Shown piece after piece: positions 1 to 64,000 of a stretch of 64,000 bases of DNA; position 1 is the first letter of the stretch, and each line of letters starts with the position of its first letter. The notes under the pieces are model-generated. The model did no database searches. It had not been told where the DNA came from and saw only the letters and a program-made list of their open reading frames with translations. Position numbers and translations under genes: made by a program. The stretch is taken from NCBI RefSeq assembly GCF_018320785.1, contig NC_054877.1, positions 33,688,151 to 33,752,150 on the forward strand, given 5' to 3'. This DNA comes from Cheilinus undulatus (lineage: Eukaryota > Chordata > Actinopteri > Labriformes > Labridae).

Positions 1-2590
1 TGGGTGCTGTCAATCCTAGCTTCAAGAGGAAAAAGAGTACCTTTTCTTAAAAGTAGACAAATTTTACCCTATTATTCACCTAAATGAAACGGCTGTACTA
101 GGCTTTAGTCCAAATAGCACAAGGGTAAAGGACAAATGCAAACAAAGGAAAAGGTTGGCTAAACTTTGATAGTGTGTGTTGGTCTGAATGCCCAAATATT
201 TGCTCGAAAAAACTAAATAGTGAGTTTTTATGATACAGTGTGCCAGGAGTGTAGCCTTCATTTCAGAAGTGAGGGGGACAGATTGTTCAGGGGCAAGATG
301 ATTTTTATTAAATGACTTGTTGAAAGATCCTCTCCCATTCAGTTGCACCAAACAACCATTTCCTTATAATCTCTCCTCACCTGTGAAGCCTCTCCATGAC
401 AGTCTTTGCTACTGCTTGGTCCCTGTCCTGATCCCTCACAACTGCCTTCTGTCTGCTCGTTCAATAGCAATACAGACAAAAATATATGCAAAGAAAATCT
501 AAATTTAGAGTAGAGATTAAGAAGATTAGTGATGAAATAACTGTGGAAATTAATGTCAAATTTACTGTGAACTGCCATCTCCCTTCTCGTTCTATTGCAA
601 TAATACAGATTAAAAATAAATAAATAGGCTATGTGCAAAGCAATAGTGAAATTTAGAGCACAACTTGTGGAGAGTGTTTCTATTCCAAACATGAAGCTAG
701 CCAAAAACAGCTACTTTCACTTCAGTGGATCTTTAACGTTGCTTTCGTTCAAACCATACAGTCAGTGCTTCATTTGTAAATGTTCAGGTCCCGGAAAGCA
801 GACTGGGTGTTGTTCTGGTGGTAAGGGGGAAACAAAAAAGTCACGGAATACATCAAAACACGAAAAAATCAGTGCCTTGTGGAAAATGGGCCAAGAAGAT
901 CATGTGACTGCAAACAACCTATTGACCTAAATGATTCAAAGAAAGAATCTGCTGCAGAGAAGCAGGTAAAATTGCACATCGACAGAGAACGTCTCTGTCC
1001 CTCACACTTTCTCTGCGTGGCAGCTGTCAGTCAAATCCCAAGGACGGCGCAAATCACCACCAGCTCATCTAGCCACTCTCAGCATAAACATGACTAAACT
1101 TTCACAACACAAAAATCTGCTTATTCAGTTGAAATAATTATTTATGAAATTGTACCTGTCACTTCATTTAGTATTTAGCAGATATTACTCTGTTATCCAA
1201 TCAGAGCTTGTCTGCTAAAACTAAACTTTTCTATCAGCTGGTCATGGATGACCCTCTGTCTCTCATCTTAATGCCTTTTCATTAAAAGATCTGTGGACTG
1301 CTTCCATAGTTCACAGCACACATGCCCACGTTAGTAGCTGTGTGGGACTAACGTTAATCATATGCCAAAACAGACAGTAGAAAGGCTGAAACTACAGCCG
1401 TGCACTGCTCACATGTCAGAATTCACACACTTCAGGCATCACTGAATGATCTGCTGACAGCTTGTTTTTATCTCGTAATAAAGCTATGAATGCATTCCAA
1501 AAATAATGAGTGTCAGCGAAAATAAAGAGCTCATGTTTAGGCACAGTGGCCAAATTTATAATTAAACTTGGTCTTACCTTAATATAGCAGTATGTGACAC
1601 TGTGACATGGATGAACCGCTGCCTTTTTCTCTCAGGGCTGTCCCGTTTGTCTTACTGTGATTCAGGTACCCAGTGATAGCAGCCTGCTAACGGGTGTTGC
1701 TAACTCTTCATCTCATCTCTCTCTCTCAGCTGTCTACAGGTGACCGGTAACTCAGTGTCTGCAGGTACATCAAATGTTGTTCCAGCGACTGCTGCTGATG
1801 ACTTCTGGGCCACTGCTGTTTTTATCTTTTACCTTCAAAAATGTCTGTTTGTCCATTTTGTTAGCTGAAATTAACTCTTGCTGCTAACGTTAACTTTGAA
1901 AATAGCGCTTGATTGTCTGTGATTGGTCGGTTGTTTACCGATATGATGCTTTTGCGCACAAGTCAGGATGTGATAGGCTGATATCATGCTTTTTTTGTTT
2001 AGCCTGCCTACCCATAGGCTGCAACATACAGTCACACACAGTCAGTACTCCTCTTCACACCAGAAAACTAACACGCAATGTTATGTTTACACTCTCGCCG
2101 GCAGAAATGTATTATGCACCCGCCTCCCGGCGCTGGGTCTAATCAAATAAGTGCCGGTGTTCCGGTCACGATCTGAGAGGTGCCGGGTCTTGTTCTGTCG
2201 GGATCCGGCCCAAATTAAGCGCTGCTTACAGTTCACCTACCTTGCATCCTCCCCATGGCATCCAGAGTCAGAGCACTTGTCTCACTGTCTGTGCTCTCTG
2301 CTCACGGAAAGACATGCAGCACTGTAGCCTATATACCATGGTGTGTTCAACGCAACTCGGAAATATGAGCGCCAACTTGTTAAAATGAATTTAACGTTAT
2401 CCAACTTGGAATTACAGGCCAGAAAAATGCAGGGGACAAAAGGGGCAGGTCTGCTACACCCACGCAGTGTGCCCCCTTCAAGTTTAACAATCATAGCTCA
2501 TTTCTGTGAACGTTTAATACTCTCTGGTTGAAGTATGCCAGTTGCGAGTGAAAGAGGCCGTGCAGTTTTTTCCAGTTACTTAACCTAATT
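1..2590. other. non-coding flank, nothing recognised
   Basis: I see no conserved exon in this stretch. The open frames here are short and show no known domain or credible splice context. It is moderately AT-rich; positions 2090-2230 are locally more GC-rich with repeated GTGCCGG-like words. It could include distal regulatory sequence for the transporter gene downstream, but nothing in the sequence shows that. Confidence 0.4.
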
Positions 2591-2599
2591 TTGTTTTCT

Positions 2600-2730
2600 C
2601 TCAAATTTTCAGTTTAAACACGCCCACTTTGATTGGCAGTTGATTGATATTGGTCTTAAGTTTTTCCTTTAATGTGATTTGACAGCTGTTGCTCGTTGTC
2701 ATGTTTGCATGTTATTATTCCAATGAGTAA
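2600..2730 (+). repeat. third copy of the sequence flanking the duplicated transporter exons
   Basis: This stretch resembles 5720-5850 and 8735-8840, the segments lying about 300 bp after each copy of the duplicated slc7a7 first exon. Shared words in order are a CCCACTT...GGCAG block, a TTC(C/T)T(C/T)TAA.GTGAT block and a GCTG.C..G...TCATGTTT block. No transporter exon accompanies this copy. It is either the remnant of a third exon block or a dispersed repeat that all three places share. Confidence 0.4.
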
Positions 2731-2939
2731 CCAAACCCTCCAGCATAATCTGAGCCTTCCCTGAGGTCTCCTCCCAGCCAGACAAGAATGGAAGACCTCC
2801 GAATGGAGACGTCCGGACGGCATCCTGATTAGAGAAAAACTAATTTCAGGCTACTTGTATCTGCGATCTCATTCTTTCAGTCATTAACCAGAATTCATGA
2901 CCATAGGTGAGTGCTGAGAGGTTGACTGACTGGTAAATC

Positions 2940-3425
2940 CAAAGTTTTGCCTTTGGCTCAGCTCCCTCTTCACCACAATGGACCATCACAACACCTGCAG
3001 TACTGCTGACACTGAACTGTCAACCTCACACTCACTTTACCCTCACTCCTGAACAAAAACCTGAGATACTTGAACTCCTTCACCTGAGGCAGAGACCCAC
3101 CCACCCGGAGAGCACAATGTACCATTTTCAGGCAGAAAACCATGGCCTAGGACTTGGAGGAGCTGACTCTCATCCTGACCGTTTGCACTCAGCTGCTAAC
3201 CATCCAAGTGTTTACTGGAGATCCCCCGCTGAGGAAGCCAACAGAACCATGTCATCTGTAAAAAACAGAGAGCAAATTCTGAGGTCCCCGAAACAGGAAA
3301 CCTTCCTTCTCCTGGCTGCCCCTTGAGATCGTGGCTATGATCGTAAGCCTTCTGCAAGTCCAACAAACACATGCAGACTGGATGAACAAACTCCCATACT
3401 CTCAAGGAGTACTGCAAGGGTAAAG
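2940..3425 (-). repeat. non-LTR retrotransposon (LINE) reverse-transcriptase fragment
   Basis: The minus strand carries degraded reverse-transcriptase motifs in the order expected of a LINE. A block reading VCMCLLDLQKAYD lies near 3340-3390 (the RT motif with the first catalytic Asp). A block reading FTDDMVLLA lies near 3235-3265 (the FADD-type catalytic box). The two are in different frames, and the rest is interrupted by stops and frameshifts, so this is a dead 5'- and 3'-truncated copy. The family (RTE/Rex-like) is a guess from memory of similar fish repeats. Confidence 0.7.
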
Positions 3426-3479
3426 AGCTGGTCCACTGGTACCATCTGACATCATCCGTCCCTTTAGACCCAAGTCCCC

Positions 3480-4355
3480 AAACTAATGTTTATTTTTAAC
3501 ACAGTGCTTTATAGCCAAAACAAACCAGCACCAAAGCACCACATCATGCCATATAACACACCTAAACTGCTGCCCCTTGGACACATCAGTGGCAGCAAGT
3601 CACTGGTGAAACTCCCCACCAGACACAGCTGGACCAGGTATTTGATACCAGAATTGAGAGCCCACTTGGGGCCCGTTTCTACACTTCAGTGGTTGGTGGA
3701 AAAAATGATAAAAGCAGTGCTATTTCACCTGAGACCCAGGCCTCCCATTAATTTTACACCACCAACAGAAGATGGCTTTAATGCCTTTGTCTGTGCTCTC
3801 AAACAGAGCCGCTACTCGGCAGTCGAAATGTACAGAACAGCTGATCTCTCAGGAAAACACTCTGCCAGCTGCGGCAGGCCTATTTGCGCATAGGCTTGGG
3901 GCTGTGCTCAGGCAAACAAAGGAAAGAAGGAAGCTGGTTGTGGAGCAGGTACATAGACAGGTGGAAGTACTGAACAGGGACAGTGGGTGAATAGGGAAAG
4001 TGTTGAGGAAAGGAAGCTTATTTTGATGGATCTCTGAAGTGTGGAGGATTATCAAGTCAAATTCTTGTTAGAGGCTACCTATAGCTAATGTCTTACAATC
4101 ACCCGAGAACCTAAAATGCCAGGTGGATGGGGATCAATCATGCCCATTCTGCTAAGAAACAGCAACTCGAGGCGAGGGGGGGGGGGACCAGTCTGTCACA
4201 GGGCAGGCATGGCAGTACCTCAGTGTATTTGTCGTCAAATTCCCTCTGCCTCTAAAACATTCGTACGCATGAGTTGAAGTTTGCTTACAGGCACACACAT
4301 TTAAACTTCGGATCAGATTTTAATAGATCATGCACTTTGTGTGGATTTACTTTGA
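3480..4355. other. non-coding stretch, nothing recognised
   Basis: A 135-codon open frame at 3486-3893 (+) exists, but it shows no domain, signal peptide or splice-linked partner exon. There is a G-homopolymer of about 12 at 4178-4189. No feature is supported. Confidence 0.4.
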
Positions 4356-4589
4356 GGATTTGCACCACCTGACGACTGATGCTCCCACGACCACTGGGTG
4401 GAGTGTGTTTGTAGTATTTACAAATGCAAGACGCTGTGAATGTCGTGTTAACTGATGCCTGACAGTTACACCTACTTTCAACTACGGGGTACAGGAAAGT
4501 GATACAAAGAGGTAAACAGGTGTGCAGGACTGAGAGAGGCACGTACATGAGCAAAAGCTGCAGCTAAACTGGTAGTTGTCACCTTGCCT

Positions 4590-4679
4590 GACTCACCAAG
4601 GTAACAGTGACCTGAGGACAACTCTACATGCTCAGAGGGACAAACACACCTGTTGATTTTCTATTAATAAGCATAGACA
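4590..4679 (+). other. slc7a7: putative non-coding 5' exon A of slc7a7
   Basis: This block begins GACTCACCAAGGTAACAGTG and ends in a good donor (GACA|GTAAGTATT, intron from 4680). It is conserved in the second copy at 7546-7630, far better than the intron that follows. A matching acceptor lies just before the start codon (CACATAAG|GACTGGACC, exon resuming about 4873). I infer a short untranslated exon. The true transcription start is not visible. Confidence 0.45.
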
Positions 4680-4881
4680 GTAAGTATTTTCTCTTCCTGT
4701 TTGGACGCATCAAGGGAGCTTTGCGGGACAAATGTAACTGCTGTTCATTCATCTATGCAGACATAATGCTGACCTTCATTACCGGGTGTTGTTAGCTCTT
4801 TGTTTCTAAGCTCAGCCGTGAGACCTGGAGTTAGTTTGTCTTTTAATTCCTGTTTTATCATCTCCACATAAGGACTGGACC

Positions 4882-5392
4882 ATGGGAGATCTGGGGCAGA
4901 AAATAGGGGCAATTTTCCAAAAGATCTGCCAGAGTGCAAAGGCTGCGTCTGATAATTTAAAAGCACCAAAAAAAGAAGAGAAAGTGCGAATGAAGAGAGA
5001 GCTCTCTCTGATGAATGGAGTCTGCCTCATTGTAGGAAACGTGATCGGCTCTGGGATCTTTGTCACACCTAAGGGCGTCCTCATGCACAGTGGATCTTAT
5101 GGACTGTCGCTGCTGATTTGGGTTTTTGGGGGAATCTTCTCTGTGTTTGGAGCTTTGTGCTACGCTGAGCTGGGCACCACAATCACCAAGTCTGGATCCA
5201 GCTACGCCTACATCTTCGAGTCTTTTGGGAGCCTCTTGGCTTTCCTTTATGTGTGGACATCCATCCTGCTTTTTGGGCTGGCCAGCCAGGCAGTGATTTC
5301 CCTCACATTCGCCAGCTGTTTGGTGGAGGCTTTCTACCCAGCCTGCCATCCATCGTACAATGCTGTTCGACTTATTGCAGCAGCCTGCATCT
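4882..5392 (+). CDS. slc7a7: slc7a7-like alternative first coding exon A
   Basis: This exon encodes residues 1-170 plus one base, ending ATC T|GTAAGA. It starts at the ATG in GGACTGGACCATGG, the same context as exon B. It covers the cytoplasmic N-terminus, the [16 protein letters not shown] and [10 protein letters not shown] blocks of transmembrane segment 1, and segments 2-4. It keeps the conserved extracellular Cys (YPAC, residue 155) that in heteromeric transporters bonds to the 4F2hc heavy chain. It differs from exon B mainly at the far N-terminus and around segments 3-4, where the family-typical RLWTS is replaced by YVWTS and the next turn reads LLFGLASQ. It joins exon 2 (10219) in phase. 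Confidence 0.88.
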
Positions 5393-8300
5393 GTAAGAAA
5401 CATTTACTGTGTTTGAATGAATGTGTGAGATAAGGTTCAGCATGTAGTGGGTTTGTTGACTAAGGGTACTGCAGTGCCATCACTCCAACCTTGGAGAAGA
5501 GAAATATTACTTAAACTTTAAAAATTGACATGCCATCTCTCTTTTCCACCTTTAATGAAGCACTTTGGTCAAAATATGAGTTAAGCTATAAATGCAGACT
5601 AAGGGCTAAGTCAGCTTAATTTACATTTTACTGGTTTATAGGTGCCAAAAAGCACACAGAAAGTAAATGAAGCTGTAACTTTTTCCAATCAGGTGACCTG
5701 AAGGTATTAACTTATTTTTTGGTGTATAATTTTCCACTGACGTGCCCACTTTCACTGGCAGTGAATTGGTCTTGTGATTTTTTTCTTCTAATGTGATTGG
5801 AAAACTGATGCTGGCTGGCATGTTTGTATATCTTTTTTATTCCAATACATTTAAATTTTTGCTTAAGTGAAACAGATCATTTTTCCAAGTCAAAATTACA
5901 GCAGCTGTGATGGAACCCTGTATCCTATAAATGGAAATTATTATGTGTTAGCAGATTTGGTAGGGCCCCCGATGACCCCAGAGAATGGGTCCTCAACAGT
6001 TGTAACTTATTGATAGCATCAAGGCCGGTTGGATCAGTAACATTGGTGCTACCATCCTGGCTACTACTATTAGGTCCTGATGTTGATTATTTAACTGTGC
6101 CACAGTGGAAGCCCTTTCAACCACCTTTTCCACCCATTTTTGAGATGACCATTTTCCACTTTTCATCAGCTATACAGTTTTTGCCATTTTTACCCATTTT
6201 TTAAATTAAACCTACATTTGCTTTGTAATAACCAGTTTTTGCCACTTCCTGCATATCATTACCTCTGTTGACCTATTTTGGCACATTTAACCATTTTAAC
6301 CACTTTTTACACCCATTTTTGCCACTTTGCACCTATTTTTTGCTTCTATTAAATAATTTTTTGCAACTTTAGACACAGTTTTGCCACTTCTAACCCATTT
6401 GTGCAGTATGTAAAACCCCTTTTACAGCCGTTTATGCCTATTTTTTGCCAAATTGAACAAACTTTTGCTACATTTTAACCCACTTTTATCACTTTTTTCC
6501 AAGCGATTTTGCCAGTTTGCCCATTTAATCTATATTTTAACCAATTTTAACTGCATTTCAATATTTGTTACGCTCATTTTTGCCACTTTGAGCCTTTTTT
6601 TTTTTTTGCATCTCAATCAAATTTTGCAACTTTAAACACATTTTCCACTTTTAACCCATTTGTGCATTATTTTAAATCCCAATGTACCACCTGTTAGCCT
6701 ATTTTTGCCATTTTTGTGTGATTATTATTCAGGTAAAAAAAAAAAAAAAAGAAAAAAAAATATATATATATATACATGCTAACAAGCTAAAGCTGTTAGC
6801 ATGGTGCTAACATTTAAGGTGAATTTTAGGGCAGAGTTGAGTGTGGTGTTAAAGCACAACAAATAACCACAATAGCCAATGGGAGCCAGCAGACCAGGTT
6901 GCATAGCCAGCCAGATGTTGCCAAGCTTTCTATTTTTGCTGCTAAACAGAGCCCAAACCAAGAAAGCCCGCTGATGAAATCGACTTTTCTTAATGTTTGC
7001 TTTTCTTCTAAAGTCTCAATAGATCACACAAGTTTCTATGCAATTTCGTGTCTCTGGAGTTTCCACTGTGAAGTTGTTGATACAAACAGCTTGAGTGAGG
7101 CCTCATGGTCTGGCTGAGTCCTGTAGAGTGTAAGGTCAAAAAAATTTAATGTTAAAGATTATTTGAAACTGTCCTTATACAGTCCTCCAAGTTTTGAAAC
7201 TGGTTAGGATTTGAAAGAGTCTACTGTAGTAAGCCCAAGTTTACATTGCAGTTCCTGTTTGAGGACTTATGCCCCCTGAATAATGATACTCCAGCGACCA
7301 CTGGGTGGAGCGTATTTGTTGAGTTGACAAATGCAGGATGCTGTGAATGTCATGTGAAGTGATGACTTTGAAAGCAGTTAGACCTAGTGTCAGAGAAACT
7401 GTGCAGAGCAAGTGATGCAGCTTAGGTAAGCAGGAGACAGAAGAAGAAGGTGTGCAGGGCTGAACAGCATGAACATGAGTTAAAGAAGTTAGGAGCTGCA
7501 GATAAATGAAGTTACTAAACTGTTAGCCGTCGCTTTTCCTGACTCACCAATGTAACAGTGACCTAAGGACGACTCTACATGCTCAGAGGAACAAACACAC
7601 CTGTTGATTTTATTTTAAGGAGCATATAAAGTAAGTTTACTTTTATACTTTAAATCTCGTGTCTTTTTTGACATTAATACTTTAAGTATGCTCTGTTCCT
7701 TTCCAGATGCATCAACAGAAGACATTCTAGCTCTTTGTTTCTTTTAGCTTAGCCTTAAAATCTAGAGTTAGACACTATGTGAAAAGAAGAAAATAAAATC
7801 ATAAGTGATAGGACAACAGTGTGTTTAAATTGTCACATCAGTAGTTTCCCATTTAACTTTGTCCTGTCATCTCCACATAAGGACTGGACCATGAGGGATC
7901 TGAAGCAGACCATAAAGGTCGTTCTTCTGAAGATCTGCCAGAGTGTGAAGGCAACGACTGATACTATAAAAGCACCAAAAAAAGAAGAGAAAGTGCGGAT
8001 GAAGAGAGAGCTCTCTCTGATGAATGGAGTCTGCCTCATTGTAGGAAACGTGATCGGCTCTGGGATCTTTGTCACACCTAAGGGTGTCCTCATGCACAGT
8101 GGATCTTATGGACTGTCGCTGGTGATTTGGGTTTTTGGGGGGATCTTCTCTGTGTTTGGAGCTTTGTGCTACGCTGAGCTTGGGACCACAATCACCAAGT
8201 CTGGAGCCAGCTACGCCTACATCTTTGAGTCTTTTGGAGGCCTCTTGGCCTTCACGCGTCTTTGGACATCCATCCTGCTGATTAGGCCCGCCAGCCAGGC

Positions 8301-11300
8301 GGTGGTTTCTCTGACACTGGCCAACAACTTGGTGGAGGCTTTCTATCCCACCTGCCAGCAGCCGTTTCAAGCTGTACGACTTATTGCAGCAGCCTGCATC
8401 TGTAAGAAACATTTACTGTGTCTGAATGTGTGAGGAGAAGGTTCAGCAAGTGGTGGTCTTATTAATAATGGGTACTGGGGTATTCTAACTCCAAACTTTG
8501 AGAGGTGAAAGATTGATCTAGTAGGATAAACATAAATAAATAATGTATGTAATGCTTGGTAATCTGTCAGCACCTGCCAGCCATTAAAGATGACGTATCA
8601 TCTCCTTTTCCCCCTTTAAACACAGTACCCTGAGGTCTGAATGGCGTGTCTGTACCAGGCTGTTGTCAAAATATAATATGAATCAAGCAACACATGTAAA
8701 CAAAGGACTATAGATTGGCTCATCTCACATTTTTTAGGTTGTTCCAGTGGGTTTTCCCACTTAAACTGGCAGCGAATTGCCATCAATTTTCTTCTAAAGT
8801 GATGGAACAACTGGCACGGCTGTCAAGATTACATGTTTTCTTTCACAGTGAACAGAATAGAACAGATATTCAGAGAGCAAATTGGTCATACAAAAACAAC
8901 AATCTTGCCCAAAAAAACAACAGTGCAGTACTAGAGTGTCAGAGGACTGAAAGAGAGGACTACAGATATAAAATATGACATGTCCATGATGACTGGTCAA
9001 ACCAGGCTGTGGCAGAGTCCGATTAGCTGAGTACGTAAGAGACTGAATGCTGATAATCAGCTGATCACCAGAGCGAAAAGAAAGAATGGAAATAAGAATG
9101 ATATGAAGGGATGGTGATGAATGAATGAGTAGGAAAAAGTCTTAGTGCTTTAAACTTCTGCTGAGCTCCATGAGCACATCTGGGTGAGCGACAGATGTAG
9201 CAGCAACAACGACGTAGTTTAGGTCCGTGTGAGAGAGAAAACTCTAGTGGATTCATTTTTTAACATCCACCCCAAGATAGTTGTGTATGAGACTGTATGC
9301 AGTGGTGGTTCTGTCTTTTAAAAAATCCTGATGTATTTTTGTACGTAAAAGGAGCATAAATGAGCCTTTAGATTTAGATAACAGTTTATGTTTGAGAAAT
9401 TGCACCCGCTGAAGAATAATGCACTAACCACCATTGTTCACAATCCAGAAAAAAATCCTATTTGTTGAGACATGCATCTGTTCTTCATGTCATAAAGAAG
9501 CACATTCTTTTTTTATTGAGTCTTTTTTTTTTTTTTAACTTTTTATTGCTAAGCTAAACAAGCACCCCAAAATGCTCCCTATTCTTCACATAACATAAAT
9601 GTTTATTTCATGACGAGTGTTTGTTTGTGGGAAGATACAGACAGGAAAAACTCTCTTCTATTTATGCTCCACCATAAGGGGCCGATTAGAAGGTCGGGGG
9701 GGGGGGGCTAACTAACAGGAAGTCCTGTTAGCTAGTCCATGTGTATTAAATTTACTGTCTCCCAGTGTCAAAACTGAAAGTCTTCTTTAAGTTTATAACA
9801 TTTAAAATTATTGGAAAGTATAATGTCACTGCAGGTGTCCTTCATAGAGGCTGACATGTTGTTTTTAGAGTTAAAAACTCTTTAAAAAGGAGTATTTTTT
9901 TCTTCCAATAAAGTGGTGGACTGATGATATAGTACAAGCATATATTTAGCTATCCATTTGTCCCATCCTAGTTTTAAACTCAGTAACCCTGTGCGTGTGA
10001 GACTGCATTCAGCTATAGTTAGACAGCGCTGTATAAATACCATCATGGTTTGCAGTCTGGCTTTGTGCTGTGAGGAACGTTGTGAGCAGACGTGGTATTT
10101 AGGTTAGAGATCAGACATACTAAGGGTCTTTCTTTACCTCCAGCTTCATACGACTCAGCTACAACACAATCTCCGTCACGCAGATAAGTGTTTTTTATGA
10201 TTCCTCTGGTTTGTCCAGGCATGCTCATCTTCATCAACTGTGCCTACGTGAAGTGGGGGACCTTGGTCACTGACATTTTCACTTACACCAAGCTCATGGC
10301 CCTCGTCCTCATCATTATTGTAGGAATCCTGAAAGCATCGACAGGTACAATAACATACAGTATTAATGCATCAGAGGAAACATAAACTTATGTATGTAGG
10401 CTGCATGTTATTAAAGTTTTGACTGTCTGTGTGCAGGAGAATCAAAAAGCTTCGAGAGTCCATTTGAAGGCTCCTCAACGGATCCAGGAGCCATTGCTCT
10501 GGCTCTTTACTCAGCTCTGTTCTCCTACTCTGGCTGGGATACTCTCAACTTTGTGACTGAGGAGATTCAGAATCCTGAAAGGTAATACACACAAACACAC
10601 AACAAATACAGTGATTTCAGTACCGAAATATGGTTTAAAGCTGGATAAAATCAGGTCTAAATGCCTTAGACCTAACTTCAACCATTTATAGTTGGCAAAT
10701 GGTGAGTGGACTTGAGCTTGGATAGCAATCATCTAACTTTGAAAAGCAGATGGATTGGCCAGATTCAATGTCGGCCATAAGGCAGATCTATCTTTCAAAG
10801 CTCCAATCTGAGACAACTGTGCCAGGTCTGACCTGACCAATCAGTGTCATTTGAGGAGAACAAGGCAATAGCTATGGATGGGTTTAGTTGTACTGGAAGA
10901 TGGTAGCAATGGCTGCTGCCAGTGAAGTGATAAAATAGTGACAGTTTTGTCAAAACTGGACCACATTTCTTTATTATATAAAGAGCAAAGAACCACACGG
11001 AAAGCTTTTCCTTTGCTGAAAAGATGTTTTCATGCTTCCCCCTAACTTGCTTCGGCATGATTTTATGATAGCTACAGGCAGGGATTAGTTGTTGCTGGTA
11101 GAAAATGACAGTGGGGCGTATCCATCTGCTTTGCAAGGTTATTTGCTAGCATGTTTACTGTAGAAATTTATGTTACATCAGTTTGCTAGCATGTTTATTG
11201 AATACATTTTTTAAATAAATTTGCTAAGATAATATGAGATATTCCTTTATTAGTCCCACAAGGGGAAATTCCAAGCATGTTTACTATATAAATTTACACT

Positions 11301-14300
11301 TCATCAGTTTGCTAACATTTTTTCCGTATAAATTCTTGCTTCATCAGTTTGCTCGCATGTCTATCAGGATATGCTGCATAAGTTTGCTAGCATGTTTACT
11401 ATATAGATTTAAGCTTCATCAGTTTGCTAGCATGACTGTTTAGATTTACGCATTACCAGTTTGCTAGTATGTTATGTTGTTTGCTATCATGTTAATGTAT
11501 CAGTTTATGCTCCATCAGTTCGCTTGCATTTTAGCAGTATGAATCTATCCCCAATACCAGTTTTTTAGCATCTTTACTTTATAATTTTGTGCTTCATCAG
11601 TTTGCTTGTATGTTAGCAGTATAATGTTTATGCTCCATAGGCCTTACATTTTACAAGCATGTTAGCACTCCCTACCAGTTTGCTTTAAATATGCATTGTG
11701 CTTTAAAACTATTTATGTTATGTTAGCCATTAATTTGTTGACATGTACCAGTTTGCTAGCCTGCTATCTACATAAACATATGCTCCGTATTAGTTTACTG
11801 GCATGCATTTTATGCTATGTATCCATCTGCTTTCCTGTTAGCTACATAATTGTATATTCCATGCCTCTTTGCAGGGATGCTAGCTATATTGTGAGGTGAT
11901 GATTTGCTCCTTGTGTTTAAAACTTTTTTTCTGCTGCCCCTAAGTGGTCAGATGAATGTTTTTGGAAATATATTACAAATATTTATTTGACATGTTGTTT
12001 TACAGGGGTAATTTTAACAACAGCCTTGGCCAGTGTATTTATTGTATTTGTTTTGAAATGGAAGAATTGCATGAGTGAAAAGACACAAGCTGTAAAGGTT
12101 GGAAAGTCAGTAAATAAATTTGTAAATGTCCTGTAGTGTTTACTGCAGATGTCGGGTGAATCAGTAACCATTTTGTGTTGCTCATGTTTTTGCAGGAATC
12201 TTCCTCTGGCCATCGCTATCTCCATGCCCATAGTGACCATCATCTACCTGCTGACTAATGTGGCGTATTATGTTGTTTTGGACATGCCTTCTCTGCTGGC
12301 CAGTGATGCCGTCGCTGTGGTAAGGCACACCTAAGACGATAATTCATCCTGCTGCTAATTATAATCCTGCTCTGCTCAGAAACAGACGACCTCGAAGGTT
12401 TTGCTCTCTGACATCAGTAGAATTTGGTTTCATTATGTCACTGAAAGGTTAAAAATACATGGTCTGAGCTACTGAAAGGTTCTTCTAAAAATGTCTTCAC
12501 ACACACCAGAGGGTTGTTAATAATGCTGACTGATCTGACTTCCCAGACTTTTGGAAATGCAGTCCTAGGACCATTCAAGTGGATCATCCCTATCTCAGTG
12601 GCCATGTCTTGCTATGGAGGGCTCAATGCTTCCATCATTGCTGCATCTAGGTAATCAGGGAAAACTGAAAAAATAGCTGACATAAGCTGCAATCATATGA
12701 GTCTGTTGTCTTTAACTTTTTGTTGTTGTTTACCATGCAGGCTGTTTTTTGTTGGGGCCAGAGAGGGCCACCTTCCAGACAGTCTGAGTCTAATCCACCT
12801 GGAGCGATTCACACCCATACCTGCACTGCTGTTCAATGTTAGCACTATTTCACTTAACTCTTAATATGAATCATATTCCCTTAAGTAATACACCTCCTGC
12901 AACTAAAAATAGTCTCATGAATGCTTCTGAATAATGAGTGCTTCATTGTTGTGTTGCAGGGGCTGATGGGTCTGATCTTCCTGTGTGTGGAGGACGTGTT
13001 TCAGCTCATCAATTATTTCAGCTTCAGTTATTGGCTCTATGTGGGTCTGTCTGTGGCCGGTCTCATCTACCTGCGCTTCACCCAGCCTGACAGACACAGG
13101 CCTGTGAAGGTGCTGCTTGCTTAAATGCTCAGTAAAGGCATACATAATACTGCAGTTTCTATGGGGATGGCATGATATTTTATAGTATAAAGGGATATTT
13201 TTCCTTTTATAATTTCAAAAGTCTACTTTTTGCTGCGGCATCTTCCGTTAAATTTAGACTAGAGATTGGGGGGGTGCAAAATGCATTTAAAAAAACAAAA
13301 AACATTTTTAAATATTTGAAATTGTATATTTTACCCATTCGTTTACAAATACACAGCAAAAACTGGAGTGTTGAATTCTCAGTGTTAAACATTTTAGTGT
13401 TTATTTTAACACTCAAAGTGTTATTTTAACTCCATTTACTGTAAATGGTCTTCAGTGTTGGAGTTATTTGACAGTGTTGATCAATCAGTGTTAGTCCAAC
13501 ACTGGAGAGAGTCAGTTGATCCAAGCCCCACCTACTGCAATTTCAAAGCTGGGGGGCAGGGTTTTCCCATCATGCCTTTGTGCAGGGTGTTTAACTGTGT
13601 TTCAGATTTTTTAGATGCATTTAGATGTTTAGCTGTGTTTAGATGTTGCTTGTTGTACAAGAATCACTGCTGGGATTCACTTGCACATGTTTCTTGAAAT
13701 ATCTTTAGTTCTTAAGTTTTTGATGTTAAATGCTTTTGCACCATGAGTGTAGTTGTCTTCCAGGTTGGTCAAGTCTTGGCTGTGGTGACGGCTCACATAC
13801 ATCTGTGGAAAGAGTGTCTTTCAACTGAGGACAAGTGCTGACTCTGAATCAGTTTTATTTCTCCATGATTGCTATGACCTACCTCATAATGTGAGGAGGC
13901 AATCAATGAGAGCACATGTATCTGATATTCTACACACAATTTGTCAAACTTACAAGTCTTGTTTCTATTAATTATTGGGTTTGTGGAAGAGGGGCATTGA
14001 AAAGCCACAGCATTTTACACCCAGTGAAATTAATTGTAATACACTCCTTAGTGTTAACACACCAGTCAAGTGTAGTCGGGTAGAGTTAGAGTTGTTTAAC
14101 ACTGACACCAGTGTAGAGTACTATCAACACTACTCAGTGTTCACCAGTGTAAATGTTTAACACCATACAGTGTTGGAGTAACACTTGTTCAGTGTAAAAA
14201 AAAATGTAACACTATGAAAAGTGTTAAATTAACACTCAAAAGAGTGGACACATATAAACACTTTTCTAGTGTTAGATTTAACACTCTCAGTGTTAAATCT

Positions 14301-15593
14301 AACACTGGCGATTTTGCTGTGTATATTCATGAAATAAATTCAATTTAAGATAAATTTGTAAGAAAGCCATAGTCATAAGCTGAGATTTATGCTGAAAAAA
14401 GATATGTTTTAAAAATCCTTAAAAAGTTAGTTGCACACAACTGTTCTTGAACGTGTACAGCTATGTGGGACTACGGTTGAATCAGCTCCAGCGACAGTGG
14501 TGACCCCAGTCACTGACACTGTTGTTCTGGGGATCGTGGGCTGAAAAGTTTGGGAACCTCTGCTTCAAAGAAGGTGCCTCCAATGTGATGTAAACTTCAC
14601 ATTCTCTATATAATACTGTCACAAACCAATTCAGTGTAATAATTAATAAATATATAACACTGATTTTGTAAAAAATGACAAAACACATTTTTGTGCCACA
14701 ATTCATTTATTTGTACATTCAGCAGGCCATCTGCTGCCTTTGAGTATCATAATGAAAAACTGTCACTCCATCCAAAACCCTTTAATTTAGTCAGACACTT
14801 GTTATACATTTAACTAAATGGTTATAAAGTTTATCCCAGGGATGGAGGCTCTGCTCAAAAACTGCACATACATGCTTGCTGACAGCGCCTGTCAATGCTC
14901 ATTTGTAATTTGGTAATCATTAAAAAATGGAAAAAACCCTTTATGGACCACCATATGGTGAGCAGTGAGTGGTTTCACAGACAGTTACTGTCTGAAGCAA
15001 CATTATAACAAAAGATGTTAACACAGTTGAGTGTGTTTTTTAATAATCTTATCAGATTTCTGTCTCTTTCTCTCTCCATAGTTGACGTTGTTCTTCCCCT
15101 TCATCTACTGTCTGTGCAGCCTGTTCTTAGTCATCGTCCCTCTGTACGCAGACACCATCAATTCCCTCATAGGAATAGGCATCGCGCTCTCAGGGTTGCC
15201 GGTCTATTATGTGGCGATTTACCTACCAGAGGAGAGGAGGCCCAAATTCATGCGCAGGCTTAACAGTAAGTTTTGGGTTTGAGGCCATGGAAGCCCAGGG
15301 CAGCCTTCAATTATTTTTTGTGCAAAGTTATTTTTCTCCACATTATCATAATCATAAGATTGGCTAAGCAAACCCAGCATGTAGTCATTCATTATAGCAG
15401 TTTTTCACTATTGTTTTTTCCTCTTAAATTATGACCCCTTTTTCCTGTTGATCCCTATAACCTCTCCTCTTTCTCCTGTTCCTCTCCTCCTCCTGCAGCC
15501 AATGTCACCAGATTCACACAGAAGCTCCTCTACTGCTGCCTGACTGAATTTGACACTGACACAGAGACACAAGCAGGTGGTAAAACACAGTGA
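4882..15593 (+). CDS. slc7a7: y+L-type amino-acid transporter (SLC7A7/y+LAT1-like), alternative first exons
   Basis: This is the light subunit of a heteromeric exchanger. With 4F2hc (SLC3A2), the family exchanges cationic amino acids for neutral ones plus Na+ at the plasma membrane. Coding exons: 4882-5392 (1A) or 7891-8401 (1B), then 10219-10344, 10437-10581, 12196-12319, 12547-12650, 12741-12837, 12960-13109, 15082-15265 and 15499-15593. All phases close, giving 511 aa with either first exon, the same as human y+LAT1. Diagnostic blocks are [67 protein letters not shown] and [17 protein letters not shown]. The C-tail is short and acidic/Thr-rich. Assignment to SLC7A7 rather than SLC7A6 rests on remembered similarity. 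A candidate AATAAA lies at 16853. Confidence 0.9.
5851..7265. repeat. spacer between duplicated exon blocks with a degenerate minisatellite
   Basis: Positions about 6110-6720 are a degenerate tandem array built on a T-rich unit containing TTTTGCCACTTTTAACCCATT, with many variants. It is followed by an A-run and a short (TA)n microsatellite at 6734-6773. There is no coding signal. The array sits between the two duplicated exon blocks and so may mark where the duplication was extended or repaired. Confidence 0.65.
7546..7630 (+). other. slc7a7: putative non-coding 5' exon B of slc7a7
   Basis: This is the counterpart of 4590-4679. It contains CTCTACATGCTCAGAGG and CACACCTGTTGATTTT and ends in TAAA|GTAAGTTTA. 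The acceptor before the coding part is the conserved CACATAAG|GACTGGACC. It implies that copy B has its own transcription start, by inference only. Confidence 0.42.
7891..8401 (+). CDS. slc7a7: slc7a7-like alternative first coding exon B
   Basis: The same length as exon A (511 nt) and the same ending ATC T|GTAAGA, so it is interchangeable with it. It starts ATGAGGGATCTG in the same GACTGGACC context. The middle part ([16 protein letters not shown] onward) is nearly identical to A. Segment 3-4 keeps the family-typical FTRLWTS followed by LIRPASQAV, and the heavy-chain Cys is kept in YPTC (residue 155). B is therefore the more canonical copy. It is also nearer to exon 2, so a transcript starting at A must skip it. 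Confidence 0.9.
8841..10218. other. intron 1 of slc7a7, no further feature
   Basis: A T-rich run at 9509-9543 and a G-run at 9698-9707 are present. No exon-like block with matching splice sites was found before the acceptor at 10218. Confidence 0.5.
10740..11138. mobile_element. MITE with terminal inverted repeat AAAGCAGATGGAT
   Basis: The left end carries AAAGCAGATGGAT (10743-10755). The right end carries its inverse ATCCATCTGCTTTGCAAG (11120-11137). The same terminal word, CTTGCAAAGCAGATGGAT, recurs at 21089 and 51552, so this is a dispersed non-autonomous family. Superfamily not determined. Confidence 0.6.
11140..11890 (+). repeat. degenerate tandem repeat (CATCAGTTTGCTAGCATG unit)
   Basis: At least twelve imperfect copies of a 40-55 bp unit built around CATCAGTTTGCTAGCATGTTTA, followed by an AT-rich spacer, lie in the slc7a7 intron between 10582 and 12195. 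The copies are strongly diverged, so this is an old minisatellite. Confidence 0.75.
13350..14327. mobile_element. foldback DNA element rich in AGTGTTA/TAACACT
   Basis: The ends are inverted: ACACAGCAAAAACTGGAGTG at 13351-13370 and its counterpart ATTTTGCTGTGTAT at 14312-14325. Both arms (about 200-300 bp) consist of alternating AGTGTTAA and TTAACACT words, so the element can form long hairpins. There is no transposase. It lies in the intron before the 15082 exon and is apparently a non-autonomous DNA transposon. Confidence 0.7.
14328..15081. other. rest of slc7a7 intron, nothing recognised
   Basis: AT-rich sequence without coding or repeat structure that I could recognise, ending in the polypyrimidine tract and acceptor CTCCATAG at 15081. 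Confidence 0.5.
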
Positions 15594-18270
15594 GGGAGAG
15601 ACGAACCTCAATTCTCGGTACTCCGCTTCCTCCTGGAGGCCACGTGTGCTGACATTCACGCTCCTCAGACTCAGAAGAACAAGCTTTTCACAAACAGCAT
15701 GGTGAAGGAGCGTATGTAAATTAGACTCAGAGTTCAAAACGATTCCACAGAAAAGGAGCAGGAACATTTGTGAAACTGTCACCTTTATCTGAAAATGGGA
15801 CATTTTTGTACAAATATGATGGAATATCATCTATGAGGATTTATGAACAACCTACACTATAATAGCTCAGAGCCACTTTTTTGATCTTTGTGATTATTCT
15901 TTTTCTGATAAAGACCACAGATAATGATGATGTGGCTGGAATATAATCCTGTGATAATCAATATTATTGTTCAAGGCCTGTTACCACAGCTACTTTTGTT
16001 GTGCTGGCTGCAACCCCAACCTGTTTTAGATTAGTTAGGTTACAAAAATTGACTTCTGTCTTCAACTGTACTATCTATAAAGTTATTTTTAATAGCCTCA
16101 TAGCTTAATGTCTTCTTTTATTCAAGGAAATATCAACACAAAATTACGACAACAAAGTAAAGGAGTTCTTTCCTGACATAATCAGCAGCTGCAGACCTGT
16201 TAAATTACACCCTTTAGAAGATGAGTCAGATTATTTTCTTTCCACAATAGTGTTTGACAATGCTGACATCATAAATCCCGCCCCTTCTTCATTCTGATTG
16301 GTCGGTGAGGGAGAAGTAACATTGGTGGGCACTGCCCTGTTTCTAAAGTTTAACTTTTTTTTTTTTAAACCATGATCGCTGTAGGTGCAGCAACAAAAAA
16401 CATCTGACGTCAAGGGGATCATGAGCGCTGAAAAGCACTGGACTGCTTGGGTTTGCATTGAAAATAAGCACTTCCAGCACAAAAAAGGCCTCTGGTCACA
16501 GCCCTTTAATGTACTTATTTGTTTGTTCTATGTGGTTTTGAGTCAGGATTCAAAAGTTAAACATGTATCAGGTTTATTAACAGTCTATTGTGAGATAGAT
16601 CCAGTTTAGTTCTTTAAGGTATTTTATTTACTTTGAATGTTTGTTGTGGGTTCACATATCATCTTCAATAGGATTGTCATTGTAGCAAGATTTCAAATGC
16701 ACTACTAAAATATTGCTGGTGATTTTGTGCAATTCAGACTGTGTGTAGGAGTTTGACTCCCATTCTTGATGGGTTCATTCCTCTCCTACTCACTTGTCTT
16801 CGGAAATACAAGAAGTTTTTCACAGTTTTGGTACATTTTGATGCTATCAATCAATAAAATAACACATCATGTCATTTTAAGATACATGATATGGAAAAAG
16901 TGTTGAAATAATGAAAAAAAAAAAACTTCAATGTATTTCTCTTAGGTGGAGATTTATTTTGACCTTTTTCATTCAACACACTACAGCTCTTTTTGTGACT
17001 GTTCTGAGTGATGTGAGAGTAACCTGCAGGCCCTGTCATGGTATGTTTGTACTCAGTCACAGACTCACTTATGACGAGCGGACTGTCGCATGAACCCCTC
17101 CACAATAGTCACAAAGCTGCTGCTGCTGTTACTTGTCTTTCTTAAAGGTGGAGCATGTTTGACTATAACTGCAGGTTCAGTACTGCTTCACAAATAATGT
17201 CAAATTTAACAGTCTAATATTGATGGACCAACATGTTTGGTATCATTTGTGACATGCAGGAAGGATGGTGATGTTTCATGTTTATCGTGAGATAGAACGG
17301 TATAATCTGAAAAAGAAGTTAAATTTTTCTCTCAATCAAAGGTGGATAGATTCATACTTTTTACCAGTTTGTTTGAGTTTGCATGAAAAATAAAAAAATG
17401 TTTACACCCTTTCTATTCTCTTTAAGGTCTGTGTAAACAATACTTAAAGTTTGTCCTAAATTGCATACTTAAATACTAAACACTTTGACTGCATAAGTGC
17501 GCAAAGTGCATTCACACTGAGTAGTATACTCAAATGCAGTAAACTACTGGAATACTTAAAAACACTGGAGAACTGAACGTGGAACAATGGACACTTCACA
17601 TCCTCAATGAATGCCATATTAGTGACATGGTGGATATGGTACTGTTGGCAAGCTAGTGTGCTAGCTAACATAAACCTGGTTTACGCTGTGAGCTACCAGC
17701 AAATCATGCATTAACTGTTTAGATCATGGGTTCTCAAAGTGCAGCCCATGAGCCAATGGCGGCCCACAGAAACATTTCTGGCGGCCCACAATTGTTAAGA
17801 CAGGAAGCAAGGCACACTGAGACTAACTGTTTGTTCTAAATACGTTTTTACATAAAGTCTGAAATGGACAGCACACAGGACAGTTATATCCCAAATTTGA
17901 CTGTAGAGGGCAGAAAACCCCAGGGATTTTGTGTGCATTACAATGTTTCTCAAGGTTTTCTCAAGTTTTGCCAGGTTTAGTCTCATTTAGTAATTAAAAT
18001 GTGTTTATTGCACATTACTGGATACAGACCAATAAATGTAAACTGCAGAGATGCAGCCTGGTCATTAAAATGATTACAAATGGGATTTTTTTTCTGTTTT
18101 TTTTTTTTTTTTCCATTGAATTCAAAGGTGAATTCTGTTTGAAATTCCTCATTCCTGTTCAAAATGGTAAAATGTGGAGAGCTCACTGAAAATGAAAGAG
18201 TCTGCATTAAAGCACTTAATGATGCAGCTGTGGCATAAACCTTACTTTGGGTCATGGTCTAATAAATTTG
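15594..18270 (+). other. slc7a7 3' region and intergenic DNA
   Basis: The stop codon TGA is at 15591. The first convincing polyadenylation hexamer is AATAAA at 16853-16858, which would give a 3' UTR of about 1.3 kb. A hAT-like terminal word (GGTTCTCAAAGTGCAGCCC) is at 17728, without a clear partner. No gene is seen. Confidence 0.4.
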
Positions 18271-18289
18271 TTAAGCACTGTATGTTGTT

Positions 18290-18560
18290 TTATAATTTAT
18301 ATGATATTTGTATGTCACATATCGTGTTATGACATATGACATAAACATTATATCATATATCAAAAGATATATTATATCTGATATGATACAATATGATACA
18401 ATATGATATGATACTATGTAACTGATACAATACAGAATGATATATGACAATAATACAATTGTTTCAATACGATAAGATGTGTTAAGATGTAACACAACAA
18501 TACAACTAGATTGTACAATACAATACACTATTGTATGATATAATACAGCACCACACTATA
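18290..18560. repeat. AT-rich degenerate repeat (ATATGATACA type)
   Basis: Simple-sequence DNA made of ATATGATA, GATACAATA and related words, directly next to the 15-bp minisatellite. No coding content. Confidence 0.8.
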
Positions 18561-18599
18561 CTATAACAACATATGTTACTTTATGTTTTTACGTTGTGA

Positions 18600-19490
18600 C
18601 ACATTATGTTCTGTGAAGTCATGTTGTGTTCAGTCACTTGGTTAATTCATGTTTGGATAATTCACACTGTGTCACGTTATCTTACGTTGTGTTACGGTGC
18701 ATTGTGTTATGTTACGTTGTGTTACGTTGTGTTACGTTATGTTGTTATATTTCGTTGTGTGACGTTATGTTGTGTGACGCTACGTTGTGTGACGTTACGT
18801 TGTGTGACGCTACGTTGTGTGACGCTACGTTGTGTGACGCTACGTTGTGTGACGTTACGTTGTGTGGGTTAGGTTGTGTGACATTGCGTTGTGTTACGTT
18901 AGGTTGTGTTACGTTAGGTTGTGTTACGTTAGGTTGTGTTACGTTACGTTGTGTTACGTTACATTGTGTTACGTTATGTTGTGTTACATTATGTTGTGTT
19001 ACATTACGTTGTGTGACATTGCGTTGTGTTACGTTAGGTTGTGTTACGTTAGGTTGTGTTCTGTTAGGTTGTGTTACGTTAGGTTGTGTTGTGTTACGTT
19101 GTGTTGCATTACGTTGTGTTACATTTGTTAAGTCATGTTTCCTTGAGTCACATGGGGTTAAGTCATGTTTGGTTAAGTCATGCTGTGTTAACTGACATTG
19201 TGTTTAGTCACAGTGGGTTACGTCATGTTGTGTGACATCATTTTGTGTAACGTCATATTGTGGTACATCATATTGTGTTAAGTGAGGTTGTGTTACAGGA
19301 AGTTGTGTTAAGTAACATTAGGTTACATCACGTCGTGCTACGTCACGCCGTGTTATGTCACGCTGTGCTATGTCAAGCTGTGCTATGTCACACTGTGCTA
19401 TGTCATACTGTGCTATGTCACGCTGTGCTGCATCATGTCGTGTTACGTTATGTTGTGTTACATTACGTTGTGTTAGGTTATATTATTTAA
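18600..19490 (+). repeat. 15-bp minisatellite (GTTGTGTTACGTTAG)
   Basis: About 890 bp of tandem repeats. In the core (18760-19110) the period is 15 bp, with unit variants GTTGTGTTACGTTAG, GTTGTGTGACGCTAC and GTTGTGTTACATTAC. The flanks are more degenerate, and the 3' part shifts to TGTGCTATGTCAC-like units. Because the period is divisible by three and the unit has no stop in the + frames, several long spurious open frames of Leu-Cys-Tyr/Asp-Val-Thr repeats arise. These are not genes. Confidence 0.92.
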
Positions 19491-19948
19491 ACTACATTTT
19501 TATATAATACAATGAGCTACACCTAATTATCCCCATTAGGGGAATTGTCCATTGGCTCCAAATGCTACACACCTCTGTCTGCCTCTCCAATGAAATCAAT
19601 AATTAAAAACAGATGAAACAAGCACAATCCACATGTAAAAAGAAAAGTTTTACCAACACAAACACAAGAAAATGTAAGTACCCCATGATCATCATGAAGA
19701 ATCTCACAAAGAGCTGCTGTAGGCTTTTTATTTCATTGATTTATTTCTTTTTTGTGTAAAAAATGTAATATAGGTCTTTTGTTCTTCTAATAGACATCAA
19801 CTGTCATATTATTTTAAGATTATTGAATTTGTTTCAGGTATAAATGTTCAGATTTAATTACAATGCAGTTTTTTTTAACTGGGACAGTAAATATTGGCAA
19901 TAGTAAAAATAATAGAGGGGCAGTACTCATAAAGACATTTGTTTCCAG

Positions 19949-22473
19949 TTAAAAAGTGCAGTTTGCATATTCATAGCCGGAACAGATCCACTTGTTGCTG
20001 AACTGCTTGTATCCCTCAGCGTTGATCAGGTTACTGCCTGAACATGGAGGAAGAGCCTCATTAAGAAGGGATGATTAACCATAAAAATAAGCTATAAAAT
20101 ATGTTCTCATGCTAATGTTGCCAAGTAAACAGATCAAATATTTACCATCCATCAGGTTTTGCAGGCTGCAGTAATTTGTGCTGTTATCAGCCGGATCTTT
20201 GGAGAACTCAGACACGGCCTCACCCTGATCACAAACATTCACAAAACAGGGTTAATGAAGAATGAGAAGAGAAACATTTAGTTGAATGGGCAACACCAGA
20301 AACAGCATCTGATAAGCATTTAGAACCCTCTTCATCTTTGACTTTTCATCAACAGTTAGAAAAAAAATCAATGTTCATCTTCACAATGACACACTGAGGA
20401 CCAGTTCCACAGCCCTTTTCCCCCCACCACTCAGCCATACCACAACATTTTGCATGTTCATGTCTAGAGGTAGGGTGACCCAATTCTCTTTAGAATAAAA
20501 GGGTAGGGTACAGAGCAATAATCAATGTTGATGGGAGTGGTTGAAATGCTCCTGCTTGGTTAGACTGTATAAAATATAATTAGAAAGGCATCAAACAATG
20601 TCATTAAAGTGAAAGCAGGAACAATCGTGCCTCATGGGAAACCCCCCTTATACTAAGTAAAATGGTAAAATGGATTCATGATGCTGGTAGTTAGATTTCA
20701 AGTTCTGTGTATTTCAAGAAAGTGTGTACAAGAAAAAAAAATCCACTCTTACGGTCACTTTGCAGATGGTAGACTGCTCCAGGAGAAATTGAAGGTCGCT
20801 CACTTTCTTGGTGGAAGGAGACGTGTGCGTGGCGGTGATCACGTATGGAACAGACGTCACAAGCTGGAAAACAGTTCAGAAATAGTCAGGAACATTTGAC
20901 AACTGCATATTTCAAGCTCAGTTTGTTATCAATGGAAAAAGGATACTATCAGTCCTGCAGATTTTGATGCTTCTTTTTTCATTTTTAAGATGATTTGAAC
21001 ACCTTTTTTCTTTTTTTAATCTTTTATAATCTTATCTTTTGTCATCCATTCCTGTCTCTGATTTTGTGAAACCCTGTGCTGCATTACTCTTGCAAAGCAG
21101 ATGGATACACCCGTTTCCTCCATTATAGCATTAAGCTTGTTGCACCCTCATATTCAGATTCATGCTACTATGGATTTGTTGCTTCACACTAATTCTGTTG
21201 TATTCAGTATGCATTGTCATAAATGTATCTATCCAAATGGGGGTATCTAGCAATGTGGTCTTTGGAAAGTCAAAGCAGAGCCTTCTTAGCCACGTAAAAC
21301 CGTATATCCATTTAGCAATAAAATGGTTTAATGTATGATGAGAGTTTTCCTCTCTCAACAAACTAAAATATGTGAAGGACTCTATTGGATTAATGGACAC
21401 AGTTAATTTTTTAGTACGAGACTGCAATGGAGAGAAAAATAAATGCATCAGACTTGGTGTGCACGGTCTAAGAGCATGACGATTTTATCAGATCACAGAT
21501 CTGAATAACAAAAGAAAATAACATCATCATGCTTGACACCTACCATGTGGTACTGCTTGCAGACATTTTAACAACAAGTATATAGGCTGATTATTTAATT
21601 GTCATATGATGGAAATCAATGGGATATCTCACAAAGAAGATGTTTACATCTGTCTGCATGCTTCCCATTCGTGCTTAGAAATCATTTTTATAAACTTAAG
21701 ATTTTTCAAATGATCATATTTCAACATTATATTAGTTAAAGACGATGTCTCTGACCTCATAAGAGCACCTCTCTCCTAAAGCTGCAAACAGACAGCTCTG
21801 CCTGATCTGCCAGGCCTTGATCTGGTTCACCAGCCTTCCCTGGACCAGACTACATGAGATGTCAAACAACCTGTACAGCCCCCACGAACAGAAAAAACAA
21901 AATCACAATTAATAAAAACATAAACCTCACAAGCAGTATATTCTGTCAACAACAGTCAAATGTCTGTATTTCTCTGCACTGGTATGAATTATGTGAGTCT
22001 TATGAGCCCTTTAGCCTTCACATATCCTCGATAACATGCGTGAAAAATGAAAGCTTTGACTGCATAAGTTCCTTGTCTAACATGGATCTGACCCTTTTAC
22101 GCTGTGACAGAAATGGATTTCATGCAACTAAAACACACACACAAAGAGTTATCTCTGTCTACAAGCTGGTCTCATGATGCAGCATCTGCTTTGTGAACAT
22201 TTAGAAACATCTGCTGCATGGACTTTTTAATCAAAGAAAGCTTTTTTAATTGCTCAAAACTACAGAGAATTTATTGAAAAAATCCCCAAAGGTGAAGACA
22301 TCACATAAATTAAAGCTCCAACTTTCCTTAAGGAAGTTATTTGAATAAAAAAAGAGTAAAGAAAAAAACAATTACCATTTGACTTTGCATTGTGAGCCTC
22401 GGTCTGCCAGTGAGATGGTGAGCGTGGCCCCCAGGAGAACAGCAGAAACTACAAACAGGAGTCTCAGGTCCAT
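19949..22473 (-). CDS. unrecognised secreted cysteine-rich protein (156 aa, five exons)
   Basis: Exons (minus): 22473-22376, 21849-21756, 20863-20753, 20224-20146 and 20037-19949. All have GT-AG borders and compatible phases, giving 156 aa. The first about 23 residues (MDLRLLFVVSAVLLGATLTI...) form a signal peptide. The mature part has eight cysteines, with a CKVKC pair first, then SC...ERC, then single Cys in TICKV, NYCSL, WICSG and ANCTF, consistent with four disulfides. There is one N-glycosylation site (NST). The protein ends shortly after the last Cys. I do not recognise the family. Candidate poly(A) signals (TTTATT on +) lie near 19727-19745. It is the only gene between slc7a7 and the next small secreted gene. 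Confidence 0.72.
21089..21320. mobile_element. MITE of the CTTGCAAAGCAGATGGAT family
   Basis: The left terminus CTTGCAAAGCAGATGGAT at 21089 is paired with a diverged inverse (ATATCCATTTAGCAATAA) at 21303-21320. It lies in an intron of the unknown secreted gene. Same family as 10740-11138. Confidence 0.45.
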
Positions 22474-22889
22474 GATGAAGGAGAACAGATCAGGCCTGCA
22501 TGTGTTCTGTATGTGGTCCGTGTGTGGACGTCGTCTGAACGCAGCTTGATCTGTCCCAAGGGCTTAAAACATCCAAACGTCATGTGATCATGTGGACGGT
22601 GCAACATTGATTTGTACGGATGAAGGCAGGAGGACGGAGGGACTAAAGCTAAAGATAGATCATCTTACATACAGAGATTTTTAAAGTCAGACTAAACCAA
22701 GATTGGCCGATTCACTTCTATCACTTCAAGGTCCTGTGAGGATTTTAGGTGGATATGAAGAAGACTGAAATCAATATTGAGGCCTCTTTATGAGCTGTAA
22801 AAGTGAGACAAAATCCCTGACATAGTAGATCTTTTTAAAACATTTTTAGGCCTTAAAGCTGCCGCTTCTGCAGGCATAACAAAGTAATG

Positions 22890-23056
22890 AACTGGGGCGT
22901 GCAGATGGTCGACCACATACGCGGGCGGCCTGGGTTTGAATCCGGTCTGTGGCCCTACACCACTTGTCTCTCATCCCTGTTTCTGAGTCTGTACACTGTC
23001 CTCCTCTTCTCTATCTAATAAAGGCACAAAAATAAATCTTAAAAGAAAAAAAAAAA
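22890..23056 (+). mobile_element. tRNA-derived SINE
   Basis: The 5' part is tRNA-like, with a pol III B box GGTTTGAATCC at 22933-22943. Next comes a pyrimidine-rich body with CTCTCATCCCTGTTTCTGAG, then ATCTAATAAAGGCACAAAAA and an A-tail at 23045-23055. This head-body-tail organisation matches common teleost SINEs. Confidence 0.75.
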
Positions 23057-23464
23057 TGTATGAACTCCACCCTGCAGACTATGATTCCCTTGACTACAGC
23101 GCCTCTTTAGGAGTGATTAACTTGAATGTTAGGAGATGGCAGTATGAGATTTGTTGGTTAAAAATGTACAGGATAGAGCTCCAGGCAAAGATTAATATGA
23201 GGCCTGTTCCCCATCTAAAAGCAACCATAGAAAGGGAATATACTTTTAGGAAGCATCTTTATTCAGGTAGACAAGCCAGAGAACTTGGACATACTTGCAT
23301 CTGAATTATAAACACTCATATAGCCAACGCTATTTCATCAGCTCTTTTTAACTCAAACTTGTCATGCATGCGCTTCTTATGAAATGACAGGTTACGCTGC
23401 CCCGTAGATTGTTAATGGCAGAGCTCTTTGAATAAAACTGATGCCAAGGCCGGTTGGGGGACAT

Positions 23465-23960
23465 GCAAAAACATCTTCTCTGCAGAGACAAGCTTTCAGT
23501 GTAGCTCTGTGCTCTTGTTTTAAAGGCAAATGTGATCCAGTTTTAATTAAACTGCTGCTTTTGGCTACATCCAAGCTAACAGCTACTGCGGCAGCAGCCA
23601 TTGGGTACACCGGCAAACCCCACCAGTAATGATAGCAAACCCACGCCGAAGATGACAAGGAGAAGAGCGAACACATCTTTTCCGTCATGAAATACTTTTG
23701 GTGTTGCTCTTTGCCCTTTTATTCATAAAGACATGTTGTCCAGTTCTGACAAAACTGATGCTGTGGCTATGTCCCAGCTAATCACTCCACTAGCAGCCAT
23801 TGTATACAACCAGACACACAACAACTCACCCTTTCCCCCGTAACTCTCATGAGCTCGTACTGAAGCAAATGGGCAGAAGAACAAAAACATCTTTCCCATC
23901 ATGAAAATCTTTGTTATTTTTATTCTTTATTTCATACAGAACGTTGTCCATTTGTGGTAT
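23465..23960 (+). repeat. tandem repeat of about 205 bp (2.5 copies)
   Basis: Three anchors ACATCTT(C/T) occur at 23471, 23673 and 23887. Shared downstream words are GTCCAGTT(C/T)T, AAAACTG(A/C)TG, GGCTA(C/T)(G/A)TCC and AGCAGCCATTG. The copies are diverged and non-coding, and look like a fragment of a dispersed satellite-like repeat. Confidence 0.6.
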
Positions 23961-26900
23961 AATGGACACTATGCTAAAGCATCAAACAAGACTCAAAGAA
24001 CCTTTAATTGCTTTCTATTTAAGCTAATATAATGAAGAATACATTTAAATAAAGAGCAGCATAGTCTCTGTTCCCTGTTTCTTCTGATTTGATCTCTACC
24101 TCCAAATGGCTCTTTTGCTAGCTGCTTACTTTGTCTTTTATCTGGTTCTCTACAGTGGCTTTTTTCTGGAAACAGCTGGATGTCAACAGCTAAACCAAAA
24201 CAGTAAAGTGATATGAATAAAATCACAACAAGGATCTGAACAATGTAGCTGCTGTAGAGCTCAAAGGATGTAACACCAAATACTGATAGTAACATTTAGA
24301 GTTAAAAGCGCTTTTTCAGAACAAAAATGTGATTATGTTGTTTTAATTTCCAAACATTAAGAGTTATCCAAGACAAAAATAATTTTTTTTTACTTAGTTA
24401 TATTAGGTTAATTTGAATAACAACCCAAAAATCATCATCTTCATCAACTTTCCTAAACATTGTCAGATTTACTGACTGTTATGGGTTGATAAGTTGGATG
24501 TCTGTTGCTTGTATTAAGAAAAAAAAAAGAAGAGTTCAACCATGAACTAAAATGAAAGCATGAATAATGTGTATAAAAATGTTCATGTGTGTCAATTTCT
24601 ACAGCCTACGTGTGTGTGTGTGGAGCCTGGGAACCAGAGGAATCTGAAACCTCCAGGTCTTAGTGAGTCATGTTTTTCTAGGTTTGAGTGACCCACTAGT
24701 CTCTCTTTCTCTGAGGATAAAAACATCAAAGAACTGATGTAATGACTTTGTGTAATGTAACAAGTAAAATATAACAACTCATAATGTAATAACAGGTCAA
24801 TAATGTGACAAAATGCTGCTGTTATATTTTGTGTTTCTTGTTACATTATGAGGCTTAAAACTGTCCATTACATTAGGAGTTTTTGTTACATTTTTCTTGT
24901 TACATTAACAGCTCTTTCATGGCAACTGAGCTTTCTTAAGACTGATAAACAACTCTAACTGGAATCATCACAGCTAGAATCATCTTATTCCAGAAACTTT
25001 GTGGTAAAGATTAAGCCATAGGTGTAGGCTGATAAACATTGCAACTCTCCTCACTTCTCTCCACATCTTCCTCAAAGACAGTCACTTCTGACTGAGAAAA
25101 CCCAACTTGGTGGAAGCTACAAGTGCTGAACTGAAGCCACAACATCAGTGGGTCAACTGTGAACATGTAAATAACTGAAGCAGTCATTACCCTGGTGATA
25201 AAGGTCTTATGAAAAAAGGCATCTTGGGAAATGTAGGACTCAGTGTTGGAATCTCTCAGCTACTGGTACTCTGATTTTTTACTATCTCCAACTTTTTATC
25301 CTGTGATTCCTCTAATCTTTCTTCCATTCATTCAACCTTATTTAGATCTCAATGGCCAAATTTTCACTGATGTCAGGACTTCTCCTTCCTAGGTGAAATA
25401 AATATTCATGGCTTCAAGCAAAGTTTGGTGTAATCAAATAGGAGAGTAAACAAAACTAAGTGGAACAGTTCAACAGCATTTTTAAACTTCCTCTGCCACT
25501 GTTAAGAACAAACAAAAACTGAAGTGTGTGACGTGTAAATCTGAATCCTTCCTAAAGCTTTGGGAGGTGATAATGAAGATCAATAATAAACTGTAGAGAG
25601 GATTGCTTCTCACTGTCCACAAAATATTTGATGTTTCTAAACCTTGAAATTGGCTAAGCTGAATTTGTAACGGCACATGAAATGGTGATGTGACTGTGTC
25701 AACAAAAAGATTTCTTTGTTCTTGAGGCATAGACAAGTTTTGTGAGCGCATCAACATAAAATAAAGTGTGATAAACACTATTTTTTTATTTTAGTTACAG
25801 GATGATAAAAAAGGAATCATTTCAGCAGGCTGAATCAGAAAGAGAGGATTTACCTTGTGGGCTTGTGCTGCCCTCTACTGATCAAAGGTTGAACTACAGT
25901 GAACACTACTACTGTTGAACACTATTTAACATCCACCTGTATTACTTCATCTACAATAACTATATATATAGCTACTTTAAGTAGAAATGTTAAAATCTTA
26001 AAGTGAAAACAGAAACAAAGATGAGTGAGGATCAGTCTGTCTGTGTAATCTGTGAAATAAGTTGGCTGTGAAGCCTGTGATCAGTGTTTTACGAAGGCTG
26101 TAGGCCATTCCCTTCAAGTGACTATCACATGATTAACAATTGATGACAAATGTTATTCAGTCTTTTTTGGGTGAATATTTTTGATTGGAATAAAACTGAT
26201 TTCATTTTGTTTTTTAGACTCTAAGGCTGGGGCATCATGCTTTTGTATCGTTTGTCCATGTTCATGTCCATCTGGGCCACGGTTATGAAGGTAATATCTC
26301 AATGAACGAATGGAGAATGAACTGGTTAAATTTTGGAGGTCAGAATTCGAGGTCAGTTTGCTTCATTATGGACCCTTGTTTGTGAGCAAGATATTCCATA
26401 TTTGCTTTGAGGGATATGCTTTCAGCTTTGCACAAATAGCCGCTCTGACTGAAGGATAAACTAAATTTTTGAGTTACAAAGCCAAGGTCCTTGTTATCAG
26501 TTGGGGTTTCACAAATCTGAATTTAACTCATGAAAGAAATAGGACAGTAAGGGTTGTATTTTCAGACCTATTTTAAGGGCTAATGGTTTCTTTCTTAATT
26601 TTTTATCATATATTTTTGGATGGCCCACCATGCTTTTTGATGCATGGAGGGCATCAAAAAGCAGACCTCTCTTGGCATGTGTGGTTGTGCACTGATGCAC
26701 ACACAAACATATATTGAACTTTAATCTTTCATTTGCCTGATTTAGCAAACAGCAGAAAAACCCAACTAGTAAAATGAGGCGAAAGTTAGCCCTACTTGGC
26801 AAGACCTCTCAAAATTTTGGGCCCCACTTTGAGAACCACTGTATAGTACATTAATCCATATGAAATATAGGAATATTGTGTATAAAGAAACACCTTTGCC

Positions 26901-26985
26901 TCATTTGGACTATACTGTGTTCATTAACAGAAACAATTGTTTTTTGTTTCCCAAAGGAGGCCTAAATTCTGATATTTAAATAACG
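23961..26985. other. intergenic DNA with minor repeats
   Basis: It holds a short (GT)n at 24608-24620, an interrupted inverted repeat of ATAATGTAA/TTACATTAT words at 24770-24910, and a hAT-like terminal word (CCACTTTGAGAACCACTG) ending near 26840. The sequence TGCCCTCTACTGA at 25869 matches the CTCF core at all but its last base. No gene is supported. Confidence 0.4.
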
Positions 26986-27222
26986 CAGTGACCCTCAACT
27001 CGTCAAGCATCAAGACCCAGCACCATCTCCTTAATGACAAATAGCAACCCAAATTTCTTAAAATGTTCAGTCATAACCAAATGTATTCAAAGAAAAATGG
27101 AGACACATCCTTCAAAATAAAAGCATGTCATTGACTTTTGCCATATTTTTTCCATGCATACATCCATGGCCTACTGAAAGTGGCTTTATGGCCCACTTTT
27201 GAGTCCTGAACCAGGAGTTGAG
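26986..27222. mobile_element. possible hAT-type MITE
   Basis: The left end CAGTGACCCTCAACTCG at 26986 is partly mirrored by CCAGGAGTTGAGAAGG ending near 27226. Length and termini fit small non-autonomous hAT elements. Target-site duplication was not resolved. Confidence 0.35.
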
Positions 27223-27445
27223 AAGGTTTTTATTAACATATCTTTACACCAAGGGAGATGAACTTTCTATATCTATATCATTGTTATCAAATCAGGCCTT
27301 CTTAATGATGAATTTGACTTTGAACATCCATTCAGACACACAATAAGCCCTTCATGATGGTTAATAATGACCATTCAGCTTCATAGATTATGAAACAATC
27401 TGAAGTAACCCATTTAGCATTTTCAGGAGCTTCTTAAGGTAAAAG

Positions 27446-28111
27446 CTAAGGTAGGATCCTCTTTTCAATTTTCTTTCCAATTTTCTTAAAGGTCAGCTGG
27501 AAGTCAAGACCTGGTTGTATCTTCTGGATAATTCCCTTTAGCTGTAAGATACAAAATAATGGTCATCATATGCCAGTGTCCACTGTGCAACTTTCATAGA
27601 GTCATCAGTTATACAGATGTGATATTAAACTGTCTGAGCACATGAATGTAAATGTGTGAACTAAGTTAGTGACTGACCTGGTTTAAGAGCAGAGCAATAG
27701 TTCTTTTATTTAGCTCCACAGTGGACCTGACAGTCGTTCTTAGAATTACTATAACTGTCAAACAAACAAAATACAATTAAAACAATCATCTCAGCTATGT
27801 AAGGATAAAATTCTTATTTTATTTGACAATTATTACACAGTAAAAGCACCTACCATTGTCTGCTGAATCAGGTGTGAACAGGGATGATATTTCCTGGGCT
27901 GAATGCTCAAAAGGAGGCATGGCTGACGTCTCTGGGTCAGAGAGAAAAGATGCTGCAGAAACATTATAAATAAAGGAAATCTTGTTTTAAAAACTTAAAT
28001 AAGAGCTAAATGACAGAAAACATATTCTAAAGGGTCTTCTGTAGGGGTTTACTTACTTAACTGTGTAGAACATAGGCTCAGATATCCAGCAAACAGGATC
28101 AGCAGCAGCAT
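27446..28111 (-). CDS. unrecognised small secreted protein (108 aa, four exons)
   Basis: Exons (minus): 28111-28057, 27952-27854, 27754-27678 and 27541-27446. The exon junctions are clean GT-AG with phases 1, 1 and 0. The 108-aa product begins with a strong signal peptide (MLLLILFAGYLSLCSTQL). An acidic/Ser-Pro-rich linker follows (SDPETSAMPPFEH...). The rest is largely helical and amphipathic (VIVILRTTVRSTVELNKR, TIALLLNQLKGIIQKI), ending in a strongly basic tail (FKKIGKKIEKRILP). After the signal peptide there is no cysteine. I do not recognise it. Size, exon number and amphipathic helices recall small apolipoprotein-like or antimicrobial/hormone precursors, but this is speculation. It lies about 2.9 kb downstream of ccdc39 on the same strand. 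Confidence 0.68.
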
Positions 28112-31013
28112 GTTGAAGATTTATTCCAAATTTTATAAAGGAAAAAAGAAATCTGTGGACAGAAAATTCCTCCTGTGCTTCATCTGAGGCTCTGGCTACT
28201 TTTGTTCTGTCCCTGCTTCTACAGAAGGTGTGGCTATAAACAACAATACATCTGCTCCTCAAAGAATGTCTGGTCCTGAGGGATAAAGGCAGGTAAAGTC
28301 GGACAAAAAAGTCAAAACAAAACAATGAAATATGAAGAGGCCCCTCATCTTCAGTGTGTCATGGACGCTGCATTTGCTCTGTTGTTATGCTGTTGTGCAG
28401 AATTCACACCTGTGTGTCCATATTTCATCTGTAACCTTAGACTCTAAAAGAACTGGGCAAAGTATGAAGGACAGTGGACATTTGGTTACTGAAGGGGGCT
28501 TTGAGGCCAATCCATGGTGACTGCAATGTTAAACTGATGTCTCAATCCTAACCTCATAAGACCCTGCATGTACATATGAAGACTTTATTATGTTTTGGCC
28601 TTTCTGCAACACAGCAATAATTTTTGCTAGTAAAGTATTTTTGATAATTGTTCAAAATGTCAACTAAAGTTTAAAGGATTTGCTTGAAATGTTAGGAGAA
28701 TTTGCTGTGAAATTTTCAGGAATGTCCCTCAGAAATGTTTGTGAATATGTTTGGATGTTATGGTATTTTCATAAAAATTCTGGGGATATGTTTCCATATT
28801 CTAAAAAGTTTCATTGAAAGTTTTGAGGGAAATTTGAATTGATTTTTTGGGGATTTATTTGGACATTTTCAGGCACTTTAAAAATTAAGGAAATGTACTA
28901 TATTTCAGGGGAATTTCATTTGAATTTATAGGGGGAGTTTGGTTCTTTTTTGTTGTTATTTTCACAGAAATTTCCTTTGATTTTTTCTCTATGAATTTTG
29001 GGGAATTTGGATGTTTAGAAAAACTTTCCATCATTTTCATTGAATTTGGGGAATGTATTTTTACATTTTGGGGATATAATAAGAAATTTTAGGGAAGATT
29101 TTCTAGAAAATGTTGAGGAATTTGCATGTAGTTTTTTATTGGAATGTATATGCTGTATGAAAAAGTTTCTCTGAAACATCTGGGGAATACTTGAAGACTT
29201 TTTTGGGTATTTTTTCAGGGGATTCTACAGACTTTAAGACAAAAAAACAAACAAACAAACAAACAAACAAACAATAAATGAGACAAAAAAAACCCTCTGT
29301 GTTTCAATTGTTAAATTATGGTGATCTGAGGACTGGTGAACTCTTTATGACAAAATATACACAAACCATAATGAACAAGACAACAAAGGACAAAAGGAAA
29401 CAAGAATTGTGTTTAAATTCATAAATGATGAGTGAGAAAAGTCTAATCTGTTAACTCTATTAAAATAAAGCCTGTGTTTTTACAATTACAAGCACACAAA
29501 ACCTTTTTTGGGGAAACTAAGCATCATTACGCTACATTATATACAACCAAATGGGAAAACTTAAAGAAGTGGTCTACAAGTGCTTATAATGGAACAAGAC
29601 ATTTCTAACTCCTTGAATTACCAAAATATTTGAAAGCTGTTTTTTAAAAATGTTTCCATCATGTCACAGACAGTTGTTTTAAGCAATCTGAAGAAACCTA
29701 AGACATCTGTCTCGATGGGACAGAGATGTTTTGTTTTGCTCTATCCACATTTGTCAGTAACAGTGATAACAAAACTTGGGTCAATGACATGCATGCATGT
29801 TTTGTGTCTGAATCTATTATTTCCATTTAAATAAATTGATCAGTTCATGGCTCATATCAGTTGGTTCTACAGAACCTTCTTTGTGTACATTTTTGGTAAT
29901 ATAATTAATTTCATATTTTGGTATCTCAAAGCCTAAAAATTTCAGGTGACGCAACTGTCCGAGTGAATAAACAGATTACTGACATAATCAAAAATGTCAT
30001 TTTAATTGGGATAAACTTCAATTTAGAATGCTTTGGCATGATTTTTGGAGTAAAATCTTTGAAATGAACAAATGTTTAAAAATGTGTCAATCTAAAGTTA
30101 GTTAAATCGTTAAAAAATATTTATCCTTGAATTTGTAAGTTCTTTAATGTCAGGGTGGGCCAACCATAAGTATTTTATTTTGAAATGAAACGATAAAAAA
30201 AGATCGTAGCATAATTGATCATTTATTTAACTCCAGAAGACACTCGTGGCAGAGTGTAATGGTTTGTTTATCTTTTTCATGTAAAGATAAAAACATTTAT
30301 TTTCAGTCACAGGTGAATGGGCACACCTCTACTGTCAAGTGTTAAATTCAAGATAAAACTGCTACAAACTTATTTTACCATTAAACTCCTGATTTTATTC
30401 TAAAAATATGTGTCCACTTTCTAATAAGAACAAAGTAACAACATGTGTCGAAGTATTAGTGGTTTTATTTGAAATCGACTGCAAATGTCATGTGGCGCAA
30501 CCAGTGCTTCAGGTGGTGAAACTGCAAAAAGTGTCAATATATGAAATGAATAATATCATTTATCACTCTAAAATATTGTTTTTACTTTTAATTAGGTATA
30601 TGAGGTATCACGTATTTAGATAAAATTGATTTCAGTTTTTCTTAAGGCTGGGTCAGACTTCACAATTTTTTTGATCGTTCTCAACAGCACCATGTCGGAC
30701 TTTGTTGAGTTGTGGCCGTGGGGCGTCTTGGATGTGTCATTAATTATATCACATTACAGGAGCATTTGTCATTCCTGATGCTAAAAATCAGGACCATGAG
30801 CCGCGATGTTACAATCGGGCCAAAATCTAGCTGAATTTGTGCAGTTTGAGCCAGCCTTTAGGTATCCTCTTTGTGACTAGAATAAAGTAATTATATGTCA
30901 AAATATTCATCTGTTTTATTTGAAATTAGCTGCAAATGTCAGGTGCTGCAACTGCAAATCAATTACGCTTTATATGTCATTAACCCACATGAACTTTATA
31001 AAGAAGAACTGTA
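28112..31013. repeat. intergenic, AT-rich degenerate repeats
   Basis: Positions 28680-29230 form a degenerate array of T-rich phrases containing TTTTGGGGAATTTGGA-like words. An (ACAA)n microsatellite lies at 29246-29273. A segment at 30395-30500 (ATTTGAAATCGACTGCAAATGTCA...) is repeated directly at 30865-30955, and its core word recurs near 29940. No gene is seen. Confidence 0.55.
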
Positions 31014-34000
31014 TCATGCATTCTTTGAATTTGTGCTGCTACTGCTGCTGTTGCTGACAGAGCTGGAGCGCCTGGAGGAGGTGGGAGGAGAACAGGTCCC
31101 AGCCAGGTCCAGGGCCAGGTCCACAGTCTTCAGTATGGGGGATTGCAGTGCAGAGGCCCTCGGGCTGCTGCCAGCTGAGGATGCTGAAAACCTAAGGAAA
31201 AAGACCATAAAGATACTGAGAAGAGCACAATGTATGTGTTTTAGAATAATTAATGGTGGCAAATTAGATGAGATCTTTAGATTTTTAATCATACAGATAA
31301 TGAGAGAGAGATAAACCCATGTAGAAACCACAGGCATTAAGAGCTGAATGGTTTTAATATGATGACAAAAGTGCATTTGTAAATGTTTCCACAGCACAAA
31401 ATTTGAAAAATAAGTGCAACAAGTTCCAAGTTGTGACTGCTGCAAAACAAGCCTTCATTCTGTTTCTCAGTTCTGGAGAAATGTCAGTCGGTCTGACCTG
31501 AGGGAGGCGGAGCTACGGGCAGAGTTTGTCTTGGAGCTCTGGCGGCTTGTGGGAGTGGAAGGTCGAGATGGCAGAGTCAGACTGGCCTAGGAGAAACAGC
31601 ATATTAAAACTGAAAAGTTACAGTAGATTTTTTTTATCTTCACTTAAATCCCACCTATGATTCCAAAAATGACAATAAATCAAACCCAATCATGGTTTAG
31701 AGCTCAAAGTTTTCATGTTTCCTACCTGAAGGAAGTATTTCTCCAGTGCTGATGTGAGGTCAGGATTGTCCTCCATGGCTTCAATCAGAATCTTGTCGAT
31801 ACTCTTGTTGAATTCCATCAGCTCCTTTAGTCGTATGCCTTTCTCCTCAAAAGTTGTAGTGTTTTTTGCAGAGCAGATCTCTTTGATCAGTTTAAAGCAC
31901 TGAGCAAACAGCAGAGGGATTTTTGAATGTGACTAAAATACACTAAACTCATTTGAATCTAAAATTGCTTTTATTATTTCATTTTACTAAAGATGAAGGA
32001 TGTCAGATGTGTTAGGGAAAAGTGGCACAGTGAGAAATCATACCTGCTTTGTGGTTCTGCTAGTTTTCTCTTCTTGGGGAGCAATTTCTGTCTTCATCTC
32101 ACTGATAAGTGACTGGTTTGACTCTATTTTATCTTTCTCCACCTGCTCTTGTTGCATTTGGCTCTCCACGGTATTGATCATGTCCTGGAAATGGAGAGGG
32201 GCAAACATACACTATCAAACACAACAGTAATGCGTAGAAGAAGTAAAAATGATGTTTTCACTTTATTTGACAAATCTATGACAAGCAGTTTTTATCGCAA
32301 TGTGTGTTACTGTGCCTCTCGTGTCAAATTGTCTCTAAACATGCTTACAGTTGAAAATAGCCTCTGCTAACTGCCATTAATCCATAAACAGCACTGGAAA
32401 AATGTGACAAACTATTTTGCAAGCCTATACCATGGAGCCTGCATAAAAAATGGTGGTGAAAATGTCAATTACACAAGATAAATGTTTACTGAAAACACAT
32501 TATTGACACCAAACAGCCTGTTAAATCATCACTCTGTCATCCTCTGAGTTTGCCACCTTTCCAAACTACCCCTCATGAGAACTTACATCAAACTAAACTA
32601 TGTTTGAGCTAAGGCATAGCTGTTGAAACCCATAGAGTTGGCAGGTATGAATAAAAGAGAAATAAGCAGCAAATCTTTGACGATGGAGCATGTTTATATA
32701 CATGGTGACTTTTTAAAGATTAATTTAACAATTAGTTATTTCTGGGAGTGCTGTTGTTAGATACATATTGCTTTTTTAAAAGAAGATTTGAGTAACTGTG
32801 GACTTTTTGGTCTGTCTATTAAAAACTAACCTGCATATCCTGTTGAAACTCTTTCATCTTCCTTCCCTTAAACCTTAGCATCTCTTCAGCTGCATTCAGC
32901 TGCTGTTCTAGCTTCAGGTTTTCCTGGAACTCTGGACCTAAAACACAAACTTAATCAACAACCTTGTCATAAACAGTACATTTATAATCACATAACTCCT
33001 ATCTAAAAGTCTCTTGTGTTTATGGTTTAGTGAAATTCTCCATATTTGGTCATACATACTCGATTCACTTGCTTTGGTGAGTGATTTGCGAAACTCCCCA
33101 TTACAGTGGTTGAATAACTGGATGGTGTTTTCCAGAGCTTTATTTTCCAGCTCCACCTTGCGGACTTGAGTATCAAGACTATCTCCCTTCTGCCTGAGCT
33201 CCTCCTTCTCTTGTGCAGCCTGATAAAAGAGCAAACATCAGCAAGTGTGCAGTACAGAAATGGGAATAAGCTTTTTCAGTTTCAACAAGCGTAGTGGAGT
33301 TGAAAAAAAAAAAACTCTTACTTTTGTGATGTAGTATGCCTGTGATCTCTCCTCTTCCCCTTCTGGAGCTCCCAGTGAAAGCATCACCACCTCATAGCGT
33401 GTCTTCTGTACGTCGACCTTGGACAGTTTCTCATTCAGTTCAGCACTGAGACAGAATCAGCTGATCAATAAAGGGGGTTTTCTCTCAAAAGTGTTCTTTG
33501 AAAGGACGCTTATTTCAGGATTGTGCCTCAATTGTGCCATGAAAAGCAATGGAGAGAAAGTCTGATTACATTAAAAACTGATGGACTGATAAAGTTTGGA
33601 AGAGGGATTTTTACCTGAGTCTCTGCCTCTCCTCCTCACTCATTTTGAGCTGCTGAGCAAGCATTTCTCTGTAGACTTTGATCTCATCCTCTCGCTCCTT
33701 TATGACTCTCTGAAACTCTAGCTTCCTCTTCTCCAAAGAGAGCACGCTGTCCTCCTTGTTGTACATCAGATCCCTCTTACGCTTCACCTCCATCTTCAAG
33801 ATGTTGTGCTCCACCAAGTTGTCCTGGTGAGAAATGTGAGGCCATTATTTGATTATGAAAAACACATTTAATGTTTTTCCCAATCATCTGATTATTCAGT
33901 TTGTGTAAACTGTTTAATCTGTTTTCTTCAGTTCTATCATATCTAGTAATGTATGTGAACAGACAGGGAAGAAGAGGAAGCAAACATGGGGAGTAGCAGC

Positions 34001-37000
34001 ACTGGAAAGCAGCCTTTTAACAGTGTATTAGAAACAAAAATCTATGCTCAGTAAAGTTAAGGATATGAATGCCCTTCATCTCCTTGACAGGAGGAATAAA
34101 CTTAGCCCAAAATTAAAGAGGTAGTGAAAAAGCGGGGCTTATGTGACGTAGAAACCTACTGTCAGTTTGTGATGTACGTCACAAACTGTATATAAAAGGT
34201 TCAGAGACCACTCCCATCCTCTCCTGCACCTGAACTGCTTCAGCTCTGAGAGCCCCTGCTTTAGTTACACTGGTACTGGAGCAAACGGGCCAAACAGGTA
34301 GTGCTCAGGACCACCACTTCACAGCCTTCTTCAGGGGACACTGGAGGGGAAAAATCCTCCTCCTCAAAAGATCGCTCTGGGGCAGCAGTGCTACTCTGTG
34401 TCACTTTCTGGCAAGGGAACGTCATTGTCACTTCAGCTTTATCTGGAAAACCCGCTCCTTTAAAAAACAAAACAAACAAACAAAAAAAGGTCTTTCCCCC
34501 TCTCTCCTCTCAGTACCAAACTGCTCACTTTCTGTACATGTTTTTGAAATCTTGAAGTGAGAGTTAGCTCTGAGCTGGGGGTTCACTTACACTTTAATGA
34601 AATTTGTGTTAGTACATTATTTCTTTGTTGTAACAATGCTTCTTGGCAATAAATCTTATACTGTTGGAAAGTATGTTTATTTCCCTTTTAAATGGTGCCA
34701 CATTTGTAAGATATAGGCATTTGTGGGATGAGCAGCAGAGCTGAGTATGTGAGTTGAGCTCATGAATAATTGCCAAATCCTCTAAAAGGGAAATAAACAG
34801 GCTTTCCAGCGATATAAAGTTTATTGCCAATAAGCACTGTTACAACAAAGAAATAATCTATCTAACACACATTTTTGTACTTTTTGTGCTCAGTTTATTT
34901 CCTTCCATCAAGGAGAGGAAAGACATTGATATCCTTAATTTTATTAAGCATGAAATTTGAGAAGGTGTCATGAAAATGACTGAGATGGGGTATACAAGAA
35001 TTGTAGAGCAGATTTCTTGCTGCAGGAAATCCCTCAGACTAATTCTGAAATTATCTCCATTCTGTTTCTGAGAATTTGATCTCAACTTCTGCTAGGAATG
35101 CACAGCCAAGCCTACCGTCATTTCCTGGTTATGGAGACAACACAAAGAAAGAGAGCACTTTTGATTAAGCATGTTTTGTATGTGAAACAAATCCCACATG
35201 TCCATAATTGACACAGTGTTAAAAACAAAAGAGGAAGTTTTTAAAGTGCCTTCTTCTTCTACATCCTTTACATCTTCTAACTCTGGTTGTTTGCAATAGG
35301 CAAACAACGCTATTGTGCATGTACGCAACCGGTGAAGTTTTGAAAACAAGTGGAAGTTTGGTCGCATTTTCGGGTGGAAATCTGACTATTGATAGAATCA
35401 TGCCAATAGGGTTTTTACAGAGGGATTACTGAAGTACATCTGAATATGTCAAATCAGACTGCCATTAGAGTAAATTAAAACTGAAAGTGATGACATTCAC
35501 TGATCCAAGGATTACTACATATAAGTATCTTTGTTGAGCAACTTCAGGTGTATCTAAAACTGTGGCCTATTGCACCAGCTATGTCTAAGTTCCATGTTAA
35601 ATTATGTTGTGAAGTCTACACTAAACCACATGTTGAAACTACTTACAGTAGTTTTTAACTTAAACTGTGTCAGCATTTGGCTGCACCATGGGGAAAAAGT
35701 TTAATCTTAGTTGTTAGAACAAAGAAACCAAAATGTATGTAGAATATGACAAAGCATTTGGGTTACTCATTGCTTTTTTGAAATAATTTCTAAATGCCAC
35801 TTAGAAAATATGCAAATTCCCTAGTTTATAATGTGAAATAACTGATCAAATTATTGTATATTTGCATTTTAACAGGAGTACATTTGTCTATTTTTTATAT
35901 CACGAAATAAAGTGTAAATAACAACAGACCCAATACTGAGCCCTGGGGCAAATGCCTTTTTTTTTCTTTTTACTATTGGCATCTCCAAAGCAAAGAGCAC
36001 TGCCTTTAATTCTCTCTTCTTAATTGATGCTTATTTTTATGTTTCTTTAGGAGAATTTAATAAAAAGTAAAATTAAAATGACAACACTTCATTCATTATT
36101 TATGTATGTAGGATAGTCAGAATCAAAAATAAATCATAAGGGAATTTTTAAGTCTTACTTTCTCAATAGCTATGATTTTTTACAACTGCATTTCATTGCA
36201 TTGTACTTAGGACATGCGCAATGACAATAAAGTTGAATCAAATCTAATCTAATCTAAAAGATACGTCATTAAATATTTTTTGGCAAGAACCAGTTATCAA
36301 TTTATTTCATATTTTAACACATGGACAGTGGTCTTTCAAAAAAGAAAAAACAGTGCAAATCAGCAAATATGTTTTAATCATCTCAAAACAAAGACGTTTC
36401 TTGAAGTGGTGATTTTTCACAAATGACTTCAGAGATCTCATCTCACCTGCCATGATAGTTACCTGTTTCTTTAGCCTGATTCTGTTCAACTCTTTTCCAT
36501 TGGTAGTATTTTGCAGTCTGAGCACCTCCACCTTCTCAGTCAGATCCTTTTTATGAGCTTCTGATTTGTCCATCTCTTTCTTCAAGAAGCGAACATCATC
36601 CTGTTAGGGACACATGAGGGATTTAATTATTTCTAAGGCTAAGTTTGAATTCTACTCTGTTGTATTGAACACTGATGTAAAAACTGACCCACCGCTGCCT
36701 CCTTGAGTGCATTGTTTAGCATGTTAGCTGTCTTTTTCTTCTCCTCCAGGATTTCAGTCAGCTCTGTGATCTTCTCATCCAGCACTCTTTTTTCTTCTTC
36801 TTGAATGTTACCTTGCAGCTTAGCCATTTTCTTATCCATATGGAGGAGCTGCAAGTCCTACACAGAGCAGGAAATAAAAGGAAACTTCTGATTTTAGGTT
36901 CCTGGCTGTCTAGTCTAAGACAGCAAGAAAAGGTTGATGGTTTACTTATATACTTGTAAGTTTAGTTAGTGTACCTTCTCATGCAGGGTAGCCTGCAGTT

Positions 37001-40000
37001 TGGATAATTCCTTCTCTAAATTTCTTCGCTTGCTGTCCAGGCTGGTAATGGTGGATTTGCTCTTGGAAACCAGGGCAATAGCATTCTTCTCCTCTGTTTC
37101 CAGAGACTGTAACTTCCCTTTACATCGGTAAAGCTCCTCCCTGTTGTCAACCAGCTTGACATCCAACTCCTACAGCAAAGCATGGATCAAAACAGGGTTA
37201 AGCACAAAGAATGTTATATAAATCCCATTTCTAGTAGTTTGTCTCCCAAAAGAAAACAATATTCTACAGTATAAAATGAGTTGCTCCAAGTGAGTGTTGT
37301 AATTGGATGAGAGGAATTCCATGACTGCTGAAACAGAGTACAGATTTAATGAGAATTTACGTTATCAGTATCACACTATCTCAGCCAGGGGATTCAAAAC
37401 CTTTGAGTTAGAACTTTTGAAGAAAGAGTTCTTCTAATTGTCCAGCTGGTTCATCAAAGTCAGGAAAAAGACTCTCACAAGTGGCATGATAAACTAAACA
37501 CAAATAAATGTACATCAAACTAAAGAACTGGTCTGTGGTATTGATGGACATTAAACAAAGAAGCAAGAGTGCAGGGGACTTTTATGTTGGTTGGATATTG
37601 CACTTTTAAATAAGACCAGATAAATAGGAAAAAAGTCATCTGTCACTTTTAGATCAGAGCTTCCAAAATATGTCCATGGCAACTCATGGAGTCTTTTGAG
37701 ATAAAATGTTGCCATGGTTGAGCTCTTCAACTAAATTTTACGTTACTTTCAGCAGGAATTTTGATGGTGAAAAATCAGGACATTTGTAAGTACTCAGATT
37801 TGAAGGCCATCTAGTTCATAGTTTGATCCCCCCTTCTTGTTGTTGTTTGAAGGTTTCAGAACTATTATATTCCAGTCCTCTTTATCAGGCAGAAGCAGAT
37901 ATTTGCAATTGTGTTTTTAGTTTTTTTTTTAGCTGTTTTTAGTTTTTAGCTTATAGTTTTTAGCAAAAACAATACACAAGATGAGATGTGGTAGAGTCTT
38001 GAGTAGTAATAGTCTACAACTGGCGTGTACAACAGAGGTCTCTACCTACTGCTGCCACACAAAATCCTTCTTTAGCTCTACCTTTGTTGCCTTCTCCTCC
38101 TCCTTGAGGAACTGTTCCATCTGTGCAGCTCGCTCCTCCTCATTAAGGGCAGTTTGAGTCACGACTTTGAGCCTCTCTTCCAGTGCCACATTGTAGTTCT
38201 CGGCTTTTTTCAGTCTACAGCAAAACACAAAATACACAGAGAGAACTTGTGTTAAAAATAACAACTAAAGAGACAATTCAGTAAATGACCATTTTTCACT
38301 TACTTGTCATTGTTTTCCTTGATGTCTTTCTTCAGTTTGGATATTTGTGACTTCACAGACTTCACATTAGATGTTGCTCTTTCCAGTGTGACACTGCAAC
38401 TCAGCAGCTGCAACACACAAAAAGTTACATTTTTTACAACGTAAAGTCAGTTTACAGGTACGTTTTTAGAAGATCAGAACAATCTTTTTGCACATGTTTA
38501 GGGGAAACCCACAGCTGAAGATGTTTTTTGAATGAGGTAATGGCAATTTTGAAGTCTTTCATGTTACTTTGAGAAGCTGACCTCATCCTGTAGCCTCCTA
38601 TAGTTTATCTCCTGGTCCTTCAAATCTTGTCTTAGCTTTCCAGCCTGTTGGTTGGTGATGGTTATCTTCCTCTTGGTTTCCTTGTTGTTGTTCTCCTCAG
38701 TGTCCAGCAGATGCTTCCATCTTATAATGGTTGAAGTCTTCTCCCTGATACCCTGGTTGGCTTGGGCAAGTTTCTGAATAGATAAAGGAGAATTGTGGGA
38801 ACATGAAACAAATGGTACTAAATAGTAAAATTTGTTGGTTGGTTCACAATTTGAAATTCTCAGGTTTGAGTCCATGTGTATTTCATCAGTAGAAGTGTGA
38901 AGTCACAGTCATACCAGTGCAAACTGCTGCATCTCATCATCTCGTTGCTTCATCTGCTTGATGGTGTTTTCCCACTGGTGGATGAGCTGCTTTGTCTCCA
39001 GGTGGGCTTGCTGCAAATTCTCTGTGGTTTTGTCTAAGGCGACCTGTTCAGAAAGCACAGACAACACAACCCCAAATCTTATAAGATCCAAACAATTAGT
39101 GTCTTTAGTCCCTCTACATATACAGAGAGTTTGAAGAAAAGGTGATGTAACACAGTAGCAAACAAACCACAGTCCAAACTTTTTTGGAACTTCTTTTGGG
39201 AGCTTCATTAATAAATTAAGAATTTCATCAAAATTGTGACCCGCTATTTTAAAAAGTAGAATATCATGTGAGAGTTTACTTCAAAAAGTTAAACTTCCAT
39301 ATCCCAGATTCATTTTATACAAAGTGAATAATTTCAACACATTTTTTAAACCTTGATGTTTATGGCTTACAGCTCACAAAAATACACTATCTCAAAATCA
39401 TGAAAAGTCCAATTTGCAATGGTTTCCTGAGGCTTCATTCTTTCACTCTGGTTCAGTACACACAACTGCAATCATGGAGAAGACTGCTCACTTGACAAAT
39501 GTCTAAAAGACAATCATCGTCATCCTTCACAAGGAGGGTAAGCCACAGAAGGCCATTGCTGAAAGGGCAGGCTATTCTCCAAGTTCTTTATCAAAGTATA
39601 TTCATAGAAAGTTGACTGTAAAGGAAAAGCGCTGGGGCATCCTCAGATGTGGATGAACACTCCCTGTCGCCAGGGCTAAGGGTTAGCCCTGAAGAAGACC
39701 GGTTTGGTCGAAACATGTTGGCTTTTTAATGATTTGGCCATTACATTTTTTTGTTTAGAGTGCCTGGTTCTCTCCTCCTTTTTGGACCCATAGAGAATCT
39801 CTTGAAAAATGCCAAAAGGACGATAAGAGACACCAGACTCAACAATATAGACAAGCTAAAGGCTGCTATCAAATCAATCTTCATGACACCCCAGCAGTGT
39901 CACGGACTGATCGGTTCGATGCAATGCTGCATAGATGCATTTATTTATGTAAAAGGAGCTTCAGACAATTACTAAGTGCATAAATTAGTATCATTTCCAG

Positions 40001-43000
40001 AAGGTTAACATTGCTGTATTGTAAATCATTTTTGGACTGATTTTTTGTGATATTCTAATATTTTGAGAAGTTGTATGCGTGTGAGCTGTAAGCCGTAATC
40101 CAAAACATTAAAAAAGGCCATGAAATATTTCACGTGTAATTGTGAATCTAAAATATATTAAAGTTTCACTTCTTTAATTAAATCGCAGGGGGAAAATGTA
40201 TCAATTTGGAATCAAAGACTTAAATTACTCTTATCAACCAAAAAAACTTGCCACTGCTTTGTTTTGCTCACATTTATGCCTTCATGATAGGATATGTGTA
40301 ATAAAAGTTAGAGAAAAGCTAGACAAACTTTGCTTTAGTGTAGTATGACAGCGAAACACCGAATGACAAAATGAGACAAACTTTTCACAGCCTTTGCCAT
40401 ACCATAACTCTTTCACATTGATAAAATCAACCATAGAAACGAAGAAAAGAACAGCGTTTTTATCAGTACCTGTGCAGATGTAGTCTCAGTTAATTCTTTG
40501 TCAAGTGCTCTGTGCTTTTCATTAGCCTCCAGCGTCTTCTTCTCTATAGCCAGAGTGAGTGACTACAACAGGAGAGATGATAAAGTTATTAATTCAAGAT
40601 TAGTTTCTGCCAAAAAAAAAAAAAAAAACCACAGATGTCAAACCTGTGATTAAACTGTTTTCTCCTCACCTTGATCCTCTGATCATCTTGCTGGGCAAAC
40701 TTGATAATAGCCATTGTGTCCTCATCTTTTTCTGCGCATTCCTCTAAAAATTCCTCCAGGGACTGCTGGTCCCAGTCCATCTGGTTCCTGAACTCCTCCA
40801 GCTTTTTCTTGGTCTTGAACATTTGGTTCTATGAACATATACAAAGGTTAAACAGCACATTCTGGCACAAATTTTAGTTGTTGTTTCTACAGCAATGTTA
40901 TTTGACAGCTATTTTTAATTTTAGTCTTAAGGGCAATGTGTTGTTTCTACCCTTTATGGATTTAGTCTAGTTTTAGTCTACCAAAATTCAGAAACAGTTT
41001 TCCCAGTTTTAGCTCATAAAAAGATTACATTTTACATTTAGTCAAAACTTTCAGTTAAAACATGTATTCTCTTTGCCTTAATGTGGTCCTAAATCAGACG
41101 TATGTACTATGATGCACCCTGCAAAACTGAAAGGCAGATGTGAAGACCCGTTGTGTTTAAAAAGATTTACCCGCAGAGAAAAAATATCATGGATTTGAAT
41201 GTGCAGCATTACATTCTTTTGGTGTTGGGGGACTCATACCAGAGTCTGCTTGGGGCCTCACTTTAGCAAGAGGTGGTCCTGAATGTTGCTGATTAATCAG
41301 TCAATTAATTAAGTAATTTCATTTACAACAGCGACCGTTAGGTTAGCGAGAAATCAGAAATACCTCTTAAAAATTATTTCAGGCCTCATTCTCCTCTCTA
41401 GATAAACATCTAATTTTCAGATATTTAAAACAATTCCAGACTTATCAGTGGCTTTTAAATACACACAAGGATATATTTTGACAAGAAGTTAGTTGTACAA
41501 ATTTGCTGAGATTTGAGATTTTTGCACTGTGGTGCTTTGAAAACAAAGTTGCGGACACCTTGTTTTTAGCTGCCAGTTTTTTTTTTTGTTTTTTTTTTTT
41601 TAAAGAGAACTAAAGTGAGAGTACTCATTTTATTGTTCAACCCTAAAATGATTTTTAAAATGATTTTTATGGACTTGGTCTTGGGTACTGTAATCTTAAC
41701 AACAACACTACATTCTAGTTTAGTTTTAGTCTCCTTGACTAAAACTAAACTTATTTTTTGTCAGAGTTTTGTCATCAAAGATCTACTTTTAACTAGTTTT
41801 AGTCAAGTCTTTCTAGAAAGAGGTAGTAGACTAACATTTTAAGTCATAGTTTAGCCGACAAAATTAACACTGCTCTATAGTGCACATGCTATTGATGGAT
41901 TTTACCTCTTGAATGTGACTTCTGTCTGCTAAACCTTTTTTTTCATTGTCAATCTTTGCAGCCTCTTGTGCTAGGCGGTCTCTCTCTCTCTCTGTAAGGG
42001 CTGTGAGGTGTTTCACCAACTCTTCCTCCTGCTCCTTAGCCTTGCCTAGAGCCTGTGTTCAGAAAAATCAAAATGACACACCCTGGAATTTAAAATTGAG
42101 AAATGTTACTAGCATGAGTAATAACTTCAATATTTTTGATAAACTTACCTCAGTTTTTCCCAGCATTTGTTTGGCATTTCGGAAAAAATCAGTCACTGAC
42201 TTATCGTCCGCATCCTTTCTCTCAAGTTTGTTTTCCAGTTGCACCAATTCTGCGTCTTTTTTTAAAACCTTTGGTTGACAAAGCATAAAATACATATTCT
42301 TCAAGAGCGTTCATTAAGATAAAGTATCATCTACTTGTAATAAATGAAACCTATGCAATCATGCACAGCTAACATTTTCATGGTGTATCAAGACCAGCAT
42401 TATCTAATAATTGCCTATGATGTAAACAAATTTAAAGATGTTTTTGTTGAAACTTGCATCACCGACCACTTGAAGACATACACTATATGGACAAAAGTAT
42501 TTGGCCATAACTGTTTATTATTTAATACAGGTGTTTCAATCAGACCTGCTGCCACAGGTGTATAAAATCAAGCACCTAGCCATGCAGGCATCATTTGCAA
42601 AAAATTTTGATACAAACTGGGCTGCTCTGAAGAGCTCAGTTACTTCAGTTGTGGCTCTGTGATAGATGCCACCTTTGCAATAAGACGGTTCATGAAATGT
42701 CCTTACAGCTGGATAGTCAACTGTAAATAATATAATTAGAATGTGGATGCATTTAGGAACAGCAACTCAGCCACAAAGCTGATGACCATGTAAAATCACA
42801 GCACAAGGTCAATGACTGCTGAAGTGTATGGTGGGTAAAAGTCACCATCGCTCTGCTGGTTCCATAACTGGAGTGACTTCCGCTGTAAGCACAAAAACAG
42901 TCCAAGGCCAAGCATCAGATGGAGTGGTGTAAATCACACTGACAGTGGACTGCAGAGCAGTGGACTTAAGTTCTATGGATTGATTGATAATGCTCCTCTG

Positions 43001-44013
43001 TTTGGCAGTCAGATGGGCAAGTATGGGTTTGGTAGATGTGGGTGGAACATTGCCTGCCTAGCTGCATTGTGCCAACTGTGAAGTTTGGTGGAGGAGGGAT
43101 AATGGGGTGGGGCTGTTTTGCAGGGTTTGAGCTGGGCCCCTTATTTCCAGTGAAGGGCAATCTTAGTGCTTCAGCATACAAGAACATTTCGGACAATGCT
43201 ATGCTTCCAACTGTGTGGCAACAGTTTGGGAAGGCCCTTTTTCCATTTCAACATGACAGTGCCCCAGTGCACAAAGCAAAGACTATAAAGACATGGCTTG
43301 AGGAGTTCAGTGTGGAAGAACCTGACTGGCTCGTACAGACCTCAACCCTATCAAGCATCTTTGGCCTGAAGTGGAGTGAAAATTGCGAGCCAAGCCTTCT
43401 CATCCAACATCAGTGCCTGACTTCATAAACACTCTATAAAATGACTGGGCACAAATTCCCACCAAACACTCTAAATCTTGTGGAAAACCTCCCAAAAAGA
43501 AAAGGGACTGTTGTAGCTGCAAAAAGGGGGCCCTTATTAAAGTATTTGTAGTTGAATACAATGTCATTGCAGTTCCATTTGGCGTAATGGTCAAGTGGCC
43601 GAATACTTTTGTCTATATAATCATATTATTCACAAAGGTGATGGCTAAAGACTCTAGATAAATTCTCATCAAATTAGTTTAAGTCATCGTCAAGCAACAT
43701 GGCTTCGCTTTAGATCAAAATATAATGGTCTACGACGTAAATAACTCAAATAGTTACTCTGGTATTAGAAGTTTTACACTAAAATACAGTTTGAACATTA
43801 GAGGTTCATTCACAGCACAAGCATCTGTCTGCACGGAGGACAGCAGGATTAATGGCTGATTTAATTAGTGATTTAACTACTTCAGCCTTCACACTGAACA
43901 TTTTTTAAACTCACCTCCTCCATCACAGCTGTGTTTTTAGTGTTGGACTCGGGCAGAGCAAATCGCTTATCCCAGCCTTGCTCGGATAAAACTATATCGT
44001 TAGTGCTCGACAT
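31014..44013 (-). CDS. ccdc39: coiled-coil domain-containing protein 39 (axonemal 96-nm ruler)
   Basis: With CCDC40, CCDC39 forms the ruler along ciliary doublets that positions inner dynein arms and the dynein regulatory complex. Loss causes primary ciliary dyskinesia in humans. Exons (minus): 44013-43915, 42268-42149, 42052-41906, 40828-40670, 40562-40470, 39043-38915, 38773-38582, 38407-38304, 38214-38082, 37169-36975, 36857-36693, 36600-36463, 33823-33615, 33445-33322, 33219-33060, 32937-32831, 32184-32044, 31899-31726, 31586-31498 and 31191-31014. All phases close, giving 951 aa (human 941). Nearly all of it is coiled coil. Diagnostic blocks are [50 protein letters not shown] and [16 protein letters not shown]. 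The C-tail is Ser/Arg-rich ([17 protein letters not shown]). A poly(A) hexamer lies at 30915-30920. Confidence 0.95.
34110..34520 (+). promoter_or_regulatory. promoter-like module inside ccdc39 intron 12 (CRE plus TATA)
   Basis: A near-palindrome GTTTGTGATGTACGTCACAAAC (34165-34186) contains a CRE-like TACGTCA. It is preceded by TGACGTAG at 34143 and followed by TGTATATAAAAG at 34188, a textbook TATA element. Downstream sequence has no meaningful + strand ORF. The block looks imported, probably as part of a repeat, and lies antisense to ccdc39. Activity is unproven. Confidence 0.35.
34615..34858. mobile_element. foldback MITE
   Basis: The two halves are inverted copies. The left arm carries ATTATTTCTTTGTTGTAACA, TTGGCAATAAA and TTTATTTCCCTTTTA. 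The right arm carries TAAAAGGGAAATAAA, TTTATTGCCAATAA and TGTTACAACAAAGAAATAAT. Arms are about 75 bp with a loop of about 90 bp. No coding capacity. It sits in ccdc39 intron 12. Confidence 0.8.
36165..36262 (+). mobile_element. LINE 3' tail
   Basis: CATTGTACTTAGGACATGCG followed by CAATGACAATAAAGTTGAAT and a short TCTAA-type repeat tail (ATCTAATCTAATCTAA) is the characteristic 3' end of CR1/L2-type fish LINEs. It is 5'-truncated. Confidence 0.6.
39200..40190. mobile_element. degenerate Tc1/mariner-like element with long inverted ends
   Basis: Subterminal blocks are inverted relative to each other. GTAGAATATCATG, AAACTTCCATAT...AGATTCATTTTA and GGCTTACAGCTCAC on the left (39255-39380) match the inverse of 40025-40175 on the right. 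Between them, a degraded + strand frame reads like a helix-turn-helix N-terminus of a Tc1/mariner transposase, broken by stops. It lies in a ccdc39 intron. Confidence 0.6.
40885..41880. mobile_element. probable non-autonomous hAT-like element
   Basis: The left end contains AGCAATGTTATTTGACAGCTA. The right end is an approximate inverse, CCGACAAAATTAACACTGCT. The body is made of TTTAGTCTAGTTTTAGTC-type words in both orientations. It lies in a ccdc39 intron. The family assignment comes from remembered fish repeats. Confidence 0.5.
42480..43622 (+). pseudogene. dead Tc1-like transposon with transposase remnant
   Basis: The terminal repeats are CACTATATGGACAAAAGTAT (42480) and its inverse ATACTTTTGTCTATATA (43603-43619). 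The + strand keeps C-terminal Tc1 transposase blocks at 43081-43430: [13 protein letters not shown], and the [12 protein letters not shown] box with the second catalytic Asp. The usual proline/asparagine-rich SPDLNPIE region follows in degraded form ([13 protein letters not shown]). Stops and missing N-terminal sequence make it inactive. It is inserted in ccdc39 intron 1. Confidence 0.82.
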
Positions 44014-44146
44014 TTTCCTTCAGCGTCGCCAAATCTCAGAGACAAAACCCCCCAAAAAGAAAACGTTCCCCCCGTGTTATTATTAACCGTCGACGCTGCT
44101 TCTTTCCCCACTTGAAGCCGTTGGTTGCAACTGCTGTCTGTTGTCA

Positions 44147-44161
44147 GTCGCCCGTAGCAAC
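44147..44161 (+). promoter_or_regulatory. ccdc39: RFX X-box upstream of ccdc39
   Basis: GTCGCCCGTAGCAAC fits the X-box consensus GTNRCC-N(0-3)-RGYAAC exactly, with a 3-bp spacer. It lies 134 bp upstream of the ccdc39 start codon. RFX factors (with FOXJ1) drive motile-cilia genes, so the placement is what is expected for this gene. Confidence 0.7.
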
Positions 44162-44574
44162 AGCACGTGCTTGCTTTTTGTCGCCACAAGGAGGCAACGC
44201 GAGGCCAGAGTGTTGTTGATCCGTAGAAATCAGTCAGTAGATTCAGCACTCCTTTTAACTGGCAAACATTAACATGTCATGGAAGAAATTTAAACTGACA
44301 AGCAGCAACCGATACGAAAATACACGCGTGTGTATAAATTAGAAAATGACTCATGGTCGAGACTTTTTAGAACTATGGCTTGCCATGTATTCTCTCCCCA
44401 AGTGTAAGTTTGGATATTATTATAAGAGGTGGAAGTGTGCTTTCATTAACTTGAAATCTTAATTGAATTCTAGCCATTATACACTAGATTATGTCAGAAG
44501 CAGTTCCAGGACCCAAATAGTGTTCCAGTTGGAGGTAGTTAATTTGCACAGAGAAGAAAATAGGTTTCATTATT

Positions 44575-45840
44575 GTTGAAATATTGTGCCTAGTATTCAC
44601 CCCCTTGGATATTTTACCCTTGTCGTGATTTATAAATCAATCATGGTCAATATAATTAGACCCTTTTAAACAACAAAAACTCTCATAAATGTCAAAGTCA
44701 AAACAGATTTTTACAAAGTAATGTCAAAAAAAAAAAAAGACTGCATTAATATTCACCCCCTTCAAGCCAGTATTTAGTAGATGCATTTTTGTCTGGAATC
44801 ACAGCACTGAGTCTGTGTGGCGAGGTCTAAATCAGGGGTGCACATCTGGACACTGTAATTTTACTCCATTTATTGTAAAACTGCTCAAGCTCTGTCAGGT
44901 TGCACAGGGCTCAGGCATGAACAGCTTTTTTCAAGTTCAGCCACAAATTCTGTAGTGGACTGAGGTCTGGGCTTTGACTCTACCGTGCTGAACATTCACC
45001 TTGTCATTAAACCATTTCTGTGTAGCCTTCACTGTATGATATGGATCATTGGCTGGCTGGAAAATACATCTTCTCCCAAGCTGTAGTTCTTTTGCACATT
45101 GAAAATATTGTCTTCCAAGATTTTCCTATGTTTGCCACATTCTTTTTACCCTCTATCTTAACAAGCCCTCTAGGACCGGCTGCCAAGAAGCATCCCCACA
45201 GCATGATAAAGAGTTTGGTGAATGCCAAACATAGCATCTTGTCTGATGGTCAAAAAGCATCATTTTGTCTCATCAGACCAAAGAATTTTCTTCTGCTTGA
45301 TCATGGAGTCACCCACATGCCTTTAGGCAAACTCTAGTTGAGGCACATTAACATATGTACCACATTTCCTCCATTTTTGATGATGGATTTAACCGAGGTC
45401 TGGGGGATATTCAGTGCCTTAGAAACTGCCCCTTTGTTACTTTTCAGTAACCTTTACTCTGTGTTCTTTTGTCATCATGGTGTAATGGTAGCCTGGAACA
45501 CTGCTTAACCAGTGTCCAGGCCGTCTAAACACAGCTGTCTTCATACTACAATCACTCAACACCTGTACACTAACTGAGACTACTAGCACCAATGTGCTGG
45601 ACCTCTGCTATATTAGATCAGTCAAATTTAAGGGGGTGAATATTTATGCAGTCACTTATTTTGCATTACATATTTTCATGTAGGTGACATTACTTTGTAA
45701 AAATCTGTTTCCACTTTGACATTAGAATTGTGTTTTCTTTTTGTTAAAACAGCCAAATTATACTATCCATGTTTGACTTATAAACACAGCAAAAGTGTAA
45801 AATATCCAAGGGGGTTAATACTATTTATAGGCATGTACTG
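44575..45840. mobile_element. DNA transposon with about 200-bp terminal inverted repeats
   Basis: The left end has TATTCACCCCCTTGGATATTTTAC, CAGATTTTTACAAAGTAATGTC and ATTAATATTCACCCCCTT. The right end has their inverses (GGGGGTGAATATTTATGCAG, GACATTACTTTGTAAAAATCTG, GTAAAATATCCAAGGGGGTTAATA). The body shows no intact transposase, and its minus strand is full of stops. It lies in the interval between ccdc39 and the dcun1d1 3' end. Confidence 0.75.
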
Positions 45841-46012
45841 TATATACTAGGCTTTTGCAACAAATATAAGCAAAGTGCTTTCCAATCAAAAACAGTGACT
45901 TCTAATCCTAGCCCCCTGCATTCAACTGATTCAAATTCTGTTTATGAGGACCAATAAAAGGCCCATGTCAGTCACAAAAGCTTGGCAGCTTTAAAGATAC
46001 CAAAAGGAAACA

Positions 46013-46018
46013 TTTATT
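46013..46018 (-). terminator. dcun1d1: candidate polyadenylation signal of dcun1d1
   Basis: AATAAA on the minus strand (TTTATT on +) lies 539 bp downstream of the dcun1d1 stop codon. Other AT-rich variants are nearby, so the site actually used is uncertain. Confidence 0.4.
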
Positions 46019-46556
46019 CTATCTTAATACATTTGTGTTTAAACAAACAGCGTTATTCTTTAAAAAATTACAATCAATTTTTTATACTGACTTGTCGCAC
46101 AAATGTATCATAAAACAAAAAACAAAATCAAGGAAAGCACACAAGAGTATTAAATTCAATAATAAAAGAACAACATCCCCTTGTGAACCGTCGTGTTTAG
46201 ATTACAATTCAAAAGTGTGTCTATCTACCTGCTTCTGAGTGGAGCCCAGCCACATCAAAGAACCATGTGGACCATCGTGGTGACTCCTCTCTATTTGGCT
46301 TAAACACACGCAAAAAGCCCAATACTTAAGATAAAAGTTCCAATCCACACAAGTTGACCAACAAAGAGATATGCCTTTTATATATGTAAATACGCACAAA
46401 CATATATAAAGTCTCTGCTGTGTAAAATATTTCAGTCCTGAGGGTTGAAAAGGCAACATAGTTCTCAGCTCAGTGCGGTCCCCTTGTGCTCCTTTCACAG
46501 TGCTCCCTGTTCAGTAGAAACCTCACATTGATGTTCCTTCAGAGAGAGAGCCACCA

Positions 46557-54302
<7,746 letters not shown>

Positions 54303-54652
54303 GTTTGTCTTTGCCTGACTGTCTTCCCTCCCATCCAGCTAGCTAACAACGAATATTTACCAGAACGGCCAAACACATTTCCGGTGAAGCATCGCTATAA
54401 AAATAATAGTGTAAATTAAGTTGGTAATCTATGATTACATATCCTAAACTTTCAAGCTGTAATGTTTCTGTCTCATTATATCCATTTGTCGTAATTTGAA
54501 GGCCTCACTTCGTCAATCGTTGAAATATTTTATTTTTAACTTGTAATACTGACAAGTTCGCGCTTTTATTTTGAAGTGAAACGTCGGAAGTGAGAAGATA
54601 AATCCGGAAATGAGCATCACCTCTACATCAGACCGAAAAGACGTTGCTCCGG
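54303..54652. promoter_or_regulatory. bidirectional promoter interval dcun1d1/setd9
   Basis: The dcun1d1 start codon (54302, minus) and the setd9 start codon (54653, plus) are 350 bp apart and divergent. No TATA box is obvious near either. An ACATTTCCGGTGAAG block (54376) and AATCCGGAAATGAG (54601) contain ETS-type CCGGAA/TTCCGG cores, usual in TATA-less housekeeping promoters. Confidence 0.55.
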
Positions 54653-55513
54653 ATGTTAAGAAGTGCCTTAAAGAGAATTCATGAGAAATGGAAATCGTAC
54701 AGACACAGGTTTGTGCCTTGGGTTGTATTGAACTTGTCAAAAAATGAGAAAACTCTGCGGCAGGTGACGGAACGCTCGAAAGACAAACTGGTCCCAGATG
54801 AGGAGGTTTCACAGACTCTCCTGAAGCTCTTCGGGGTCCTGCTCAGGAGTCAATGGGCAACTCAAGAACAGCTCCGGGCTGCTCAAGCTCACTTTTTAAG
54901 GCATGTAACGCGTCAGGAGGACCGAGGGGAAAGTTTCCCTGTGTGTGGGGTCGAGGCCATGTTACACTGTTTGGGCTTCTGCGTTGACCGGAAGCCAAGC
55001 ACTTTGCCCTCTGCAGGAACTGGGGTATTTGTCACCAAAGGATTTGTGCCCAAAGGAACCACAGTCGCCATGTACCCTGGCACGGTCTATCAAGCAAATG
55101 AGCCAATTCTCCTCCAGTCCATCAGAAACCCATTTGTATTCAGGTGTATAGATGGTATTTTGATTGATGGGAATGACAAAGGCATATCAAAAATGGTCTT
55201 CAAGTCTTGCAGTGGCAGGGATAGAATAGGGCCTTTCCCAGTGAGTGACACCAGCTGGCTGACACCTAGTCCACAAAACCCGCTTGCTGTTGGTCAGTAT
55301 GTCAACAACTGCTCTAACAATTGGCCTGCTAATGTGTGCTACCAGGAGTATGATGTACCTGACACATTTCCCTTGGAGCTCCGGCAGTATCTTCCAAATG
55401 TCAACTACAGCCAGGAATCACAAAGGCCTCTACGCTGTGTTGTCCTGGTGTCACTCAGAGACATTACAGCAGGGGAGGAGCTCTTCTCCAACTACTACAC
55501 TGTTGTGCATTAG
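54653..55513 (+). CDS. setd9: SET domain-containing protein 9, uninterrupted ORF
   Basis: A 286-aa protein read from the ATG at 54653 (a longer frame begins only at a TTG). It matches SETD9 over its whole length: a basic N-terminus with RHRFVPWVVLNLSKN, then the SET region with GTGVFVTKGFVPKGTTVAMY, FRCIDGILIDGNDKGISK, AVGQYVNNCSNNWPANVCYQ and the C-terminal GEELFSNYY with the expected catalytic Tyr. The substrate is not established for this family. There is no intron, although the human gene is multi-exon. An AATAAA at 55621 is a plausible poly(A) signal. No frameshift or stop breaks it, so it looks functional. Confidence 0.9.
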   Translation: MLRSALKRIHEKWKSYRHRFVPWVVLNLSKNEKTLRQVTERSKDKLVPDEEVSQTLLKLFGVLLRSQWATQEQLRAAQAHFLRHVTRQEDRGESFPVCGVEAMLHCLGFCVDRKPSTLPSAGTGVFVTKGFVPKGTTVAMYPGTVYQANEPILLQSIRNPFVFRCIDGILIDGNDKGISKMVFKSCSGRDRIGPFPVSDTSWLTPSPQNPLAVGQYVNNCSNNWPANVCYQEYDVPDTFPLELRQYLPNVNYSQESQRPLRCVVLVSLRDITAGEELFSNYYTVVH

Positions 55514-57050
55514 AGTCAAATACACCCACTGTCCTAATTGGGTGTTAGTTGCAAATATTTCTACAATATTTGCATTAAAACAAGTCAAAACAAATCTTTG
55601 TGTACAGCCAATTGCCCTGGAATAAAGACAACAAATGTGTCTTGCATGATTTATTATTTGCAATGAAATTTTCATTTGATTGACAGTGATACAAGGTATA
55701 ATAACAGATTGAAGTATCTGCATTTCCCACACCTAAGCATAACTGTGGTGGTTTCTAAACAAGTGAGAATACTGAAACCTAAATGTACCTTGATACAAAA
55801 GAATGTCCTTCATTCTATGTTTATATATATTTAAAAGTAGACAAGTGTCATCAAAATGTGTACTTTCCAAAATCAAGTTTGCACATGTATAATGCCAATT
55901 TATCTGCTTTCTTTATGCTGGATAGCTACCAACATATAAGTTAGCTGAAGCAACTGTTTTTTTTTTATGGTGCTCAGTGTAAGAAAACTTTAACCTGCAT
56001 GCAGTTACTATGGTCTGGATCATGAATTGTAACTGCTCAACTGCTGCCCAGAATTTCACTGAATAGATACAAGACTTGATGTGTCTGCTGACTTTGCACC
56101 ACCTCCAAGTTGTAGAAACTTGCAGGAATACAAATCACAGCATAACTGTGTCTGTCTTTAACTAGCTATGCTGAGAGGGGGACCTAATGCTGACATTCAA
56201 TTTTATTTTAAAAAGGTGTATAATTGACATTGAGTAATACCACACAGGGCAACATAATGAACAGTAAAAATCTAACCTGATTACTGTTGGGTGGATAAAT
56301 TATGAGGTATTGGTTGCCTTTTTAATAACTAATCCAAAATATATACCAAGTGAACATGTAGTTTTAAGTTGAGCCAACATTTTTTATGGGGGGGGGGGGG
56401 GGGTCAATTTAAATAGTCTGCCCAACTTATTTAGTTGAGCCAACTGAATATATATTTCTATTAGATAAATGTTCTCCTAACGCTACTTTTTTAGTTAAGA
56501 GCATGTTGTGTCAATTAAATGGGAACGGAGTATTAAGTAGGGCCCCTCATCTCAAACAGCAGTGAAACTCGTCAACTATTTAACATTAGGCTCTCATATT
56601 AGTTTTTACATTAAAGAATGGCTTTGTGGAGATTCTTACACAAAGGTTTGCTACATTCAAAATTTAAAAAAAAGAGACGGCTGCAATTGGTTTAGATGGT
56701 TTAAGAATACCGTGTATAGAGACTAAGTAATGAGAAAGATACGTTCAATATGGCTATCATCTTCTTTCCGGAATATATTAATAATATTTCATTGGCCTCA
56801 TGCGAACCCTCTCAAAAAATTGTTGCACAACCTTGTCAGGACCTTTTTGGCCTAAGAGACCCACCGTAGCTTCCTAAGAACCAGTTATTACTGCAATATC
56901 CTTCCGCAGATAAATATAGTCTGGAGTAATGATCACCTTTCTTCCAAACTAAATGTACTTTGTTTATTTCAGGCACATATAAAAAATAAACAGTGAACAA
57001 TTTATTAACTCTTTTAAATGAGAATCCATTGTCGACCAAACTGATCGTTA
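55514..57050. other. intergenic between setd9 and eif4a2
   Basis: It contains a poly-G tract (56388-56403) flanked by inverted TTGAGCCAAC/AGTTGAGCC words (56367-56440), probably a small repeat. No gene is seen. Confidence 0.45.
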
Positions 57051-57079
57051 AGTTCGTCCACAGGGAAAGTAGTCCGGCT

Positions 57080-57120
57080 GCATAAAGCCAATTGGCATCG
57101 CCATCAGCGATCTTTTCAGT
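57080..57120 (+). promoter_or_regulatory. eif4a2: eif4a2 core promoter with TOP-like start
   Basis: A TATA-like GCATAAAG (57080) overlaps an inverted/forward CCAAT (AGCCAATTGG, 57087). About 30 bp downstream is CTTTTC (57112-57117), a 5' terminal oligopyrimidine type start typical of translation-factor genes. The start codon follows at 57146, so the 5' UTR would be about 34 nt. Confidence 0.5.
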
Positions 57121-57145
57121 CGCATGCTGAAGTTGGGAACGGATG

Positions 57146-64000
<6,855 letters not shown>

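Follow-up and report, generated by a model that had tools for sequence, protein, structure and literature searches.

Human SLC7A7 is a y+LAT gene whose known alternatives alter the 5′ leader only and which reportedly possesses two promoters (Puomila 2007, cited in PMC12547869), whereas at the locus described here the first 170 residues of the protein would change. In having tandem homologous first exons before one constant exon set, the locus is alike to the vertebrate variable-first-exon clusters UGT1, GCNT2 and the protocadherins. Each first exon of UGT1 is described as having its own promoter (PMC3325998), and the N-terminal domain of UGT enzymes as holding the acceptor-binding pocket (PMC1885805). 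Gene conversion is described as frequent among protocadherin variable exons and as not predominant in UGT1 (PMC1885805); the main text of that source has zero uses of 'transporter', 'solute carrier' or 'SLC'. Within the SLC7 family, the single gene SLC7A2 is described as giving two transporters, CAT-2A and CAT-2B, which differ in 42 residues and in substrate affinity, with R369 and S381 of CAT-2A named in the swapped region (PMC12839458). However, the CAT-2 swap is situated further along the polypeptide, whereas here it would involve a first coding exon containing TM3, perhaps with its own promoter. Variable first coding exons in an SLC7 gene were found in none of the literature matches listed, as judged by title or start of abstract, with most subscription journals outside the coverage.

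The window analysed is the whole 64-kb stretch of Cheilinus undulatus DNA, and all features given below lie on its plus strand. It has two first coding exons, A (4873-5392, ATG at 4882, divergent TM3) and B (7882-8401, ATG at 7891, canonical TM3), each with an intact 511-nt ORF (coding segments 4882-5392 and 7891-8401) and a 9-nt leader between acceptor and ATG. The first-pass annotation had described two such exons of equal length and splice phase, and both are present, in phase 1, with the same 3′ end (CATCT/gtaagaaacatttactgtgt). The donor, TCT/GTAAGA, is mediocre in A and B. Both acceptors terminate in AAG, that of A reading cacataag/GACTGGACC, and their last 13 bases are identical. The duplicated stretch shows 73.5% identity over 1264 aligned columns (E = 0.0), and the repeat is far above chance expectation. 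No third exon copy was found in the window, either by tblastn with both exon proteins or by nhmmer with a profile of the unit; a weak nhmmer match at 3-168 (E 0.036, 3.8 bits, against at most 2.5 bits in shuffles) was dismissed as near noise.

Each exon reads cleanly, in phase 1, into the same downstream set starting at 10219, as expected if the two are interchangeable, and exon A or B together with eight downstream exons (10219-15593) gives two predicted 511-aa proteins. The shared exons are exon 2 (10219-10344), exon 3 (10437-10581), exon 4 (12196-12319), exon 5 (12547-12650), exon 6 (12741-12837), exon 7 (12960-13109), exon 8 (15082-15265) and the coding part of the last exon (15499-15593), whose stop ends at 15593. 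When the full 511-aa B-headed protein was compared with the window by tblastn, exon 1 was found twice and every other coding exon once, in agreement with the earlier statement that the remainder of the gene is single-copy; no other downstream set was detected within these 64 kb. The features shared with UGT1 are thus tandem homologous first coding exons with a common donor and phase into one set, single within the window. The locus would differ from UGT1 in having only two units, in encoding a membrane amino-acid transporter and in an exon middle that looks converted. We consider it probable that A and B serve as alternative first coding exons in the manner of UGT1, placed before one constant exon set in an SLC7A6/7-like gene. 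It is extremely improbable that A instead heads a separate gene with downstream exons elsewhere, or that the arrangement is a misassembly. Some room for this is left by the search scope, a window that starts 4.9 kb before A, but the two exons share a strand, A preceding B, with no second downstream set in 64 kb, and units only 73.5% identical are too unlike to be alleles of each other or the product of a collapse.

A hypothetical splice from A to B would create an immediate in-frame TGA at the junction, so that one protein carries one exon, either A or B. This stop could also mean that transcripts from A act mainly as a regulatory or poison form, with A spliced to B to give a truncated product or nonsense-mediated decay, and the B acceptor does sit between A and exon 2 with last 13 bases matching the acceptor of A. 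We regard this as very unlikely, as the constraint-like features of A's TM3 discussed below would be unneeded in a poison exon.

The repeat extends beyond the coding exons. An upstream block, a putative promoter, is found at 4351-4470 in unit A and 7258-7382 in unit B, and is 78% identical between them, compared to 57% for the intron 5′ of the coding exon and 44% for shuffles of that intron. It is followed by a putative 5′ non-coding exon, listed from 4564 with its 3′ end at 4679 in unit A (donor ACA/GTAAGT), and from 7515 with its 3′ end at 7630 in unit B (donor AAA/GTAAGT). The core of this exon (4564-4678 and 7515-7629) is 86% identical and indel-free, and the unit A donor scores 6.9, in the top 2% of GT sites of the window. 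The suggestion that each coding exon has its own putative 5′ exon with a good donor is borne out by these duplicated exons with GTAAGT in both. There is also a distal intron block or 'tail' at 5729-5838 in unit A, matching 8739-8843 in unit B (70%) as well as a stretch upstream. Orphan pieces were detected as a 'tail' block upstream of unit A (2618-2726; nhmmer E 7.7e-11, 32.6 bits) and a 'head' block downstream of unit B (9382-9436; E 6e-4, 9.7 bits), the best of eight window shuffles reaching 2.5 bits. As to whether the head and tail blocks derive from a dispersed repeat, the units tested had no further copies in 64 kb. The locus probably arose by partial tandem duplication of the 5′ end of the gene, taking in the upstream block, the non-coding exon, the first coding exon and the beginning of the intron that follows it (intron 1).

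Among solved structures, both predicted proteins are nearest to human y+LAT1 and y+LAT2 (about 750 and 745 bits over the whole chain; the xCT consensus scores 561 and LAT1 485). The B-headed protein has 68% and 65% identity to the aligned rows of y+LAT1 and y+LAT2 (E = 1e-224 and 4e-223), while over the exon span the human y+LAT1 chain 9i1z_B is matched with 214.5 bits by B and 196.6 bits by A. In the TM1 stretch GNxIGSG, both A and B have N53, as do both human y+LATs, where LAT1 and the xCT consensus have Thr; this Asn may be a y+LAT-defining residue. At position 132, where both human y+LATs have Glu, the residue is Arg in B and Gly in A, such that the human TM3 'E-P' pair is absent, being R132-P133 in B and G132-L133 in A. 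That this Glu is family-defining is suggested by a reading of two sequences. The label 'y+LAT-type' given in the first-pass annotation therefore suits overall similarity and N53 and does not extend to position 132, and as the Glu is replaced, y+L transport activity is not to be assumed. Of the relatives sought in IMG/VR, 12 stretches fitted the pattern and none were confirmed.

Amino-acid differences between A and B fall in codons 2-26 and 122-160, the latter spanning TM3 and the TM3-TM4 loop, with three scattered sites besides (78, 106 and 117). The motifs quoted earlier are correct, FTRLWTS...LIRPASQ belonging to B and FLYVWTS...LLFGLASQ to A, as is the difference at the N-terminus; the second region had been placed in membrane segments 3-4 and is actually TM3 plus the loop. 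Positions 131 and 139, both altered in A, align with the substrate-pocket residues I140 and V148 of LAT1. These two are among the hydrophobic side-chain-binding residues reported from a homology model with docking (PMC6337383), V148 being named also in PMC5983779. On the predicted pocket face of A's TM3, Phe and Ile replace Ile and Val, and two Arg are lost. AlphaFold2 gives this TM3 as one helix (117-151), with a pTM of only 0.42.

Codons 28-118, encoding TM1-TM2, are 96% identical between A and B (263/273 bases), which confines the amino-acid differences to codons 2-26 and 122-160 and the three scattered sites. The homogenised tract, 4958-5240 in A, has 273 of 283 bases identical, and the longest identical run in the exon is 86 nt, attained in 0/5000 permutations. 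With dS of 0.11 in codons 28-118 versus about 0.51 outside them, the duplication is old by the latter measure, and the TM1-TM2 tract was probably kept alike through gene conversion. Acquisition of A's TM3 from another gene is not favoured, since A and B remain in register through the 3′ part of the exon and into the first bases of intron 1.

The dN/dS test proposed for exon A was run pairwise, A against B only. Whole-exon omega is 0.485 (2dlnL 7.0 versus omega = 1), which speaks for constraint, though about the same value could arise from one copy under constraint and one evolving freely; the N-terminal part does not bear this out, being no different from 1 (2dlnL 0.16), and the C part is marginal (3.9). 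Positive selection on TM3 is not claimed, the pairwise omega being below 1.

A is the copy deviating from family-conserved residues, and evidence on its decay is mixed. An unlikely alternative to the first-exon pair is that A is a non-functional leftover, never used or abandoned, with B alone expressed and conversion from B refreshing the middle of A. The N-terminal omega would fit this, as would the loss from A of P133 and P158, both common to the five other aligned sequences, and of the residue at position 123, basic in all five. On the other hand, A retains both splice sites and C155, the heavy-chain disulfide Cys of the TM3-TM4 loop, which is kept in B also and aligns with LAT1 C164 by chain numbering; such a loop disulfide is described for transporter light chains (PMC5983779). 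The greater conservation of its 5′ exon and upstream block than of the intron also speaks against a leftover. Despite a dS of about 0.51, no stop or frameshift is present in the 237 unconverted coding bases of A; 1198 of 5000 neutral runs ended stop-free over these bases, and the chance of zero frameshifts is 0.003-0.09 (0.02 at the flank indel rate).

Simulated neutral decay gave results on both sides. The hydrophobicity of A's TM3 (codons 119-148) lies above neutral, being attained by 0-3 of 1000 runs in each of eight settings, with a measure picked after the sequence had been seen. When scored against a profile built from 80 bacterial relatives, A was equalled by 0/1000 neutral runs from B and 11/1000 from the reconstructed ancestor. 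Both tests favour constraint on A and so argue against a leftover. F131, G132 and L133 of A each occur in 0/80 of these relatives, a point for the leftover, so that A's good score on this profile comes chiefly from L122, Y123 and F143. A four-sequence profile (y+LAT1, y+LAT2, LAT1 and the xCT consensus) does not set A apart from neutral descendants of the reconstructed ancestor: its score was attained by 691 of 1000 runs, which again suits a leftover, and on a mixed profile by 67 of 1000. Codons 119-170 hold 16 differing residues; a human y+LAT is matched by B at six of them, by A at four and by neither at six, so decay is not plainly one-sided. Counted from codon 28 on, there are 19 differing residues and the split is nine, four and six.

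Under the preferred reading of an alternative first-exon pair, transcription would begin at either of the two unit-specific upstream regions, each 5′ exon would be joined to its own coding exon, as the conserved splice signals suggest, and the chosen coding exon would be spliced to 10219, a junction for which phase and frame were computed. The two products would be nearly identical in TM1-TM2 and identical past position 170, and would differ in the cytoplasmic N-terminus and TM3. As TM3 is the helix predicted to line the side-chain pocket, with a bulkier face and two Arg gone in A, the two are expected to differ in side-chain selectivity, and probably in site of expression. A single gene may thus make two differently selective transporters. 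A more tentative extension, possible but rather doubtful, is that promoter choice exchanges one wall of the substrate pocket, in which case the backbone-binding TM1-TM2 part would be kept alike by conversion and TM3 freed to diverge, serving two substrate classes, and the locus would be what is left of a formerly longer exon array. In this extension, the start of A's TM3 would have shifted to 'Phe-Leu-Tyr-x-Trp', a state often seen in bacterial relatives, and its pocket face (F131, G132, L133) to residues that no compared relative has at those places.

Should both exons be in use, the variable-first-exon genes, among them UGT1, GCNT2 and the protocadherins, would gain an SLC7 light chain. The natural contrast between its products, mostly in TM3 and the N-terminus, would then provide a test of the role of TM3 in side-chain selectivity, and annotation or knock-down of slc7a6/7-like genes in fish may conflate two proteins.

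The gene that carries the two tandem first coding exons encodes a product whose closest relatives among solved structures are human y+LAT1 (E 1.1e-224) and y+LAT2 (4.3e-223), followed by an xCT-derived consensus and LAT1. The upstream exon, A, lies at 4873-5392 (ATG at 4882) and exon B at 7882-8401 (ATG at 7891). Both contribute 511 coding bases, end in phase 1 at an identical donor and read stop-free into eight shared downstream exons (10219-10344, 10437-10581, 12196-12319, 12547-12650, 12741-12837, 12960-13109, 15082-15265 and 15499-15593), the A-headed and B-headed proteins each having 511 residues. With the full B-headed protein as tblastn query against the 64 kb, exon 1 was matched twice and all other exons once. 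The first-pass annotation's proposal of duplicated first coding exons before a single exon set is thus confirmed, both copies being intact. Irregular repeats with a core resembling CATCAGTTTGCTAGCATG are present at 11138-11884, within the intron that separates shared exon 3 from shared exon 4.

Excerpts of PMC1885805 and of PMC3325998 name UGT1, GCNT2 and the protocadherins as recognised variable-first-exon genes; this kind of gene organisation is already known, and the protein family is an unexpected one for it. Within SLC7, CAT-2A/CAT-2B offers a likeness, being a gene able to exchange a stretch with altered affinity (excerpt of PMC12839458), and a cited paper's title gives human SLC7A7 two promoters. 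Zebrafish has slc7a7 and slc7a6 plus si:dkeyp-120h9.1, a further locus listed under SLC7A6 (PMC8478756, in part). In the titles and abstract beginnings of the literature matches listed, no SLC7 gene was described as having duplicated first coding exons.

The duplication extends beyond the coding exons, with units A and B sharing 73.5% identity across 1264 aligned columns. Identity is 78% in the upstream block, 63% in the leader stretch and 86%, with no indel, in the 115-nt core of the 5′ exon, which ends at a GTAAGT donor. The upstream block and exon core both exceed the intron preceding the coding exon (57%; shuffled control 44%). Intron 1 shows 76% identity over its first 116 nt and 60% in the following part, and the distal tail block (5729-5838 in A, 8739-8843 in B) shows 70%. 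There is also an extra copy of the tail upstream at 2618-2726 (E 7.7e-11) and of the head, another block of the unit, downstream at 9382-9436 (E 6e-4), the top score in eight dinucleotide shuffles of the window being 2.5 bits. Lying outside the pair, these orphan pieces hint at a once-longer array or else a dispersed repeat.

Divergence between A and B is uneven, dS being 0.53 over codons 1-27, 0.11 over codons 28-118 and 0.51 over codons 119-170; a Fisher test with synonymous counts rounded separates the middle from the rest at p = 0.0005. None of 5000 permutations produced an identical run as long as the 86-nt maximum seen here. The simplest account of the low divergence over TM1-TM2 is gene conversion; selection acting on the DNA itself is a possible alternative. 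Pairwise omega over the entire exon was 0.485 (2dlnL versus omega = 1, 7.0); by part it was 0.79 at the N end (0.16), 0.16 in the middle (7.6) and 0.455 at the C end (3.9). Such pairwise values could come out about the same for two moderately constrained copies as for one constrained and one free copy.

Differences between the exons reach the putative substrate pocket. Positions 131, 132, 133 and 139 align with I140, R141, P142 and V148 of LAT1 (numbering of chain 6jmq_A), and are Ile, Arg, Pro and Val in B and Phe, Gly, Leu and Ile in A. Modelling and docking, as excerpted from PMC6337383, place I140 and V148 as hydrophobic residues binding the substrate side chain; V148 is also named in part of PMC5983779, and an excerpt of PMC8399266 has substrate side chains mainly facing TM3, TM6, TM8 and TM10. 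The loop Cys aligned with LAT1 C164 is kept in A and B. AlphaFold2 modelling of exon A (39 sequences; mean pLDDT 79, pTM 0.42) predicts a single continuous helix at 117-151.

Exon A might be merely decaying. When its 237 unconverted coding positions were evolved neutrally for half of dS, 1198 of 5000 runs stayed stop-free, and the probability of no frameshift was 0.09, 0.02 or 0.003 at 0.05, 0.08 or 0.12 indels per substitution, assuming that 80% of indels shift the frame (leader, introns and tail hold 17 indels versus 212 substitutions). The retained frame argues against decay, as does mean hydropathy over codons 119-148, which is 1.85 in A versus 1.06 in B. Eight settings were simulated, combining two starting sequences with four base compositions, and in each of them between 0 and 3 of 1000 neutral runs attained A's value; over codons 119-170 it was 0-8 of 1000. 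Against a profile built from 80 bacterial relatives, none of 1000 runs starting at B and 11 of 1000 starting at the reconstructed ancestor attained A's score, and these relatives share A's L122 (61/80), Y123 (59/80; both jointly 49/80) and F143 (45/80). However, F131, G132 and L133 are each absent from all 80, so a handful of other positions account for the good bacterial score. With a four-sequence profile (human y+LAT1, y+LAT2, LAT1 and xCT consensus) A's score was attained by 35 of 1000 runs from B but 691 from the ancestor, and with a mixed profile by 4 and 67. P133 and P158, common to the five other aligned sequences, are also gone in A. Of the 16 differing residues in codons 119-170, B agrees with human y+LAT1/2 at six, A at four and neither at six, which speaks against decay, whereas adding three scattered sites moves the split to 9, 4 and 6. 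Taken together, these sequence-based tests are suggestive, not conclusive, of TM3 in A being a working membrane helix outside the family's own pattern rather than the outcome of random decay.

Vertebrate-type snoRNAs and gene fragments lie nearby in the window. Two SNORD2 and two SNORA81 matches occur at 60031-63126 on the plus strand; both are intron-hosted snoRNAs of EIF4A2, so this doubled set may be located in that host gene. Neighbouring gene fragments occupy 38909-39280, 46523-47541 and 54614-55513: the minus strand carries a CCDC39-like fragment (24.6 bits, under the Pfam cut-off of 27) and two cullin-binding-domain pieces, and the plus strand a SET-domain ORF. A 15-bp tandem repeat array at 18668-19475, in two blocks of approximately 30 and 21 copies, has long open frames on both strands.

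Alternative first coding exons are probably the correct reading of this gene, and the best one: the compatibility of the two exons stands, while the expression and function also proposed for them are putative. Because an upstream block and a 5′ exon are present in both units, promoter choice at these putative unit-specific regions would be the likely switch between A and B. Joining the A donor to the B acceptor creates an immediate TGA at the junction, so that A and B cannot both be part of one protein. Both putative 5′ exons contain a conserved upstream ATG (4628 and 7579) with the same encoded start. With the assumed 5′ ends, the frame it opens has a 71-nt overlap with the start codon of A but ends 10 nt short of that of B, a difference that would mean different translation control of the two transcripts if the leader reaches that far.
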